A DNA stretch of 64,000 bases, taken from Streptomyces sp. DT2A-34 (GTDB taxonomy: Bacteria > Actinomycetota > Actinomycetes > Streptomycetales > Streptomycetaceae). The position numbers and the translations under genes were made by a program. The notes under the pieces were generated by a model. That model searched no databases and was not told where the DNA came from. It saw nothing but the letters and a program-made list of their open reading frames with translations. Positions 1-64,000 of the stretch are shown here, piece after piece. The stretch lies in NCBI RefSeq assembly GCF_030499515.1, contig NZ_JASTWJ010000001.1:10107055-10171054 (forward strand), written 5' to 3'. Position 1 is the stretch's first letter. Every line of letters begins with the position of its first letter.

Positions 1-40
1 CAAGAGCGTCGACGACGCGAAGCGGGCACTCGAATCATGA
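1..40 (+). CDS. 3' end of an upstream gene (partial)
   Basis: An open frame enters from outside the window (codons in phase from base 2) and ends in TGA at 38-40. The visible C-terminus reads KSVDDAKRALES. The stop overlaps the ATG at 37 of the next gene in an ATGA arrangement, which implies translational coupling in one operon. Too little is visible to name the protein. Confidence 0.5.
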   Translation, partial: KSVDDAKRALES

Positions 41-363
41 CCGTGTCGCAGGCGTCGCAGACGTCACAGGTGTCGCGGGCCAAAGGCGTCGTGTGCGCGG
101 TCCTGCTGGTCATCGGCTGCCTCGTGGCAGGAGCCGCCACCGGTATCGCCTACCTGTCGCATCCGCTCGGGCCCTGGGACCACCAGGCTTTCGACCACAT
201 CCGGCTGTTCGGAAAGATCGGGCTCGCCTTCGCGTCGCTCACCGCACCGGTCGCTGTGCCGGCTGTCGCATGCGGCTGGCTACGGCCGTGGTGGATTGTT
301 CCGTGTGTGGTGGTCACGATGGCGGCGTGGGGACGCCTCACCGTGTTCTTTCCAGCGCACTGA
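37..363 (+). CDS. Small hypothetical membrane protein
   Basis: A 108-residue protein of unknown function. After a polar Ser/Gln/Thr-rich N-terminus it has three hydrophobic stretches, at about residues 18-40, 60-80 and 84-102, so it is probably a small integral membrane protein with three helices. No enzymatic motif is visible. The ATG overlaps the stop of the preceding gene by 4 nt, so it is likely the last gene of an operon that starts outside the window. It converges on the LacI-type gene; an 11-bp inverted repeat lies between them. No family was recognised. Confidence 0.6.
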   Translation: MTVSQASQTSQVSRAKGVVCAVLLVIGCLVAGAATGIAYLSHPLGPWDHQAFDHIRLFGKIGLAFASLTAPVAVPAVACGWLRPWWIVPCVVVTMAAWGRLTVFFPAH

Positions 364-384
364 CCTCGCCCGTCGGCGCCCTCG

Positions 385-433
385 CAGCAAGGCCGTTGCC
401 CTATTGACTCGGCCCGGGGCGCCGGCCTTGCTG
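385..433. terminator. Stem-loop between convergent genes
   Basis: CAGCAAGGCCG at 385-395 is exactly complementary to CGGCCTTGCTG at 423-433, giving an 11-bp stem with a 27-base loop. It lies between the ends of the small membrane protein gene and the lacI-type gene and is a plausible bidirectional terminator. There is no T-tract, which is common in Streptomyces. Confidence 0.45.
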
Positions 434-455
434 TGACCGCCCACGACCGCCGTTC

Positions 456-1562
456 TCAGCTTGCCGTACGCACCGAATCCCGGATCACCAACTGCGTGCT
501 CAACACGACGTGGTTGTCGGACGGGAAACCCACCTCGCGTTCCAGGGCGAGGCGTACGGCGGTGCGGCCCAGCTCCTCGTACGGGACGCGGACCGTGGTG
601 AGGGCCGGGGTCAGGTCGGCGGCGAACGGGACGTCGTCGAAGCCGACCACGGAGACATCGCGTGGGACGCGCAGACCGGCCTCGCGCAGGGCCGCCAGCG
701 CCCCCAACGCGACCACGTCGGACCCTGCGAAGACCGCCGTGAACTCGACGCCCGCGCGCAGCGCATCCCGGGTGCGCAGGTAGCCCGACTTCCGGGTGTA
801 GTCCCCGGCGGTGTCCAGCTCCTCCACGTACGGCGTGCCGTGGGCGCGCAGGGCGTCCTGGTGACCGAGGCGGCGCTCCTCCGCGCTGCTGAAGCCGGGA
901 GCGCCGCCGAGGAAGAGGACGCGCCGGTGGCCGGCCGTCAGCAGGTGCGCCGTGGCCTGGAAGGCGCCGCCGCGGTTGTCGTAGTCCACCACCGTCGCCG
1001 GCACGCCCTCGGGAAGGGGCGGCCGGCCGCACAGCACCAGCCGGGAACCCGCGGAGTCCAGCGCCTTGGCGTAGCCGGCCATCCGGCGGTGATAGGCGTC
1101 GTCCGGCACTGTGCCGCCGACGAGGACGACCGCCGCCGCGTGCTGTTCCCGCATGAGCTGGACGAGGTCGTCCTCCCGCTTTGTGTCGCCCTTGGTGGAG
1201 CACACCAGGCTCAGGCGCCCCCGGCTCCCGGCCTCCTGTTCCACTCCGGCGGCGACGTGGGCGAGTGACGGCCCGGTGATGTCCTGGAGGACGAGGGCGA
1301 TGGGGCCGGCGACGCGTCCGGAGAGCGCCTTGGCGTGGACGTTCACGACGTAGTGAAGGGAGTCGACGGCGGCCATGACGCGCTGCCTGGTTTCCGCGGA
1401 CACCGGATAGTTGCCCGCCAGGGTCCGGGAAACGGTTGCTACCGAGACACCGGCCTTCGCGGCGACATCACGGATGGTGCTCGGCCGGTCGGCCGATCGT
1501 GCTTTCCGCTTCGCCTTCTTCGCTCCGGGGCCGCCGGGTGGACCTTCTTCCTCGTCCGTCAC
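456..1562 (-). CDS. LacI-family transcriptional regulator
   Basis: A 368-residue LacI/GalR-type repressor. A basic leader (residues 1-28) precedes the helix-turn-helix (about 30-75; motif TIRDVAAKAGVSVATVSRTL), the hinge helix, and the periplasmic-binding-protein-like effector domain to the C-terminus. Length is normal for the family if the roughly 25-residue leader is allowed for. The GTG at 1562 is the annotated start; a later start is possible because the HTH begins only at about residue 29. It lies downstream of the GH97 gene on the same strand. The same 13-bp operator-like sequence is found upstream of both genes, so autoregulation and control of the glycosidase by a sugar effector are likely. 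Confidence 0.9.
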   Translation of the reverse strand: MTDEEEGPPGGPGAKKAKRKARSADRPSTIRDVAAKAGVSVATVSRTLAGNYPVSAETRQRVMAAVDSLHYVVNVHAKALSGRVAGPIALVLQDITGPSLAHVAAGVEQEAGSRGRLSLVCSTKGDTKREDDLVQLMREQHAAAVVLVGGTVPDDAYHRRMAGYAKALDSAGSRLVLCGRPPLPEGVPATVVDYDNRGGAFQATAHLLTAGHRRVLFLGGAPGFSSAEERRLGHQDALRAHGTPYVEELDTAGDYTRKSGYLRTRDALRAGVEFTAVFAGSDVVALGALAALREAGLRVPRDVSVVGFDDVPFAADLTPALTTVRVPYEELGRTAVRLALEREVGFPSDNHVVLSTQLVIRDSVRTAS

Positions 1563-1644
1563 GGCTCCGACGTTACTGCACCCGGCTTGGCCTTGTGAGC
1601 CCGTGGATCGGAGAAGTACTGGCCCACGTGGGCCGTGCGCCGGG

Positions 1645-1657
1645 GAAAACGTTTACC
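1645..1657 (-). promoter_or_regulatory. LacI-type operator upstream of the regulator
   Basis: On the minus strand this reads GGTAAACGTTTTC, a LacI/GalR-like near-palindrome centred on ACGT, between the GH97 stop and the lacI start. The identical 13 bases occur upstream of the GH97 gene at 3723-3735. Two copies in front of two neighbouring genes strongly suggest the binding site of the adjacent LacI-type protein. Confidence 0.65.
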
Positions 1658-1669
1658 CAAACCGTGTCG

Positions 1670-3655
1670 TCAGCTCGGTGTCAGGACCACCGCTTGGCCG
1701 CCCGCCGGGGCCATGGCCACGCTCAGCGTGGTCTCCGCGGTGACGATCCGGGTGCTGACCACGACCGGGGTCCGGTACGGGCTGGTGCCCGGGGTGCCGT
1801 CGGCGTAGACGGTCGCCGTGTAGGTTCCGCCGCCCAGGAACGACAGGGGGAGCGACAGCGTCCGGGACGTCTCGTTGGTCATGGCCCCGAGGTACCAGGT
1901 GTCGCCGGCCCGGCGGGCGACCGCCACGTACTCGCCGATCGACCCGGCCAGGGTCCGGCTCTCGTCCCAGGTGGTGGGGATGGCGTTGAACCAGGGCAGT
2001 CCCGGCCAGTTCGCGGGGTTGGCGTACTTGGACGGCTTGTCGTACCAGAAGAGGAAGTTGAGGGGCTGGTAGTACACCGCGGCCATCGCCATCTGGTGGG
2101 CGTTGGTCGTCTTGTCGCGTGACTGGCCGTAGCAGATGGTGTAGTCCATCGGGCCGCCGATGTTGCGGGCGAAGGGCAGCGTCACGTTGTGCGTGGCGGT
2201 CGGGAACTGCTCGTTGCCACGGACGCCTTCCAGGCTGATGTAGTTCGGGTACGTGCGCTCGTAGCCGAACGGCCGGACGTCGTCGTGCATGTCGATCAGC
2301 AACCGGTACTTGGCGGCCACCTCGGCCCAGTCGGTGATCTGGTTGGTCATCGTCTGGGTGCCGTCGTTGATGAAGCCGAGCTTGATGCCCGCGACGCCCC
2401 AGCTCTTGTAGAGGCCGAAGAGGGAGTCCGCGTCGGTCAGCGCGAGCCGGTTGACGTAGAGGAAGACGCCGACGCCCTTGCTCGTGGCGTACGAGATGAC
2501 CGACGGCAGGTCGATGGCGGCGATCGGCTTGGTCGCGTCGGGGGTGGTGAACTCGGGGCCGTACCAGCCGGCGTCGTACTCGATGTACTCAAGGCCCCGG
2601 GCCACGGCGAAGTCGACGCCCGCGAGGCCGGCGGCGGTGCTGAGCTCGCAGCGGAAGACCTTGCCCGGCTTGATCCACGAGGTGTCGGTCAGCGCGCTGG
2701 GCGGGGCCAGGTTGAGCACCAGTTCGGCGTTGTCGACCAGTTCGGCGTGGGTGGAACCGATGACCAGCGCGCGCCACGGCGTGGCGAACGGGGTTGTGAC
2801 CGTGCTGGTCGTCTCGACCGGGCCGGTGCCGCGGGCGGTGTGCTCCATCAGGAAGGCGGAGAGGGCGCGCGGCTGCCCCTCGACCGAACCGAGCATCAGG
2901 CGCGGGAAGTTCAGCCGGGAGGACTCGCAGATACAGGCGATGAGCCCGTCGTCGAGGGTCGCGGTCAGCGGCAGGTCGGTCAGGGGGCCGTTGTCCGTGG
3001 TCGAGGTGCCGGTGACGGGGATGGAGCCCGGCTCCACCGGGAGGTAGGCGTTCTCGTCGCGGGCACTGTAGACGGTGGTGTCGTCGGGGAAGACGAACGT
3101 CGTCAGCTCGTCGGAGAGGGTCGCGGTGCCCTCGCCGAGCAGGACGTAGCGCAGCGCGACACCGGTCTTGTAGGCGCGGATCCGGACGCCGAAGCCGATC
3201 CCCGAGGCGCTGTCCCGCAGGTCCCAACGCTGCTCCTGGTAGAGGTCGGTGACGGTGGCGTTGCGCCCGTACACCGGGGTCCAGGTGGTGCGGGTGGTCC
3301 GCTGCCGGTGACCGGTCACCGTCACGTCGTCGCCGAGGACGGTCCCGTCGCTCAGCCTGAGGCCCAGGACGGACGTGTCGATCACCGTCCTGCCGTTGTG
3401 CCGGGCGGACCACCGCAGCGCTCCGTCCACCACCGACATCGTGATGGCGTTGCCGCCCATGCGCGCGGTCGCGTCGACCGACTCCCGCACGACGGCCGCG
3501 TCATCCGCCGCGTGGGCCGGCCGCGCGGCGCCGACCCCCGCCGCGGCCAGACCGGCGGTGACGGCCGTGCCCTTGAGCATCCCCCGGCGCGACAGTGCCC
3601 CCGGGCTGCCGACTCCGTCCGGCGCGAGCTCTTCCCGGTCCTGTGACGTGATCAT
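1670..3655 (-). CDS. Secreted glycoside hydrolase family 97 (alpha-glycosidase)
   Basis: A 661-residue protein with a twin-arginine signal peptide (SRRGMLKG followed by a hydrophobic Ala/Gly stretch and an AHA-type cleavage site near residue 49), so it is probably exported folded by Tat. The mature part has the GH97 layout: N-terminal beta-sandwich (about 60-300), TIM barrel (about 310-580) with the family signatures ERTYPNYISLEGVRGNE and THNVTLPF/GPMDYT, and a C-terminal beta-sandwich. GH97 enzymes are alpha-glucosidases or alpha-galactosidases; the sequence alone does not settle which. A LacI-type operator lies about 70 bp upstream of the start, and the regulator is the next gene, so induction by an alpha-linked oligosaccharide is likely. 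Confidence 0.88.
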   Translation of the reverse strand: MITSQDREELAPDGVGSPGALSRRGMLKGTAVTAGLAAAGVGAARPAHAADDAAVVRESVDATARMGGNAITMSVVDGALRWSARHNGRTVIDTSVLGLRLSDGTVLGDDVTVTGHRQRTTRTTWTPVYGRNATVTDLYQEQRWDLRDSASGIGFGVRIRAYKTGVALRYVLLGEGTATLSDELTTFVFPDDTTVYSARDENAYLPVEPGSIPVTGTSTTDNGPLTDLPLTATLDDGLIACICESSRLNFPRLMLGSVEGQPRALSAFLMEHTARGTGPVETTSTVTTPFATPWRALVIGSTHAELVDNAELVLNLAPPSALTDTSWIKPGKVFRCELSTAAGLAGVDFAVARGLEYIEYDAGWYGPEFTTPDATKPIAAIDLPSVISYATSKGVGVFLYVNRLALTDADSLFGLYKSWGVAGIKLGFINDGTQTMTNQITDWAEVAAKYRLLIDMHDDVRPFGYERTYPNYISLEGVRGNEQFPTATHNVTLPFARNIGGPMDYTICYGQSRDKTTNAHQMAMAAVYYQPLNFLFWYDKPSKYANPANWPGLPWFNAIPTTWDESRTLAGSIGEYVAVARRAGDTWYLGAMTNETSRTLSLPLSFLGGGTYTATVYADGTPGTSPYRTPVVVSTRIVTAETTLSVAMAPAGGQAVVLTPS

Positions 3656-3722
3656 CTTGGAAGGGGCCTCTCCATTGAGCGCCGCGTCGGTGCACGGCTC
3701 GATCCGGGCGGAGGATGCGTGC

Positions 3723-3735
3723 GGTAAACGTTTTC
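3723..3735 (+). promoter_or_regulatory. LacI-type operator upstream of the GH97 gene
   Basis: GGTAAACGTTTTC, identical to the reverse complement of 1645-1657 and about 70 bp upstream of the GH97 start. It is the likely operator of the adjacent LacI-family regulator. Confidence 0.65.
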
Positions 3736-3900
3736 TGCCTGGGGAATGTTCTACGCGTCGATGTGAGGCGGGGTCAAGAGTGCGGTCGGGAGCGGGCTCA
3801 GGGCCTCGGGGGATGACCGTCGCGCCCCTGGGAACCCGCCCCCGATGCGTACCTCGGCGTACCGCCCTGCACGGGTGAGGTAACGTCCGAGCGGTATGTC

Positions 3901-5466
3901 GTGAATAAGGTTCAGGACGAGGTGAAGGCCGACGTGGCTGGCAGAGAGGGCGGGGTCCGTCAGGCGGGCGGGCGGGACGTCGACGCCTCGGTGTGGGCGG
4001 AGGAGTTGCTGGACCACCTGCGGCCGACCGGGCAGGACATCCCTCGGGTCGTCGCCTGGCTCGCGGACGCCGTGCAGGGCACCGCCTCGCTGCAGGACGA
4101 CACCGGAACGCTCCTCGGCGGCATACGCGCGACCCTGGACGAGCACCTCGTCGCGGCCGTCACCGCCGGCCGTATCGCCTCCGCCGCCTGGGAGGGCCAG
4201 GGCCGTCACCTGCGCCTGGTCAGGGTGGCGCACCCGAACCGGCCGTCGGCCGGCGTCCTCGCGGTGTCGCGCGAGACCCCCTTCGACCGGCGCACCTCCG
4301 ACATCGTCACGCACACCGTCCAGGTGATCGAACTCCTGCTCAAGGCGAGCGAGATGACCGCCGCCGGACGCCGGCTGCAGAGGGCGACGTCCGATCTGCG
4401 CCTGGCGATCCTGCAGTTGCTGATGGTGGAGGACACCGTCTCCGCACGCCGGGTGGCCGCGGGACTGTGGCCCGGACTGCTCGACACCGACACCGCCTGC
4501 GTCCACGTCGTCGAGGGCACCGCCGAGGACCGGGACCGGTTGGCCGGGGAGTGCATCGACGCGACAGGCGAACGGGCGCTGGTCGTGCTCTGCCCGGCGG
4601 TCGACGAACACGTCATCGTCGTGACGCCCGGCGAGGCCGAGGCCCAGGAACTGCGCTCGCTGATCGGCCCACGCCCCCGCACCTTCCTCGGCGGCAGCGC
4701 CCGGCAGAGCCTGGCCCGCACGGCCACCGCGTACGGCCAGGCCGTCAGTGCCCTCGCCGTCGCGCACTTCCGCCCGGACAAGGCCGCGGTCTACGCCGAA
4801 CGCACCCACCCCGAGCGCCTGACCGACCCGGCGGCACTGCGCGGCTGGACGGCCCGGCTGCTGCACCCGCTCGACACCCTGCCGCACCACACCCGCGCCG
4901 AACTGCTCGCCACCACCCGGCTGGGCCTGGAGTTCACCGCCGTCAACGCGGCCAAGGTGCTGGGCGTCAGCCGCAACACCGTCCGCGCCCGCATGGAACG
5001 CGTGGAAGCCCTCCTGCGCACGGACTTCGCCGACCTGACCGCCCGTGCCGTGGTCCACCTGGCGCTCAACAGCCAGGTGAGCCTGGCGGACGCACCGGCC
5101 GACACCGGCTCCTCCGCAGCGGCCCACACCTCGCTGCACGACCTGCTGTCCGGGCCCGCCATGCGCACCTGGGCACGGGAACTCCTCGCCCGCCTGGAGG
5201 ACGACACCCGGGACCTGCGCCGCACCCTGCGCGCCTGGATCGCCGAGGGCGGCAACGCCGAACGCGCCGCGCAGACCCTCGGCGTCCACGCCCAGACCGT
5301 CCGCGAGCACGTCCGCAGCGCGGAACCCGTCCTCGAACGGCAACTCCTCGCCGGCGGCAGCGACCTGTACGAGGTCGTCCTGGCCCATCTCGTCGTGGGC
5401 GACCTGGATCAGCCCGCGCTGCACGGGGCGAAACCGGGCCTTCCGGACTCACCTGTGCACAGGTGA
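3901..5466 (+). CDS. PucR/CdaR-type regulator with two C-terminal HTH regions
   Basis: A 521-residue regulator. The N-terminal half (about 20-170) looks like a GAF/sensor-type domain. The middle (about 165-300) resembles the degenerate GGDEF-like region of CdaR/PucR proteins. The typical PucR HTH follows (about 325-390; FTAVNAAKVLGVSRNTVRAR). A second, related HTH lies near the C-terminus (about 440-490; NAERAAQTLGVHAQTVREHV), which makes the protein longer than most PucR regulators. The start is the GTG at 3901; GTG and ATG alternatives inside the first 15 codons cannot be excluded. It is transcribed divergently from the GH97 gene and converges on the conservon P450s. Target and ligand are unknown. 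Confidence 0.8.
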   Translation: MNKVQDEVKADVAGREGGVRQAGGRDVDASVWAEELLDHLRPTGQDIPRVVAWLADAVQGTASLQDDTGTLLGGIRATLDEHLVAAVTAGRIASAAWEGQGRHLRLVRVAHPNRPSAGVLAVSRETPFDRRTSDIVTHTVQVIELLLKASEMTAAGRRLQRATSDLRLAILQLLMVEDTVSARRVAAGLWPGLLDTDTACVHVVEGTAEDRDRLAGECIDATGERALVVLCPAVDEHVIVVTPGEAEAQELRSLIGPRPRTFLGGSARQSLARTATAYGQAVSALAVAHFRPDKAAVYAERTHPERLTDPAALRGWTARLLHPLDTLPHHTRAELLATTRLGLEFTAVNAAKVLGVSRNTVRARMERVEALLRTDFADLTARAVVHLALNSQVSLADAPADTGSSAAAHTSLHDLLSGPAMRTWARELLARLEDDTRDLRRTLRAWIAEGGNAERAAQTLGVHAQTVREHVRSAEPVLERQLLAGGSDLYEVVLAHLVVGDLDQPALHGAKPGLPDSPVHR

Positions 5467-5470
5467 GTCC
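5445..5470. repeat. 26-bp perfect palindrome at the end of the PucR-type gene
   Basis: Bases 5445-5457 are the exact reverse complement of 5458-5470, with no spacer. The element covers the last codons and stop of the regulator gene and is followed by a C/G-rich segment but no T-run. It may be a terminator for convergent transcripts (as a hairpin needing a few unpaired centre bases) or a protein binding site. Confidence 0.7.
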
Positions 5471-5588
5471 CACGGGCGCCGCAGCGGGCATTGATGCGAT
5501 ACCCAATCTGCCCGCGTAGACGTAAGTTCGACTCGCCGCGGGGGCACGACCGGAACGGGGGACCGGTCGCGTCCCCGCTTCCGGCCGT

Positions 5589-6821
5589 TCAGGCCCGCAA
5601 CCGCACCGGAATCTCCTGCCAGCCGAACGCGATGAACGACGGCACCTGACGCAACTCGTCCTCACCGACGGCAAGCCGAAGGTCCGGGAAGCGGTCGAAG
5701 AGGGCGGGCAACGCCGTCAGGGCCTCCACGCGAGCGAGCGGGGCGCCGATGCACCGGTGCACCCCGATCCCGAACGCCAGATGGTCGTCGGCCCCGCGCG
5801 ACGCGTCGAAGCCGGCCGCGTCCGGCCCGTAGCGCACCGGGTCCAGCCCGGCGGCGGCGTACGTCGTGATGATCGCGTCCCCGGCCGCGATGGTCACGTC
5901 CCCGACCTTGATGTCGCTGACGGCGAACCGCAGGGGGAGCGACGCGATCGACGGGTGCACCCGCAGCGTCTCGTCGATCACCGCGTCCCAGCCGATCTCC
6001 CCTGACCGTACGGCGGCCAGTTGCTCGGGGTGCGTCAGCAGGGCGACGACCGCGTTGCCGATGAGATTGACGGTCGTCTCGAAACCGGCACCGATCACCA
6101 GCAGCAGCGTGTACAGCAACTCCTCGTCGCTGAGCCGGTCGCCGTCCTCGTCGCGCACCCGGATCAGCTCGGTCGTCAGATCGTCCCCGGGGTGCTCGCT
6201 GCGGTGGGCGATCAGCGCCCCCAGCACCGCACCGATCTGCTGCTGCACGAACGCGGCGTGCTCCGGACTCGGGTCGGAGGTGTCCATGATGGCCGCGATG
6301 AGCGCTCCGGTGTCCTCCCGCAACTCCTCGGGCACACCGAACAGTTCGCAGATCATCCGCATCGGCAGGGGGTGGGCGAGCCCGGCCTTGAGGTCGATGA
6401 CCGAGCTGCCGTCATCCAGCGCGTCGAGCAACTCCGTGGTGATCGCCTCCACCCGTGGCCGCATCATCTCCGTACGCCGCTGCGTGAAGCTCGGCGCGAC
6501 CAGCTTGCGCAGCCGCGTGTGGTCGGCGCCGTAGGTGGAGAGCATGTTGACCACCCCGAGCCAGCCCAGGATCCAGGCCCAGGAGGGGTGTTCCGCAATC
6601 TCGGGCCACAGTCGCCAGTGCTGTCGCGGATCCTTGCTGACCTGCGGGTCGAGGATGAGCTCCTTGAGGGTGTCGTAGCCCGTGGGAGCCCATGCGGGGA
6701 TGGAGCCGGGCAGCTCCACGGGCACGATCGGGCCGAGGGCGCGCAGTCGGGCGCTCTCGCCGGGGATGTCGGCGCCGAAGGGGTCGATGGCGACGCGGTC
6801 GATGCGGTCGGTCACGGTCAC
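5589..6821 (-). CDS. Cytochrome P450 (CYP154-like, conservon partner)
   Basis: A 410-residue soluble bacterial P450 with all hallmarks: I-helix GAGFETT, K-helix ExxR as DETLR, and the haem-binding loop FGIGVHRCIGAP whose Cys ligates iron. The GTG at 6821 is chosen because it overlaps the stop of the preceding P450 gene in a GTGA junction; the longer open frame upstream is only an antisense/offset extension. It is the last gene of the conservon operon. In S. coelicolor, conservons of this kind carry pairs of CYP157- and CYP154/156-type P450s, and this gene fits the canonical member of the pair. Substrate is unknown, and redox partners are not encoded here. Confidence 0.9.
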   Translation of the reverse strand: MTVTDRIDRVAIDPFGADIPGESARLRALGPIVPVELPGSIPAWAPTGYDTLKELILDPQVSKDPRQHWRLWPEIAEHPSWAWILGWLGVVNMLSTYGADHTRLRKLVAPSFTQRRTEMMRPRVEAITTELLDALDDGSSVIDLKAGLAHPLPMRMICELFGVPEELREDTGALIAAIMDTSDPSPEHAAFVQQQIGAVLGALIAHRSEHPGDDLTTELIRVRDEDGDRLSDEELLYTLLLVIGAGFETTVNLIGNAVVALLTHPEQLAAVRSGEIGWDAVIDETLRVHPSIASLPLRFAVSDIKVGDVTIAAGDAIITTYAAAGLDPVRYGPDAAGFDASRGADDHLAFGIGVHRCIGAPLARVEALTALPALFDRFPDLRLAVGEDELRQVPSFIAFGWQEIPVRLRA

Positions 6822-8056
6822 GACGGAACTCCTGGCTGGTCGGGGGAGCGGGGGCTGAACCGGACGGGCAGGGCGGTCAGGGAGCGGTGGAAGGGGCCGG
6901 GCCGCCAGGTCAGGCGCTCGCGGGGCAGGACCGGCTCCAGGTCGGGCAGCCACTGGGTGAGCCGTTCGATCGCCTCGGTGGCGATGAGCAGCGTGTGCTG
7001 CCGGACCGGGCAGGCGTGCGGGCCCGCCGACCAGGACAGGTGCGAGGCGTCCCTGGGGTGGCGGCCGCTGGTGATCTCCCGCTCGGCGAAGCACGTGAGC
7101 GCCCCGTAGGAGACGACCACCGGCACCGCGGCCCTGATCCACGTGCCGTGGAAGGACACGGGTGTGCGGGCGTAGTGGATGCCGTAGTTCGCCAGGGGTG
7201 TCTCGTGGTGGAGCACCTCCACCACCGCGTCCGTCACGGGACGGGCACCGCTGGTCAGGGTGGAGTAGTACAGCGGGTTGCCGAGGATGCGGGAGAGCGC
7301 GTTCGACACCAGGTTGGCGGTGGGCTCGTGGCCGGCGCCGAGGGTGAGGAACACCTGCCAGGTGACCTCCTCCGAGGTGAGCCCGGCAGGGTGGTCCAGC
7401 AGCCGGCTCGGCAGGTCGTCGCCCCGCCGCTCCGTCTTGGCCGCGATCAGCTCCAGGATGTAACCGCCGTACTCCGCCTCGCCCTCGGCCGCTTCGGCGC
7501 CGCCCTCCATCATCTTGCCGAGCGCCACGTGGAGCCGGTCGCTGTGACTGTCCGGCAGCCCGAAGAGGCTGTTGAAGACCAACGCCATCAGCGGACGCGT
7601 GAACTCGCCCACCAGATCCGCCTCGCCCTTCGGCCCGAACCGGCCCACCAGCACCCGCACCGCCCGGTGCACTCGCGCCCGCAGGTCGTGCGGCTCGATC
7701 CGGTCGAAGGTGTCGATCAGCGAGGTGCGGTACCGGACATGGGCCGCGCCGTCGGCGAACAGCGAGTTGGGCCGCCAGCGCATCATGCCCAGGACCGGCG
7801 AGTCGTCGGCGACGGTCGACTCCCACGGCCGCGGGTCGTGCGAGAACGTGTCCGTGTCGTGCAGCAGATCCAGCGCCGCGCGCCGGTCGGTGACGACATA
7901 CGCCGGCACGCCCGGCGCCAACTCGCCCCAGCCGACCGGGCCCTGGGCGCGCAGGGCCTCGTAATACGGGTACGGATCCAGCGCGAAGGCGTCCTCCCAC
8001 AGGCGCACGGGCGCCGAGCGGGAGAAGGCCTGCCGGTCGGGGGAGTGGGCGGTCAC
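6818..8056 (-). CDS. Atypical cytochrome P450 lacking ExxR (CYP157-like)
   Basis: A 412-residue P450-fold protein. The haem loop reads WSAGPHACPVR, keeping Gly-x-His-x-Cys but with Trp for the usual Phe. The I-helix motif is GAGHEPT rather than the usual AGxE/DTT. At the K-helix, where ExxR is expected, the sequence is EVLHHE, so the Arg is missing. Loss of ExxR is known for the CYP157 family, whose genes sit in Streptomyces conservons, which supports that assignment. Start GTG at 8056 and stop both form 4-nt overlaps with neighbours, so it is tightly coupled to the GTPase gene and to the canonical P450. Confidence 0.88.
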   Translation of the reverse strand: MTAHSPDRQAFSRSAPVRLWEDAFALDPYPYYEALRAQGPVGWGELAPGVPAYVVTDRRAALDLLHDTDTFSHDPRPWESTVADDSPVLGMMRWRPNSLFADGAAHVRYRTSLIDTFDRIEPHDLRARVHRAVRVLVGRFGPKGEADLVGEFTRPLMALVFNSLFGLPDSHSDRLHVALGKMMEGGAEAAEGEAEYGGYILELIAAKTERRGDDLPSRLLDHPAGLTSEEVTWQVFLTLGAGHEPTANLVSNALSRILGNPLYYSTLTSGARPVTDAVVEVLHHETPLANYGIHYARTPVSFHGTWIRAAVPVVVSYGALTCFAEREITSGRHPRDASHLSWSAGPHACPVRQHTLLIATEAIERLTQWLPDLEPVLPRERLTWRPGPFHRSLTALPVRFSPRSPDQPGVPS

Positions 8057-8703
8057 CGGTCCTCCGGAGCGTGACGGTTGATCAGGTACTGGACCAGCGC
8101 GAGCAGCGCGTCGAGGGACGAGTCGGCGTCCCGTGCGTCACACGTCACCATCGGCGAGTCCGCGTCCAGGTCCAGGGCGGCGCGCAGCTGTTCCTCCGTG
8201 TAGTGGCGGGGCGCGTCCGCAAAGGCGTTGAAGGCGACGGCGTACGGCAGCCCCGACTCCTCCACCAGCCCCAGCACGTCGAACGACGCGTCGATCCGAC
8301 GGCTGTCGACCAGGACCAGGGCGCCCAGCGCGCCGTAGGCGATGTCGTCCCACAGCGCCCGGAACCGCTCCTGCCCGGGCGTGCCGAACAGATACAGCAC
8401 GACCCCGCCCGGCAGGCTGATCCGGCCGAAGTCGACGGCGACGGTGGTCGTCGACTTGTCCCGCACCCCGGCGAGATCGTCCACCTGCGCGGACGCCTCG
8501 CTGAGCGGCTCCTCGGTGTGCAGGGGCCGGATCTCGGAGACCGAGTCGATCAGCGTCGTCTTGCCCACGCCGAAGGGGCCGGCGACCAGGATCTTGACCA
8601 GGTCGAGAGCGGTGTCGGGCAGGTGAATGCCGGCGGCCGCATCAGAGGTCTCACCAACTGCTTTGACGGTACGGCTAGTGGTGCTTGAGGGCGCGAAGGC
8701 CAT
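8053..8703 (-). CDS. cvnD: Conservon small GTP-binding protein (CvnD)
   Basis: A 216-residue P-loop GTPase of the Streptomyces conservon type. It shows Walker A GPFGVGKTT (about residues 43-51), the switch II element FGTPGQERFR and the region VALVLVDSRR/FNAF in place of the classical NKxD. The N-terminal 35 residues are a polar extension. It overlaps the DUF742 gene by 29 nt upstream and the first P450 gene by 4 nt downstream. In the studied conservon, CvnA-D form a membrane-associated complex resembling eukaryotic G-protein signalling; here it probably relays a signal from the kinase-like CvnA to the P450s or to development. Confidence 0.9.
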   Translation of the reverse strand: MAFAPSSTTSRTVKAVGETSDAAAGIHLPDTALDLVKILVAGPFGVGKTTLIDSVSEIRPLHTEEPLSEASAQVDDLAGVRDKSTTTVAVDFGRISLPGGVVLYLFGTPGQERFRALWDDIAYGALGALVLVDSRRIDASFDVLGLVEESGLPYAVAFNAFADAPRHYTEEQLRAALDLDADSPMVTCDARDADSSLDALLALVQYLINRHAPEDR

Positions 8704-9037
8704 CGGCCACTCTCTTCAGCAGGTCGGGGTCGAAGCGTCCGGCGGGCGGGATCGGCGCACGGGCCAGTACCAGGTCCCGGTCGATGAGTTCGGCCGCCAG
8801 GACGCGCACCGCGGACACCGGCAACCGCAGCAGCGCCGCGGCCTCGACGACTGTCAGCGAACCGTCGTCCAGGGCGTCCAGCAGGGCGAGTTGGGCGGCG
8901 GGCAGATCGGCGGGGGCGGGTGTGCCGACGCCGGTGAGCACCGACAGCCGCTCCAGATGGGGCCGGCTGGGCCGGGCCACGCCGCCGGTCGACAGATACG
9001 CGGGAACCAGGGGGCGGCCGGCACGGCGGCCGGTCAT
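8675..9037 (-). CDS. cvnC: DUF742 protein (CvnC)
   Basis: A 120-residue DUF742 protein. It starts at the ATG at 9037, which overlaps the roadblock gene stop in an ATGA junction; the much longer open frame upstream is not used. It has the typical N-terminus RPLVPAYLSTGG, a winged-helix-like middle (about 40-95, LTVVEAAALLRLPVSAVRVL) and the C-terminal LLKRVADGL. DUF742 proteins occur almost only as the third component of conservons. They are thought to bridge the roadblock protein and the GTPase; the precise role is unknown. Confidence 0.88.
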   Translation of the reverse strand: MTGRRAGRPLVPAYLSTGGVARPSRPHLERLSVLTGVGTPAPADLPAAQLALLDALDDGSLTVVEAAALLRLPVSAVRVLAAELIDRDLVLARAPIPPAGRFDPDLLKRVADGLRALKHH

Positions 9038-9456
9038 GCCGGAGCGTCGCCGTCGGCACCTCGGGGCGCGGCGGCCATCGCCTTCTCGCCCAGCCGGGCC
9101 ACCTGCGAGTGCACCCGGTGCGCGAGCAGATCCAGGCGCACCTCCTCGTCCCCGTACGCGGCCACGCATGTGCCGTGGTCCGTCGGCACGATCAGTACGT
9201 AACCGTGGTCCGACTCGATGACGACCTGCCGCACCTCCGCCCGCTCCCGGTCGGCGAACGCGGCCGCCGCGGTACGGCACGCCCCCTGCACGGTGCTGGT
9301 GATCGCGGCCACCCGCTCGGCCGAGGGCCGGGTGAGCGCGTCCGTGTACCCGGTCACCAGTCCGTCCCGCGTGAGCAGCACGGCGGCCACCACGTGCGGC
9401 ACCTGCAGGATCGGTTCGAGCACCCACGCCGTGTCTCCCACATCGCGGCTGGTCAT
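9034..9456 (-). CDS. cvnB: Roadblock/LC7-domain protein (CvnB)
   Basis: A 140-residue roadblock/LC7 protein, covering the fold from about residue 8 (WVLEPILQVPHVVAAVL) to 125. Roadblock proteins act as regulators or scaffolds of small GTPases (MglB-like). It is the second gene of the conservon and is joined to cvnA and cvnC by ATGA overlaps on both sides, so near-equimolar expression is expected. The partner GTPase is CvnD. Confidence 0.9.
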   Translation of the reverse strand: MTSRDVGDTAWVLEPILQVPHVVAAVLLTRDGLVTGYTDALTRPSAERVAAITSTVQGACRTAAAAFADRERAEVRQVVIESDHGYVLIVPTDHGTCVAAYGDEEVRLDLLAHRVHSQVARLGEKAMAAAPRGADGDAPA

Positions 9457-10895
9457 CGAGCCGTTCCCCCTTCATGGTCGGTCTGATCGGTGTCGTTCGC
9501 CGCGGTTTCCGATACGGCGGTGGAGGTGTCGCCGGTGCGCTCGTCGGCCGCGGAGCGCGCGGCGGCGGTACCCGCCTGCAGCGCACCCAGCGCGGCGGCG
9601 GCCTGCTCCGGGCGGCGTACGGCAGGCGACGGCGCGGGCATGTCACTCGCCGCGGCGGCCACCCTCGTACGGCGCCGGCGCTGTGGCAGACCCCCGGTGT
9701 CGCGCGGGGCGTGATGCCCGGATACGGCACCGGAGGCGGCGGCGTCGTGTTCGGCCCCGTATCCGTGCGAGGTGCTGGACGCCTCGCCCCGTACGTCGAG
9801 GGACTCCGCGTCCCGGGCGGACGTGCGGGTGGAGCGTGGCGCGCTCGCCGCGGGCGGTCGCTCGTCGGGGTCGATACGGCTGAGCAGATGGCTGTCGACC
9901 CGCAGCACCGCCCGCACCCCGCCGTACGGCGAGGGCGACGACAGGTCCACGCTCAGGTCGAACTGCCGGGTCAGCTGCCCGATCGCGGCGAGCCCCATGC
10001 GCGGCGGATCGCCGAGTTCGGTGAGGAGAATCGGCTCGGAGCCCGCCACCAGCCGCTGAGCCCGGGCGCGTTCGTCCTGGGTCATGCCCAGACCCGCGTC
10101 GTCGACGGTGACGCAGGCGCCGTGATGCACATGCTCCAGGTTGACCACGACATCCGTGTCCGGCGCGGAGTGCCGCAGGGCGTTGTCGAGGAGTTCGGCG
10201 ACGATGATCGCGACCGGCTCCACGGTGTGCGACACCAGCCCGGTCCCGGCCGTCAGGTGATTGTGGACCCGGACCCGGTGGTAGCCCGCGAGCCGGGCCT
10301 GGCCGCCGGTCACCGCGTCCACCAGATGCGACTCCTCGCGGGCCAGTCCGACCCAGGCTCCGCACACCACGGCGGCGACCTGCGCCCGCCGCAGCGACTG
10401 CTCGTTCTCGTGGTCCAGTTGGAACAGTGTCTGCGTCAACTCCGGGTCGTCGTACTTCTGTTGGAGCCCGCGCAACGCGTCCTGCAGCCGGTACAGGCCC
10501 GCCTGGATCTCGCGCGTCGCCCCGCGCATGCCGGCCTGTGCGGCCGCGTCGATCCGGGTGCGCTGCGCGGCCAGCTCGGTGTGCAGCCCGGCCAGCACCT
10601 GCTCCAGCGCGCGGCCCAGCGGTGCCCCCGCCGTCTGCGGACGCAGCGGACCCGGCACGGCGACATGCGGATGTGCCGGCTGCCGGGCGGCGGCCGGGAC
10701 GCGTCGCGCCGCGAGATGCTCGACCTCGGCCGTGAACACCTCGGCCGCGCCCTTGAGTTGGCGTCTTAACGCGGCGATCTCGGCATGCTGCCTGGCCTGT
10801 TGCCGCTGTGCGCGCAGCAGCCCGCCGCCCAGGGCGAGCGCGGACAGGATGCCGACGGTGAGACCGCCGGTCGCCAGGTCCGGTATTTCGATCAT
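9453..10895 (-). CDS. cvnA: Conservon sensor kinase-like ATPase (CvnA)
   Basis: A membrane-anchored histidine-kinase-like protein of about 480 residues. A single hydrophobic segment (about residues 9-27) is followed by a coiled-coil-rich region (about 28-190), a nitrate/sulfonate-kinase-like dimerisation region and a GHKL ATPase domain with an N-box (ELLDNALRHS) and a G1-type DDAGLGM motif. The C-terminal 120 residues are disordered and Pro/Ala/Arg-rich. I chose the ATG at 10895 (MIEIPDL), which gives the usual short N-terminus; an upstream in-frame start at 11006 adds 37 residues with no domain. It is the first gene of the conservon. No cognate response regulator is adjacent, as is normal for conservons. 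Confidence 0.85.
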   Translation of the reverse strand: MIEIPDLATGGLTVGILSALALGGGLLRAQRQQARQHAEIAALRRQLKGAAEVFTAEVEHLAARRVPAAARQPAHPHVAVPGPLRPQTAGAPLGRALEQVLAGLHTELAAQRTRIDAAAQAGMRGATREIQAGLYRLQDALRGLQQKYDDPELTQTLFQLDHENEQSLRRAQVAAVVCGAWVGLAREESHLVDAVTGGQARLAGYHRVRVHNHLTAGTGLVSHTVEPVAIIVAELLDNALRHSAPDTDVVVNLEHVHHGACVTVDDAGLGMTQDERARAQRLVAGSEPILLTELGDPPRMGLAAIGQLTRQFDLSVDLSSPSPYGGVRAVLRVDSHLLSRIDPDERPPAASAPRSTRTSARDAESLDVRGEASSTSHGYGAEHDAAASGAVSGHHAPRDTGGLPQRRRRTRVAAAASDMPAPSPAVRRPEQAAAALGALQAGTAAARSAADERTGDTSTAVSETAANDTDQTDHEGGTAR

Positions 10896-11189
10896 CGAGT
10901 CGGTTCCCAGGGGGTCGGGTCGGGGGCAGTCGGGCAGGGCTGTTTCCGAGGCCTTGCGGCGAGGCGCTCGGAGCACAGTACACACCGTCATCGACCGATC
11001 TCGCACGGTCGATCGATACTTCGCTTCGAAAGTGCCGGGACTCTGATCGCTTCTGCATCGACTGTCTCAATTGCCATACAACCTACGGGAGTTGGCGCGG
11101 ATGCCGGACTCCTGCGGGGTCGGGTGTGTGCCCGTTCGGGCGGCGGGTACTCGGCGAGGCCAGGAACGACAACGCCGGAGGAGGCCAGA

Positions 11190-11426
11190 ATGACCAGTGG
11201 CACGGAAGCCGGCCACGCAACCGGTACGCCGGACAAGGACTACAACCTGATCTGGTACGTGGAGGCATGCCTGAGCAACGCGCTGCGCCTGGAGAGCTAC
11301 ATCGAGGACGCGGAGCGCGGCAAGGACACCGAGGTGGCCGACCTGTTCCGCAAGGCTCAGGCGGACAGCCGCAAGGGCGCCGAACTGGGCAAGACGCTGC
11401 TGCGCAGGCGGCTGAACGGCGGCTGA
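11190..11426 (+). CDS. Small helical conserved hypothetical protein
   Basis: A 78-residue, highly charged and largely helical protein (YIEDAERGKDTEVADLFRKAQ) of unknown function. A perfect GGAGGAGG ribosome binding site at about 11177-11184 precedes the ATG at 11190, so the start is well supported, and a hairpin terminator follows at 11458-11488. It stands alone between the conservon and the lipid assembly line, divergent from cvnA. I recall similar small proteins as conserved hypotheticals in Streptomyces, but give no function. Confidence 0.75.
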   Translation: MTSGTEAGHATGTPDKDYNLIWYVEACLSNALRLESYIEDAERGKDTEVADLFRKAQADSRKGAELGKTLLRRRLNGG

Positions 11427-11457
11427 CCAAGCCCTCTCCCAGGCCCTCCCGCAGGGG

Positions 11458-11488
11458 CCCGGACACCGACGAAGCGGAGGTGTCCGGG
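11458..11488 (+). terminator. Rho-independent-like terminator
   Basis: CCCGGACACC (11458-11467) pairs perfectly with GGTGTCCGGG (11479-11488) around an 11-base loop, followed by CTTTCG. It sits 32 bp after the stop of the small protein gene. Confidence 0.75.
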
Positions 11489-11572
11489 CTTTCGTCTGCG
11501 GCGGGCGCGGTGGCGGACCCGTGGCGGTTCGTCACCTCTTCAACCACCTGTTGGACACATAGGGTTTACTTT

Positions 11573-11595
11573 CGTTCGGCTCGTCGGACCGAACG
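11573..11595. promoter_or_regulatory. Inverted repeat, candidate operator before the lipid cluster
   Basis: CGTTCGG at 11573-11579 and CCGAACG at 11589-11595 form a 7-bp inverted repeat with 9-bp spacing, about 200 bp upstream of the FAAL start within the likely promoter zone. A further GCCGAACG lies at about 11626. The binding protein is unknown. Confidence 0.35.
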
Positions 11596-11800
11596 GGCTT
11601 GCTAAGGTGCTACTCGCCGGTAGGAAGCCGAACGGGGGGCGCGAGGAGTAGGCGGACCAGCGCCACAGCTCCTCGGCGGGTTGTCGAGACGGAAGGCCTG
11701 GCAAGGGGGCCGGGCCGACCGGGGCGTCTGCGCGTTGTCATCACGCGCCCCTCGAACTCCAGTTCCTCACCCATCGATCCAGACAGGTGTGACTCGCCAC

Positions 11801-13567
11801 ATGGTTCGTTCCCTGGTCGATCTGCTGACCACGCACGCCTCGCACCATCCCGACCGGACCGCCTTCCGGTACCTCGTCACCGGCGACCACGACGGTGAGA
11901 TCCAGGAGATCTCGTACGGCCGTCTCGCCGAACGGTCCCGGGCCGTCGCGGCCTGGCTGCAGGAGCGGGGACTGACCGGCAGCCGCGCCATGCTGCTCTA
12001 CCCGCCCGGCCCGGAGTTCATCTGCGGCTACCTCGGCTGCCTCGCGGCCGGCGTCGTCGCCGTACCGGGCGTCCCGCCGCAGGGCCGCGCGCAGAACCAC
12101 CGCGCCCTGACCCGGATGAAGCGGCTCATCGCCGACGCCGATGCCAAGGTGATCCTGGGCGGCCGCGAGGTGATCACGGCCCTGTCCGGCATGGTGGAAC
12201 ACCTGCCCGACCTCGCCGACATCACCCTCGTCGTCACCGAGGACATCCCCGACGAGGCGGCCGCCTCCTGGCGCGAGCCGGACCTCACCGCCGACTCGGT
12301 GGCATTCCTCCAGTACACGTCCGGCTCCACCTCCGCCCCGCGCGCCGTGATGGTCACCCACGGAAACCTGCTGGCCAACGAGCGGGTCATCACCGAGCGC
12401 ATGGGCCACACGCCGGACACCATCGCGGAGTACGGCCACGAGATGTTCGTCAGCTGGCTGCCCGTGTACCACGACATGGGTCTCATAGGCCCCGTCCTCA
12501 ACACGGTCTACCTGGGCGTGACCGCCACCCTCTTCTCCCCGCTGCACTTCCTCCAGCAGCCCCGGCGCTGGCTGACCGCGATCGACCGTTACCGCCCGCA
12601 CACCAGCGGCGGCCCCAACTTCGCCTACGAGCTCTGTCTCAAGCACGCCGGGCCCGAACTCCTCGACGGACTGGACCTCAGCAGCTGGAAGGTCGCTTTC
12701 AACGGCGCCGAACCGGTCCGGGCCGCCACACTGCGTCGCTTCACCGACACCTTCGCCCCCGCCGGCTTCCGTGGCGAGGCCCTCTACCCCTGCTACGGCC
12801 TGGCCGAGGCCACCCTGATGGTCACCGGCAGCACGGTCACCGCCCCGCCCGCCGTGCTCCAGGCCTCCGAAACGGGCCCGCACTCCGGCCAGGCCGACGC
12901 CGCGGCCGTCGGCTGCGGACGCCCCGGCCCCGACGTCACCGTCGCCATCGCCGACCCCGAACGGCACGAGGAACTGCCCGACGGCGAGGTCGGCGAGATC
13001 TGGGTGCGCGGCGCGAGCGTCGCCAAGGGCTACTGGCGCAACGCCCTCGCCACCCGTGAGACCTTCCGCGCCGCCCTGACCGGCCACGACGGCCGCTTCC
13101 TGCGCACCGGCGACCTCGGATTCCTGCGCGACGGCGAGCTGTTCGTCACCGGCCGCCTGAAGGACCTCATCGTCATCGACGGACGCAACCACTACCCGCA
13201 GGGCCTGGAGCTGACGGCTGAGATGGCCCACCCGGCCCTGCGCCCCGGCTGCACCGCCGCGTTCTCCGTCGAGGCAGGAGACGTCGGCGCGGGAGACGCG
13301 GGGGCCGGTTCGGGTGCGGGCGCGGACGGCGAGCAGCCCGTCGTCGTCGCCGAGATCGCCCCCGACTCGGCAGGCGAGGCGGAGAAGATCACCGACGTCG
13401 TCCGCAGCGCGATCGGCGAGGCCCACGGCCTGTCGGTGCGCGACGTCGTCCTGGTCCGGCCGGGCACCATCCCCAAGACGTCCAGCGGCAAGATCCAGCG
13501 CCACGCCTCCCGGGCGGCCTACCTGGGCGGCACCCTCGCCGTGATCGACGCGCCCGCCCTGAGCTGA
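11801..13567 (+). CDS. Fatty acyl-AMP ligase (FAAL)
   Basis: A 588-residue adenylate-forming enzyme. It has the P-loop-like motif YTSGSTSAPRAV (about residues 170-181), the FAAL feature SWLPVYHDMGLIG, the A5-like YGLAEATL, the A7 motif LRTGDLGFL and the C-terminal Lys in KTSSGKIQR. FAALs activate a long-chain fatty acid as acyl-AMP and pass it to an ACP instead of CoA. The next gene starts with an ACP, so it almost certainly loads that assembly line. The C-terminal subdomain contains a low-complexity Gly/Ala insert (about 490-505). The ATG at 11801 gives the conserved N-terminus (LVDLLTTHA); the ribosome binding site is weak. Gap to the PKS gene is 64 bp, so they are probably co-transcribed. 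Confidence 0.92.
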   Translation: MVRSLVDLLTTHASHHPDRTAFRYLVTGDHDGEIQEISYGRLAERSRAVAAWLQERGLTGSRAMLLYPPGPEFICGYLGCLAAGVVAVPGVPPQGRAQNHRALTRMKRLIADADAKVILGGREVITALSGMVEHLPDLADITLVVTEDIPDEAAASWREPDLTADSVAFLQYTSGSTSAPRAVMVTHGNLLANERVITERMGHTPDTIAEYGHEMFVSWLPVYHDMGLIGPVLNTVYLGVTATLFSPLHFLQQPRRWLTAIDRYRPHTSGGPNFAYELCLKHAGPELLDGLDLSSWKVAFNGAEPVRAATLRRFTDTFAPAGFRGEALYPCYGLAEATLMVTGSTVTAPPAVLQASETGPHSGQADAAAVGCGRPGPDVTVAIADPERHEELPDGEVGEIWVRGASVAKGYWRNALATRETFRAALTGHDGRFLRTGDLGFLRDGELFVTGRLKDLIVIDGRNHYPQGLELTAEMAHPALRPGCTAAFSVEAGDVGAGDAGAGSGAGADGEQPVVVAEIAPDSAGEAEKITDVVRSAIGEAHGLSVRDVVLVRPGTIPKTSSGKIQRHASRAAYLGGTLAVIDAPALS

Positions 13568-13631
13568 CCCCGCCCGCTCCACCGTCGTACGGCCTCACCT
13601 CTTGCCCGAATCCACGAGGACACCTGTCTCC

Positions 13632-16600
13632 ATGCCTGCTCACGAGTCCCCCAAGCAGTCCGCCGAGCCGTCCCTCACGACACCGCGGGACGTGCGGGCC
13701 TGGCTGGAGTCGGCCGTCGCCGAGGCGGCCGGGCTCGACCCGACGGCCGTCGACCCGCACCGGCCTATCGCCGAACTCGCACTGGGGTCACGGCAGTTGG
13801 TGACACTCGCCGCCGAGCTGTCGGCGCTGACCGGCCGGGCCCTGGACCCGTCCCTCGTCTTCAACCACCCGACCGTCGCGGCGCTCGCCGAGGCGGTGTT
13901 CGACGAGGGGGTCTTCGGTGAGGCGGTCCTCGGCGAGGCGCCCGCTCGTACCCCGGCAGCGGTCCCGGCTCCGCACGGCACGCCCACCCGGGCCGACGAC
14001 GACATCGCGATCATCTCCATGGCCTGCCGCTTCCCGGGCGGCGCCGACGACCCCGAGGCGCTGTGGCGGCTGCTGGCGGCCGGCGAGGACGTCATCACCG
14101 AGGTGCCGGCGGGCCGTTGGGACACACAAGGTCTGCACGATCCCGACCCGGAGGCCACCGGCAAGGCCTACTCCCTGCGCGGCGGCTACCTCTCCGGCAT
14201 CGACCGCTTCGACGCGAGCTTCTTCGGGATCTCGCCGCGCGAGGCGGCGGCCATGGACCCCCAGCAACGGCTGCTCCTGCAGACAGCCTGGGAGACGACC
14301 GAACGCGCCGGGATCGTTCCGGACACGCTGAACGGCAGCTCCACCGGCGTCTACGTCGGCCTGTACGACAGCGGATACCTGGCCTCGGCCGCCCTGGACC
14401 AGCTCGACGGGCACGTCGGCACCGGCTCGGCGAGCAGCGTGGCGTCCGGCCGTATCGCCTACACCCTCGGCCTTCAGGGCCCGGCGGTCACCGTCGACAC
14501 CGCCTGTTCGTCCTCCCTGGTCGCCCTGCACTTGGCCGCACGAGCACTGGCGGGCGGTGAGTGCGACCTCGCGCTGGCGGGCGGCGCGACGCTGCTGGTG
14601 ACGCCGCGTGGACACGTCGAGTTCAGCAGACTGCGCGGGCTGTCGCCGTCCGGGCGGTGCAGCCCGTTCTCGGCCGACGCGGACGGCGTGGTGTGGGCCG
14701 AGGGCTGCGGCATGGTGCTGCTGAAGCGGCTGGCGGACGCACGCCGCGACGGTGACCGGATCCTCGCGGTCGTCAAGGGGTCGGCGATCAATCAGGACGG
14801 CCGCAGCCAGGGCCTCAGCGCCCCCAACGGCCCTGCCCAGGAATGGGCGTTGCGCGCCGCCCTCGCCGCCGCCGGGCTCCGGCCGCACGACCTGGACCAC
14901 ATCGAGGCGCATGGCACCGGCACCCGGCTCGGTGATCCCATCGAGGGGCGAGCCCTGGCCGCCGTCTTCGGCCCCGACCGTCCCGCCGACCGCCCCCTCG
15001 GCGTGGGCTCGCTGAAGTCCAACCTCGGCCACACCCAGGCCGCCGCGGGCATCGCCGGCGTCATCAAGACCGTCCTGGCCCTGTGCCATGAACGGATACC
15101 GGCGTCCCTGCACGCCGACACCCCGACCGAGCACATCGACTGGGCACACAGCGGTCTGCGTGTACTGGCCGAGGCTCAGGCCTGGCCACGGGACCCCGAG
15201 CGGGTGCGGCGCGCCGGAGTGAGCGCGTTCGGGATCAGCGGCACGAACGCCCATGTGGTGCTGGAGGAAGCTCCCGAGGAGCAGACACAGTCGCCCGGCG
15301 ACCTCCCGGGTGTGACCCTCTTCCCGCTCTCCGCCCGCACCCTGCCCGCACTTCGGGCACAGGCCGGCCGACTCCTCGAAACCCTTGAGCGACAGCCCGA
15401 GTTGCCGCTCACCGCCGTGGCGGCGACCCTGGTCCACCACCGCACCCACTTCGAGCACCGAGCCGTCGTCCGGGCGAGCGACCGCGCCCAACTGCTCACC
15501 GCCCTGCGCGCACTCACCGAGACCCGACCCGACGCCGACGCCGTCACGGACCTGATCGCCAGCCCCCAACAGGCGGTAGCCACAGGCAAGTTGGCGTTCG
15601 TCTTCCCCGGGCAAGGAGCCCAGTGGGCCGGCATGGCGCGCGATCTGCTCGACCGGGACCCGGTGTTCGCCGACGAGCTCGACCGCTGCGACGCCGCCCT
15701 GCGCCCGTTCACCGACTGGTCCGTGACATCCGTCCTGCGCGGCGACCCCGGCGCCCCTGCCCTGGACCGCGTCGACGTCGTCCAGCCGGTGCTCTTCGCC
15801 GTGATGGTGTCGCTCGCCGCCGTATGGCGCGCTCGCGGCATCCGGCCGGACGCCGTCGTCGGACACAGCCAGGGCGAGGTCGCCGCCGCCTGCGTCGCCG
15901 GGGCGCTCAGCCTCAACGACGCGGCAGCGGTGGTCGCCCTGCGCAGCCAGGCCCTGACCGCACTGTCCGGCACCGGCACGATGGCCGTCGTCGCCCTGCC
16001 GCACACCGAGGTCGAGGCCCGACTCGCCGACCACGGCGGCCGGATCGGTGTCGCCGCCGTCAACAGCGGCCGCTCGACGGTGATCGCGGGCGACGTGGAG
16101 GCGGTGGAAGTCCTGCTCGCCGAACTCGACCGACAGCAGGTCTTCGCCCGCCGCCTCGACGTCGACTACGCCTCCCACAGCGCCCGGGTCGAGCCCGTCC
16201 GCGCCACGATCCTCGACGAACTCGACGGAGTCACCACCCACCCCACCTCCGTCGCCTGGTACTCCACGGTCACGGCCGAGCCGGTCACCGAGGAACTCGA
16301 AGCCGACTACTGGTACACCAACCTGCGCGAACCCGTCCGCTTCGCACCCACCGTCGAGCGCATGACCGCCGACGGCTACCGCTACTTCGTGGAACTCGGC
16401 CCGCACCCCTCTCTCCTCACCGCCCTGCACACCATCGACGAGGACCTGGTCGCGATCGGATCCCTCCGCCGTGACGAGGACGGCCCCGCCTGCCTGGACC
16501 GCGCCGCAGCCGAACTCCACGTCCACGGACGGAAGATCGACTGGCACCGCCTGGTCCCGCGCACCACCCCCGCGGACCTGCCGACCTACGCCTGGGACGC

Positions 16601-19600
16601 ACAACGCCACTGGATCGAGCCCGCCGCCTCCGCCACCGCCCCCGGCTTCTTCGACCACGCTGCCCACCCGTTGCTCGGCATCCAGCTCCAGTCGGCGGAC
16701 GAGACCCGCTGGACCTTCCGCAACGAGTGGTCCCCGGCCACCGCCGACTGGCTGCCCGACCACACCGTCTTCGGCCGGACCGTAGTCTCGGGCACCACCC
16801 TGATGGAACTCTGCCGCGCCGCCCTCGCCGTGGCCCGCCCGGACACCCCGGCCGACGTCACCGACCTGCTCCTCCTGGCCCCCCTCACCCTGCCCGGCAC
16901 CGGCACGGTCGAAGTGTCCGTAGAGGTGGTGACCGCCGGGACCGTCGCCGAGATCACGGTCCACAGCCGCCCCCGCGGCCAGGAGCCTGCGGACTGGACC
17001 CTGCACGCCACCGCGTCCGCCGCCGAGTCGAGTACCCTGCCGGCCGATCGGCCTCCGATGTGGCCCGAGCCGGCCGAACCGGCCTGGGACGAGGGCACCT
17101 ACGATCGCCTGACCGGACTCGGCCTCGGCTACGGCCCCGCCTTCCAGGGCGTACGACAGGCCGCCGCGACCGGCGACGCAACCGTGCTGGCCCGCCTCTC
17201 CCTGCCGCCCATGGCCCGCGACACGGCCGACCCCTACCCGGTGCACCCGGCGCTCCTGGACGCCGCCCTCCACGTGGCCGCCGCCCTCGACTCCGGCGAC
17301 CGGCGGGTCCTGCTGCCGGTCGCGGTGGCCCGTTGTGTCCTGCCGCCCGGCGGCGCGACGGACCTGACCGCGTGCGTACGGCGAACCGGCGGCTCCGGCA
17401 TGGACCTCACCCTGGACGTCAGCCTGTGGGACACCGACGGTTTCCCGGCGGGGCGCCTGGAGGGCGTACGCCTGCGGGCCGCGAACCCGGCCGACCTGAG
17501 CAGCGGCTCGCGGAACGGCCGACACCTGTACGAGATGGCGTGGACGGCCGTACCGGAGGAGCCGGCCGGGACACCCGGCTCAGTGTGGGCCGTGTACGGC
17601 GACCCGTCCGACCCCGCAGTGGCGGCGGCCCAGCGCGACCTGCGCGCGGCGGGCGTCCAGGTCGCCGACGAGGGCGCCGACATCGTCGTACGATTCTGGC
17701 CAATGACGGCGACTGACGCCGAACCAGCCGCCACCGCCCACGAGTTGGCGACCACGGCCCTGGCTGAACTGCGGGCGCTGATCTCCCTCCCACCCGACAA
17801 GGCGCCCACCCGCACCATCTGGGTTACGCGCGGTGCGATCGCAGCCGCTGAGGGGGACGCCGTCGCGGGCCTCGCCCAGTCGGTGTTGTGGGGTCTGGTG
17901 CGCAGCGCCCGCACCGAACACCCGGACCTCGGACTGACACTGCTCGACCTAGACCTAGAGCTAGGCCTTGGCCTCGACGGTGGCGGCGACGAGCCGCCAC
18001 TGCTCTCCGCCCTCACCCACGCCGACGAGCCGGAACTCGCCCTACGGGGCGGCGAGTTGCTCGCCCCGCGCCTGATACGGGCCCGCCCAGCACCACCCGA
18101 CCGCCCCGCCCCGATCCCCACCGACGGCACCGTGCTGATCACCGGCGGACTCGGCGCGGTAGGCCGCAACATCGCCCGTCTGCTCGCCGAGAACGGCGTC
18201 CCGCGCCTGCTGCTGACCTCCCGTCAGGGCGCCGAAGACCCCCGCGCGTCCGAAGTCACCGGCGAGCTGACAGCGCTGGGCGCCGAAGTCGAGGTCGCAG
18301 CGTGCGACGTCGCGGACGCGGCCGCGGTGGCGGACGTACTGGCCCGTATCGGCGACGACTCGCCCCTGCGCGGCGTCGTCCACTGCGCCGGAGTCCTCGC
18401 CGACGGCGTGGTCGCCGAGCTGACCCCCGAACGCCTCGCGCAGGTGCTGCGCCCCAAGGTCGACGGCGCCGTCCACCTGCACCGGCTCACCGCCGACCGC
18501 CCGCTCGACCTCTTCCTGCTGGTCTCCTCGGCCGCGGGAGTCGTCGGCAACGCGGGCCAGGCCAACTACGCGGCCGCCAACGTCTTCCTCGACCAACTCG
18601 CCCACCACCGACGCGCCTTGGGGCTGCAGGGCCTGTCCGTGTCCTTCGGCGCCTGGGCGGGGGAGGGGCTGGCCGCCGACCACGCCGACCTGGAGCGGAT
18701 GGCCCGCCTCGGCCACCGCGCCCTCACCCCGGACCAGGGCCGCGAGCTGACCGAGCTGTCCCTGCGGCGCGACACCGCGCACCTGGTCGCCTGGCCTCTG
18801 GACCTGCCCCGGTTGCGAGCCGCCGCACCGGCGGGCGCACTGTGGCGTTCCCTGCTCCCCGCGCCTCGCCCCGACCGGGCCGGCAGCCACACTTTGGCGG
18901 ACCGGCTGTCCCGGCTGCCGGAGCCCGAACGCGCCGCACGCGTCCTCGCCCTCGTCCGCGAGGAGGCCGCCCATGCGCTCGGCCTGCGCTCGACCGAATC
19001 CGTCCGCCCCGACCAGCCGCTGCGCGACCTCGGCATGGACTCGGTGACGGCGGTCGACCTGCGCAACCGCATCAGCACCCGCATCGGCGCCAAACTCCCC
19101 GCCACTCTCCTCTTCGACCACCCCACGCCCACCCGCCTCGCCGAGTACCTGCTGGCCGGTGCCCTGGCGGCAACAGGACGGACGAGTCACCAGGCCTCGC
19201 CCACGCCCACGCCCGCACGTCAGTCGGACGAGGCGGTGGCCCTCGTCGCCATGGCATGCCGTCTGCCCGGCGGAGTGAGGGACCCCGAGGGGCTGTGGCG
19301 GCTGGTCGAGGAGGGGCGGGACGCCGTCGGACCGTTCCCCGCGCGGCGGTGGGACGTGGAGTCGCTGTACGACCCCGACCCGGACGCCGTCGGCAAGTCC
19401 TACGCCCGCGAGGGCGGCTTCCTCGACGACATCGAGTCCTTCGACGCGGGCTTCTTCGGCATCACCCCGAAGGAGGCGGCGGCCATGGACCCGCAGCAGC
19501 GACTGCTGCTGGAGACGGCCTGGGAGTCGCTGGAGCGCGCCGGAATCGTGCCCGGCGATCTGACGGGCAGCACCACCGGCGGCGTGTACGTCGGGATGTT

Positions 19601-22600
19601 CGGCAGCGACTACCTGTCCGGCACCCGGCTCGACCAACTGGACGGCTACGTCGGCACGGGCTCCGCGCTCAGCGTCGCCTCGGGCCGGCTCGCGTACACG
19701 CTCGGGCTGAACGGCCCCGCGCTGACGGTGGACACCGCCTGCTCGTCGTCGCTGGTGGCCGTGCATCTGGCGGCGCAGGCGCTGCGCGCGGGCGAGTGTG
19801 ATCTGGCGCTCGCCGGCGGCGTCACCCTGATGGTCACGCCGCAGACCTTCGTCGAGTTCAGCCGGCTGCGCGGCCTGTCCCCGACGGGCCGCTGCCGCTC
19901 CTTCTCCGACGCCGCCGACGGCGCGATCTGGGCCGAGGGCGCCGGCATGGTCGTACTGAAACGGCTGAGCGACGCCCGACGCGACGGCGACCGGGTCCTG
20001 GCCGTGCTGCGCGGCACCGCCGTCAACCAGGACGGCCGCAGCCAGGGCCTGTCCGCGCCGAACGGCCCCGCGCAGGAGCAGGTGATCCGCCGCGCGTTGG
20101 AGCAGTCCGGACTCCGGCCCGCCGACATCGACCACGTGGAGGCACACGGCACGGGCACGACCCTGGGCGACCCGATCGAGGCGAACGCCCTCGCGGAGGT
20201 CTTCGGCGCCTCCCGACCCGAAGGCCGCCCGCTCCACCTGGGTTCGCTGAAGTCCAACATCGGGCACGCCCAGGCGGCTTCGGGCGTGGTCGGCCTGATC
20301 AAGGTCGTGCAGTCACTGCGCAACGAAATCCTCCCGCGCACCCTGCACGCCGACACGCCCAGCCGTCACGTCGACTGGGCGGACAGCGGGCTGCACGTAC
20401 TGAGGGAGTCGGTGCCCTGGCCCGCGTCTGCGCGGCGGGTGCGACGTGCGGGTGTGAGCGCCTTCGGGATCAGCGGAACGAACGCGCACGTGATCGTCGA
20501 GGAGGCCCTGGAGCCGGAGTCCGAGCCCCGGTCGCCGGAACCCGAACTCCCGGCGGGCAAGCGCCTGTTCGTCCTCTCCGGCCGCAGCGAGGAGGGTCTG
20601 CGCGGACAGGCCGCGGCGCTGGCCCGCCACCTTTCCGAGAGCGGCAACGCTCAGGACGCCGATGCCGCGCTGCCCGACATCGCCCACACCCTGGCCCGCC
20701 ACCGCAGCCACTTCGAGCGGCGCGTGGCGGTGCTCGCCGAGGACAGCAAGGAACTGCGGGCCGTACTCGGTGAGTTGGCGGCCGGCCGGGTGCCGCTGCC
20801 ACCGCTGCGGGAGGAGCGGACGGGCAAGGTCGCCTTCGTCCACGCCGGACACGGGGGCCAGTGGCCCGGCATGGGCCTGGATCTGATGACCGAGTCGGAG
20901 GCGTTCCGCGAGGAGCTGACCCGGATCGACGACGCGGTGGAGCGGCACGTCGGCTGGTCGGTCCTCAACGCGCTGCGGGCACCGGAGGAGTTCTCTCCCC
21001 TGGAGCGGACCGAGTATCTGCAGCCGGCGCTGTTCGCGGTGAACGCCGCCCTGACCGCCGCCTGGCGCTCGCTCGGCATCACCCCGGACGCCGTGACCGG
21101 CCACAGCCTCGGCGAGATCGCCGCCGCCTACAGTGCGGGCGCCCTCACCCTGGACGACGCCGTCACCGTGGTGACCGGGCGCGCCCAGGCGGTCGTACCG
21201 GTCGCGGGCAAGGGCGGCATGCTGTCCCTGGACCTGCCGCGCCCGCGCGTCGAGGAACTGCTCGCGCCGTACGCGGGCCGGCTGTTCGTCGCCGCCGTCA
21301 ACAGCCCGCACTCCACGGCCGTCTCCGGTGACAGCGACACACTGGCCGACCTGCGCCGGAGCCTCGACGAGCAGGGGATCCGGGCCCGGTCGCTGTCGAC
21401 GCCGTTCGCCTCGCACACCCCTCTCATGGCGCCGCTCCGCGCGGAGCTGCTCGACCGCTTCTCCGGCATCCGGGGCACGCGGCCTGCGACTGCGCTGTAC
21501 TCGACGGTGCTGGCGGAGCCCGTGCCCGGAGACCGCCTGGACCCCGCGTACTGGTACGCCAACCTCAGCGAGCCCGTCCGCTTCGCGGAGACGATCCGGC
21601 GCATGCTGGACGACGGCTACCGCTACTTCGTCGAGCTGAGCCCGCACCCCTCGCTCGGTCCGTCCATCGAGGCGGTGGCGGCCGACGCCGGAATCGACGC
21701 GGTGAGCGTGGGCTCGCTGCGTCGGCAGCAGGGCGGACGGGACGTACTGCTGCGCGGGCTGGGGGAGTTGTACACGGCCGGTCACACGCCCGACTGGGCG
21801 ACGCTGTTCCCGGCGGGCCGCCGGGTCGACCTGCCGACCTACGCCTTCGCCCGCGAACGCCACTGGCTCGCGCCCGCACCGGCCACCGCGACCGGCGCCT
21901 CACCCCTCCTCGGCACACACGTCGAGGCCAGCGACGAGGCCGACCGGCACATCTTCCAGAGCGAGGTGGACCTGCGCGACAGCCGCTTCGCCTATCTGGC
22001 CGACCACCGGGTCACCGGCGAGGTGTGGCTGCCCGGCGCCGCCTTCCTCGACATGGCACTGGAGGCCGCCTCGGCGGTACAAGGCGGCGGCGAGGTACGG
22101 CTCGCCGACGTCAGGTTCGTCCAGCCGCTCCGCCTCGACGAGTCCCGGCCGGCCCGGCTGCAACTGGTCCTGCGCCCCGCCGCCGACGGATTCCGGGACT
22201 TCACCATCGCTTCGGCGCCCACCGGCGGCGGACAGCGCGCACGCTGGGAACACCACGTCGACGGACGCATCGCGGTCACCCCCGCCGCACCCACCACCGC
22301 CGAGCCGGGCGAGCCGCTCGCCATGCTGCGCGCACGGTGCACCGAACAGGTCGACCTCCCGTCCGTCTACGGCGCCCTCGCCGCCCTCGGCATCGACTAC
22401 GGCCCCGCCTTCCGGGGCCTGGAGTCGGGCCACCGCACCCGCTCCACCGCCCTCGCCCGACTGGCCGACCGGCCCGCCGCCGGTCATCTCCTGCACCCGG
22501 CCGTCCTCGACGCCGCCTTCCACACGGCCGCACTGCCCGGCAACGCGCCCCAGGGACGGGCGTTCGTCCCCGCCGGGGTCGGACGGCTCCGCCACACCGG

Positions 22601-25600
22601 CCTGCGCACCAGCCCCGCGTGGGTCACATGCGAGCTGCGATCCGTGTCCGGCGACACCGCGACACTGGACCTTCGGCTGTACGACGAGAAGGACCAACTG
22701 CTCCTGGCAGTCGAGGAGTTCGAACTCGCCGCGCTCTCACCCCTCGACGGAGCACTGTTCGAGACCCGCTGGCGGCACCGCCCGATCGCCAACGAGCCGC
22801 CCGCACGGGGGAGTTGGCTGATCCTGGCCGACGATTCGGGTGTGGCCGCTGAACTAGTCGAGCGGCTGGGCACCTCGGTGCCGTATGTGATCGCCCGCAG
22901 GGGTGAGGAGTTCGCCGCCGAGGGCCCCGGCCGCTACGTCCTCGACCCGGCCGACCCGCAGCACCTGGCCCGCCTCCTCGACCAGGCCTTCGCCACCGAA
23001 CCGCCCGAGCGTGTAGTGCAGTTGTCCGCACTCGACGCGCCCGCGATCGAGGACGCGCAAACGGCCGAGGAGGCGGCGCGGCTGTGCTGCCTGAGCACCC
23101 TCCACCTGGTGCGCACGCTCGCCGACCGGACGCCGGCTCCGGCGCCCCGCCTCTTCGTCGTCGCGCGGGGCAGCCAGGCAGCCGCTGCCACCGCTACCAC
23201 AGGTGACAGCGGTGTCACTGGCGACACCGGGGACAGCACGCAGGTGACGAACCCTCAGCAAGCGCTCGCCTGGGGCTTCGGCCTCGCGGTGGCGCAGGAG
23301 CACCCGGAACTGAGGACCACCCTCGTCGACCTCCCGCCCACGGGAGGCACCGGCGCCCTGTGGACCCAGCTGCGGCACGCCGACGACGAACGGCTCGTCG
23401 CGCTGCGCGGCGCCGGACGGCTCGTGCCCCGTCTGACCCGCACCCGCCCGGACGACGGCGGTCACGGCGCCATCGTCCCGGACGGCGTGTACCTGATCAC
23501 CGGTGGCCTGGGCGGCCTCGGACGTGTCGTCGCCGAGCGGCTGGTCCGGCGCGGCGCCCGTCGACTGGCCCTGATGAGCCGCAGCGGGCCCGCCGCGGAC
23601 GCCTCGGGCTGGATCCGGGATCTCCAAGAGCGCGGCGTGACCGTGCACTCGGCGCGCGCGGACGTCGCCGACCGCGACGGCCTCACCGCCGCCCTGGACG
23701 CCGTACGGCACGAACTCGGCCCGATCACCGGCGTCGTCCACGCGGCCGGTGTCCTCGACGACGCCACGATCGCCAACCTGACCGACGAGCGCGTCCTGCG
23801 TGTCCTCGCCCCCAAGGTCCTCGGCACCACCCTGCTCACCGAACTGACCCCGGACGCAAAGGACTTCGTCCTGTTCGCTTCGGCGGCCGGCCTGCTCGGC
23901 TCGGCCGGTCAGAGCCCGTACTCGGCGGCGAACGCCTTCCTCGACGCCTGGGCCCACCACCTCTCCCGCACGGACCGCCGGGCGCTGAGCCTGGACTGGG
24001 GCGCCTGGTCGGGCGTGGGCATGGTGTCGGAGTCCGGCGTCCGCGAGGCCCGGACGGCCCGCTCGGGCCTGGTCGCCTTCTCCGCACAGGACGGCGGCGA
24101 ACTCTTCGACCGCGTCCTGACCACGGCCCGCCGCCAGCTCGCCCCCCTTGCCCTGGACGGGGAGATGCTGGCCCTCGACCCCGACGCGGCCCGTACCCGC
24201 CCGATCCTGGCCGACCTGATCACCGCCCCCACGGGCACGCCCGGCACGGACGACCTCGTCAAGAAGGTGTTCGCGGCGACGACCGACACCGAGCGGGCCG
24301 TACGCCTGGAGGCCTACGTACGCGCCCGGGCCGGTGAGGTGTCCGGCGGCGCGGTCCAGGTCTCCGCCACCACGGCCCTGAAGGAACTCGGCCTCGACTC
24401 CCTCATGCTCGTACGGTTGCGGAACGCCTTCGCCCGCGAACTCGGCGTCGAACTCCCCACCGCCACCGTCTTCTCGGCCGCCGACATCCGCGGCCTCGCC
24501 CAAACCCTGGGAACGGCGCTTCCCGAACGGTCGACAGCAACCCAGGAGGAGCCGGAGCGCGCGCCCGAGGCCCCGGAGACCGCACTGCGCCCAGCGACCC
24601 GCGACGTCGTCCGACTCCTGCGCAGCGCCCAGCCCGACATGCCGGACGCGGCCCACGCCGTCGGCCTCGCCGTACGCCTCACCACGCCGACCACCCGCGA
24701 GACCCTCACCGGCATCCTCACCCGCCTCACCGCCCGGCACGCGGCCCTGCGCACCGCCATCGTCACCGCCGACGCAGGCGGACGGCAGCTGAGGGTGGAC
24801 CGCGAACTGCCGGAACCGCTGCTGCGATGGACGGTCGTCCCGGCGGACACCGCCCCTGAAGCCGCCGACCGGCTGCGCGAGCTGCTGGAGCCGCCGTTCG
24901 ACCTGACTGTCGCGCCCCTGTGGCGCTTCGAGCTGCTGGACGGCGGCGAGCGCGGCCAGATCCTGGTATACGGCGCCCACCACGCCGTCAGTGATCTGCA
25001 GTCGCTGCTGCTGGTCGCGGGCGAGATCGACGCCGAACTGTCCGGCGACACCCTCGGTGACACCGTCACCAACCGGGACATCGACCTTCTGATCGAGGCG
25101 CAGCGGACCGACGAGCAGGGCACCGGGCAAGCCGATGGGCGGTCCACCGAGCAGGCCAACAGGCGCACCGACGCGGGCGATTGGCGCGAGGCGTTCCAGG
25201 GCAGCGCCCGTCTCGACCTGACCCTGAGCCGACCCCGCCCGCAGACCCGCTCGTACCGCGCCGGCAGCGTCACCGTGCCGATCCCCGACGGCCTCATGGA
25301 CCGGATCTCGGCCACCGCGAGCCGCCTGGCCGTGACCCCGGCCGCGTTCTGCCTGGGCACCCTGACCGTCCTGCTGGCCAGGAAGCGCGAGCGCGAACGC
25401 TTCGTCCTCGCCGTGCCCGTGGACACCCGCATCCACGCCGACGCCTACGACGCGGTGGGCTTCTTCGGTGTGCCGGTGCCGTTCCCCGCCGAGGCCCGCG
25501 CGGGGGAGCGGATCGCGGAGGTGCTGCGCCGCACCGACGGGCGGCTGGAGACGGTGCTCGCCAAGGGCGCGATGTTCTCCGACGTGCTGCCGGTGCTGGC

Positions 25601-27500
25601 CCGACAAGGCCTGTACCGGGCCAACGCGCCGCTGGTGGAGGTGTACTTCAACTACGTCCGCGCCGCACGCGGGCTGACCGGTCTGGAGGTGCTGCCGGCC
25701 GGGACGGGCTACTCCGACCTCGACTTGATGATCACCGTGACGCCGGACGCCGGCCGGATCCGTCTCGACCACAACCTCGACATCCTGGACGCGGCGACGG
25801 TCACCGAGCTCGGTGAGGAACTGCTGCGTCTGCTCGCGGAGGCGGCCGAGGACCCGTCGGGGCCGGCGCGTGCGGCGAGGGCGACCGACGCAGCGGCCTT
25901 GACCGAGCCGGGCCACACGCTCGCACTCGCCGCCACCTTCGCCCTCGGCAACCTGCCCCTGATGTGCGAGACGGCGATCGACGAGTCCGTACGGGACGGC
26001 AGCGTGACGACCGTCGCGGAGGCCCCGTACCACCACGTACTGGCGAGCCTGCGCGACCCGTCCGGCGTGTTCGCCGACCCGGCCACGACAGCGGGCGTCG
26101 TGCTGCTGCGGGCGACGGACCTGCAACGCTTCGGCCCGGTCGACGACGCGCTGCTCGCCGAACTGCGCACCGCCTACCCGGCCGCGCTGCGCGCGGTCGC
26201 CGAGCGCACCCGCAAGCCGCTGATCGTCGGCTTCCTGCCCGCCGCACAGGACGAGGACCGCCTCAGCCGGTGGGGACAGGAGATCGCCGCCGAGCTGGCC
26301 GACGTGCCCGGTATCGCCGTCCTCGGCCACGACGACTGGACCCGCCACCACCCCGTCGAGGAACGCTTCGACGAGCGGACCGAACGCCTGGCCCACCTCC
26401 CGTTCACCCCGCACTTCCAGGCGGCCGTGGCCCTCCGCCTCGCCGAGGTCGTCCGAGCGGTACGGCGCCCGGCGCCGAAGGTGATCGCGGTCGACGGCGA
26501 CGAGACCCTGTGGGGCGGCGTGGCCGGGGAGATCGGCCCCGAGGCCGTGGACCTGACCGGCCCGCGCGCCCTCCTCGCCCACAGGCTCCTGCGGTGGCGG
26601 GCGGCGGGCGCGCTGCTCGTGCTGGTCAGCAACAACGACGAGGACACCGTCCGCGCCGTACTGGACCGCCCGGAAAGCCCCCTGCGGGCCGAGCACTTCA
26701 GCGTGCTCTCCGCCGCCTGGGGCCCGAAACCGGCTCGCCTCGCCGAGGCGGCCCGCACGCTCGACCTCGGACTGGACAGCTTCCTGTTCCTCGACGACAA
26801 CCCCGCCGAGATCGCCAGGATGCGCGCCGCACTGCCGCAGGTGCTGTCGGTGACCTGCCCGTCGGCGGCCGAACTCCCCGATTTCCTGGGCAGGTTGTGG
26901 CCGCTGGTCCCTGCGGCGGCGACGGCCGAGGACGCGCTGCGAGCGCGGTTCTACGAGGAGGAGCGGGAGCGGGACGCCGTACGCGAACAGGCCGGCTTCG
27001 AGGAGTTCCTGGACCGGCTGGAACTGGAGGTCGACATCCGGGCCCTGGCCGACGCCGATGTACAGCGGGCCGAGCAACTCGTCCGCCGCACCAACCAGTT
27101 CACCCTGCGTGCCCGCTCCACCGACGGCGGCGACGTCGCCCGGTGGCGCGCACACGGCGAGGTCTGGACGGCCGCGGCCCGGGACCGCTTCGGCGACTAC
27201 GGCCAGATCGGCCTGCTCGCCCTGCGCCACGAGGGCGGCCAACTCGACGTCCTGGCCTGGCTGATGAGCTGCCGGGCACTCGGCCGAGGCGTCGAGGAAC
27301 GCCTCCTGCAATGGCTGGCCGACCGCGCCGAGGCACTGGACTGCGCCAAGATCCGCCTGACAGCACAACGCACGCCGCGCAACGCCCCCGCCCGCCGCCT
27401 GCTGTCCGCACTGGGCGGCGGCGATCAGGACGACGAACGGCTGGAGACCGTGGTCACCCCGGAACAACTGCGGACGTTCCGCTCCTGGCGGCGGCCATGA
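13632..27500 (+). CDS. Bimodular type I PKS with terminal condensation and FkbH-like domains
   Basis: A 4622-residue megasynthase. Domains by approximate residue: ACP1 15-87 (Ser in ALGSRQL); KS1 124-547 (Cys292, HGTGT, NLGHT); AT1 654-998 (GHSQGE and YASH, methylmalonyl-type); DH1 1010-1292 (HxxxGxxxxS, Pro replaced by Ser); KR1 1499-1687 (GGLGAVG, Ser/Tyr/Asn present); ACP2 1757-1842 (GMDSVT); KS2 1867-2290 (ACSSS, HGTGT, NIGHA); AT2 2397-2747 (GHSLGE with FASH); DH2 2757-3037 (HxxxGxxxLP, intact); KR2 3277-3470 (LDD loop, B-type); ACP3 3553-3627 (LGLDSL); condensation domain 3655-4077 (HHAVSD); FkbH-like HAD domain 4097-4620 (DGDETLWGG, SNND, LDDNP, MSCRALGRGVE). There is no ER and no thioesterase. 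ACP1 would accept the FAAL product. The FkbH domain normally takes glyceryl from 1,3-bisphosphoglycerate to a carrier protein; the nearest free carrier is in the next gene. I chose the ATG at 13632 (GAGG 12 bp upstream) over the TTG at 13602. Confidence 0.93.
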   Translation: MPAHESPKQSAEPSLTTPRDVRAWLESAVAEAAGLDPTAVDPHRPIAELALGSRQLVTLAAELSALTGRALDPSLVFNHPTVAALAEAVFDEGVFGEAVLGEAPARTPAAVPAPHGTPTRADDDIAIISMACRFPGGADDPEALWRLLAAGEDVITEVPAGRWDTQGLHDPDPEATGKAYSLRGGYLSGIDRFDASFFGISPREAAAMDPQQRLLLQTAWETTERAGIVPDTLNGSSTGVYVGLYDSGYLASAALDQLDGHVGTGSASSVASGRIAYTLGLQGPAVTVDTACSSSLVALHLAARALAGGECDLALAGGATLLVTPRGHVEFSRLRGLSPSGRCSPFSADADGVVWAEGCGMVLLKRLADARRDGDRILAVVKGSAINQDGRSQGLSAPNGPAQEWALRAALAAAGLRPHDLDHIEAHGTGTRLGDPIEGRALAAVFGPDRPADRPLGVGSLKSNLGHTQAAAGIAGVIKTVLALCHERIPASLHADTPTEHIDWAHSGLRVLAEAQAWPRDPERVRRAGVSAFGISGTNAHVVLEEAPEEQTQSPGDLPGVTLFPLSARTLPALRAQAGRLLETLERQPELPLTAVAATLVHHRTHFEHRAVVRASDRAQLLTALRALTETRPDADAVTDLIASPQQAVATGKLAFVFPGQGAQWAGMARDLLDRDPVFADELDRCDAALRPFTDWSVTSVLRGDPGAPALDRVDVVQPVLFAVMVSLAAVWRARGIRPDAVVGHSQGEVAAACVAGALSLNDAAAVVALRSQALTALSGTGTMAVVALPHTEVEARLADHGGRIGVAAVNSGRSTVIAGDVEAVEVLLAELDRQQVFARRLDVDYASHSARVEPVRATILDELDGVTTHPTSVAWYSTVTAEPVTEELEADYWYTNLREPVRFAPTVERMTADGYRYFVELGPHPSLLTALHTIDEDLVAIGSLRRDEDGPACLDRAAAELHVHGRKIDWHRLVPRTTPADLPTYAWDAQRHWIEPAASATAPGFFDHAAHPLLGIQLQSADETRWTFRNEWSPATADWLPDHTVFGRTVVSGTTLMELCRAALAVARPDTPADVTDLLLLAPLTLPGTGTVEVSVEVVTAGTVAEITVHSRPRGQEPADWTLHATASAAESSTLPADRPPMWPEPAEPAWDEGTYDRLTGLGLGYGPAFQGVRQAAATGDATVLARLSLPPMARDTADPYPVHPALLDAALHVAAALDSGDRRVLLPVAVARCVLPPGGATDLTACVRRTGGSGMDLTLDVSLWDTDGFPAGRLEGVRLRAANPADLSSGSRNGRHLYEMAWTAVPEEPAGTPGSVWAVYGDPSDPAVAAAQRDLRAAGVQVADEGADIVVRFWPMTATDAEPAATAHELATTALAELRALISLPPDKAPTRTIWVTRGAIAAAEGDAVAGLAQSVLWGLVRSARTEHPDLGLTLLDLDLELGLGLDGGGDEPPLLSALTHADEPELALRGGELLAPRLIRARPAPPDRPAPIPTDGTVLITGGLGAVGRNIARLLAENGVPRLLLTSRQGAEDPRASEVTGELTALGAEVEVAACDVADAAAVADVLARIGDDSPLRGVVHCAGVLADGVVAELTPERLAQVLRPKVDGAVHLHRLTADRPLDLFLLVSSAAGVVGNAGQANYAAANVFLDQLAHHRRALGLQGLSVSFGAWAGEGLAADHADLERMARLGHRALTPDQGRELTELSLRRDTAHLVAWPLDLPRLRAAAPAGALWRSLLPAPRPDRAGSHTLADRLSRLPEPERAARVLALVREEAAHALGLRSTESVRPDQPLRDLGMDSVTAVDLRNRISTRIGAKLPATLLFDHPTPTRLAEYLLAGALAATGRTSHQASPTPTPARQSDEAVALVAMACRLPGGVRDPEGLWRLVEEGRDAVGPFPARRWDVESLYDPDPDAVGKSYAREGGFLDDIESFDAGFFGITPKEAAAMDPQQRLLLETAWESLERAGIVPGDLTGSTTGGVYVGMFGSDYLSGTRLDQLDGYVGTGSALSVASGRLAYTLGLNGPALTVDTACSSSLVAVHLAAQALRAGECDLALAGGVTLMVTPQTFVEFSRLRGLSPTGRCRSFSDAADGAIWAEGAGMVVLKRLSDARRDGDRVLAVLRGTAVNQDGRSQGLSAPNGPAQEQVIRRALEQSGLRPADIDHVEAHGTGTTLGDPIEANALAEVFGASRPEGRPLHLGSLKSNIGHAQAASGVVGLIKVVQSLRNEILPRTLHADTPSRHVDWADSGLHVLRESVPWPASARRVRRAGVSAFGISGTNAHVIVEEALEPESEPRSPEPELPAGKRLFVLSGRSEEGLRGQAAALARHLSESGNAQDADAALPDIAHTLARHRSHFERRVAVLAEDSKELRAVLGELAAGRVPLPPLREERTGKVAFVHAGHGGQWPGMGLDLMTESEAFREELTRIDDAVERHVGWSVLNALRAPEEFSPLERTEYLQPALFAVNAALTAAWRSLGITPDAVTGHSLGEIAAAYSAGALTLDDAVTVVTGRAQAVVPVAGKGGMLSLDLPRPRVEELLAPYAGRLFVAAVNSPHSTAVSGDSDTLADLRRSLDEQGIRARSLSTPFASHTPLMAPLRAELLDRFSGIRGTRPATALYSTVLAEPVPGDRLDPAYWYANLSEPVRFAETIRRMLDDGYRYFVELSPHPSLGPSIEAVAADAGIDAVSVGSLRRQQGGRDVLLRGLGELYTAGHTPDWATLFPAGRRVDLPTYAFARERHWLAPAPATATGASPLLGTHVEASDEADRHIFQSEVDLRDSRFAYLADHRVTGEVWLPGAAFLDMALEAASAVQGGGEVRLADVRFVQPLRLDESRPARLQLVLRPAADGFRDFTIASAPTGGGQRARWEHHVDGRIAVTPAAPTTAEPGEPLAMLRARCTEQVDLPSVYGALAALGIDYGPAFRGLESGHRTRSTALARLADRPAAGHLLHPAVLDAAFHTAALPGNAPQGRAFVPAGVGRLRHTGLRTSPAWVTCELRSVSGDTATLDLRLYDEKDQLLLAVEEFELAALSPLDGALFETRWRHRPIANEPPARGSWLILADDSGVAAELVERLGTSVPYVIARRGEEFAAEGPGRYVLDPADPQHLARLLDQAFATEPPERVVQLSALDAPAIEDAQTAEEAARLCCLSTLHLVRTLADRTPAPAPRLFVVARGSQAAAATATTGDSGVTGDTGDSTQVTNPQQALAWGFGLAVAQEHPELRTTLVDLPPTGGTGALWTQLRHADDERLVALRGAGRLVPRLTRTRPDDGGHGAIVPDGVYLITGGLGGLGRVVAERLVRRGARRLALMSRSGPAADASGWIRDLQERGVTVHSARADVADRDGLTAALDAVRHELGPITGVVHAAGVLDDATIANLTDERVLRVLAPKVLGTTLLTELTPDAKDFVLFASAAGLLGSAGQSPYSAANAFLDAWAHHLSRTDRRALSLDWGAWSGVGMVSESGVREARTARSGLVAFSAQDGGELFDRVLTTARRQLAPLALDGEMLALDPDAARTRPILADLITAPTGTPGTDDLVKKVFAATTDTERAVRLEAYVRARAGEVSGGAVQVSATTALKELGLDSLMLVRLRNAFARELGVELPTATVFSAADIRGLAQTLGTALPERSTATQEEPERAPEAPETALRPATRDVVRLLRSAQPDMPDAAHAVGLAVRLTTPTTRETLTGILTRLTARHAALRTAIVTADAGGRQLRVDRELPEPLLRWTVVPADTAPEAADRLRELLEPPFDLTVAPLWRFELLDGGERGQILVYGAHHAVSDLQSLLLVAGEIDAELSGDTLGDTVTNRDIDLLIEAQRTDEQGTGQADGRSTEQANRRTDAGDWREAFQGSARLDLTLSRPRPQTRSYRAGSVTVPIPDGLMDRISATASRLAVTPAAFCLGTLTVLLARKRERERFVLAVPVDTRIHADAYDAVGFFGVPVPFPAEARAGERIAEVLRRTDGRLETVLAKGAMFSDVLPVLARQGLYRANAPLVEVYFNYVRAARGLTGLEVLPAGTGYSDLDLMITVTPDAGRIRLDHNLDILDAATVTELGEELLRLLAEAAEDPSGPARAARATDAAALTEPGHTLALAATFALGNLPLMCETAIDESVRDGSVTTVAEAPYHHVLASLRDPSGVFADPATTAGVVLLRATDLQRFGPVDDALLAELRTAYPAALRAVAERTRKPLIVGFLPAAQDEDRLSRWGQEIAAELADVPGIAVLGHDDWTRHHPVEERFDERTERLAHLPFTPHFQAAVALRLAEVVRAVRRPAPKVIAVDGDETLWGGVAGEIGPEAVDLTGPRALLAHRLLRWRAAGALLVLVSNNDEDTVRAVLDRPESPLRAEHFSVLSAAWGPKPARLAEAARTLDLGLDSFLFLDDNPAEIARMRAALPQVLSVTCPSAAELPDFLGRLWPLVPAAATAEDALRARFYEEERERDAVREQAGFEEFLDRLELEVDIRALADADVQRAEQLVRRTNQFTLRARSTDGGDVARWRAHGEVWTAAARDRFGDYGQIGLLALRHEGGQLDVLAWLMSCRALGRGVEERLLQWLADRAEALDCAKIRLTAQRTPRNAPARRLLSALGGGDQDDERLETVVTPEQLRTFRSWRRP

Positions 27501-27585
27501 CGATGCGGACCAGTGTGCGGCCGAGGGCCGCCCGCCGCCCAGACAGCACCGATGAAGGGGCAGGGCAACACCGTGAAGGGCTCTC

Positions 27586-29940
27586 ATGCGTGAGGTGAAC
27601 GAGAACGTGTCGGCAGCCGCCGACCAGCGGGCGACCGCGGAGACGATAGAGCGGGGCGGTGCCGGTCTGACCGTGACCGACCTGCTGGCCAGGGTGACGG
27701 GATCTGCCGAGACGTCGGCTGCCCACACCACCCCGCCCCCGCCGCCTGACGGGGAGACGCTCGCCGCCACCATCGCAGCCATGGCGGGCCGCTACGTTCC
27801 CTCCGGACACCTGGTGCCCGACGCGGACTTCTTCGATGCCGGAGGCACCTCGGTGAACGCCGTGGAACTCGTCGGCGCGCTGGAGGACGAGCTGGGCATG
27901 GAGATCGACCTGGACGAGGTGTTCGCCGACGCCCGGCCGACCAGCCTGGCCAAACGCCACCTGGAAAGGACCGGAGCCACCACCGCCGTACCGCAAACGG
28001 CTGCCCATGGGGCGATCCAGGCGGTCGAGTCGCCGGCAGTCGCCGCTCCACCGGTCGCCCTCGCCCGCACCGGCCCGTCCGACTCCACAGCCCGCCCCGA
28101 CGACCTCGCCCAGATCCTCGCCGACCTGGCCCTCGCCGACCGCCTCCCCTTCACCGCCTCGCCCGACCCCCTCCCTCCCCGCCGCATCCTGCTGACCGGC
28201 GCCACCGGCTTCCTCGGCAGCCACCTGCTCCTGGACCTGCTGCGCCACAGCGACGCCCACGTGTACTGCCTGGTCCGGGCCGCCGACGAGGAGGCGGCCG
28301 TGGCCCGGCTCGGCGAGGCACTCAAGGGCTATGCGCTGCCCTGGTCGTCGGAGAACCGCCGCCGCGTCACCGTGCTGCCCGGCGACATCCGCCACCCCCA
28401 CCTGGGCCTCACCGACGACCTCTGGAACACCCTCGCCCACGAAGTGGACAGCATCGTCGGGGTGGCGGCCGCCGTGGACTTCCTGCGCGGCTACCAGTCC
28501 CTGCGCGCCGGCAACGTCCTCGGCGCCCTCACCCTCGCCGAACTCGCCGCGACCGGCCGCCCCAAGCCCCTGCACCACATCTCCTCCATCGCCGTCTTCA
28601 ACGAGGTCGGCATCCCCGCCATGGGCGAGGACGACCCCCTCGCCCACATCGACCGCCTCGTCGCCGGCTACGACCAGACCAAGTGGGCCGCCGAAGTCGC
28701 CCTGCGCCGCGCCCGCGACCACGGCCTGGTCGTCACCGCCCTGCGCCCCGGCGGCATCGGCGGCCACACGAAGACCGGCGCCTACAACCCCCAGGACCTC
28801 AGCAGCGGCCTGATCTCGGCCTTCGGCCGCTTCCGCACCGTCCCCGCCTTCCGCTACCTCAACGCCGCTCCCGTCGACTGGGTCAGCCGCGTCGCGGCCG
28901 CCGTCATCTGCGAACCCGACGCCTGGGGCTTCGACTACAACCTCACCGGCGTCCCCAACACCCTCGACGACGTCGTACGGGACATGGCCCTCGGCGGCAT
29001 GCACGTCCGCGTCCAGGACTGGGACGAGTGGCGCACCGACGCCCTGGCCCGCCTCCAGGCCGAGCCGATCCCCGAACTGGCCTTCCTCACCCGCGTGTTG
29101 CAGAGCCCCACCGCCCTGAAACTCTGCGAGGCGACCCTCAAGGGCCCGGCCGCCACGGCCGACCGCACCACCGCACTCGTCGACGCCCTCGGCCTCCCGC
29201 CGGCCTCCCGCTACGACGCCCGAGCCCAGCTGAAGACCTTCGAACGCCTCGCCCACGACGGCCTGGCCCACCTCCCGCACAAGGACGACCAGCCCTACCT
29301 GTGGTTCACCGAGACCACCGAAGGAACCGTCGCCCCGATCGGCAGCACCACCCCCACCACCCCTGGCACTTCCGCCGGCCCCTGCACGATGTCCCTCACC
29401 CTCTCCATCGCGAGCATGCACCAACTGGTGACGGACCGCCGCGTCGACGTCCGCGGCAAGGTCACCTGCCCGGCCCTGCACCCCGACCCGCTCACCGTGG
29501 CACGCGGCGACATCTGGATCCGCCCCGAGGAAGGCATCCCGCACCGGCACGGCCTGCACCACCAACTCCTCCGCTGCCACCTGGAGTTGACGGACACCGA
29601 CGGCACCCGCTGGTGGCTGGAGGGCCACAAGTACGCCCGCCCCCGCCGCGACCTCTGGCGCCAGACCCGAGCCCTGACCGTGCAGCTCGGCCGCGAGGGC
29701 GAACCCGCGAGCCTGGCCGGCGAGGTCGTCGTCCCCGCCGACTCCTACGTACGCGACCAGATCGACGGCATCAAGGTCGACCCACGCCTGACCAGCCAGG
29801 AGAAGCGGGCCGCCAAGCTCACCTGGCTCGCCTGGTTCGGCCTGGAGATGGGCCGCGGCCTGCTCGGCCCCTTCGCCCGGGCCGCTGCGGACCTGCTCGA
29901 CCTGCGCCGCACCACGACCCCCACGGAGCACCACCGATGA
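27586..29940 (+). CDS. Carrier protein-thioester reductase with extra C-terminal domain
   Basis: A 784-residue protein. An N-terminal peptidyl/acyl carrier domain lies at about 58-115, with the phosphopantetheine Ser89 in DAGGTS. A Pro/Ala linker follows, then an NAD(P)-dependent SDR-type thioester reductase (about 195-590) with GATGFLGSH and the catalytic YDQTK. Such R domains release carrier-bound chains as aldehyde or alcohol. Residues about 600-784 form an additional domain; from memory it resembles the segment found between the oxidoreductase and hydrolase parts of large actinobacterial GMC-oxidoreductase proteins. The ATG at 27586 has AAGGG 5 bp upstream, 85 bp after the PKS stop, and the stop overlaps the next gene (ATGA). 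The free carrier domain is the likely acceptor for the FkbH domain, and the reductase the chain-release step. Confidence 0.87.
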   Translation: MREVNENVSAAADQRATAETIERGGAGLTVTDLLARVTGSAETSAAHTTPPPPPDGETLAATIAAMAGRYVPSGHLVPDADFFDAGGTSVNAVELVGALEDELGMEIDLDEVFADARPTSLAKRHLERTGATTAVPQTAAHGAIQAVESPAVAAPPVALARTGPSDSTARPDDLAQILADLALADRLPFTASPDPLPPRRILLTGATGFLGSHLLLDLLRHSDAHVYCLVRAADEEAAVARLGEALKGYALPWSSENRRRVTVLPGDIRHPHLGLTDDLWNTLAHEVDSIVGVAAAVDFLRGYQSLRAGNVLGALTLAELAATGRPKPLHHISSIAVFNEVGIPAMGEDDPLAHIDRLVAGYDQTKWAAEVALRRARDHGLVVTALRPGGIGGHTKTGAYNPQDLSSGLISAFGRFRTVPAFRYLNAAPVDWVSRVAAAVICEPDAWGFDYNLTGVPNTLDDVVRDMALGGMHVRVQDWDEWRTDALARLQAEPIPELAFLTRVLQSPTALKLCEATLKGPAATADRTTALVDALGLPPASRYDARAQLKTFERLAHDGLAHLPHKDDQPYLWFTETTEGTVAPIGSTTPTTPGTSAGPCTMSLTLSIASMHQLVTDRRVDVRGKVTCPALHPDPLTVARGDIWIRPEEGIPHRHGLHHQLLRCHLELTDTDGTRWWLEGHKYARPRRDLWRQTRALTVQLGREGEPASLAGEVVVPADSYVRDQIDGIKVDPRLTSQEKRAAKLTWLAWFGLEMGRGLLGPFARAAADLLDLRRTTTPTEHHR

Positions 29941-31088
29941 TCTTCCGGACGACGAACCCCAGGACCCCCAGGCCGACCCTGCGCAGAGTCAGGACCACCA
30001 CGGCCCCGCGCCCCCTCCGCCACCGCCTCGACCCGGCGGCGGTCGAGGAGATCCCCTTCCACACGACCGACGGCGTACGCCTCGGCCTGACCCGCATCGA
30101 CGCGGGCGACCGCACCCCCGCCCGCGACCGGCCCGCCGTCCTGCTCCTGCACGGACACACGGCCTCGGCCGACATGTTCCTGCTGCCCGAGACCCGCAAC
30201 CTGGTCGACGTCCTCCTGGACGAGGGCCACGAGCCCTGGCTGCTCGACTGGCGAGGCAGCTGCCGCCTGCCGTACAACGAGACGGGCCGCCGCTACACCT
30301 ACGACGACGTCGCCCTCTACGACATCCCCGAGGCCGTCCGCCACATCCGCACCCGCATCGGCGACCGCCCCCTGTTCGTCGTCGCCCACTGCATAGGCTC
30401 CCTCACCCTCTCGATGAGCCTGACGGCAGGCCTCGTGCCCGGCCTGGCCGGCGTGGTCTCCCAGGGCGTCTTCCTCACCCCGAAGCTCGCGGGCCGCACC
30501 TCCCTGCGCATGACCTTGGCCGGTGAGCTCCTCAAGTCCCGTATCGACCACATCCCCGTCGACTTCCGCAAGGTCGGCCTGTGGTCGAAGTACACCCCGC
30601 TGTTCGCCCTCGCCTCCCGCAAGGCGACCTGCCCGGACCCCACCTGCCAGATCCTGCACAACTCGGCCTGGGGAACCGGGGCTTCCCTCTTCGTCCACGA
30701 GCACCTGACCGACGCCACCCACGACCGTCTCGCCGAACTCCTCGGCCCCGCCCCGCTGTGGATCCTGCCGCATCTGCGCCGCATCGAACTGGCTCGCACC
30801 GTGGTCCGCTGGCACGACACCGACCACCGCTACCGGGCCCTCCCGCGGAACGCCCTGGACGCGGCGGCCCGCATCGACACGCCGGTCCTGCTCCTCGCGG
30901 GCAGCGAGAACGGCCTGTGGCTCGACTCCCAGAAGCTCTGCCGCGACGTCCTCGCCCACCGCCGGCCACAACTGGACGTCACGTACACCGAGATCCCCGG
31001 CTACGGCCACCTGGACACGTTCCTCGGCAGGGGAGCGGCCCTCGACGTCTTCGGGCACATCCTCGATTTCCTGGGCGAACGCCGGTGA
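29937..31088 (+). CDS. Alpha/beta hydrolase with Cys at the nucleophile position
   Basis: A 383-residue alpha/beta-fold protein. The oxyanion-side HGHTAS (about 72-77) and the nucleophile elbow VAHCIGS are clear; Cys152 stands where Ser is usual, and a late His lies in GYGHLD (about 364). A conserved CPDPTC pair occurs in the cap region. From memory, the Cys elbow and cap motif match the hydrolase half of actinobacterial GMC-oxidoreductase/hydrolase fusions, whose middle segment resembles the C-terminus of the preceding protein. It overlaps the reductase gene by ATGA, so it belongs to the same pathway, as acyl transfer, hydrolysis or editing. The N-terminal 30 residues are basic and Pro-rich. 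Confidence 0.82.
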   Translation: MIFRTTNPRTPRPTLRRVRTTTAPRPLRHRLDPAAVEEIPFHTTDGVRLGLTRIDAGDRTPARDRPAVLLLHGHTASADMFLLPETRNLVDVLLDEGHEPWLLDWRGSCRLPYNETGRRYTYDDVALYDIPEAVRHIRTRIGDRPLFVVAHCIGSLTLSMSLTAGLVPGLAGVVSQGVFLTPKLAGRTSLRMTLAGELLKSRIDHIPVDFRKVGLWSKYTPLFALASRKATCPDPTCQILHNSAWGTGASLFVHEHLTDATHDRLAELLGPAPLWILPHLRRIELARTVVRWHDTDHRYRALPRNALDAAARIDTPVLLLAGSENGLWLDSQKLCRDVLAHRRPQLDVTYTEIPGYGHLDTFLGRGAALDVFGHILDFLGERR

Positions 31089-31154
31089 CGGCAGCCGGTA
31101 CGGCCGGTTACCGTACCCGTCAGTAACCAGAAACCGCACTCCAGGAGGCCACCC

Positions 31155-31934
31155 ATGCCGCAGCTCGAAGTCGACGGCGCGAGACTGACGTACGACGACG
31201 AGGGCCCTCGCGACGGCGACGGTGTGCCCCTGGTGTTCGTCCACGGCTGGACGGCGAACCGGCACCGCTGGGACCACCAGGTGGCCCACTTCGCCGAGGC
31301 TCGCCGAGTCGTCCGCCTCGACCTGCGCGGGCACGGCGAGAGCAGCGGGTCGGGGGCACGCACGATCGACGACCTGGCGAAGGACGTCCTCGCCCTCCTC
31401 GATCACCTGAAGATCGAGCGGTTCGTGATCGTCGGCCACTCCATGGGTGGCATGATCGCCCAGACCATCGCCCTCGCCCACCCGGAGCGGGTCGAGCGCA
31501 TGGTGCTGGTGAACTCCATCGGCAGGATGGCCTACAGCCGCGGCCGCGCCCTGCTCATGGCCGCCTCGACGCTCGCCCCCTTCAAGCTGTTCGTCGCCGC
31601 CAACATCCAGCGCGCCTTCGCGCCCGGTTACCCGCGCGAGGAGGTCCGCGCGTACATCCGCGCCTCCGCCGACACTCCCCGCGAGGTCGTCATGACGCTC
31701 TACGGCGCCATGCGCGCCTTCGACGTACTGGACAGGGTCGGCGAGATAGAAGCGCCCACCCTCATGGTCCACGGCCACCACGACATCCAACTGCCCGTCG
31801 CCCAGATGCTGCGGATGGCCAAGGCCTATCCGGACGCGGTGATCCGCATCCTGGACGCCGGCCACGAACTGCCGGTGGAGAAGCCGGCGGAACTGACTCT
31901 GGCGCTCGACCGCTTCCTCACCGACCGCGGATGA
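31155..31934 (+). CDS. Alpha/beta-fold hydrolase
   Basis: A 259-residue hydrolase with a canonical triad: HGWTANRHRW (oxyanion hole region), nucleophile elbow GHSMGG (Ser about 97), acid in GHHD and His in GHELP near the C-terminus. Length fits the epoxide hydrolase/haloperoxidase/lactonase group. The ATG at 31155 has AGGAGG 8 bp upstream. It lies 66 bp after the Cys-type hydrolase and could be the last gene of the lipid operon, but a spacer with its own ribosome binding site leaves this open. Substrate is unknown. Confidence 0.85.
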   Translation: MPQLEVDGARLTYDDEGPRDGDGVPLVFVHGWTANRHRWDHQVAHFAEARRVVRLDLRGHGESSGSGARTIDDLAKDVLALLDHLKIERFVIVGHSMGGMIAQTIALAHPERVERMVLVNSIGRMAYSRGRALLMAASTLAPFKLFVAANIQRAFAPGYPREEVRAYIRASADTPREVVMTLYGAMRAFDVLDRVGEIEAPTLMVHGHHDIQLPVAQMLRMAKAYPDAVIRILDAGHELPVEKPAELTLALDRFLTDRG

Positions 31935-32000
31935 GCGGTCGAAACGGGTAGCCACCTCACTCGGGCCCCGGCCCGACCAGGCGCTTTATTTAAGCCTTGC

Positions 32001-32010
32001 CTTATATAAG
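32001..32010. promoter_or_regulatory. Palindrome and -10-like element before the ArsR-type gene
   Basis: CTTATATAAG is a perfect 10-bp palindrome in the only AT-rich patch of this region, preceded by TTATTTAAGCCTTGC. TATAAG could serve as a -10 box; transcription would then start very near the GTG codons at 32025/32034, suggesting a leaderless mRNA and autorepression by the ArsR-type protein. Confidence 0.45.
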
Positions 32011-32033
32011 CAGGCGCTGGCATAGTGGGCTCC

Positions 32034-32387
32034 GTGCACGCTTTCGATGTGCTGGGTGATCCGGTCAGGCGCCGGATATTGGAGCTGCTCGCCGACGGTG
32101 AGCAGGCATCGGGCGACATCAGTGCCGTGATCCAGGAAGAGTTCGGGATCTCCCAGCCGGCTGTCTCGCAGCACCTGAGGGTGCTGCGCGAGAGCGGCTT
32201 CGCGTCCGTGCGGGCGGAGGGCACGCGGCGGCTGTACGCCGTCGACGCCGCGCCGCTGCGGGAGGTGGACGCATGGCTGGAGAGGTTCCGCGGTTTCTGG
32301 GAGCAGCGGCTCGACGCCCTCGGAACGGAGCTCGCGCGAGGCAAGCGCGAACGCAGACTGAGAGAGGACGTGAGCGGGGATGAGTGA
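32034..32387 (+). CDS. ArsR-family winged-helix regulator
   Basis: A 117-residue ArsR/SmtB-type repressor. Its winged helix spans about residues 5-85, with recognition helix QPAVSQHLRVLRESG, and there is no Cys metal site, so it belongs to the non-metal group often paired with SRPBCC proteins. The GTG at 32034 gives the family N-terminus (HAFDVLGDPVRRRIL); a GTG at 32025 would add three residues. It overlaps the SRPBCC gene by 8 nt. The AT-rich palindrome just upstream is a candidate operator. Confidence 0.88.
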   Translation: MHAFDVLGDPVRRRILELLADGEQASGDISAVIQEEFGISQPAVSQHLRVLRESGFASVRAEGTRRLYAVDAAPLREVDAWLERFRGFWEQRLDALGTELARGKRERRLREDVSGDE

Positions 32388-33033
32388 GATCGTCGACCAG
32401 TTGAACCGCCTGCACCGGCAGGTCGGTGCACGGCAGGTCGAGGCGGGCGAGGCCCGCACGGTGCTGCTGCGACGCACCTACGACGCCGAGATCGCCGACG
32501 TGTGGGACGCGGTGACGTCGCCCGAGCGGATCGGCCGCTGGTTCCTGCCGGTGAGCGGGGAGTTCAAGGTGGGCGGGCGCTACCAGCTGGAGGGCCAGGC
32601 CGGTGGCGAGATCCTGCAGTGCGAGGAGCCGACACGGCTGCGGGTCAGCTGGCTGTACGGGCCCGATCCCGGCTTCAGCGAGGTCGAGGTGCGGCTCACG
32701 CCGGAGGGCGAGGAGCGGACGGTGCTGGAGCTGGAGCACGTGGCCGTGGTGCCGCCCGACTTCTGGGGCCGCTTCGGGCCGGGAGCCGTGGGCGTCGGCT
32801 GGGACGGGGCGTTGCTGGGCCTCGGCATGCACCTCGCCGGGGGCGGGATGAGCAGGGAGGAGGCAGAGGCCTGGCAGGTCTCGGACGAGGGGAAGGCGTT
32901 CTACACGCGGTCGGGCGAGCTGTGGGGAGAGGCCTACGCCGCCTCGGGCGCCGACGAGGAGACCGTGACGGCCACGACGGCGGCGACGATCGCGTTCTAC
33001 ACCGGAGCGGACAGCGACGCGGGGCAGTCGTAG
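32380..33033 (+). CDS. SRPBCC (AHSA1-type) domain protein
   Basis: A 217-residue SRPBCC/START-like protein. The AHSA1 signature begins at about residue 30 (VWDAVTSPERIGRWFLP) and continues through GGRYQLEGQAGGEIL and LRVSWLYG. Such proteins bind small hydrophobic ligands. Genes in an ArsR-SRPBCC pair are commonly translated together, as here with an 8-nt overlap. The C-terminal 60 residues are an extension that continues the helical lid. Ligand is unknown. Confidence 0.85.
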   Translation: MSEIVDQLNRLHRQVGARQVEAGEARTVLLRRTYDAEIADVWDAVTSPERIGRWFLPVSGEFKVGGRYQLEGQAGGEILQCEEPTRLRVSWLYGPDPGFSEVEVRLTPEGEERTVLELEHVAVVPPDFWGRFGPGAVGVGWDGALLGLGMHLAGGGMSREEAEAWQVSDEGKAFYTRSGELWGEAYAASGADEETVTATTAATIAFYTGADSDAGQS

Positions 33034-33110
33034 AGCTCATCGAACGCGATCGGGCTCCTGCACGGCCTCCTGACCGGCTCCGGGTACGTCGTCCGACCAC
33101 CCGCGGTCCT

Positions 33111-33148
33111 GTGTCCGGCGCGGCGCGCTCGCCGTCCGCGCCGGACAC
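33111..33148. terminator. Bidirectional terminator hairpin
   Basis: GTGTCCGGCGCGG (33111-33123) pairs perfectly over 13 bp with CCGCGCCGGACAC (33136-33148), loop 12. It lies between the convergent SRPBCC and lipoprotein genes. Confidence 0.75.
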
Positions 33149-33156
33149 CCCCTCGC

Positions 33157-33876
33157 TCAGGCGGTACGCAGGGTCCGCTTGGCGAGTTCGTACGCCGGCA
33201 GCATCGCCCGGTGCTCGTCGGTGTCCAGTCCGCCGAGGTGTATGACGACGGGGCCCTTCTCGGTGGTGACGGCTATGGCCGACTCCTCCTTCGTCTCCTC
33301 CAGGAGCTTGCTGGTGTAGAGGTACTTCACCTCGACACCGGCGAGGCCGCCCGCCTTGAAGGTGCTGTACTTCTCCTTGCTCACGCCGTTCTCCGCCGCG
33401 ACGAAGGCCTCCAGCACGGTGCGTGCGTCGACGTCACCCGGCTTGCCCGTCCAGACCCGGAGGAAGCCGATGTTCCCCGCCGGCTTGGCGTCGACCTCAC
33501 AGGCGGCAGCGACCGGGCCCTGGTACAGGAGCGCGTCGGCGATCTCCTGGGCCACCTCGTCGTTCTCGGAACCGCCGGAGCCGTCACCGCCGCCGGCCCC
33601 CTTCTCCTCGGCCGCCCCGGTGTCGATGGCCTCCGCCTCCCAGTCCTCGGCGATGTCGAACGTGACGGGCAGCTCACAGGCCGACCCGGCGGCGCCGATG
33701 GTGCCGCCGCTCTTCACCGCCGTATCGCTGTCACCTGCCGCGTCGGCCGACGCCGAGGCGCTCGCCGACGTCTTCGTCGCGTCGTCCTCCGCAGCCCCCG
33801 AACAGCCCGTCAGCACCCCGGCCAGCAAAGCCCCCTGGGCCAGCCGGCGCCGCCCTTGTCCCGCCCCCACCAGCAT
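33157..33876 (-). CDS. Putative lipoprotein
   Basis: A 239-residue secreted protein. A basic N-terminus (GRRRLAQG), a hydrophobic stretch and the lipobox LTGC (Cys at about 25) predict lipid anchoring to the outer face of the membrane. An Ala/Ser/Asp-rich linker (26-60) and an acidic Gly-rich insert (about 90-108) surround a globular domain with two further Cys. A GGGGAGAG sequence precedes the ATG at 33876. No family was recognised beyond Streptomyces lipoproteins of this length; the gene is divergent from the next one. Confidence 0.82.
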   Translation of the reverse strand: MLVGAGQGRRRLAQGALLAGVLTGCSGAAEDDATKTSASASASADAAGDSDTAVKSGGTIGAAGSACELPVTFDIAEDWEAEAIDTGAAEEKGAGGGDGSGGSENDEVAQEIADALLYQGPVAAACEVDAKPAGNIGFLRVWTGKPGDVDARTVLEAFVAAENGVSKEKYSTFKAGGLAGVEVKYLYTSKLLEETKEESAIAVTTEKGPVVIHLGGLDTDEHRAMLPAYELAKRTLRTA

Positions 33877-33980
33877 CGTTCTCTCTCCCCACCCGATCTT
33901 GCCGTCTGATCTTGCTCAGGCGGCACACAGTATCCGAGAGCACTGACAAGGCAGGTCCTGCCCTGCGGCATCATGAGGCG

Positions 33981-34772
33981 ATGACCTCGCTGCCCTTCGA
34001 CCGCTACTGCGACGAGATCGTCACCCAAACCGAACGGCTCACCGCTCACGTGCGGGGCACGGACATGACCGCCCCGGTGCGCTCCTGCCCCGGCTGGAAC
34101 CTCGGCCAACTGCTGCGGCACGTGGGCGGCGACCACCGATGGGCGGAGGAGATCGTACGGACCCGGGCCGGCGGTCCGATCCCCGACGAGCTGGTGAACG
34201 ACCCGACCGCTTACACCCACGAGGACGAGTCGTTCCTCGTCCCCTGGCTCCTCGAAGGCGCCGCAGGCCTCAGCGCCACCCTCCGCGCCGCCGGGCCCGA
34301 CGCCCAGGCGTGGAACCCTTCCGAGGAGCAGCCGGCGCCGGTGGGGTTCTGGGCGCGCCGCATGACGTACGAGACCGTTGTGCACCGCGCCGACGCGGCC
34401 CTGGCGGCCGGAACGCGGTTCGCGCTGGAGCGCGACCTCGCCGTCGACGCGGTGGAGGAATGGCTGGAGTACTCGACCTTCCCCGAGGCGTTCGAGCCCC
34501 GCCCGGACCTGCCCGACCTGCTCGGCCCGGACCGCACGCTCCACTTCGACGCGACCGACGCCGGACAGTGGCTCGTCGACCTCACGGGCAAGCACCCCCT
34601 CTGGCGCGCGGGGGCCGACAACGCCACCGTGACCGCGAGCGGCCCGGCGACGGACCTGCTCCTGTTCCTCTACCGCCGTCCCGCGCCCGCCCTCCAGACG
34701 CAGGGAGACACGGAGCTGCTCGATCTCTGGCTGACCCGCTCGGGCTTCTGGCTGGAGGCGACGGGTGAATGA
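33981..34772 (+). CDS. DinB/maleylpyruvate isomerase-like mycothiol-dependent protein
   Basis: A 263-residue protein of the actinobacterial maleylpyruvate isomerase N-terminal-domain family (DinB-like four-helix bundle). Motifs are VRSCPGWNLGQLLRHVGG (about 33-50) and YETVVHRADA (about 131-140), which provide the metal-binding His residues. A C-terminal MDMPI-C-type domain follows (about 170-260). Members use mycothiol or catalyse unknown thiol-dependent reactions. The ATG at 33981 fits the family N-terminus (PFDRYCDEI); a frame-open start at 33912 adds 23 residues with no homology. It appears monocistronic and converges on the serine hydrolase gene. Confidence 0.83.
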   Translation: MTSLPFDRYCDEIVTQTERLTAHVRGTDMTAPVRSCPGWNLGQLLRHVGGDHRWAEEIVRTRAGGPIPDELVNDPTAYTHEDESFLVPWLLEGAAGLSATLRAAGPDAQAWNPSEEQPAPVGFWARRMTYETVVHRADAALAAGTRFALERDLAVDAVEEWLEYSTFPEAFEPRPDLPDLLGPDRTLHFDATDAGQWLVDLTGKHPLWRAGADNATVTASGPATDLLLFLYRRPAPALQTQGDTELLDLWLTRSGFWLEATGE

Positions 34773-34821
34773 ACTACCTGTGGCTGTTGCGAAGTTACGG
34801 GCGGGCCACACGGCGAAGACC

Positions 34822-34869
34822 ACAGCGGCGCCCGGCGGGCCTGCCGAGGTTCCGCCCGGGCGCCGCTGT
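34822..34869. terminator. Bidirectional terminator hairpin
   Basis: ACAGCGGCGCCCGG (34822-34835) is complementary over 14 bp to CCGGGCGCCGCTGT (34856-34869), loop 20, between two convergent genes. Confidence 0.75.
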
Positions 34870-34886
34870 CGCGGTTCAGGGCCGCA

Positions 34887-36119
34887 TCACCGGATGCCCT
34901 CGCAGAGCACGGTGTCGACGAGCCGCTGGACGGCCGCCTCGGCGCGCAACAGCGGTTCGTCCTCGGGGATCTTGCCAGTGGCGCTGATGACGACGCCGCG
35001 CGACCCGTCCTCGGTGAGGCCGTTCCTGACGCTGCCGCCGTCGGTGTCCCCGCCGTGGCCCCATCGGTAGCCGCCGCAGCTCAGCGGTTGCCGCATCAGC
35101 CCCAGTCCGTAGTGCAGTCCGGGGAAGGGCACCTGGAAGTCCTCGCCCACCGGCACGACGTGGCGCATCTCCGCCATTTCCCGCGGCGGCAGCAGACGGC
35201 CGTCGAACAGCGCGCTGAGGAAGCGGTCCTGGTCGCGCTCGGTCGTGATGAGTGAGCCGGCGGCGTCGGCCCAGGACATGTCGCGGACCGTGGTGTCGGT
35301 CCAGCCGTCCGAACCCGGGAAACGGTGGTACGTGTGGGCATGCGGTCCGCGAAGGAACGGATCGTGTCCGGGGGCGTAGGTGCCTCTCAGGCCGAGCGGT
35401 TCGACGATCCGGTGGTGCACTTCCGTCGCCCAGGAACGACCGGTGACCTTCTCGATGATCATTCCGGCGAGTACGTAGCCGGGGTTGGAGTAGTTCCAGT
35501 TCGGCTCGGGATCGCCGGGGGCGGCCGGTGGGAAGTCGGGGCTGCTGCGCATCGCCCCGGCGATGAGCTGTTCCGGCTCGATGCGGTCGAACCTGTGCCG
35601 TTGGAAGGCGGCGGCGTCGTCGCCCGTGTCATCGGTGTAGTGGTAGCTGTGGATGCCACTCGTGTGCTGGAGCAGATGGCGGACGGTGACGCGGCTGCCG
35701 TCGTTGCCGTTGCCGGCGACGACGCCCGGCAGCCACCGCTCCACCGTGTCGTCCAGCGACAGCCGTCCCTCCGCGACCAACTGCAGCACCACCGTGGCGA
35801 CGAACGGCTTCGTCACACTGGCCGCCCGCAGGGCGCCGCCGTAGGGAACGGGACGGCCGGTGCCCAGCTTCGCCTCCCCGGCCCGGGCCCGGAAGCGGTG
35901 GCGCCCGTCACGGACCTCCACCGAGATACCGACGTACCCCGCCTGCTCAAGGGTGCGTTCCACCTCCGCCCGCAGGTCCGCCCGGCTCAACGGACCGGCC
36001 TCCCCGGGCGAGGACGGCGCCGCGGACGCGGGCACCACCAGGGCACCGGCACCGAGTGCCGCGCCGACCAGGGCGGCCGCCAGGCGCGACCGGGAGCTTT
36101 TCACCTTCGGCTTGGTCAT
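34887..36119 (-). CDS. Secreted beta-lactamase-fold serine hydrolase (D-Ala-D-Ala carboxypeptidase type)
   Basis: A 410-residue class C beta-lactamase/esterase-family protein. A Sec signal peptide (about 1-35, KVKSSRSR then an Ala/Leu core ending ASA) precedes the catalytic domain with SVTK (SxxK), the tyrosine motif NYSN and HGGD (third motif). These features fit D-alanyl-D-alanine carboxypeptidase or esterase activity in the cell envelope. I prefer the ATG at 36119, which gives a typical signal peptide; the ATG at 36155 would add 12 residues. It stands alone between a terminator and the GNAT gene. Confidence 0.85.
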   Translation of the reverse strand: MTKPKVKSSRSRLAAALVGAALGAGALVVPASAAPSSPGEAGPLSRADLRAEVERTLEQAGYVGISVEVRDGRHRFRARAGEAKLGTGRPVPYGGALRAASVTKPFVATVVLQLVAEGRLSLDDTVERWLPGVVAGNGNDGSRVTVRHLLQHTSGIHSYHYTDDTGDDAAAFQRHRFDRIEPEQLIAGAMRSSPDFPPAAPGDPEPNWNYSNPGYVLAGMIIEKVTGRSWATEVHHRIVEPLGLRGTYAPGHDPFLRGPHAHTYHRFPGSDGWTDTTVRDMSWADAAGSLITTERDQDRFLSALFDGRLLPPREMAEMRHVVPVGEDFQVPFPGLHYGLGLMRQPLSCGGYRWGHGGDTDGGSVRNGLTEDGSRGVVISATGKIPEDEPLLRAEAAVQRLVDTVLCEGIR

Positions 36120-36198
36120 GAGGCCAGCTTCAGCGAACGGTTTCACCGGCGCCATGGCGGCATCACCCGGAGGGGGGTGGGGGAATCCCTCGTCGGTG

Positions 36199-36732
36199 CT
36201 ATTCCTGGTACTGCGTCAGGTCGATGCCGTATACAGCGAGCTCGTAGCCGTGGACCGGGTGCTGTGCGGTGCCTTCCGCCTGCATGCCGAGTTTGTCGAG
36301 TACGTTCGCGGAGGCGCTGTCGCCCGTCCGGCGCACGGCGACCACGCGGTCGAGGCCGCGGTCCTGCAGGGCGAACTCCAATGTGGCGTGCGCCGCTTCG
36401 GAGGCGTATCCCTGCCCCCAGAACGCCCGCCCGAGCCGCCAGCTGATCGCCACCTGGCCGGCGACCTTGGCCGGAGCGTCGGCAACGGACAGGCCGACGG
36501 CGCCCGCCAACTCACCGGAGCCCAGGAGTTCGACCGCGAACATCCCGAACCCTTCCTCGTCCCACTCCTCCTCCCATGCCTCGATGTCCTCGGCGGTCTG
36601 CTCCGGGGAGCGCGGCCTGCCGTCGCCGATGCCCTGCATCACCACCGGATCGGCATGGATCTCGGACAGGGGGACGAGGTCGTCGTCCAGCCATCGGCGC
36701 AGCACAAGACGGGGGGTGCGGATCTCGGTCAT
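36199..36732 (-). CDS. GNAT-family N-acetyltransferase (RimJ/RimL-like)
   Basis: A 177-residue GNAT protein of the RimJ/RimL type. It begins TEIRTPRLVLRRW, carries the acetyl-CoA binding signature GRAFWGQGYASEA (motif A) and ends with the family pattern SANVLDKLGMQAEG. It would transfer acetyl from acetyl-CoA to an amine, substrate unknown. The ATG at 36732 is chosen over an extension to 36813 because it begins the conserved first strand. Its downstream end lies about 80 bp from the start region of the serine hydrolase gene, on the same strand. Confidence 0.85.
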   Translation of the reverse strand: MTEIRTPRLVLRRWLDDDLVPLSEIHADPVVMQGIGDGRPRSPEQTAEDIEAWEEEWDEEGFGMFAVELLGSGELAGAVGLSVADAPAKVAGQVAISWRLGRAFWGQGYASEAAHATLEFALQDRGLDRVVAVRRTGDSASANVLDKLGMQAEGTAQHPVHGYELAVYGIDLTQYQE

Positions 36733-36813
36733 GGGCCCATCCTGCCGACCCGGTACTGGAAGCGCGAACTGCGGCCTCGCATCCCGGCGGTCAGTGGATC
36801 CTGCGGCAGGCAC

Positions 36814-37281
36814 TCAGGCACCGCCCAGTCGGTCGGCCAGACCGGCGAGGTACAGGGCCATGGTGGTCCGATGCTCGCGCAGTGGACGGCCGGTGATCTG
36901 CTCGATCTTGTTCATCCGGTACACGACCGTATTGCGGTGGATGTGCAGCGCCGCGGACGCCCGTACCAGGTTGAACCCGCTCTCGCACCAAGCGGTGATC
37001 GTGTCTCGCAGTACCGGCCAGTCGGGCTGCGCCCGCAGGTCCGCGGCCGGGCGCTCGACCAGGCGGTTGCGCGCCGACTGGCCCACCGCCGCCAGGGTCT
37101 GGTGGACGCGCAGATCGGTGATCAGATGCACGGGGGAGTCTCCTGCCGTCCGGGCGCCGAGGCGGAGCGCGTCGCAGGCATCCTGGTGGGAATCGTGCAG
37201 ACCGCCGACGGACGCGGTCGGTTCACCGATCCCCCCGCGCGCCGTGAGACCGTCCTGCGCGGCGATGACGTCGGTGACTCG
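36814..37281 (-). pseudogene. Truncated PucR/CdaR-family regulator
   Basis: Only the C-terminal part of a CdaR/PucR-type regulator is present. It consists of part of the degenerate GGDEF-like segment (DALRLGART) and the full helix-turn-helix (NLVRASAALHIHRNTVVYRMNKIEQITG). Upstream of about 37281 the frame stays open to 37554 but encodes Arg/Pro/Ser-rich sequence without homology, and no frame continues the missing 300 or so N-terminal residues. It is probably a remnant, although the intact HTH could still be made from an internal start. Confidence 0.6.
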
Positions 37282-37709
37282 CTTGCAGCACTCGGCCGGT
37301 GGTTCGTTCGGCTGTGGCGTCGTCGCCGAAGCACGTCGTGCCCTGCGGCACTCCGGCCCTGGGCCAGTGCTCGTGCGACATTGCCGGTGCAAAGTAGTCC
37401 TCTGCGCATGGTGCGACGCCGAGCGCGGCGCGGGCTCGGCGAACGGGCCGCGGGCCCAGGCGGACCGGCACGGACCGGCACCAAGGTCGTAGGCCTGCGG
37501 TCGCCCGCCTGTCGCTGCGCTCGAACGGTTCGCCAGGTCCCCCCCCACACACACACGTCACGGTGCGCACGGTCGGCCGGTGGCTTTTGCCGAATCGGCA
37601 AGACTGTTCGCTTCCCTTCGCGCCGTCCCACAGACTTCTTGAGCGTGGACCCGGCAGCCCCCGCGGCCGTCCGAGTCCCGCGACGACACCTGCGCACCCG
37701 GGAGGCGCC
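37282..37709. other. Intergenic/decayed region with a C8(AC)5 tract
   Basis: About 430 bp between the truncated regulator and the methyltransferase gene. Open frames exist on both strands but have no family signature. At 37539-37556 lies a run of eight C followed by five AC repeats, a slippage-prone sequence. The strong GGGAGG ribosome binding site of the methyltransferase is at its right end. Confidence 0.5.
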
Positions 37710-38348
37710 ATGACCGACACCCCCGCCCTGAAGGCCGCCGAGTTCTGGGAGGCCCGCTACCGAGACGGCGGGCGGCTGTGGAGCGGCCGCCCCAACTCCC
37801 TGCTGGTACGCGAGGCCTCCGGCCTCGGGCCGGGCAGCGCGCTCGACCTGGGCTGCGGCGAAGGGGCCGACGCGGTGTGGCTCGCGTCGCGCGGCTGGCA
37901 GGTCACCGGCGTCGACATCTCGCACACGGCTCTGGAACGCGCTGCCCTGCACGCCACCGAGGCCGGCGTGAGCGACCGTGCGGTCTGGGAACGGCACGTG
38001 CTGGGAGAGACGTTCCCGAAGGGCTCCTTCGACCTGGTGAACGCACAGTATCTGCAGTCGCCGATCGCACTGGACCAGCAGCGCGTTCTGCGCCAGGCCG
38101 CGGAGGCGGTCGCACCGGGCGGCACCCTGCTGATCGTGATGCACGCCGGCTGGCCGTCCTGGCAGAGCGAGCCACCCTTCGAGGCCGAGTTCCCGACGCT
38201 GCAGAGCGTCCTCGACGAACTCGCGCTGCCGAAGGGCGACTGGATCGTGGAGACGCTGGACACGGTGCGCAGGGCGAGCCCGTCACCGGACGGTGTGCAG
38301 GGCTTCCGGGACGACCACGTGTGGCGCATACGACGCGGCGACGCCTGA
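37710..38348 (+). CDS. Class I SAM-dependent methyltransferase
   Basis: A 212-residue methyltransferase-fold protein with motif I ALDLGCGEGADAVWLA (about 43-58), the acidic VTGVDIS, and the motif IV/post-IV region VAPGGTLLIVMHA. The N-terminal FWEARYRDG and WSGRPN are typical of the thiopurine/tellurite-resistance-like group of small methyltransferases. Substrate is unknown. The ATG at 37710 has GGGAGG 5 bp upstream, which decides the start over an open-frame extension. The gene is monocistronic and converges on the GlpD-type gene. Confidence 0.85.
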   Translation: MTDTPALKAAEFWEARYRDGGRLWSGRPNSLLVREASGLGPGSALDLGCGEGADAVWLASRGWQVTGVDISHTALERAALHATEAGVSDRAVWERHVLGETFPKGSFDLVNAQYLQSPIALDQQRVLRQAAEAVAPGGTLLIVMHAGWPSWQSEPPFEAEFPTLQSVLDELALPKGDWIVETLDTVRRASPSPDGVQGFRDDHVWRIRRGDA

Positions 38349-38446
38349 CGGAGAGCGCTCGCACCCCCATTGAGCCTTCCGCCAGGCCCACCAGCCCCCT
38401 TCCGGAGGGACCGTCAGCTCACGCCTCCTGTCGGGCCCGTCGGCAC

Positions 38447-40026
<1,580 letters not shown>

Positions 40027-40030
<4 letters not shown>

Positions 40031-40626
40031 GGGGTGAGGGTCCTCTCCAGGATGCTGCGCAGTTCCGCCAGGAAGGCCTCGCTGCTCAGGTCGGCGTCGT
40101 CCTCGTCGGTCATGGTCCGCAGGGACAGGGTGAAGGACTGGACGATCAGCAGCAGGGCCCGCGCCTGCCGTTCGGCATGGCCGGTGCGTACGGACCCGTC
40201 GGTGTGGCCTTCGCGCAGGGCGTCGGCCAGGAGCGCGATGAGGGCCTCCTGGCTCGCGCCGCGACGGTCGAGGACGTAGGGGAGGAGCAGTTCCGGATCG
40301 ACGTCGACGATCTTCCGGAACAGCGGATGGACGCGGAAGGCCGCCACCCCGGCCACGAGCCCGTCGACGATCAGGCTGCGCGCGTCGGCCCCCGGGCGCC
40401 GCTCGGGCATGGCCCCGGTGGCCACCGCGACCCACTCCCGGGTCATCAAGTCCCCCACCAGAGTGCGCACATCGGGCCACCGCCGGTACAGCGTCATCCG
40501 GGAGACACCGGCGCGGCGGGCCACGTCGGTCAGCGTCGTACGGCGGACACCGACGGCCAGGACGCAGTCGCGCACCGCGTCGAGCACCGCATCGCTGTCC
40601 GAGTGGTTGTGACGAATGGGCGTCAT
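40027..40626 (-). CDS. TetR-family regulator
   Basis: A 199-residue TetR-type repressor with N-terminal HTH (about 12-58; TTLTDVARRAGVSRMTLYRRW) and a helical ligand-binding domain. It is first in an operon with glpD (4-nt overlap) and divergent from the alkyl-DHAP-synthase-like gene, with only about 70 bp between them, so it probably controls both directions. The imperfect palindrome GTCAC-AGT-GTAAC next to its start is a candidate operator. The ligand may be a lipid or a glycerol derivative (inference from context). Confidence 0.88.
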
Positions 40627-40628
40627 GT

Positions 40629-40641
40629 GTCACAGTGTAAC
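40629..40641. promoter_or_regulatory. Candidate TetR operator
   Basis: GTCAC-AGT-GTAAC, an imperfect palindrome (4 of 5 arm positions paired) in the 70-bp divergent promoter between the TetR-type and alkyl-DHAP-synthase-like genes. Confidence 0.35.
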
Positions 40642-40695
40642 GCCTGCGAGGCCGTCCGGGACACGGCATCGCTCAAATCGATGAGGACGAGCGCC

Positions 40696-42294
40696 ATGGA
40701 CATGTTGTGGAGCGGCTGGGGCGACCCGGCCAAGGCGGCGCCGCTGCCCGAGACGGTGACCGGGCTGCTGCGCGACCTGCTCGGCGTCAAGCCGTACACC
40801 GCCGGACCGCTCGCCCTGGAGGACATCGCCGTACCCGAGCCGCGCCTCGAACCCGCCGCACGCCAGGCCCTGTTCGCCGCCGTCGGAGGCGAGGAGCACG
40901 TCCGCACCGACGCCGAGACCCGCATCCGGCACACGCGCGGCAAGTCCACCCCCGACCTGCTCCGCATCCGCGACGGCGAAGTAGACGACATCCCCGCAGC
41001 CGTCGTACTCCCCGCCGACCACGACGACGTACTCGCCGTACTGCGCGCATGCGCCGAACACGGCCTGCCCGTGGTCCCGTTCGGCGGCGGCACCTCCGTC
41101 GTCGGCGGCCTCGCCCCCGCCCGGCGCGGCCCCTTCGTCGCCCTGGACCTGCGGCGCATGGACCAGTTGCTCGCCCTCGACCCGGTCTCCCGCACCGCCA
41201 CCCTGCAGCCCGGCCTGCGCGCCCCCCAGGCCGAGGCGCTGCTGGCCGAACACGGCTTCACCCTCGGCCACTTCCCCCAGTCCTACGAGTGGGCCACCAT
41301 CGGCGGATTCGCCGCCACCCGCTCCAGCGGCCAGGCATCCGCCGGCTACGGCCGCTTCGACGAGATGGTCCTCGGCCTGACCCTCGCCACCCCCGAGGGC
41401 ACCCTCGACACCGGCCGCGCACCGCGCTCGGCGGCCGGACCCGACCTGCGCCAGCTCCTCCTCGGCTCGGAAGGTGCCTTCGGCGTCATCACGTCCGCCA
41501 CGGTCCGGATCCGCCCCGTCCCCCAGGCCCGCGTGTACGAGGGCTGGCGCTTCGCCTCCTTCGAGGAAGGCGCCGCCGCGCTGCGCCGCCTCGCCCAGGA
41601 CGGCCCGCGCCCCACAGTCCTGCGGCTGTCCGACGAGACCGAGACGCTGATCGGCCTCGCCCAACCCGACGCGATCGGCGCCTCCGTCGCCGGGCACCAG
41701 TCCGCGGGATGCATGGCGATCACCGGCTACGAAGGCACGGAAGCGGACATCTCGTACCGCCGGGAGAGGGCCGCGGCCGTCCTGCGCGTCTGCGGCGGAA
41801 CCCCGCTCGGCGAGGAACCGGGACAGCGCTGGGCGCACGGCCGCTACTCGGCGCCCTACCTGCGGGACTCCCTGCTGGATGCGGGGGCGTTCGCGGAGAC
41901 ACTGGAGACGGCGACCTTCTGGTCGCGCGTCCCCGAGCTGTACGCCTCGGTCCGCGAAGCCCTCACCACCACGCTCACCGAGGCCGGCACCCCGCCCCTG
42001 ATCATGTGTCACATCTCCCACGTCTACGAGAACGGCGCCTCCCTGTACTTCACCGTCGTCTCGGCACAGGGCGACGACCCGGTGGCGCACTGGCAGCGGG
42101 CCAAGCGCGCCGCCAACGAGGCGATCCTCACCGCGGGCGGCACGATCACCCACCACCACGGCGTGGGCACCGACCACCGGGACTGGTACGTCCGCGAGGC
42201 GGGCCCCCTGGGCATCGAGGCGCTGCAAGCCGTCAAACGCCGACTGGACCCGGCAGGCCTGCTCAATCCCGGCGTCCTCCTGCCCACCGACTGA
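40696..42294 (+). CDS. FAD-binding oxidase, alkyl-dihydroxyacetonephosphate synthase-like
   Basis: A 532-residue FAD-linked enzyme of the FAD_binding_4/FAD-oxidase C family, closest in pattern to alkyldihydroxyacetonephosphate synthases. It has the PP-loop VVPFGGGTSVVGGL, the YEWATIGGFAATRSSGQ/GYGRFDEMV segment, LLLGSEGAFGVIT, and the C-terminal ITHHHGVGTDHRDW whose His cluster is typical of the alkyl-DHAP synthase active site. Those enzymes exchange the acyl chain of acyl-DHAP for a fatty alcohol, making the ether bond. The ATG at 40696 has a GAGG about 10 bp upstream; ATGs at 40681 and 40702 are alternatives. It precedes a lipid kinase and faces glpD, which fits an ether-lipid locus. Confidence 0.86.
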   Translation: MDMLWSGWGDPAKAAPLPETVTGLLRDLLGVKPYTAGPLALEDIAVPEPRLEPAARQALFAAVGGEEHVRTDAETRIRHTRGKSTPDLLRIRDGEVDDIPAAVVLPADHDDVLAVLRACAEHGLPVVPFGGGTSVVGGLAPARRGPFVALDLRRMDQLLALDPVSRTATLQPGLRAPQAEALLAEHGFTLGHFPQSYEWATIGGFAATRSSGQASAGYGRFDEMVLGLTLATPEGTLDTGRAPRSAAGPDLRQLLLGSEGAFGVITSATVRIRPVPQARVYEGWRFASFEEGAAALRRLAQDGPRPTVLRLSDETETLIGLAQPDAIGASVAGHQSAGCMAITGYEGTEADISYRRERAAAVLRVCGGTPLGEEPGQRWAHGRYSAPYLRDSLLDAGAFAETLETATFWSRVPELYASVREALTTTLTEAGTPPLIMCHISHVYENGASLYFTVVSAQGDDPVAHWQRAKRAANEAILTAGGTITHHHGVGTDHRDWYVREAGPLGIEALQAVKRRLDPAGLLNPGVLLPTD

Positions 42295-42368
42295 CCCCGC
42301 CCCCCGCTCATCCACTCCACCCGCCCCCGCCTCCGGCGCACCCTCCCGTCGCCCCGAAAGGCTCACCG

Positions 42369-43250
42369 ATGCGACAGTTCACCGCCATCGTCAACCCCAC
42401 GGCGGGCGGATCCGCCTCAGCTGCCGCCCTGTTGCGGGTGGCCCGGCTGCTGCGGGAGGCCGGGGCCGGTCTGGAGACCGAGTACAGCCGCAGCCTGCCC
42501 CACGCCCGGGACCTCGCCCGGGACGCCGGACAGCGGGGCAGGGTGGTGCTCGCCGTCGGCGGCGACGGAATCGCCGGTGGCATCGGCGGCGCCCTCAGCG
42601 GCACGGACGCCCTGCTCGGCCTCGTCCCGGCCGGCCGCGGCAACGACTTCGCCCGGGCGCTGAACCTGCCCACCGAACCCACGGCACTCGCACAGGTACT
42701 GCTCCACCACGAGCCCCGTGAGGTCGACACCATCGAGGTCGAGTCGGCCGTCCACGACCGCACCGTGGTCCTCGGCAGCGTGTACGCGGGCGTCGACGCC
42801 CTGGCCAACCGCCACGCCAACAACGCCACACTCCTGCGCGGCGCCGCCTCCTACTACGCGGGCGGACTGCGCGCCGTCACCACCTGGCGCCCCGCGCGCT
42901 ACCGGGTCACCGTCGACGGCCGCGAACACCCCCTCAACGGCTACACGGTCGTGGCCGCCAACTCCGGCTACTACGGCTCAGGCCGCCTCATCGCGCCCGA
43001 CGCCCGCGTGGACGACGGCCTGCTGGACGTCGTCATGATCCGGGAAGCGCCGCGCCGGCTGTTCTTCGCCCTGATGAACGACCTCAAGACGGGCGCCCAC
43101 GTCCACCGCCCACAAGTGCGGATCCTGCGGGGCAGGGAAATCCGCATCGAGGCCGACCGCGAGGTGCCCTACGGCGCGGACGGCGAGGTCGAGGCGGTCC
43201 TCCCGGTCACGGTCAGAGTCCTTCCGGGAGCGCTGCGCGTACTGAGCTGA
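42369..43250 (+). CDS. Diacylglycerol kinase-family lipid kinase
   Basis: A 293-residue DagK/LCB5-type lipid kinase. It shows the N-terminal VNPTAGG, the nucleotide motif AVGGDGIAGGIGGAL (about 61-75), LGLVPAGRGNDFAR, and the C-terminal beta-sandwich with GRLIAPDARVDDGLLDVV. It would phosphorylate a lipid alcohol such as diacylglycerol or an alkylglycerol. It lies 74 bp after the alkyl-DHAP-synthase-like gene on the same strand with its own GAAAGG ribosome binding site, probably in the same operon. Its last codons are part of a 19-bp tandem duplication. Confidence 0.88.
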   Translation: MRQFTAIVNPTAGGSASAAALLRVARLLREAGAGLETEYSRSLPHARDLARDAGQRGRVVLAVGGDGIAGGIGGALSGTDALLGLVPAGRGNDFARALNLPTEPTALAQVLLHHEPREVDTIEVESAVHDRTVVLGSVYAGVDALANRHANNATLLRGAASYYAGGLRAVTTWRPARYRVTVDGREHPLNGYTVVAANSGYYGSGRLIAPDARVDDGLLDVVMIREAPRRLFFALMNDLKTGAHVHRPQVRILRGREIRIEADREVPYGADGEVEAVLPVTVRVLPGALRVLS

Positions 43251-43272
43251 GCCGCGCGTACTGAGCCGAGCC
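43235..43272. repeat. 19-bp tandem duplication across a stop codon
   Basis: Two adjacent 19-bp copies (43235-43253 and 43254-43272) beginning GCGCGTACTGAGC, with one mismatch, cover the last codons and stop of the lipid kinase gene. The first copy holds the stop, so the protein is unaffected; it looks like a recent replication slippage. Confidence 0.75.
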
Positions 43273-43284
43273 CGGGCCGACGTT

Positions 43285-43470
43285 GCTGCCGCACGATCTC
43301 GTCGTTCTCGGTGCCCGAGGGGCCACGAGCGCCGACCAGATCTGGCCGGGCGGAATCCGCTGGGTACCCACGGCCGGCGACGAGGCGGCCGCCAGGAGCA
43401 ACGGGGGCGGCCTGAGCAGCAGGCCCGCCGGCCATGCGCTCGGCGTCGCGTCGACGGCCGGTTCGGCCAC
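43285..43470 (-). pseudogene. Remnant of a FecCD-type ABC transporter permease N-terminus
   Basis: The minus strand encodes an Ala/Leu/Pro-rich stretch running into GTQRIPPGQIWSALVAPR, which matches the conserved start of FecCD siderophore/cobalamin permeases. The expected continuation ENDEIVRQ is present but in another frame, so there is a frameshift, and nothing follows toward the lipid kinase gene. Only about 60 of some 340 codons remain. It suggests deletion of an iron-uptake operon at this junction. Confidence 0.5.
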
Positions 43471-43473
43471 CGC

Positions 43474-43839
43474 TCATCCGCCGTCCACCGGCATCCGCTG
43501 GCGTGCCGTCCTCAGCTGCTGGGGGGCGGTGGTGCGATCGGCCTCGTCCTGGGCGAGCAACGAGAGCAACGCGGCCACCGTCAGCCCGGCTTCGGCGGGG
43601 TGACGCAGCACCTTGGCCGGGGTGATCCGGTAGGTATTGGTGCGCCCCTCGCGGGTGTGCGACAGATAGCCTTCCTGCTCAAGATCGGAAATGATCTTCT
43701 GGACGGCGCGCTCCGTGAGCCGGCAGTGCGCGGCGATGCTCCGGATGCGGATGTTCGGGTTGTCGGCGATGGCCGCCAGCACACGGGCGTGGTTCGTCAG
43801 AAAGGTCCATCCGGTGTGCGGCTCAGGGACTCCGTCCAT
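43474..43839 (-). CDS. Winged-helix (MarR/ArsR-like) regulator
   Basis: A 121-residue DNA-binding protein. Residues about 10-80 form a winged helix (RIRSIAAHCRLTERAVQKIISDLEQEGYLSHTREGR) of the type seen in small MarR-like actinobacterial regulators. The C-terminal 40 residues are less structured. It is divergent from the STAS-ANTAR gene, with about 130 bp between them, and the inverted repeat TGTAT-N8-ATACA just upstream is a possible operator. Signal unknown. Confidence 0.8.
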   Translation of the reverse strand: MDGVPEPHTGWTFLTNHARVLAAIADNPNIRIRSIAAHCRLTERAVQKIISDLEQEGYLSHTREGRTNTYRITPAKVLRHPAEAGLTVAALLSLLAQDEADRTTAPQQLRTARQRMPVDGG

Positions 43840-43855
43840 GTCCCAAGCCTACGAC

Positions 43856-43873
43856 TGTATGTTCACGTATACA
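43856..43873. promoter_or_regulatory. Inverted repeat in the divergent promoter
   Basis: TGTAT (43856-43860) and ATACA (43869-43873), 8 bp apart, in an unusually AT-rich patch between the winged-helix regulator and the STAS-ANTAR gene. Candidate operator for the regulator. Confidence 0.4.
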
Positions 43874-43968
43874 AATACACGCACTGCATTTCATGTATCT
43901 GTTGACGTGTCCCGCAGTTCGGGTTCAATCTGGTACCGAGACGGGGAGTACCTGAGGGAGAGGCGGTC

Positions 43969-44748
43969 ATGGCAGAGCTCGCGTCCTCTGCGAACCCCCC
44001 TACGGGGGACATTGCCGACCCTGCGGACGCCGGAGGCGCTTCGGCGGCCGCACAGGCGTGCTCGCTGGTGACCGCCATACACCCGGACGGTGACCGGATC
44101 ACCGTCAAGGTCAGCGGAGAGCTCGACCTGGATTCCAGCGAGCGCTTCCGCGGCGTCCTGCGCGAAGCCCTGAGCCGCTCGGTCCACGGCGTCGACCTGG
44201 ACATGGGCGGCGTCACCTTCTGCGACTGCTCCGCCCTCAACATCCTGCTCACCCTGCGCCAAAGAGCCCTGGAGCAGGCCAAGACGATCGCCCTCCACCC
44301 CGTGAGTACGGAAGTGGATCGCCTGCTCGACCTGACCGGCACGCACGCGCTGTTCGCCCGTCCGAGCCCGGACGACCAGGGCGCGCCGGCCCCGCACGTC
44401 CCGGACACGGAGACGTCCGAGGACGCCGACTACGACCTGCGGATCGAAGTCGCCCAGCTGCGCCGGGCCATGCAGACCCGGCCGACCATCGACCTGGCCC
44501 GGGGCATCCTGATGGCCTCGTTCAGCCTGAGCTCCGAGGAGGCCTGGACGGTACTGGTCGCGGCCTCCCAGAACACCAACACCAAACTGCACTCCCTGGC
44601 CGGAGACCTGGTCACCGCGGTCAAGGGCGACGCGTTGCCGGACGCCGTGCAGGAACAGCTGTCCTCGGCGGTCGCCAGGGTCAACTCCGGCGCGGGAACC
44701 ACGGGAGGTGAGGCGGAGGGCCAGGAGCCTGCCCAGGCCGCCGACTGA
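43969..44748 (+). CDS. STAS-ANTAR fusion protein
   Basis: A 259-residue two-domain regulator. Residues about 38-130 are a STAS domain of the anti-sigma-factor antagonist type (VKVSGELDLDSSERFRGVL, then GVTFCDCSALNILL, whose Ser is at the usual phosphorylation position). Residues about 150-215 are an ANTAR RNA-binding domain (LRRAMQTRPTIDLARGILM, LSSEEAWTVLVAASQNTNTKL). STAS proteins take part in partner-switching control of sigma factors; ANTAR domains bind paired RNA hairpins and prevent termination. The fusion could couple stress signalling to antitermination. GAGGCGG precedes the ATG at 43969. No kinase is adjacent. Confidence 0.87.
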   Translation: MAELASSANPPTGDIADPADAGGASAAAQACSLVTAIHPDGDRITVKVSGELDLDSSERFRGVLREALSRSVHGVDLDMGGVTFCDCSALNILLTLRQRALEQAKTIALHPVSTEVDRLLDLTGTHALFARPSPDDQGAPAPHVPDTETSEDADYDLRIEVAQLRRAMQTRPTIDLARGILMASFSLSSEEAWTVLVAASQNTNTKLHSLAGDLVTAVKGDALPDAVQEQLSSAVARVNSGAGTTGGEAEGQEPAQAAD

Positions 44749-44795
44749 ACCGTCGCGGTTGCGTCGATCGGCGGCGCACCGGCAGGGTTCGGGGT

Positions 44796-45248
44796 GTGCC
44801 TACCTTGCTGATCGTGCATCACACCCCTTCGCCCAACTGCCAGGCCATGCTCGAAGCCGTCATCTCCGGCGCGACCGCCCCGGAGGTCGAGGACGTCGAG
44901 GTCGTACGGCGACCGGCACTGTCGGCCACGGCGTCCGACGTACTGAACGCCGATGGCTTTCTCCTGGGCACCCCGGCGAACCTCGGCTACATCTCGGGAG
45001 CCCTCAAGCATTTCTTCGACCAGGTCTACTACCCCTGCCTGGACGCGACCCGAGGCCGCCCCTTCGGCTACTACGTCCACGGCGGCAGCGACGTGACCGG
45101 CGCCGTCCGGGCGATCGACTCCATCACCACCGGCCTCGCCTGGCGACGAACGGCACAACCCGTGACGGTGACCGGTGAACCCGGCAAAGCCGACATCGAG
45201 GCGTGCTGGGAACTGGGAGCCACCCTCGCCGCCGGCCTGATGAACTGA
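44796..45248 (+). CDS. Flavodoxin/NAD(P)H-dependent FMN reductase-like protein
   Basis: A 150-residue flavodoxin-fold protein. TLLIVHHTPSPNCQAM (residues 3-18) corresponds to the phosphate-binding loop of FMN, GFLLGTPANLGYISGALK (about 54-71) to the isoalloxazine loop. It would carry or reduce FMN. The start is a GTG at 44796, 47 bp after the STAS-ANTAR gene, so the two may be co-transcribed. Physiological partner unknown. Confidence 0.82.
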   Translation: MPTLLIVHHTPSPNCQAMLEAVISGATAPEVEDVEVVRRPALSATASDVLNADGFLLGTPANLGYISGALKHFFDQVYYPCLDATRGRPFGYYVHGGSDVTGAVRAIDSITTGLAWRRTAQPVTVTGEPGKADIEACWELGATLAAGLMN

Positions 45249-45367
45249 CCCTGGTCATAAGGAATTTCTGTGAATCCGTGCGGCGATTGAACACTGCGCG
45301 GCTCGTCTCCGTACAAGGCCGGGGGATTTTCATGCCCTGACCGACCACGAGGCGTAGGAGTACTTCC

Positions 45368-47380
45368 TTGGGACGCAGCACGCGAAGACGCCCCACGGGC
45401 GCACGGCGCGCGACCTTTGCAGCGGTCGCGCTGATGTTGGGCGGCGGCGGCCTGGTTGCGGCCAACGTCTATGCCTCGGCCACCGAGGACGGGGGAACGG
45501 AACCTGCTCAGACCCTGTCCTCGGTGGCCGGCACCATCGACTGCCCGGATGTCGGCAGTCGGCTGACGGCCGTGCCGGACGGGGCGAAGGAGGACGTCGC
45601 GAAGGAACTCGCCCTCCTGGACCAGCAGATCGCCGAGGCCTACCAGCGGTTGCAGGAGTCGGCCCGGGCCGTCCAGCAGGACGCCGGCTTCGCCGACAGC
45701 GCGATCATGAATCCGCTGAAGGACAAGCGCACCGCGACGATCGAGCGCATCGCCATCGCCGTCGACCGCGAGGGAGAACGGCCCCAGGGCCTGGAGTCCC
45801 TCGTCCCGTGCACCCTGCGCGCCGCCGACAGCGGCAACGGCGACCAGGACGAGGGCGGTGCCGAGGGGGCGGGCCAGGAAGGCGCTGACCAGGGCAACGA
45901 GCAGCCGGGCAACGGCGAACAGCCCGGCAACGGCGGCCAGGCGGGCAACGGCCCCGTCGCCGCGGACTTCGCCGACATCACCGCCGTACAGCCGAACGTG
46001 ACCGGCCCGGCCCTCCAGAAGGAAGCCTCGCGCGGCACTTTCGCCACCAGTTGCGGGGTGAACGAGAACGGCCTGTTCAACTCCGACAACGTGATCGTGG
46101 CCCCCGGCGTCTCCAACGGCGCCCACCACTTCCACGACTACGTCGGCAACCAGGCCAACGACGCCTTCGCGAGCGACGAGGACCTGGCGAACGCCGAGAC
46201 GACCTGCGTCGACCAGGGCGACAAGTCCACCTACTACTGGCCCGTGATCCGCCTGCAGAACGGAACCCAGGAGCAGGACGCGAACGCCCCCGGCGGCGGC
46301 ATCGAGGGCAACGCCGGCGAGATCGTCACGCCCAAGGAAGTGACGCTCACGTTCGTGGGCAACCCGCGCGGCAAGGTCACCGAGATGCCGCGCCTGCTGC
46401 GCATCATCACCGGCGATGCGAAGGCCTTCGTGAACGGCACCGCCAACGCCAACGCCTCCTGGAGCTGCACGGGCTTCGAGGACCGGCAGCTGAAGGACAA
46501 GTACCCGCTGTGCCCGCGGGGCAGCGACGTGGTGCGGACGTTCAAGTTCCAGAGCTGCTGGGACGGACAGAACATCGACTCCGCCAACCACCGCACCCAC
46601 GTGGCCTTCGCGGCCGCCGACGGCACCTGCCCGGACGGCTTCAAAGCCATTCCGCAGCTGGTGCAGCGGATCGTGTACGACATCGACGCGCCGAGCCTTC
46701 AGGACGGCGGCCGTACGACCCCGCTGTTCGCGGTGGACTCCTTCCCCGAGCAGCTGCACAAGCCGGTCACCGACCACGGCGACTTCATCAACGTCTTCTC
46801 CGAGGACCTGATGGGTCAGATGGTCGACTGCATCAACGAGGGCCGCGAGTGCGGCGCCGGAGCCGACCAGGGCGGCGACCCGGGCGAGGACGAGCCGACG
46901 CAGCAGCCGCAGCCGACCCCGTCTCCCGACACTCCGCCCGGTGGCAACGAGGATCCGGAGCCCGGCGACGGCGAGGACGAGCCGACCGAGGCGCCGGCGA
47001 CCGAGGAGCCCGCGACTGAGCCGCCCGCGACCGACGAGCCGGCGACCGAGGCGCCCGCGACGGAACCGGCGAACGATGACAAGCCCACCATGTCGAGCAC
47101 GGTGGCGCCCAAGTCGTACGGAACTCCGTCGGCCACGCAGGACGCCACCGCACCGGCACAGGGCGGTTCGGCGGACGACGGCGCCGACGCGGGAAGCACG
47201 CCCACGCAGACGCAGCCCGCCGCGGCCGGCGAGGAGTCCGGTGACGGGGGCGGAACGGAACCGCAGGCGGTCGGAGGGCTCGCGGAGACCGGCACCACCC
47301 TGTGGCCGGCCGCGGCCGGCGCCGTACTCCTCATGGCCGGCTTCCTGCTGCTCATGCGTACGCGTCGCCGCGCCGGGTGA
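45368..47380 (+). CDS. DUF1996 surface protein with LAETG sortase signal
   Basis: A 670-residue secreted protein. A signal peptide/TM region (about 14-38) is followed by a coiled region, a Gly/Asn/Gln-rich linker (about 160-195), a Cys-containing DUF1996 domain (about 215-490; [47 protein letters not shown] in parts), a long Pro/Glu/Thr-rich stalk with EPATE-type repeats (about 500-620), and a C-terminal LAETG-hydrophobic-RTRRR signal. LAxTG is the motif of Streptomyces class E sortases, so it should be wall-linked. The start is TTG at 45368, supported by AGGAG 8 bp upstream. Domain function is unknown. Confidence 0.87.
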
Positions 47381-47423
47381 CGGCAAGAGCCCGTAACGGC
47401 GCTTGACGCCGACAGGTTCCCTC

Positions 47424-47456
47424 GGGGCTCGGACCGGTCATCCCGGTCCGGGCCCC
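47424..47456. terminator. Bidirectional terminator hairpin
   Basis: GGGGCTCGGACCGG (47424-47437) and CCGGTCCGGGCCCC (47443-47456) form a 14-bp stem with one wobble and a 5-base loop between convergent genes, right at the stop of the DUF2071 gene. Confidence 0.8.
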
Positions 47457-48218
47457 TCACGGTGTGGGGATGCCGGCGGGGCGGGCCGGGCGGCCGAGGC
47501 GGACGGGGACGCCGGGGGAGTACAGGACGCTGGCGGGGGAGGCGGTGGGGGCGGGCAGCCCGGCCGCGGTGACCAGGTTCTCCTCGCAGGTGATCAGCTC
47601 GGCGCGGTACAGCGGCCATCGAGGGTGGTGGTTGGGCAGGTACGCCAGCGGCTCGGGCCCGCCGAAGAACGCGTTGTGCATGCCCCAGCGGGCGGTGAGG
47701 AAGTGCTCCAGCCCGGTGGGCTCCTCGATGCGTTCACCGGTGCGTACGGTGATGCGGCTGGACGCGCCGCGCGGCCCCGGCCAGCGGCGGGAGCTGGTGT
47801 AGGTGACGGTGTCGCCGGCCGCGCGGACGCTCATCCGGGACCACAGGTACGGCAGCCGGAAGCCCACGCGCCCCATCACGACCGGGATCAGCCGTGCGGC
47901 GTCCATCGACCGGAACACGACACCGCGTCGTCCGTGCGCGTCGACGGAGTACAGGCGCACGTTGGTCTCGGGAAAGGTCCCCAGATACGGCACGCCGGGC
48001 AGCCGCAGCCAGCCGACCCGATGCATCCGGAAGGCGACGAGCCCGATGTACGTGACCCCGTCGTGCGTGTCCGGAACCGTCCCCTTCGGCAGCAGTCCCG
48101 CCACGGCGTCCGGTTCGACGGCCCAGTGGATGAAGGCGAGGTCGAGCCACTGCTGGGTGAGGAGAGGAGTGGGTATCGGAGCGGGAGAGTCCGGGCTGAC
48201 GGGAGTGGGTTTCGGCAC
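47457..48218 (-). CDS. DUF2071 (YqjF-like) protein
   Basis: A 253-residue DUF2071 protein. Family motifs include QQWLDLAFIHWAVEP, GVTYIGLVAFRM, FPETNVRLYSVD and GVVFRSMDAARL. The family is widespread in Bacillus and actinobacteria, and its biochemical role is not established. The GTG at 48218 is used. It is last before a terminator, and the TetR-type gene 58 bp upstream is on the same strand. Confidence 0.85.
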   Translation of the reverse strand: MPKPTPVSPDSPAPIPTPLLTQQWLDLAFIHWAVEPDAVAGLLPKGTVPDTHDGVTYIGLVAFRMHRVGWLRLPGVPYLGTFPETNVRLYSVDAHGRRGVVFRSMDAARLIPVVMGRVGFRLPYLWSRMSVRAAGDTVTYTSSRRWPGPRGASSRITVRTGERIEEPTGLEHFLTARWGMHNAFFGGPEPLAYLPNHHPRWPLYRAELITCEENLVTAAGLPAPTASPASVLYSPGVPVRLGRPARPAGIPTP

Positions 48219-48275
48219 TACGTCAGGATGACAGAGCCCTGATCCGACGCCGGACGCCGCGCCAGACCCCGTCCG

Positions 48276-48947
48276 TCACCTCGTGGTCTCCTGCCCCTCA
48301 TGGCGCGCGGTGATCGCGGTGAGGTAACCGCGCAGCATGAGCTTGGCTTCGTCGAGGAGGCCCGGATCACCCTCGGGGTCACGGCGGAAGGCTTCCTGTG
48401 CGAGTGCGTCGGCGGCCAGGACCGCGGCGTGGCAGGCACGGGCGAGTGCCTCTCCGTCCGGGGCGGCGCCGAGGGCCAGGACGACGCGCCGGATGCCGTC
48501 CGCCATCCGGCGTTTGTGCGCACGGTCCGCGGCACGGGTCCGCTCGGTGAGGCTGCTGCCGAACCACAGGGCCCTGAAGCCGTGTTCGGTGCGGTAGATG
48601 GCGGCGTAGGCGTCGATGAGCACGCCGACGGGGTCGTCCCACCGCTCGTCGGCCGCGGCGCGGACGAGGTCGTCCATGGCCGTCTCGAGCCGGGCGAAGT
48701 AGCCGGCCGCGAGGGCGTCGATGATCGCGTCGCGGTCGGGCAGGTACTGGTACAGCGAACCGACCGAGACCTTCGCCTCCGCCGCGACACGGGTCGTGGT
48801 CAGTGCCTGGACGCCCTCGCCGACCAGGACGCGTTCGGCGGCCTGAAGGACGCGGGCCAGACGGGCCTTGCTGCGCGCCTGCCGGGGCGTGCGGCGCGGG
48901 GGGACTTGCCGCGTGCCGCCCGGCTCCGGGGCCCGCGCATCCCCCAT
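48276..48947 (-). CDS. TetR-family regulator
   Basis: A 223-residue TetR-type repressor. A basic N-terminal arm (RRTPRQARSKAR) precedes the HTH (about 28-75; TTTRVAAEAKVSVGSLYQYLPDRDAI), followed by the helical regulatory domain. It is divergent from the aldolase-kinase operon, with 57 bp between the start codons, and upstream of the DUF2071 gene on its own strand. It likely represses itself and the aldolase operon. Confidence 0.88.
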   Translation of the reverse strand: MGDARAPEPGGTRQVPPRRTPRQARSKARLARVLQAAERVLVGEGVQALTTTRVAAEAKVSVGSLYQYLPDRDAIIDALAAGYFARLETAMDDLVRAAADERWDDPVGVLIDAYAAIYRTEHGFRALWFGSSLTERTRAADRAHKRRMADGIRRVVLALGAAPDGEALARACHAAVLAADALAQEAFRRDPEGDPGLLDEAKLMLRGYLTAITARHEGQETTR

Positions 48948-49004
48948 GTGCGGCCTCCGAACATGAACGTGACTTTGTTTCAGCTCTACGTTAGCGTCGC
49001 GTAC

Positions 49005-49691
49005 ATGACGGACTCAAGCTCGGTGCTGGGTCAGGAGCGCGCCGCCGTGGCCGAAGCGTGCCGCCGTCTGGGGGCACAGGGGCTGCTGATCGGCACGGCC
49101 GGCAATGTGAGCATGCGGGTGGAGGACCGGGTCGCGATCACGGCCACCGGTGCGGTGCTCGCCGAACTGACGGCAGACCAGGTGAGCGTGGTCGACCTCG
49201 ACGGAAAGGTCGTGGCCGGGAGGTTCGCGCCCACCTCGGAACTCGATCTGCACCTGGGCGTCTACCGCCGCTACGGCGCCGGAGCGGTCGTGCACACCCA
49301 TGCGCCGATGGCGACGGCCCTGTCCTGCGTGCTCGACGAACTGCCCTGCATTCACTACCAGTTGCTCACTCTCGGCGGCTCGGTACGCGTGGCCCCGTAT
49401 GCCACCTTCGGCACGCCGGCGCTCGCCGAATCGGTCCTGACGGCGCTGGAGGGCCGCAGCGCCGCGCTGATGGCCGGCCATGGCGCGCTGACTCACGCGC
49501 CGACGCTCGGCAAGGCGGTCGAGCACGCGCTGCTGCTGGAGTGGGCGTGCGGCGTCTACCAGCACGCGGCCGCCCTCGGAACACCCCGCGTCCTCGACGA
49601 ACAGCAGCAGCTCGCGGTGATCGAGGCCGCCCTCGCCCGGAACTACGGCACCACCCACCCCGTACCGCCCGCGCAGGAGGGAAACCGATGA
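49005..49691 (+). CDS. Class II aldolase/adducin-domain protein
   Basis: A 228-residue class II aldolase (L-fuculose-phosphate aldolase/ribulose-phosphate epimerase-type fold). GNVSMR binds the substrate phosphate, HTHAPMA (about 96-102) supplies two metal His ligands, and AGHGALTHAP the third. Such enzymes cleave sugar phosphates to a triose phosphate plus aldehyde, or decarboxylate. The ATG at 49005 is preferred; an in-frame ATG at 48963 would place the promoter inside the gene. Its stop overlaps the PfkB kinase gene (ATGA), which suggests a kinase-aldolase sugar route. Confidence 0.87.
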   Translation: MTDSSSVLGQERAAVAEACRRLGAQGLLIGTAGNVSMRVEDRVAITATGAVLAELTADQVSVVDLDGKVVAGRFAPTSELDLHLGVYRRYGAGAVVHTHAPMATALSCVLDELPCIHYQLLTLGGSVRVAPYATFGTPALAESVLTALEGRSAALMAGHGALTHAPTLGKAVEHALLLEWACGVYQHAAALGTPRVLDEQQQLAVIEAALARNYGTTHPVPPAQEGNR

Positions 49692-50617
49692 AGGTCGTCA
49701 CGATGGGCGTACATGTGCTGGACGTGCTGGTGCGGCCGGTGGAGGCGATACCCGAGGGCCAGGGCGCGACGCTGGTGGACGACATCAGGATGACGGCTGC
49801 CGGGACGGCCGGCGGGACCGCCCTGACCCTCGCCAAGCTCGGCGCCTCAGTGCGCAGCGCCGGGGCGATCGGAGCCGACCCCACCGGTGACATGCTGGTC
49901 CAACTGCTGGCCGCGGCAGGCATCGACACCCGGTACCTCGTCCGCCGCACCGACACCCCGACCTCCGCGAGTGTCCTGCCCATCCGCCCGAACGGCGACC
50001 GCCCCTCACTCCACCTGCTCGGCGCCAACATCACCTACGGCCCCGACGACGTGCCCTGGGACGCGATCGCCGAAGCCACCCACCTCCACCTCGGCGGCCC
50101 CGAGCTGATCGGCGTCGAGGCAGCCGCGCGCATCCTGTCGTACGCCAAGGAGCACGGTGTGGTCACCTCGGTGGACCTGCTCGCCCCCGGCGCGCTGGGG
50201 AGTTTCGAGCAGGTGGCGTCGGCACTGCCGTACGTCGACCACCTGCTGCCCAACGAGGACCAGGTCCTCGGTTTCACCGGCGAAGAGGACCTGGTGGCGG
50301 GCGCGAACAAGCTCCTCGCCGCCGGTGCCGGCCTGGTCGCCGTCACCCGCGGCGGTGACGGAGCGCTGTTGGTGACCGAGGAGGGCACGCAGCAGGTACC
50401 CGCCTTCGAGGTCGACGTGGTGGACACGACCGGCTGCGGCGACGCGTTCTCCGCGGGCTTCGTACGCGGCATGGGCTTGGGCCGCACCCCGTACGACTCC
50501 GCCGTCCTCGGCTGCGCGGCGGCGGCGTTGGTGGCGCAGGGCCTGGGCAGTGACCATGGAGACTTCGACCTGCTTGCCGCCGATGGCTTCGCCGCGGCGC
50601 ACAAGCCCCGACTGTGA
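49688..50617 (+). CDS. PfkB-family carbohydrate kinase
   Basis: A 309-residue ribokinase/PfkB-type sugar kinase. It has the N-terminal GGTALTLAKLGASV sugar-binding region, LPNEDQ and the C-terminal PfkB signature DTTGCGDAFSAGFVRG, whose Asp is the catalytic base. It would phosphorylate a sugar or nucleoside with ATP. The ATG overlaps the aldolase stop by 4 nt, with GAGGGAAACC upstream as ribosome binding site, so the two act together: phosphorylation, then aldol cleavage. The sugar is unknown. Confidence 0.88.
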   Translation: MKVVTMGVHVLDVLVRPVEAIPEGQGATLVDDIRMTAAGTAGGTALTLAKLGASVRSAGAIGADPTGDMLVQLLAAAGIDTRYLVRRTDTPTSASVLPIRPNGDRPSLHLLGANITYGPDDVPWDAIAEATHLHLGGPELIGVEAAARILSYAKEHGVVTSVDLLAPGALGSFEQVASALPYVDHLLPNEDQVLGFTGEEDLVAGANKLLAAGAGLVAVTRGGDGALLVTEEGTQQVPAFEVDVVDTTGCGDAFSAGFVRGMGLGRTPYDSAVLGCAAAALVAQGLGSDHGDFDLLAADGFAAAHKPRL

Positions 50618-50655
50618 CGTGAGAGGCGGGGCGGGGGGCGTCCGGCCTGGGGCGT

Positions 50656-51560
50656 TCAGGCGCGGACCAGGTCGAGCGCCTGGTTCAGGTTGTACTCGGC
50701 GACGGCCGCCATGAACGCCCGGTCGGGGAAGTCCCCGTCGAGCAGCCGCAGTGGCCCCGCGGTCAGCGACAGACGCTGCGCGAGCAGGTGGAACGCGAGG
50801 CGGTCCTCGTCCAGTCCGTCCACCTCCCGCGGCCGGTAGGCGTCGCGATCGGCACGGGGTTCCCGTCCCTGTCCACCAGCACATGGTCGGGTCCCGGTTC
50901 GCCGCGTACGACCGCGTACTGCGCGCGCGGCCGCACCGCCGCCGCCAGAGCCGGCAGCCGTTCCTCCAGCCGGTCGCGGGCTCCCGCGATCCGCGGATCA
51001 CGTGACGCCGCTTCGGTGAGGTCCCGCAGCGCGCGGTCCAGGACGACGCCCTCGCACGATGTCCCGCGCGATGTGCCGCCTGCGTCGACCACGGCCGCTT
51101 TGCCGTACGTGGAAGCCTGATGGCCCCGCATCGCCTCCAGCGCCTCCCTGAGCCGGGCCATGACCGGGGCGGCGGCGCCCGGGTCGCGCGCGAGCAGCTC
51201 CTGAAGGTTCTCGCCGGGGAGGTCCTCGACGATCGCGAGGTCGGCCGGGCCGTGGTCGCCGCCGCGGTCGACGAGACGGATCGCCGGGACACGGACGCCG
51301 AGCGCGTCCAGCCGCGCGTGCGCGGCCTGGAACAGGTCGAGCCCGAGGCCGGGGGAGAGCGGGTCGGTGAGGTCGTCGTCGCCCCTCGGCCTGCGGCCAG
51401 TAGTTCTCGGCGTCGTCCCGCAGGCAGGCGATCGCCGTCGTCGCGTCGTCCATCACCAGGCGGTACACGCCCTTACTGCTGCCGCCCGAGACCCGGTCAT
51501 GGCGGTGACGTCGACCAGACGGTCCGGCAGACCCGGACCGCCATGATCCAACAAAGTCAC
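50656..51560 (-). pseudogene. Phosphotransferase (APH-like) pseudogene with frameshifts
   Basis: Reading the minus strand from 51560, a phosphotransferase-like sequence can be followed through different frames: VTLLDHGG, then GVYRLVMDDATTAI...AENYWPQAEG, then DDLTDPLSPGLGLDLFQ...RAQYAVVRGEPGPDHVLVDRDGNPVPI, then GPLRLLDGDFPDRAFMAAV ending at AEYNLNQALDLVRA with TGA at 50656-50658. At least three frameshifts are needed; one is an extra G near 51385. The catalytic-loop-like GPDHVLVDRDG is visible. It is a decayed gene, unless the differences are sequencing errors. Confidence 0.7.
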
Positions 51561-51571
51561 CCGCGGAGAAC

Positions 51572-52846
51572 CTACCGCCGTGGCTGCGGTGGGCGCGCCA
51601 GTCTACGGCCCCAAGTCTGGCTCGGCGCTTCGATGTAACGGTGGGTCAGTGCGCACAGGGGCAGCAGCACGGTGAAGAACGCCGCTTCGAGCGCGAGATT
51701 GTCCTGCCGCCGCCGGCCGATCGTGCTGTCGATCACCGCCAGCAGCACGGGATGGACCAGGTAGACCGAGTAGCTGATCGTTCCCAGTCCGGTCAGCGGG
51801 CGCGGTATGTGCCGGCGGCGCGCGGCCAGTGCGGTACCGAAGGTGAGCAAGGCCAGCAGGAACGCGGCGATCCAGCCGCGCCGTGTGAAGTGGTCGCCGT
51901 CGCCGTACCGGTAGGCGCTGCCCACGGCGCAGGCGGCCACCGTGACGGCAGTGCCCGCCGCATACCGCCAGGTGCTTTGGCCGTTCTCGGCGCGGTGGAC
52001 GGCGGTTCCGAGGAACATCACGGCGAGGATCACCAGGCTCTCCCACAGCGGGACCGTACTGTTGAACGCGACCAGGACGAGGGCCGGCACCCCGCCCAGC
52101 ACACCCCCGACCCCCCGGAGCACGGGTGACTTGGCGCTCGCACAGCAGACGGCGACCACCATGGCGATCGAGGCGAACGCGATGAGCGGGCCGGTGCCGA
52201 GCGTGCCGGACAGGGCAGAGGCCGGCAGCACGATCCCCGCCGTCACGCTCACGACGGCGAGCACGGCCAGGATGACGGCGACCGCCGCGGACCGCTGGTG
52301 CAGGCGGACCCTGAACAGGGCGACGACCAGCAGGTAGAAGGACATCTCGTACGAGAGCGTCCACAGGACGAGCAGGAGATTGGGTGTGCCCAGCAGCTCC
52401 TGGAGCATGGTGGCATGGGCGGCAGCGACGGCGGCGGCGCTCTGCCGACCGAAGTCAGGAACCTGCACGATGTCGAGGAGACCGGCGGCGAGGAACACCG
52501 TGACGACAGCCGCCCACAGCGGGTACACACGGAAGATCCGCCCGATCCAGAAGGCGGCGACACTGCCCCGGCGCTCCAGCGACGCGGGGATGACGTAGCC
52601 GCTCACGAGGAAGAACAGCATGATGCCGTAGCGGCTGGTGTTGAAGTGCGGCGTCAACTCCCGCCGGAAGTCCGCCATGAACGTGTACGAGGAGTGGTCG
52701 AACACCACGACGAGTGCGGCGATGCCGCGCAACGCGTCCAGCCAGCCCAGCCGTGCCGGACCGGATGCCGCGATGACTGAACATGATCGTGATGTTGCGG
52801 AGAGTGAGTGTCCAGGAGAGTCAGGGACGAGGGGTGGGGAGGGCAT
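51572..52846 (-). CDS. Acyltransferase-3 (OafA/YrhL-like) membrane protein
   Basis: A 424-residue integral membrane acyltransferase. It starts with the family signature RLGWLDALRGIAALVVVFDH containing the essential His, followed by about ten hydrophobic helices (SGYVIPASLERR loop with the conserved Arg, LLLVLWTLSYEMSFYLL) and ISYSVYLVHPVLLAVI near the end. Family members O-acetylate or acylate sugars, lipids, peptidoglycan or antibiotics. The ATG at 52846 is used; the open frame extends to 52942 but is low-complexity. A direct partner is not visible. Confidence 0.86.
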   Translation of the reverse strand: MPSPPLVPDSPGHSLSATSRSCSVIAASGPARLGWLDALRGIAALVVVFDHSSYTFMADFRRELTPHFNTSRYGIMLFFLVSGYVIPASLERRGSVAAFWIGRIFRVYPLWAAVVTVFLAAGLLDIVQVPDFGRQSAAAVAAAHATMLQELLGTPNLLLVLWTLSYEMSFYLLVVALFRVRLHQRSAAVAVILAVLAVVSVTAGIVLPASALSGTLGTGPLIAFASIAMVVAVCCASAKSPVLRGVGGVLGGVPALVLVAFNSTVPLWESLVILAVMFLGTAVHRAENGQSTWRYAAGTAVTVAACAVGSAYRYGDGDHFTRRGWIAAFLLALLTFGTALAARRRHIPRPLTGLGTISYSVYLVHPVLLAVIDSTIGRRRQDNLALEAAFFTVLLPLCALTHRYIEAPSQTWGRRLARPPQPRR

Positions 52847-52971
52847 GCGCAGACAGAGTCCTGTTTGGTGTGGTCTCGGCTGGACTTGCGGTGGGGTCTG
52901 TGGGTTGCCTGGGCGGGGGCTCGCGGTACTTCGGCTCCGCAAGTGCGGACGCGCTGCGGTGAACCGGCCGG

Positions 52972-53622
52972 CTAGCGCTCCGGCAGGGCGACCTTCATCG
53001 GAACGCAGGGCTCGGCCTCGGCCTCGGTCTTGTAGAACTCGACCGCACGCGGCCGGGAGCCGCCCTTCGTGTTCTCGAAGGCCAGTACGTTGCCCCGACG
53101 CAGGGTGACGTCCCAGCCGGCCTTCAGGGGGATGACGGGAACCCGGTTGCCGTGCGCATCGACCCCCACGAGTGGGGTGACCTTGCTGCGCTCGCAGACG
53201 TAGCCGGGAGCCAGTACGTCAACGGTCACCTGAATGCCCCACGGGCGGACCTTCCAGGCGAGTTCGCGTTGGGCCTTGACACTGATGCTCTGGTCCTTGA
53301 CGGTGAGCGTGACACTGCCGTCGTCGCGAGGCGCCACGGCGTATGCCGTCGACTCCGTCGGCGAACCGGGCGCAACCACCGTGGCGAGCCAGGCCCCCGT
53401 ACAGACCACCGCGACAACGGCGATCCGCCGTGGGGCCGACAGTGGGCGCACGGACGCCTTGGACTTGCGGCGCACGGAAGCCTTCGGACTGCCCTGTCCG
53501 GTTGCGGCCTCACCTGGCCCCGCCGGGCACGTCCCGACCTCGCGCTGCTCGATCTCCCGCTGCTCGATCTCCCGCTTCAGCCCGTCCAGGAGCCGGTCCT
53601 CGAACGTCGTCCTCGTGCTCAT
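52972..53622 (-). CDS. Membrane-anchored partner of an ECF sigma factor
   Basis: A 216-residue protein of unknown family. Residues about 1-65 are cytoplasmic, with two short internal repeats (REIEQ twice; KASVRRKS/KASVR), followed by one transmembrane segment at about 66-88 and an extracytoplasmic beta-rich domain with two Cys (about 95-216). It overlaps the ECF sigma gene by 4 nt (ATGA), so it is co-translated with it; by position it may act as its membrane-bound anti-sigma or sensor, although no zinc-binding HxxxCxxC motif is seen. Confidence 0.75.
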   Translation of the reverse strand: MSTRTTFEDRLLDGLKREIEQREIEQREVGTCPAGPGEAATGQGSPKASVRRKSKASVRPLSAPRRIAVVAVVCTGAWLATVVAPGSPTESTAYAVAPRDDGSVTLTVKDQSISVKAQRELAWKVRPWGIQVTVDVLAPGYVCERSKVTPLVGVDAHGNRVPVIPLKAGWDVTLRRGNVLAFENTKGGSRPRAVEFYKTEAEAEPCVPMKVALPER

Positions 53623-54290
53623 GCTTCTCCCCTTGCGACGTACAGCAGCGCTGTGTCCGGCGTCTGCGTTCCTGTGGAACGTGCCTGTACGGCCGTGGAA
53701 GCCGTGGAAGTGGAACTCGTGTAATTCGCCTTGGCGGCCTTGGAGTCCGTCTCCTCCCGCAACGCTTTGCGTGCCCGGTGCAGGCGGACGCGGGCGGTGA
53801 CCTGGCGGATGCCCAGCGCGGCCGCCGCCTCGGTGACCGTGAGCTGGTCCACTGCGATCAGTTCCATGACGGCCCGCTCACCCTCGGGAAGCCTCGCCAG
53901 CGCGGCCAGGAGGAGCCGACCGGGGCGTTCCGCGTCGAGTTCGTCCTCGATACGGGAGATGTCATCGCTCTCCAGCAGCCGCCGCCCGATGATGCGTCGA
54001 TCGCGTTCGGTCTCCCGGGCGATCCGGCGGCGCTCCGATGACACGACGTTGCGTGCGATGCCGTACAGCCAGGCCGTCTCGCTGCCGAGGCGCGGCCGGT
54101 AGGAGTGGGCGGAGTCGAGGACGGCGAGGAAGATCTCGGCCGTCAGGTCGGCCGCCGTGTACGGGTCCTCCACACGCCGGGCCACGAAACGCATCACCGC
54201 GTCCACGTGGCGCCGATAGAACTCCTCGAAGAGCCGCGGGTCACGTACCGCCGCCGCGGGCCCGCCCCGTAACCGTTCCGCGTCATCCAC
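53619..54290 (-). CDS. ECF (sigma-70 family) RNA polymerase sigma factor
   Basis: A 223-residue group IV sigma factor. Region 2 (about 22-95: FYRRHVDAVMRFVARRV, TAADLTAEIFLAVL, AWLYGIARNVV) and region 4 (about 125-180: ALARLPEGERAVMELIAVDQLTVTEAAAALGI in part) are complete. A Ser/Thr-rich tail of about 35 residues is unusual. It is the first gene of a two-gene operon with the membrane partner. Signal and regulon are unknown. Confidence 0.9.
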   Translation of the reverse strand: MDDAERLRGGPAAAVRDPRLFEEFYRRHVDAVMRFVARRVEDPYTAADLTAEIFLAVLDSAHSYRPRLGSETAWLYGIARNVVSSERRRIARETERDRRIIGRRLLESDDISRIEDELDAERPGRLLLAALARLPEGERAVMELIAVDQLTVTEAAAALGIRQVTARVRLHRARKALREETDSKAAKANYTSSTSTASTAVQARSTGTQTPDTALLYVARGEA

Positions 54291-54459
54291 CGGTGCCTCC
54301 TTGTCGTCAACGGCTGCCCGGTCCTCCTGGGCGGAGGTTCACCGGCGTTCTTCAAAGGCGCTTCAGTTGTTCTTGGCACGAGGCGCGAAAAGCGTTACAG
54401 AGCGAACAGGGCGACCCGCTACGGGCGAAGCTCCACGCGGATGTGCGAGGACACCGCGT

Positions 54460-55010
54460 ATGTCGGTACGTCGGTACGTCGTCGAGACCTACCTGTTCGC
54501 CGCCGACACCCGGCACCAGGCCGCCGCGAAGGCGGTCGGCGGCGGGTCGATGATCGCGCCCGTCCCGGAAAGCGGCGACACCTGCACACCTATGTGGTGC
54601 TGTCCAAGCCGCAGGACTGGTTCGCGGCCATCGATTTCACCGAGGCCGCCGAGGCGACGGTACGGATCGCGAAGGAGTTCGATGGCTGGGCACCGGAGCT
54701 CACCGCGCTGATCACCAACAGCGACACCGCGCCGGTCCTGCGCCGCTACCACCCTCGCCGACCGGGCACCGGTGGGACCGGTTGCCGGGGGTGACCCTGG
54801 TCGGCGCCGCCGCCCACCTCTCGGTCACGAAGGGCGAAGGCGCGCCAACCTGGCCATGCTCGACGGCGCCGAACTCGGCGAGGCCCTCTCCGCACACCCC
54901 GACGACATCGAGGCCGCCCTCACCGAGTACGAGCAGGCCATGTTCCCCCGCAGCGCCGAGGCCACCGCTTTTGAAGATGCCGAGTACCACGGGCCAGTAC
55001 GCTCGCCAGG
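54460..55010 (+). pseudogene. FAD-dependent monooxygenase pseudogene (TetX-like)
   Basis: The C-terminal half of a flavin monooxygenase can be followed over four frames: VVETYLFAADTRHQA...GGGSMIAPVPES, then HLHTYVVLSKPQDWFAAIDF...[12 protein letters not shown], then [15 protein letters not shown], then [14 protein letters not shown]...AMFPRSAEA. The second FAD motif (here GAAAHLSV for the usual GDAAHLxxP) is recognisable. At least three frameshifts occur and the N-terminal NAD/FAD fold is absent. It lies at the left edge of the RiPP-like cluster. Confidence 0.68.
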
Positions 55011-55167
55011 CTCCGGCCGACGGTGTCGCGTTCGGCGTCGTCGTAGTGCTCGCCGCGCATCGTCGTCCATGACCACGGCCGGCCGCAGCCGGGACGCCCG
55101 TCCCTGCCCATACGGCCTCCGTATGATCGGCGGCACTCGAACGCAGGCGCTCGCTCGCCCGGTCTCC

Positions 55168-56445
55168 TTATGGGTTGCGCCGAGGGCGCTCATGGTCGCG
55201 GCCCGGGGGGAGGGTGCGAACCTGTGGGAAGGAGATGCTGAGGGCCGTTGCCAGGACCACCGACAGGCTGCAGACGGTGAGGGTGGTCGCCAGACTGGTG
55301 GCCTCGGCGGCCGGGCCGGCCACCAGGAGGCCGAGTGAGGCCAGGGAGAGAGAGCCGAACCAGTCGTAGGAGCTGACTCGGGAGAGGGACTCCTCCGGGA
55401 TCTTGTGCTGGAGGGTGGTGCTCCACAGGACGCCGTAGACGCTGATGCTCAGGCCGGTGAAGAACATCGCGGCGATGGTGAGCCAGGCCGGCGCCCGGGC
55501 GGCGAGGAGCGCCATGGGCAGCGCCGCGGGGAGTGCGGCGAGCGAGGCGATGAGGAGCGGACGTCGGGGCCGGAACCTGGCGCCCAGGGCCGCGCCGACG
55601 ATGCTGCCCACCGCCTGGGCCCCGACGAGGGCCGACCAGGTCTGCGCTCCGCCGGAGTCCTGGAAACGAAGCGGCCCCAGCACCCCCACGGTGGCGTTCA
55701 CCGCGGCCATCACCAGGGCGTACTGGGCGGTGAGGACCCACAGCCATTGGCGGGACATGAACTCCCGCTGTCCTTCCCGCAGATCCTGCCAGCCGGAGGT
55801 CGCGCGCCGCGGGCGCGGAGCGACGGGCACCTTGTGCATGAGCAAGCCGCTGGCGAAGAAGGTGAGGGCGTTCAAGGCGAGCGCCCAGCCCGCTCCGAAG
55901 AACCCGACGATGGCTCCGGCCGCCGCGAGGCCCACCAGGTTCGCGGTGTTGCTTCCGGTGCGCAGCGCCGAGTTGGCTCGCTGCAGGCTGTCCTCCGGGA
56001 CGAGCTGCGGGATGAGACCGTCCATGGCGGGATACAGCAGCGCCGAGGCGGTTCCGGCCACCGCCGCCAGGAAGCACAGCAGGACGAGGGGGGCGCTCTC
56101 GGCGGTGATCAGGACCGCGAGGAACGTGAAGGCGATGCCCGCCGTGTATTCGGCGGCGAGGATGAGCCGTGAGCGCCGGACGCGGTCCGCGACGACCCCG
56201 CCGATCAGGATGAAGCACACCTGGGGAATGGCCTGGCAGGCAAGTACCAGGGAGAGCTGTCCCGGAGTGCTTCCGGGCAGGCTGAGCACACCGAAGGCGA
56301 GGGCGACGCGCGCCAGGCCGTTGCCGAAGACGGACACGGTGCGTGCGACGAGGAAGTAGAGGAAGCTCGGTTCGGCTGTCAGGGGTCTGGGGGGCGAGGC
56401 CTGCAGACCGGTCGTACTGCCTGAATTCTCAGGGCTGCGGGGCAA
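55168..56445 (-). CDS. MFS transporter (probable exporter)
   Basis: A 425-residue major facilitator with twelve predicted hydrophobic segments. It shows the MFS loop motif [15 protein letters not shown] (about 81-95), and the overall pattern ([23 protein letters not shown]) is that of the MFS_3/enterobactin-exporter-like drug efflux group. The TTG at 56445, with GAGGAG upstream, overlaps the M3 peptidase gene by 17 nt. By position it is the exporter of the divergent YcaO-TfuA cluster and may also provide self-resistance. The C-terminus is short and basic. Confidence 0.85.
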
Positions 56446-58273
56446 CGGGGTTGTCTCCTCGGGCGGTGTCTGCGGAAGTGTGCCCCGCGTTGTTCAGGTA
56501 GGCGTCGGCCGCCCGGCAGAACGTCTCCACTCGACGTGCCAGGCCGGCGGCCGATGCCATCCAGAACTCCTCGGAACCCAGGTCGATGCCGCACCGTCGG
56601 GCGAGCACCTCTGGAGCGTGCCGTCCGGAGTTGGAGAGGAGGTACCGCAGGGCATCGGGCTGGAGAGTACCGTCGGTGCCTTCCCTGATGCCGAGTCCGA
56701 GGAACAGACCGAAGTAATAAGGCCAGTTCGTGAAGGGCGTTTCGGCGTAGTAGTGAGGTTTGGAGATCCAGGCATAGCGGTCGAGCGTGGCGACGTCGAC
56801 GCTGTCGCCGTATGTCTCGCACTGGGCCTCGTGCAGGAGGCCGGAGATGACTTTGGCCGAGACGGTGCCCTCTTCGCGTTGCCGGAGGTACCGGTGTTCG
56901 AAGAGGAAGCGGCTGTAGGTGTCGACGACGACCTGGAAGTGCCCGATGAGGTCGGCGTTCATCAGCGCCAGGTACTGCTCGGGGGTCGGGTCCGTGGTGC
57001 CGTGCTCCAGGAGCAGCGTCTCGGACACCAGGCTGGCGGTCTCGGCGAGAGCCAGGGGCGGGATGCGCTGCAGTTCCTCGCTGTCACGCAGCAGGTGGTA
57101 GTGGTAGGCGTGTCCGAGTTCGTGCGCCAGACTCAGGACGCTGTCCATGCTGTCGTCGAAGTTGACGAGCAGTCGGCTCTGTCCGTCGCGCATGGGCATG
57201 CTCAAAGCGGTCTGCCGCTTCCCGGGGCGTGGCTCGGCGTCGATCCACGCGTTGTCGCCGGCCCGGCGGACGAGGGCGGCGAAGTCGTCGGCGAACGCGC
57301 CGGCCGCCCGCAGGGTCATCTCGAGCGCGGCGTCCCAGCCGATCTGCGGTTCCTCGGGGAGGGGAGCGGCGATGTCCGGATAGGACAGGGTCCGCACTCC
57401 GAGCAGCGCGGCTTTGGCCCGGGCGAAGCGATGGAGGGCCGGGAGCGCCGCCCGTACCGCCTCGTGCAGCACGTGCAGGATCCTGCTGTCGACACCGTTG
57501 GCATGGAGGGACAGGTCCAGTGGTCCGGCCCATCCTCGGTGGGCCGCCAGCGTGAGCGTCTCGCCCCGGATGGCATTGAGGCAGGCCGCTGCCGGGGACT
57601 CGATCGACTGCCACGCCCGTTGGGCGGCCTCGTATGCCGCGTGCCGGCGTTTCGGCTCCGGGCGCCCGAGTTCGCTCCGCAGTGTGGCGATGGACGCCGT
57701 CTCGCCGTCCAGCTCTCCGGTGAGATTGCTGGTCAGGTCGCGGTGGAGGTTCTGCCATGCCTGCATGCCGCTGGGGCGGAGCTGCGCGAGCAACAACTCC
57801 TGTTCCGGCGGGAGTTGGTGGCGCGCGACGGCATGGGTGCGTTCGAGCCAGTAGCGGTGCGCGGCGGCGATCGGGCTGGCTTCGACGAGCCGCTCGCGCT
57901 CCAGGCGGGTCACCCACTGTTGAAGGCGTGACTGCAGGGCGGGCAGCGTGCTCGTCGCCTGGCGAACGGCGGCCGCCTGCGCCGCCGCCTCGGCGTCCGC
58001 GCCGTCCGCCCAGCAGCGTCCTGCCCAGTACAGGGAGAGGACCCGGTGATCCTCGGCCGCTCGGCTGACCAGGGTGAGCGTCTGCTCGAAGAGCGCGACC
58101 TGGTCCGGCGTCGTCTGCAGGGGCGGCCCCGGGTCGATCTTCTGCTCGGTGAAGTGCCGTTCCAGGTCTTCGAGTTGGGTGCGAAGCCGACGGAGAGCTT
58201 CGTCGGGGGATGCGGCGTCGGCGGAGGGGAAGACTGTGTCGAGGTTCCAGCGGGGCGGCGTCGCTTGGTTCAT
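56429..58273 (-). CDS. M3-family metallopeptidase (oligoendopeptidase F-like)
   Basis: A 614-residue zinc endopeptidase of family M3. The catalytic motif LAHELGHAYH supplies HExxH, and ETASLVSETLLLEH about 25 residues later supplies the third Glu ligand. The N-terminal helical lid (about 1-350) is typical of PepF. M3 enzymes cut short peptides inside a closed cavity. No signal peptide is visible, so it acts in the cytoplasm. In this context it is a good candidate for leader or follower removal, or final trimming, of a modified peptide. The ATG at 58273 starts the conserved WNLDTVFPS region; an open frame to 58351 has no homology. It lies 95 bp after the 105-aa gene. Confidence 0.9.
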   Translation of the reverse strand: MNQATPPRWNLDTVFPSADAASPDEALRRLRTQLEDLERHFTEQKIDPGPPLQTTPDQVALFEQTLTLVSRAAEDHRVLSLYWAGRCWADGADAEAAAQAAAVRQATSTLPALQSRLQQWVTRLERERLVEASPIAAAHRYWLERTHAVARHQLPPEQELLLAQLRPSGMQAWQNLHRDLTSNLTGELDGETASIATLRSELGRPEPKRRHAAYEAAQRAWQSIESPAAACLNAIRGETLTLAAHRGWAGPLDLSLHANGVDSRILHVLHEAVRAALPALHRFARAKAALLGVRTLSYPDIAAPLPEEPQIGWDAALEMTLRAAGAFADDFAALVRRAGDNAWIDAEPRPGKRQTALSMPMRDGQSRLLVNFDDSMDSVLSLAHELGHAYHYHLLRDSEELQRIPPLALAETASLVSETLLLEHGTTDPTPEQYLALMNADLIGHFQVVVDTYSRFLFEHRYLRQREEGTVSAKVISGLLHEAQCETYGDSVDVATLDRYAWISKPHYYAETPFTNWPYYFGLFLGLGIREGTDGTLQPDALRYLLSNSGRHAPEVLARRCGIDLGSEEFWMASAAGLARRVETFCRAADAYLNNAGHTSADTARGDNPVAPQP

Positions 58274-58324
58274 CTGTCCGTTTCCGTCGGGCCGTGGTGG
58301 GGCTGGCGTGGAACTGTCATGGGC

Positions 58325-58357
58325 GGTGCGGGACCTGCTCTGGGCAGGCACCGCACC
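58325..58357 (-). terminator. Hairpin just after the 105-aa gene (possible attenuator)
   Basis: GGTGCGG-GA-CCTGC (58325-58338) pairs with GCAGG-CA-CCGCACC (58344-58357): 5 bp plus 7 bp separated by a 2x2 internal loop. It sits 11 bp past the stop of the 105-aa gene and before the M3 peptidase gene, where partial terminators commonly raise precursor over enzyme transcript levels. No T-run follows. Confidence 0.5.
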
Positions 58358-58368
58358 AGAGGATGCAC

Positions 58369-58686
58369 TCAGTCGACCTTGGGTGCCTTCTCGGGGTCTA
58401 TGTAGACCTTCCGCGCCTTGATGCGCCCGGTGGCGGTGTGGCGGCCGACGACCTCCTTGACGTCGTCACCCTCGGCCACCGGCCTGCTGAGCCGGATGCT
58501 GACCTCGGCGCGCAGGCCGAAGTTGTCCTGGACGGCGGCGTCGGCGGCGGAAGCGGCCTCGACGAGTCCCTTCCTGACGATGTCCATGTAGTGGTCGACG
58601 TCGACGGGGTCGAGGTCGATCCCGACGATGTTCTCCCGTTCCTCGGAGGTGGTGAATCGAGTCAGCTTCGGTTGCGTCTCGGACAT
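58369..58686 (-). CDS. 105-aa protein, candidate RiPP precursor or partner
   Basis: A 105-residue acidic/charged protein with no Cys and no recognised family. A very strong ribosome binding site (GGAGG, 6 bp before the ATG at 58686) and its place as first gene of the leftward operon fit a highly expressed peptide substrate. The sequence looks partly folded: helix about 28-50 (DHYMDIVRKGLVEAAS), beta-like segments AEVSIRLSRP (about 59-68) and TATGRIKARKVYID (about 83-96). A recognisable short core at the C-terminus is not evident (it ends EKAPKVD). It could be the precursor with the modified site inside, or a binding partner. A hairpin follows the stop. Confidence 0.6.
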   Translation of the reverse strand: MSETQPKLTRFTTSEERENIVGIDLDPVDVDHYMDIVRKGLVEAASAADAAVQDNFGLRAEVSIRLSRPVAEGDDVKEVVGRHTATGRIKARKVYIDPEKAPKVD

Positions 58687-59031
58687 GTATGTCCTCCGTT
58701 TGCGAGCTGATGAACCGGCCTTGGGGCGTTCGCACACTTCGGCCCCCGGTCGCAGAACACGACCGCCAACCACCATCGCCCACATCGGTGGCGGTTGAAA
58801 ATTGCGCTTGGGGAAGTTGTCCGCTTAGCGACCGTCGAGGCCACGGCGTTCTGACCGTTTTGACGCCAATAACCCCGTTGTAGATTGCGATTTTTGACCG
58901 TCCGCACAAGGCCGCCACATTCAGTTCGGGCCATTTGCCATGGCCCGCTTCTGGCAGCAAAGAGCCATGGGTAACGTTCCGGGGGTGCGCTGTCCGAACC
59001 GCCGACACACCGCCCCGAAAGCCGGAGGCCC
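58687..59031. other. Divergent promoter region of the RiPP-like cluster
   Basis: About 345 bp between the leftward 105-aa gene and the rightward operon. TTGACG (58860-58865) and TAGATT (58881-58886), 15 bp apart, resemble a rightward promoter; a second TTGACC lies at 58894-58899. The region 58790-58930 is less GC-rich than its flanks. A small ORF at 58689-58883 lacks a ribosome binding site and was not accepted. Confidence 0.45.
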
Positions 59032-59835
59032 ATGTCTCGAGACGCCCGAAAGTCCAGCCCACAAAGATCGCAGAGCGCCGCCCGGGAACTTCTGGCCAAT
59101 TTCTACACGGTCGAGCGGGCCGGTGGCTTCCGACTCAGTGATGGAGGTGGTCCCTTCGGGTTCGACATCACGACCGCCCTGCAGGTTGATTTCCTGATGG
59201 CGTCCTACGGCTGCGACGGAATCGTGGAGACGGGAAGTTTCCTCGGTGACACCACGACCTATTTGGCAAGGCAATATCCGGACACTCCGATACGCACCTG
59301 CGATGTGTCCGAGGAGTATGCGTCATTCACCCGCCGGCGCCTGGCGGGGCAGGACAACGTACGCGTTCTGACAGGCAGCTCCGACCAGCTGCTGCCACGG
59401 TTGCTGAAGAATTTCAGCCGGCCTCTCGTCTATCTCGACGCGCACTGGTACGAGCACTGGCCCATTCGCGAGGAAATCGCCCTGACGGGCACCGGGATCG
59501 TAGCGATTGACGATTTCGACATCGGTCACCGGCGCTTCTCCTTCGACGAATACGATGGAACACGCCTGGACGCGCGGCTGATCGCACGCGTACTGCCCGA
59601 GCTCGACGAGTTGTTCGTCGGCGACCCCGAGGCCGACTACCCCTTTCCGTGCCTGCAGACCGGCCGGCGTTCCGGCACGGCCTATCTCGTGCGGGGGTTG
59701 GACCCAGGGCCGCTGCGGGAGAGCGGCATGTTCCGGCGGATCGCGCTGAAACCGCACATCCAGCTGCCGTCCTGGAACACCGCGGGGGCGGGCGCGGCGC
59801 TGCCGGGGGCCACGGCGTCCCGTGCGGGGAGGTGA
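59032..59835 (+). CDS. Class I methyltransferase-like protein
   Basis: A 267-residue Rossmann-fold protein resembling the Methyltransf_24 group. Motif I is GIVETGSFLGDTTTYLA (about 63-79), the acidic residue ending strand 2 is in RTCDVSEEY, and the motif IV region is VYLDAHWYEHW with a following VAIDDFD. It would use S-adenosylmethionine, but the acceptor is unknown; a peptide N-, O- or S-methylation is inferred from the neighbours. GGAGG precedes the ATG at 59032. It is first of a six-gene operon and ends 4 bp before the YcaO start. Codon use is slightly less GC-rich than in nearby genes. Confidence 0.78.
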   Translation: MSRDARKSSPQRSQSAARELLANFYTVERAGGFRLSDGGGPFGFDITTALQVDFLMASYGCDGIVETGSFLGDTTTYLARQYPDTPIRTCDVSEEYASFTRRRLAGQDNVRVLTGSSDQLLPRLLKNFSRPLVYLDAHWYEHWPIREEIALTGTGIVAIDDFDIGHRRFSFDEYDGTRLDARLIARVLPELDELFVGDPEADYPFPCLQTGRRSGTAYLVRGLDPGPLRESGMFRRIALKPHIQLPSWNTAGAGAALPGATASRAGR

Positions 59836-59839
59836 CCGT

Positions 59840-61054
59840 ATGCATGTGCTGAGCGGCAGCATCCGGACCCGGTCGGCGGAGGAGGCGGCGCCGGTCGCCT
59901 GGGCGGTCGCGCAGCGGCTGGGTGTCACCCGGGTCACCGATGTCACGTGGATGGACCGGATCGGAATCCCCGTCAGCTCCGCCACGCGCCCGCGGGCCGG
60001 CATTCTGCGGGTCTCGGCGGGAAAGGGCCGTCGCCCCGCCGAAGCCCACATCGGTGCGCTGATGGAGAGCATCGAGCAAGGTGTGGCCGAGCGGGCGGCC
60101 GAGACCGCCGCTGTCGAGTGGATGAGCGCGAGGGACGTGGTCCGCGACGGCGGCCCCACGTTGGGCAGTTACTGTCCGCACATCAACGCCCCGCTCGACC
60201 CCGACCGGCCCCTTGCCTGGGTCATCGCCCACGACATCGTCCGTGACTGCCCTGTCCCGGTGCCGGCGGAGCTCGTCTTCATCCCCTGCCCGCCGGAGCT
60301 GACGAGCGGTTACTTCGGGTCCACCACCACGGGGCTCGCGTCGGGAAACACCTACCCGGAAGCCACCGTGCACGGACTGTGCGAGGTACTGGAGCGGGAC
60401 ATCTCTTCCTTCCAGGTCGTGGACGATGCCTCCTTCCTCGTCCGGCCCGACAGCCTGCCGCCCGCCCTGAGCGAGATGACCGACAGGATCCGGTCCGCGG
60501 GCCTGCGCACCTGGTTGCGCTGGGTCCCCTCGGCCCTCGGCGTCTCCTATTTCACCTGCCTGATCGAGGACCCGGACTTTCCGACACCGCTGTTCTGCAA
60601 TGGCGGTTACGGCGCCCATCCGGTCCCCGTCATCGCCGCGACGCGGGCGATCACCGAAGCCGCCCAGAGCCGGCTCACGTACATCCAGGGCGCCCGCGAG
60701 GACCTGGAGGACACCTTCGAGCTGTTCCGCGACGCCCCGGCGCAGGCCATGGACAGCTACCGCGAGGAGCTGATCGGCCGCTACGCCGACGAACGGCGCA
60801 CTGTGCGGTTCGGGGACATAGCCGGAGCGGACCCCGCCCCGCCCGAGGTCATGCTGGAGCACCTGGTCCGGCACTGCCGCGGCGCCGGCTTCTCCTCCAT
60901 CGCCGTGTACCACTACGCCGAACTCGCCCTGCCGTTCCGTATCGTGCGGGTGGCGGTTCCGACCGCGGAGCACTTCACCAACGCCACTCAGCGCGTGGGA
61001 ACCCGGCTGGGGCAGCTGCGGCGCGTCGAACGCACGCTGGTGGGGGCCGCGTGA
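59840..61054 (+). CDS. YcaO-domain cyclodehydratase/thioamide synthetase
   Basis: A 404-residue YcaO enzyme with the ATP/Mg-binding elements ALMESIEQGVAERA (about 73-86), HGLCEVLERDI (about 178-188) and RAITEAAQSRLTYIQGARED (about 272-291). YcaO proteins activate backbone amides with ATP; with a TfuA partner they introduce sulfur to give thioamides, as in thioviridamide-type peptides and methyl-coenzyme M reductase. There is no C-terminal PxPxP tail, which is usual for non-azoline members. No separate leader-binding (RRE) protein is seen. An ideal GGAGGTGA precedes the ATG at 59840, and the stop overlaps the TfuA gene (GTGA). Confidence 0.92.
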   Translation: MHVLSGSIRTRSAEEAAPVAWAVAQRLGVTRVTDVTWMDRIGIPVSSATRPRAGILRVSAGKGRRPAEAHIGALMESIEQGVAERAAETAAVEWMSARDVVRDGGPTLGSYCPHINAPLDPDRPLAWVIAHDIVRDCPVPVPAELVFIPCPPELTSGYFGSTTTGLASGNTYPEATVHGLCEVLERDISSFQVVDDASFLVRPDSLPPALSEMTDRIRSAGLRTWLRWVPSALGVSYFTCLIEDPDFPTPLFCNGGYGAHPVPVIAATRAITEAAQSRLTYIQGAREDLEDTFELFRDAPAQAMDSYREELIGRYADERRTVRFGDIAGADPAPPEVMLEHLVRHCRGAGFSSIAVYHYAELALPFRIVRVAVPTAEHFTNATQRVGTRLGQLRRVERTLVGAA

Positions 61055-61803
61055 GCGACCACCGGAACACCCCGTCACCGCTGCACGTCATGGTCGGCCC
61101 CACGGGCTACGGGCAGCATGAGCTGCTGTCCACAGTGCCGGGCGTCGTGGTGCACCCGCCCGCGGAGCGCGGATCCATACGTTCGCTGCTGCGCCGGCAC
61201 ACCTGCGTCCCCCAGGAGATCGCCCTGGTCGACGGCCGGTTCGGCGACGTCCTGGCCGTCGGTCACGGAGAGCTCCTCGAGGCCGTCGACGCCGGCTGGC
61301 GAGTCTGGGGGCTCGGATCGATGGGCGCCATCCGTGCTGCCGAACTCCACACCCTCGGGGTGATCGGCTACGGGCAGGTCTTCCGGCACCTGCGCGACAC
61401 CATGGCCCCCGACGACGAGGTGGCCGTGCTGCACGGGCCCGCGCCGCGCTACCGGCCCGCGACCGAGGCTCTGGTCGACTTGCGTGTGCTTCTGGCGCAC
61501 TGGGCCGGTGAGGGGCTGTTGTCCCGGGATCGGAAGGAAGAGCTGCTGACCGAGCTGGCCGGCAGATGGTTCGGTGACCGCTCGCTCGCGGAGGTCATCG
61601 CGCTCGCCCGGCGCATGCTCGGTGCCGCGGCCGCCGACGTGCTGCGGTCCGCGCTGCCTCCCCCCGCCCGATACCGGATCAAGAGCCGTGACCTGGCAAC
61701 TTTCCTCCAGGAGGAACCATGGCGTCAGCCGCGTCGTTCACCGAGCGGGAATTCGGCGGATTTCCCTTCCTCGATCTCTCCTTCTTACCTGGCCGCCTCC
61801 TGA
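61051..61803 (+). CDS. TfuA-like protein (YcaO partner)
   Basis: A 250-residue TfuA-domain protein: PLHVMVGPTGYGQHELL at the start, EIALVDGRFGDVLAVGHGELLEAVDAG, and the highly conserved WGLGSMGAIRAAELHTLGVIGYGQVF (given in parts). TfuA proteins occur with YcaO and are required for thioamide formation, probably by delivering or hydrolysing a sulfur donor. The GTG at 61051 overlaps the YcaO stop. Its last 28 codons overlap the next gene by 85 nt in another frame; the tail sequence is Ser/Pro-rich and probably not part of the fold. Confidence 0.9.
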   Translation: MSDHRNTPSPLHVMVGPTGYGQHELLSTVPGVVVHPPAERGSIRSLLRRHTCVPQEIALVDGRFGDVLAVGHGELLEAVDAGWRVWGLGSMGAIRAAELHTLGVIGYGQVFRHLRDTMAPDDEVAVLHGPAPRYRPATEALVDLRVLLAHWAGEGLLSRDRKEELLTELAGRWFGDRSLAEVIALARRMLGAAAADVLRSALPPPARYRIKSRDLATFLQEEPWRQPRRSPSGNSADFPSSISPSYLAAS

Positions 61804-62486
61804 CCGCGGTCGCCTGTGTGCGCGCGAGCCGGCGCACCGGCAGCGCGGCCCCGCCCGGCCCGGACGAACTGAACGATGTCCTGACCCCGCTGACCGCGCT
61901 GGCCATCCGCCGCATGGACATGAAGCTGGACATCCCGGGTGGCCCGCTGGCACCTGAGCGGCAGGCGGCGGTGAACGAGGCGCTGGCCACGATCGCGGCC
62001 GCCGTGCCGGCGTGGGAGCCACTGGTGCGGCTGCCGATCCGTTTCTTGCGTCTGCGGGACGGCGGGCGGGCCATCGGGGCCAGCTGCTACGCCTGGCCGC
62101 AGCACGTTCTCCTCGGTGACGACGCCTTCGCCTCCCGCGCCGAACTCGCCGAGCAGGTGCTGCACGAGGTCTCCCACAACTGGCTCTACCTCGTGGAGGA
62201 GATCAAGGCGCTGCAACACCGCGGCTGCGACCACACACTGACACTCCCGTCCGGTACCAGCGAGCGAGAGCCGGACGAGATCCTCGGCGCGGCGCACGTC
62301 GTCCTCAACGTCCGCCGGCTGTGGCAGCGGATGGACGTGGACGAGGACCAGCGTTCCCGGCGTCTCACCGACCTGGCGTCCTACCTCGAGGGGTGCCTGT
62401 CCCTCATCGACGAGGCACGCGTCTGCCTGACCGACGACGGACAGGCGCTGGCCGACCGATTGCTGCAGGAGGCTGTTGCCGCGTGA
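61719..62486 (+). CDS. HExxH protein, putative peptide-modifying oxygenase
   Basis: A 255-residue helical protein with LHEVSHNW (His149-Glu150-xx-His153) and a downstream His in GAAHVVLNV (about 193), the pattern of the RiPP-associated HExxH proteins that NCBI now names aKG-HExxH-type peptide beta-hydroxylases (recalled, not searched). Those use Fe(II) and 2-oxoglutarate to hydroxylate peptide side chains rather than acting as proteases. CAGGAGGAA precedes the ATG at 61719, inside the TfuA coding end (85-nt overlap). Codon 23 is TTA (61785-61787), rare in Streptomyces and read by the bldA tRNA, so expression may be tied to development. The stop overlaps the next gene by GTGA. Confidence 0.75.
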   Translation: MASAASFTEREFGGFPFLDLSFLPGRLLTAVACVRASRRTGSAAPPGPDELNDVLTPLTALAIRRMDMKLDIPGGPLAPERQAAVNEALATIAAAVPAWEPLVRLPIRFLRLRDGGRAIGASCYAWPQHVLLGDDAFASRAELAEQVLHEVSHNWLYLVEEIKALQHRGCDHTLTLPSGTSEREPDEILGAAHVVLNVRRLWQRMDVDEDQRSRRLTDLASYLEGCLSLIDEARVCLTDDGQALADRLLQEAVAA

Positions 62487-63085
62487 AACTCAAGGGAGAA
62501 CTGTCGACCCGCTGGGGCACGCCGTTCCTCGTCCACCAGGTGGAAAGCCCCGACGGATACAACGCTGCTCTGCGCGAACTGCTGCTGGAGAGGGAGCACT
62601 CGAAAGCGGGCACCACCGTCGGTATCGTCGACGCGACCAAGACGACCTCGGACGTGCTGCGCTGGGACCACTGCCTGATCGACCCGCTGCGCGGCTGGAT
62701 CCTCGATGTCGGCGAGTCCATGAACCACCACGTCGGTGCCGGAGTCACGGCCGCGGGGGAGCCCGCGTCGATGATCGCGGAGGCCTGGGCGGTCATCTAC
62801 CACGAGTGGGGCCACCACAAGATCCACTCGCACCATGACTCGGCCTGGTCGGGCGTGTACTACGTCCACGCCGAGAACATGGCGCAGGGCACGGGAAACA
62901 TCGAGCTCGTCGACCCGCGCCCCGCGGCCTGCGTGGCAGAGCCCGGCCGGTCGCCGCTGCTGCCCTTCACACCGCGGACCGGCTCACTCATCGCCTTCCC
63001 CAGCTGGTTGCAGCACTGGGTGACGCCGTACATCGGCGGCAGCGAGCGGATCTGCATCGCCTTCAACATCGGCTTCGAACGGTGA
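62483..63085 (+). CDS. 2OG-Fe(II) oxygenase-like protein (TIGR02466 type)
   Basis: A 200-residue jelly-roll oxygenase of the 2OG-FeII_Oxy_5/TIGR02466 type. The iron site is in HSHHDSAWSGVYYV (His117-x-Asp119 as the likely HxD pair), the distal His in FPSWLQHWV (His178), and the 2-oxoglutarate Arg in ERICIAFN (Arg189). The gene starts at a GTG that overlaps the preceding stop, and its own stop overlaps the next gene. Substrate is presumably the cluster's peptide. It is a single-domain enzyme of normal length. Confidence 0.83.
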   Translation: MKLKGELSTRWGTPFLVHQVESPDGYNAALRELLLEREHSKAGTTVGIVDATKTTSDVLRWDHCLIDPLRGWILDVGESMNHHVGAGVTAAGEPASMIAEAWAVIYHEWGHHKIHSHHDSAWSGVYYVHAENMAQGTGNIELVDPRPAACVAEPGRSPLLPFTPRTGSLIAFPSWLQHWVTPYIGGSERICIAFNIGFER

Positions 63086-63654
63086 GGACCATGACCTTCC
63101 CCGTCACCTCCCTGTGGGAGACCCCCGTGTGGAGCGGCGCCCTGGCCGCCGAGGACCTGGCTGGGCTGCCCGACCTGCTCGGCTCCGACCCGGAAGTACG
63201 GGCGGCCTGCACCAAGAGGTTGGGCCAGGCCCTCACTGACGTCGCTCACACCCTGGCCGGCCCCGGCGCCCGGGAACCGGACACGCCATGGAGCGCACAC
63301 ACCGAACGCTGGGAGGCGGGCTACCACTGCGGGCTCCGCTACGGGAAGGGCACGCTCCAGGCCATCGTCGTCGTCTCCGCGACCGGCACCGCACGGCACG
63401 CCGAGTCCGGGCGGATCAGCCTCCACGACCCGAGAGCCGGCGCCAGCAACGTCTTCCTGCCCGGTCTGCCCTGGGGCCGCCACCACCACCTGGAACCCGA
63501 GCCCGGCAACGTGCTGATCTGCCCCAGCTGGGTGGCATGGTCGGTGGCACCCGTCCAGGACGGCCACACCGTCGAGGTCTGCCTGTTGCACTCCACATGG
63601 GCCGCCGGGACATACCGGACCGGCCTGCTGCTGGGGCAGAAGCTGTCTGGGTGA
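63082..63654 (+). CDS. Degenerate 2OG oxygenase-like paralogue
   Basis: A 190-residue protein with the same fold as the preceding gene, judged from the start (LWETPVW), GRISLHDPRAG and GNVLICPSWVAWSV. At the metal sites it differs: the segment aligned to HSHHDSAW reads HCGLRYGKG, and the distal His is replaced by Trp (VAWSV). Hence it probably lacks a normal iron centre and may be a partner, regulator or altered catalyst; a HHH stretch at 134-136 could bind metal differently. The GTG at 63082 overlaps the previous stop; an ATG at 63091 is an alternative. It is the last gene of the operon. Confidence 0.68.
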   Translation: MRTMTFPVTSLWETPVWSGALAAEDLAGLPDLLGSDPEVRAACTKRLGQALTDVAHTLAGPGAREPDTPWSAHTERWEAGYHCGLRYGKGTLQAIVVVSATGTARHAESGRISLHDPRAGASNVFLPGLPWGRHHHLEPEPGNVLICPSWVAWSVAPVQDGHTVEVCLLHSTWAAGTYRTGLLLGQKLSG

Positions 63655-63689
63655 AGGCCGCACCTCGCCTCGAAGTGGCCGGTTTTTGA

Positions 63690-63985
63690 GGGGAGTTGTG
63701 CAGCCGCTCGTACCGTGCGGGGCCGTGATGGTTTCCATGGGTGGGGTGCCCTTGTGGCGGGTGGGCAGTTGTGACGGTGCAGTGATAGGGGGTGTGGTTG
63801 TTTTGGTTTGGTGTCCTGTTTTTGGGGGTGGGGCTCGGGAATGGTGAATGTGGCTGTGTTTGGGTGTGTTTGGGTGTGGATTTGAGGGTGTGTTCGGTTT
63901 GGTTGTTGGGGTGGTTGATCTGTGGTTTTTGGTTGTGTGGGAGTGATCTGGGGTTTTCCGTAGGTGTGGTGGTGCGTCTGTAGGC
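63690..63985. other. Strongly G/T-rich non-coding stretch
   Basis: After the last gene the plus strand becomes almost only G and T, with few C and A. It includes G runs (GGGGGTGGGG at about 63824-63833) and the tandem 10-mer TGTGTTTGGG twice at 63855-63874. The 192-nt open frame inside is low-complexity and not accepted as a gene. No terminator hairpin, tRNA or attachment site was seen between 63655 and the window end. Confidence 0.6.
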
Positions 63986-64000
63986 GGCTGCGCTTGCTAC

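Follow-up and report, generated by a model that had tools for sequence, protein, structure and literature searches.

The window analysed here, a stretch of 64 kb, is the final part of contig C1 in a 10.3-Mb Streptomyces genome. It holds a nine-gene cluster (55168-63654) arranged in two operons that diverge from a 345-bp gap (Table 1). All nine open reading frames are intact at the positions originally predicted, and the YcaO and TfuA genes indeed adjoin each other with a GTGA overlap (61051-61054). The divergent operon consists, as had been proposed, of a 105-aa protein (S105), an M3 peptidase and an MFS exporter, the latter two scoring above the Pfam cut-offs. No sigma-70-like promoter was found in 58600-59100. 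The HExxH gene starts within the 3' end of tfuA in a different frame (61719, with tfuA ending at 61803). The sequence beyond the cluster (63655-64000) is G/T-rich, and the cluster stops about 350 bases short of the end of contig C1.

Table 1. Genes and other features of the cluster, with positions in the window
Feature	Position	Strand	Evidence
MFS exporter, 425 aa	55168..56445	-	PF07690 E 1e-30, over Pfam cut-off
M3-family oligopeptidase	56429..58351	-	PF01432 E 1e-12, over Pfam cut-off; TIGR02290 411 bits, under cut-off 561.7
S105, 105 aa, candidate substrate/precursor	58369..58686	-	no family; 27 homologues; predicted fold
Intergenic gap, 345 bp, between divergent operons	58687..59031	.	no sigma-70-like promoter in 58600-59100
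MT, methyltransferase-like, 267 aa	59032..59835	+	COMT chains E 7e-7; under Pfam cut-offs
YcaO, 404 aa from ATG 59840	59840..61054	+	PF02624 E 9e-58, over Pfam cut-off
TfuA, 250 aa	61051..61803	+	PF07812 E 1e-31, over Pfam cut-off
aKG-HExxH-type peptide hydroxylase, 255 aa	61719..62486	+	TIGR04267 61.7 bits, cut-off 40
Ox1, TIGR02466-type 2OG-Fe(II) oxygenase, 200 aa	62483..63085	+	PF13759, TIGR02466
Ox2, degenerate Ox1 relative; start GTG 63082 or ATG 63091	63082..63654	+	hhalign with Ox1 E 3e-9

The best NCBIfam models for the YcaO and TfuA proteins are the thioamidation models TIGR03266 (McrA-glycine thioamidation; E 3e-59, 201 bits, under the cut-off of 365) and NF033432 (106.8 bits, under the cut-off of 235.2), respectively. 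The nearest solved chain to YcaO is MJ1094 (6pe3, E 2e-21), and TfuA matches the solved TfuA-domain protein 6xp8 (E 1e-19). Translation of YcaO probably starts at ATG 59840, the same start as in S. cyaneus. The HExxH protein expected after TfuA exceeds the curated cut-off of TIGR04267, a model named 'aKG-HExxH-type peptide beta-hydroxylase', and its HExxH motif is invariant in 16 of 16 aligned relatives. The assignment of a methyltransferase-like gene at the head of the plus operon was upheld and refined: MT stays under the Pfam cut-offs (17.7 versus 26.3 bits), and its residues 52-143 match catechol O-methyltransferase chains.

Both proteins encoded at the end of this operon had been described as jelly-roll, 2OG-oxygenase-like proteins; of the two, Ox1 has the complete catalytic set and Ox2 does not. 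Ox1 matches PF13759 (73.5 bits, cut-off 27) and TIGR02466 (71.0 bits, cut-off 62.5), and its H115-x-H117-H118-D119, H178 and R189 are invariant in all six copies from four loci; we take this His/Asp/His set and the Arg to be the residues that an Fe(II)/2OG enzyme should have. For Ox2, searches of Pfam and NCBIfam at E 1 gave no family. The Ox2 profile aligns with that of Ox1 at an hhalign probability of 96%, and HDPR and PGLPWGR are invariant among the Ox2 copies, none of which (0 of 6 aligned) has the H-x-D, distal His and Arg of Ox1 as a full set; the distal His alone is retained in one copy (L055:6850-7416). Because the catalytic set is incomplete in all six copies, two oxygenase activities are unsupported; Ox2 is a degenerate relative of Ox1 and probably acts as a partner subunit, not as a second oxygenase. 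The Ox1 and Ox2 genes are adjacent in each of the six pairs (L035 and L055 have two pairs apiece), and an active Ox1 with an inactive partner Ox2 is the simplest reading, the pairing being read from adjacency alone. Such an arrangement is described in passages of PMC12141560 for TlxI/TlxJ (TlxIJ), a heterodimeric nonheme oxygenase in which an active subunit is joined by a catalytically incompetent relative. In contrast to the proposed Ox1-Ox2 pair, TlxIJ is fungal and its substrates are meroterpenoids. If the reading is true, bacteria too would have a candidate 2OG oxygenase pair of one active and one inactive member in Ox1-Ox2.

Alignment with the S. cyaneus locus L003 covers 55199-63661 as two segments of about 86% identity and ends at both edges of the cluster. 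In the 20 kb of L003 compared, no alignment of the flanks was found outside this block, a second MFS copy excepted. This copy (L003:3825-5054) lies directly after Ox2 in S. cyaneus and is 54.5% identical to the window's MFS gene. The M3 gene may start at a later ATG, the one used by the S. cyaneus ORF. Two further Streptomyces loci, L035 (genome G284, 51% YcaO identity) and L055 (genome G939, 49%), retain the order MT-YcaO-TfuA-HExxH-Ox1-Ox2 with S105 divergent; in both, the genes after S105 are a further methyltransferase-like one (Pfam was searched with the copy from L035) and those of a second pair, Ox1'-Ox2', with an MFS gene beyond them. MFS genes are thus found near all four S105 loci. 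The M3 peptidase has no match at E 1e-3 in L035 and L055 and, with a presence in two of four loci, is accessory and not core. A gene set that does not stay together in other genomes had been named as refuting the original prediction; the neighbourhood comparison did not refute it, as the core was found again in S. cyaneus, L035 and L055. The cluster is a conserved unit. That unrelated genes came to lie together by accident near the chromosome end, as the distance of the block from the contig end (within 350 bp) might suggest, is exceedingly improbable: the same arrangement of S105 and MT-YcaO-TfuA-HExxH-Ox1-Ox2 occurs at four loci, with a YcaO identity of about 50% in the two distant ones.

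The gene set is conserved yet uncommon in Streptomyces. Genomes with MT number 3 of 384 in a genus sample, 2 of 394 in a family sample and 1 of 396 in a phylum sample, the window's own genome being counted in each; the phylum sample also has S105 in one genome of 396, again the window's own. Among 34 chosen genomes, the S105 profile hit three, namely the three MT carriers other than the window's genome; the remaining 31 came out of the search with YcaO, and of these five are named among the MT-negatives of the genus sample and the others are either in unlisted rows of that sample or outside its draw. With 8000 public proteins scored in each search, MT has 365 homologues (the best 120 of the 365 are listed) and the HExxH protein has 81. 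Public homologues were linked by contigs of equal size in bases; in this way, and with the window's own contig counted each time, S105 and MT coincide on six contig sizes, S105 and HExxH on six, and MT and HExxH on 20. Seven of the 11 S105 contig sizes of at least 7 kb (the window's own included) have an MT or HExxH partner, and four (17,120, 34,698, 36,384 and 8,365,212 bases) have no match in the HExxH list or among the best 120 of the 365 MT homologues.

S105 is the only small gene common to the four loci (the window, S. cyaneus L003, L035 and L055), and therefore it is the best candidate for the substrate. Other ORFs of 20-160 aa outside known genes yielded none common to all four loci within the compared stretches. 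The window copy matches no Pfam or NCBIfam family and no known precursor family; a search of public proteins (35 candidates) gave 27 homologues at E 1, a list that misses distant members such as the NBC_01304 copy, which is 45% identical. The AlphaFold2 model of S105 is compact, with a helix and a beta-hairpin (pLDDT 84.9, pTM 0.60). The predicted folded part comprises approximately residues 14-92, and the tail (93-105) is conserved. Conservation extends along the whole length, with a tail motif K-x-(Y/F)-x-D-P-x-K-A-P (residues 93-102) and a loop A-V-Q-D-N-F-x-L (residues 51-58), and a hypervariable core is absent. As modelled, S105 is unlike a classical short leader-core precursor peptide. 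It is conceivable that S105 is an accessory protein, with a role in recognition, as a scaffold or in immunity, and that the substrate is a peptide encoded elsewhere, a missed ORF or a non-ribosomal amide. S105 has neither a recognisable core nor a known family, which agrees with such a role, and closthioamide is an example of a non-ribosomal thioamide. We nevertheless regard an accessory S105 as unlikely, given that no second small ORF is shared by the compared stretches and that members of the HExxH family are known from RiPP pathways (passages of PMC12636437).

Five further loci (L036, L037, L038, L047 and L048) carry a YcaO-TfuA-HExxH triad with the gene order of the window, and every one of them has an MFS gene. 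L038 is a second cluster in the window's own genome, at 6.01 Mb (G000:C1:6004300-6024200; YcaO at L038:9303-10517). Upstream of the triad YcaO lie ORFs of 46 aa in L036, L037 and L038, and annotated ORFs of 50 and 54 aa in Pantoea and Paraburkholderia; H-x-A-N-N occurs in short upstream ORFs of all five loci. Judged by sequence, these ORFs constitute a candidate RiPP class that ranges from Streptomyces to plasmids of Pantoea and Paraburkholderia. The window has no H-x-A-N-N short ORF upstream of YcaO and no common short ORF besides S105, from whose sequence the motif is absent; profile similarity between S105 and the short precursors of the triads is not significant and its register is ambiguous. 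Vice versa, S105, MT, Ox1 and Ox2 have no match in the five triad loci (the S105 profile gives none at E 0.001). In a YcaO tree of 18 sequences, one clade holds the S105 type (support 99/98) and another the triad type (98/97); the two are sister to each other at 90/95, under the tree program's own mark of 95 and with a long-branch warning. The two types are alike in their sister YcaO clades, in the order of TfuA and HExxH and in the MFS gene. They differ in the short precursor of the triads, the TldD/PmbA-type gene of L036 and L037, and S105, MT, Ox1 and Ox2, which only the window type has. The tree places the cluster of the window next to an apparent RiPP pathway with a short precursor, the position of which is taken by S105. 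The TldD/PmbA-type peptidase genes lie divergent from the triads (L036:7388-8788, L037:11172-12551), each with a likely gene for a second subunit beside it.

With slightly better than even confidence, we propose that this is a biosynthetic cluster which modifies S105 by thioamidation, hydroxylation and methylation, followed by excision and export. We infer every reaction on S105, the Ox1-Ox2 pairing and the modified site, as well as how the product is released and what it is, as follows. TfuA would supply sulfide, and YcaO together with ATP would convert at least one backbone amide of S105 to a thioamide, as published for such pairs (passages of PMC13174530 and PMC13185837). There is no ThiF-type gene among the window's nine, and therefore a sulfur carrier would have to come from elsewhere. 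The aKG-HExxH enzyme would hydroxylate side chains of S105; enzymes of this type are described as hydroxylating the side chains of precursors, with backbone cleavage in addition for two of them (passages of PMC12636437). Ox1, paired with its inactive relative Ox2, would be responsible for further hydroxylation, MT would methylate S105, the M3 peptidase would trim the product in this strain, and the MFS protein would export it. The folded part of S105 would serve as the recognition domain, and the tail 93-102 or the loop 51-58 would be the likely modified stretches. In favour of S105 as the substrate we count that the block is kept in S. cyaneus and its core in two divergent loci, that the S105 profile hits only the MT carriers among the 34 chosen genomes, that the four loci have no second small ORF in common, that contig sizes link S105, MT and HExxH among public proteins, and that its YcaO is sister (90/95) to a clade with short precursor-like ORFs and MFS genes; against it count the fold without a hypervariable core, the lack of significant profile similarity to the short precursors of the triads, the four of 11 unmatched contigs and the M3 gene in only two of four loci. 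The thioamidated, hydroxylated and perhaps methylated peptide of the original prediction fits the gene content, with three changes: a second oxygenase activity is not supported, M3 occurs in only two of the four loci, and S105, which the prediction listed without naming it as the precursor, is the sole common small gene and is predicted to be folded, so that a standard short leader-core peptide is not what the cluster offers.

The fold of S105 also bears on a further alternative, in which S105 stays whole and acts itself as a thioamidated, hydroxylated protein like uL16 or McrA, while M3 and MFS serve otherwise. A YcaO is reported to act on the folded protein uL16, whose tertiary structure E. 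coli YcaO recognises, beside a hydroxylated Arg (passages of PMC13063428). The predicted fold of S105, its conservation over the full length and the place of M3 outside the core agree with this alternative. A thioamide on a folded protein is a possible parallel to uL16 YcaO and the McrA YcaO-TfuA system, and MJ1094 is the closest PDB chain to the window's YcaO. However, uL16 and McrA are housekeeping proteins, whereas S105 is dedicated to the cluster, and the YcaO of uL16 works without TfuA (passages of PMC13063428). Since each of the four S105 loci has an MFS gene nearby, which points to export of a small product, and the sister group resembles ordinary RiPP clusters, we consider a whole, self-acting S105 quite unlikely. 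It is possible, but in our opinion somewhat doubtful, that YcaO-TfuA thioamidates a folded protein domain instead of a linear leader-core peptide before hydroxylation by HExxH and the active/inactive 2OG pair, that the product is the modified protein or a fragment of it, and that the cluster arose by precursor replacement from a short-peptide YcaO-TfuA-HExxH pathway.

Thioamidated RiPPs of YcaO-TfuA clusters (the thioviridamide group, thiovarsolins and std; PMC13174530) share with the window the adjacent YcaO and TfuA and the MFS exporter, and the std cluster has, in passages of that paper, further tailoring including hydroxylation. In the open-licence literature, the paper found to deal with YcaO, TfuA and HExxH together is the one on the std cluster (PMC13174530). 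The window differs from the YcaO-TfuA RiPPs in its folded substrate candidate and in the addition of HExxH and Ox1-Ox2, and Pfam and NCBIfam searches found no MNIO, carbamoyltransferase, heme-oxygenase-like, ATP-grasp or amidinotransferase protein, which are thiovarsolin/std features, among the nine. PflC, PosC, ChlH and BpmH (passages of PMC12636437) resemble the window's HExxH protein in the TIGR04267 family and HExxH motif; PflC and PosC, in contrast, have Gln repeats and an ARMD motif as their targets, neither of which is present in the window's S105, and the window's enzyme sits with YcaO-TfuA. No description of the window's gene set was found in article texts of the open-licence literature. 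The passages considered of two surveys (PMC6511847, PMC8120280) do not name S. cyaneus or S. violascens; those of PMC6511847 do not contain 'peptidase M3', and those of PMC8120280 mention 'peptidase' once (S9) and no HExxH. One of the peptide networks of these surveys could hold the H-x-A-N-N peptides.

The cluster is a real, conserved variant of YcaO-TfuA biosynthesis. If the proposed function is true, thioamide biosynthesis would gain a pathway that acts on a structured substrate and combines its enzymes in a new way. Two candidate substrates can be named, S105 and the 46-aa H-x-A-N-N peptide of the same genome. The two related clusters in one strain, one for a short peptide and one for a folded protein, would then open a change of substrate type to direct study. 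Among the plasmid triads, ThiF-type genes are present inside the clusters (L047:12927-14039, L048:12660-14033), with a MoaD/ThiS gene in L048 as well. On the latter, a Paraburkholderia plasmid, another YcaO-TfuA pair, divergent and accompanied by MFS and ThiF genes, comes after the first cluster (L048:17079-21119).
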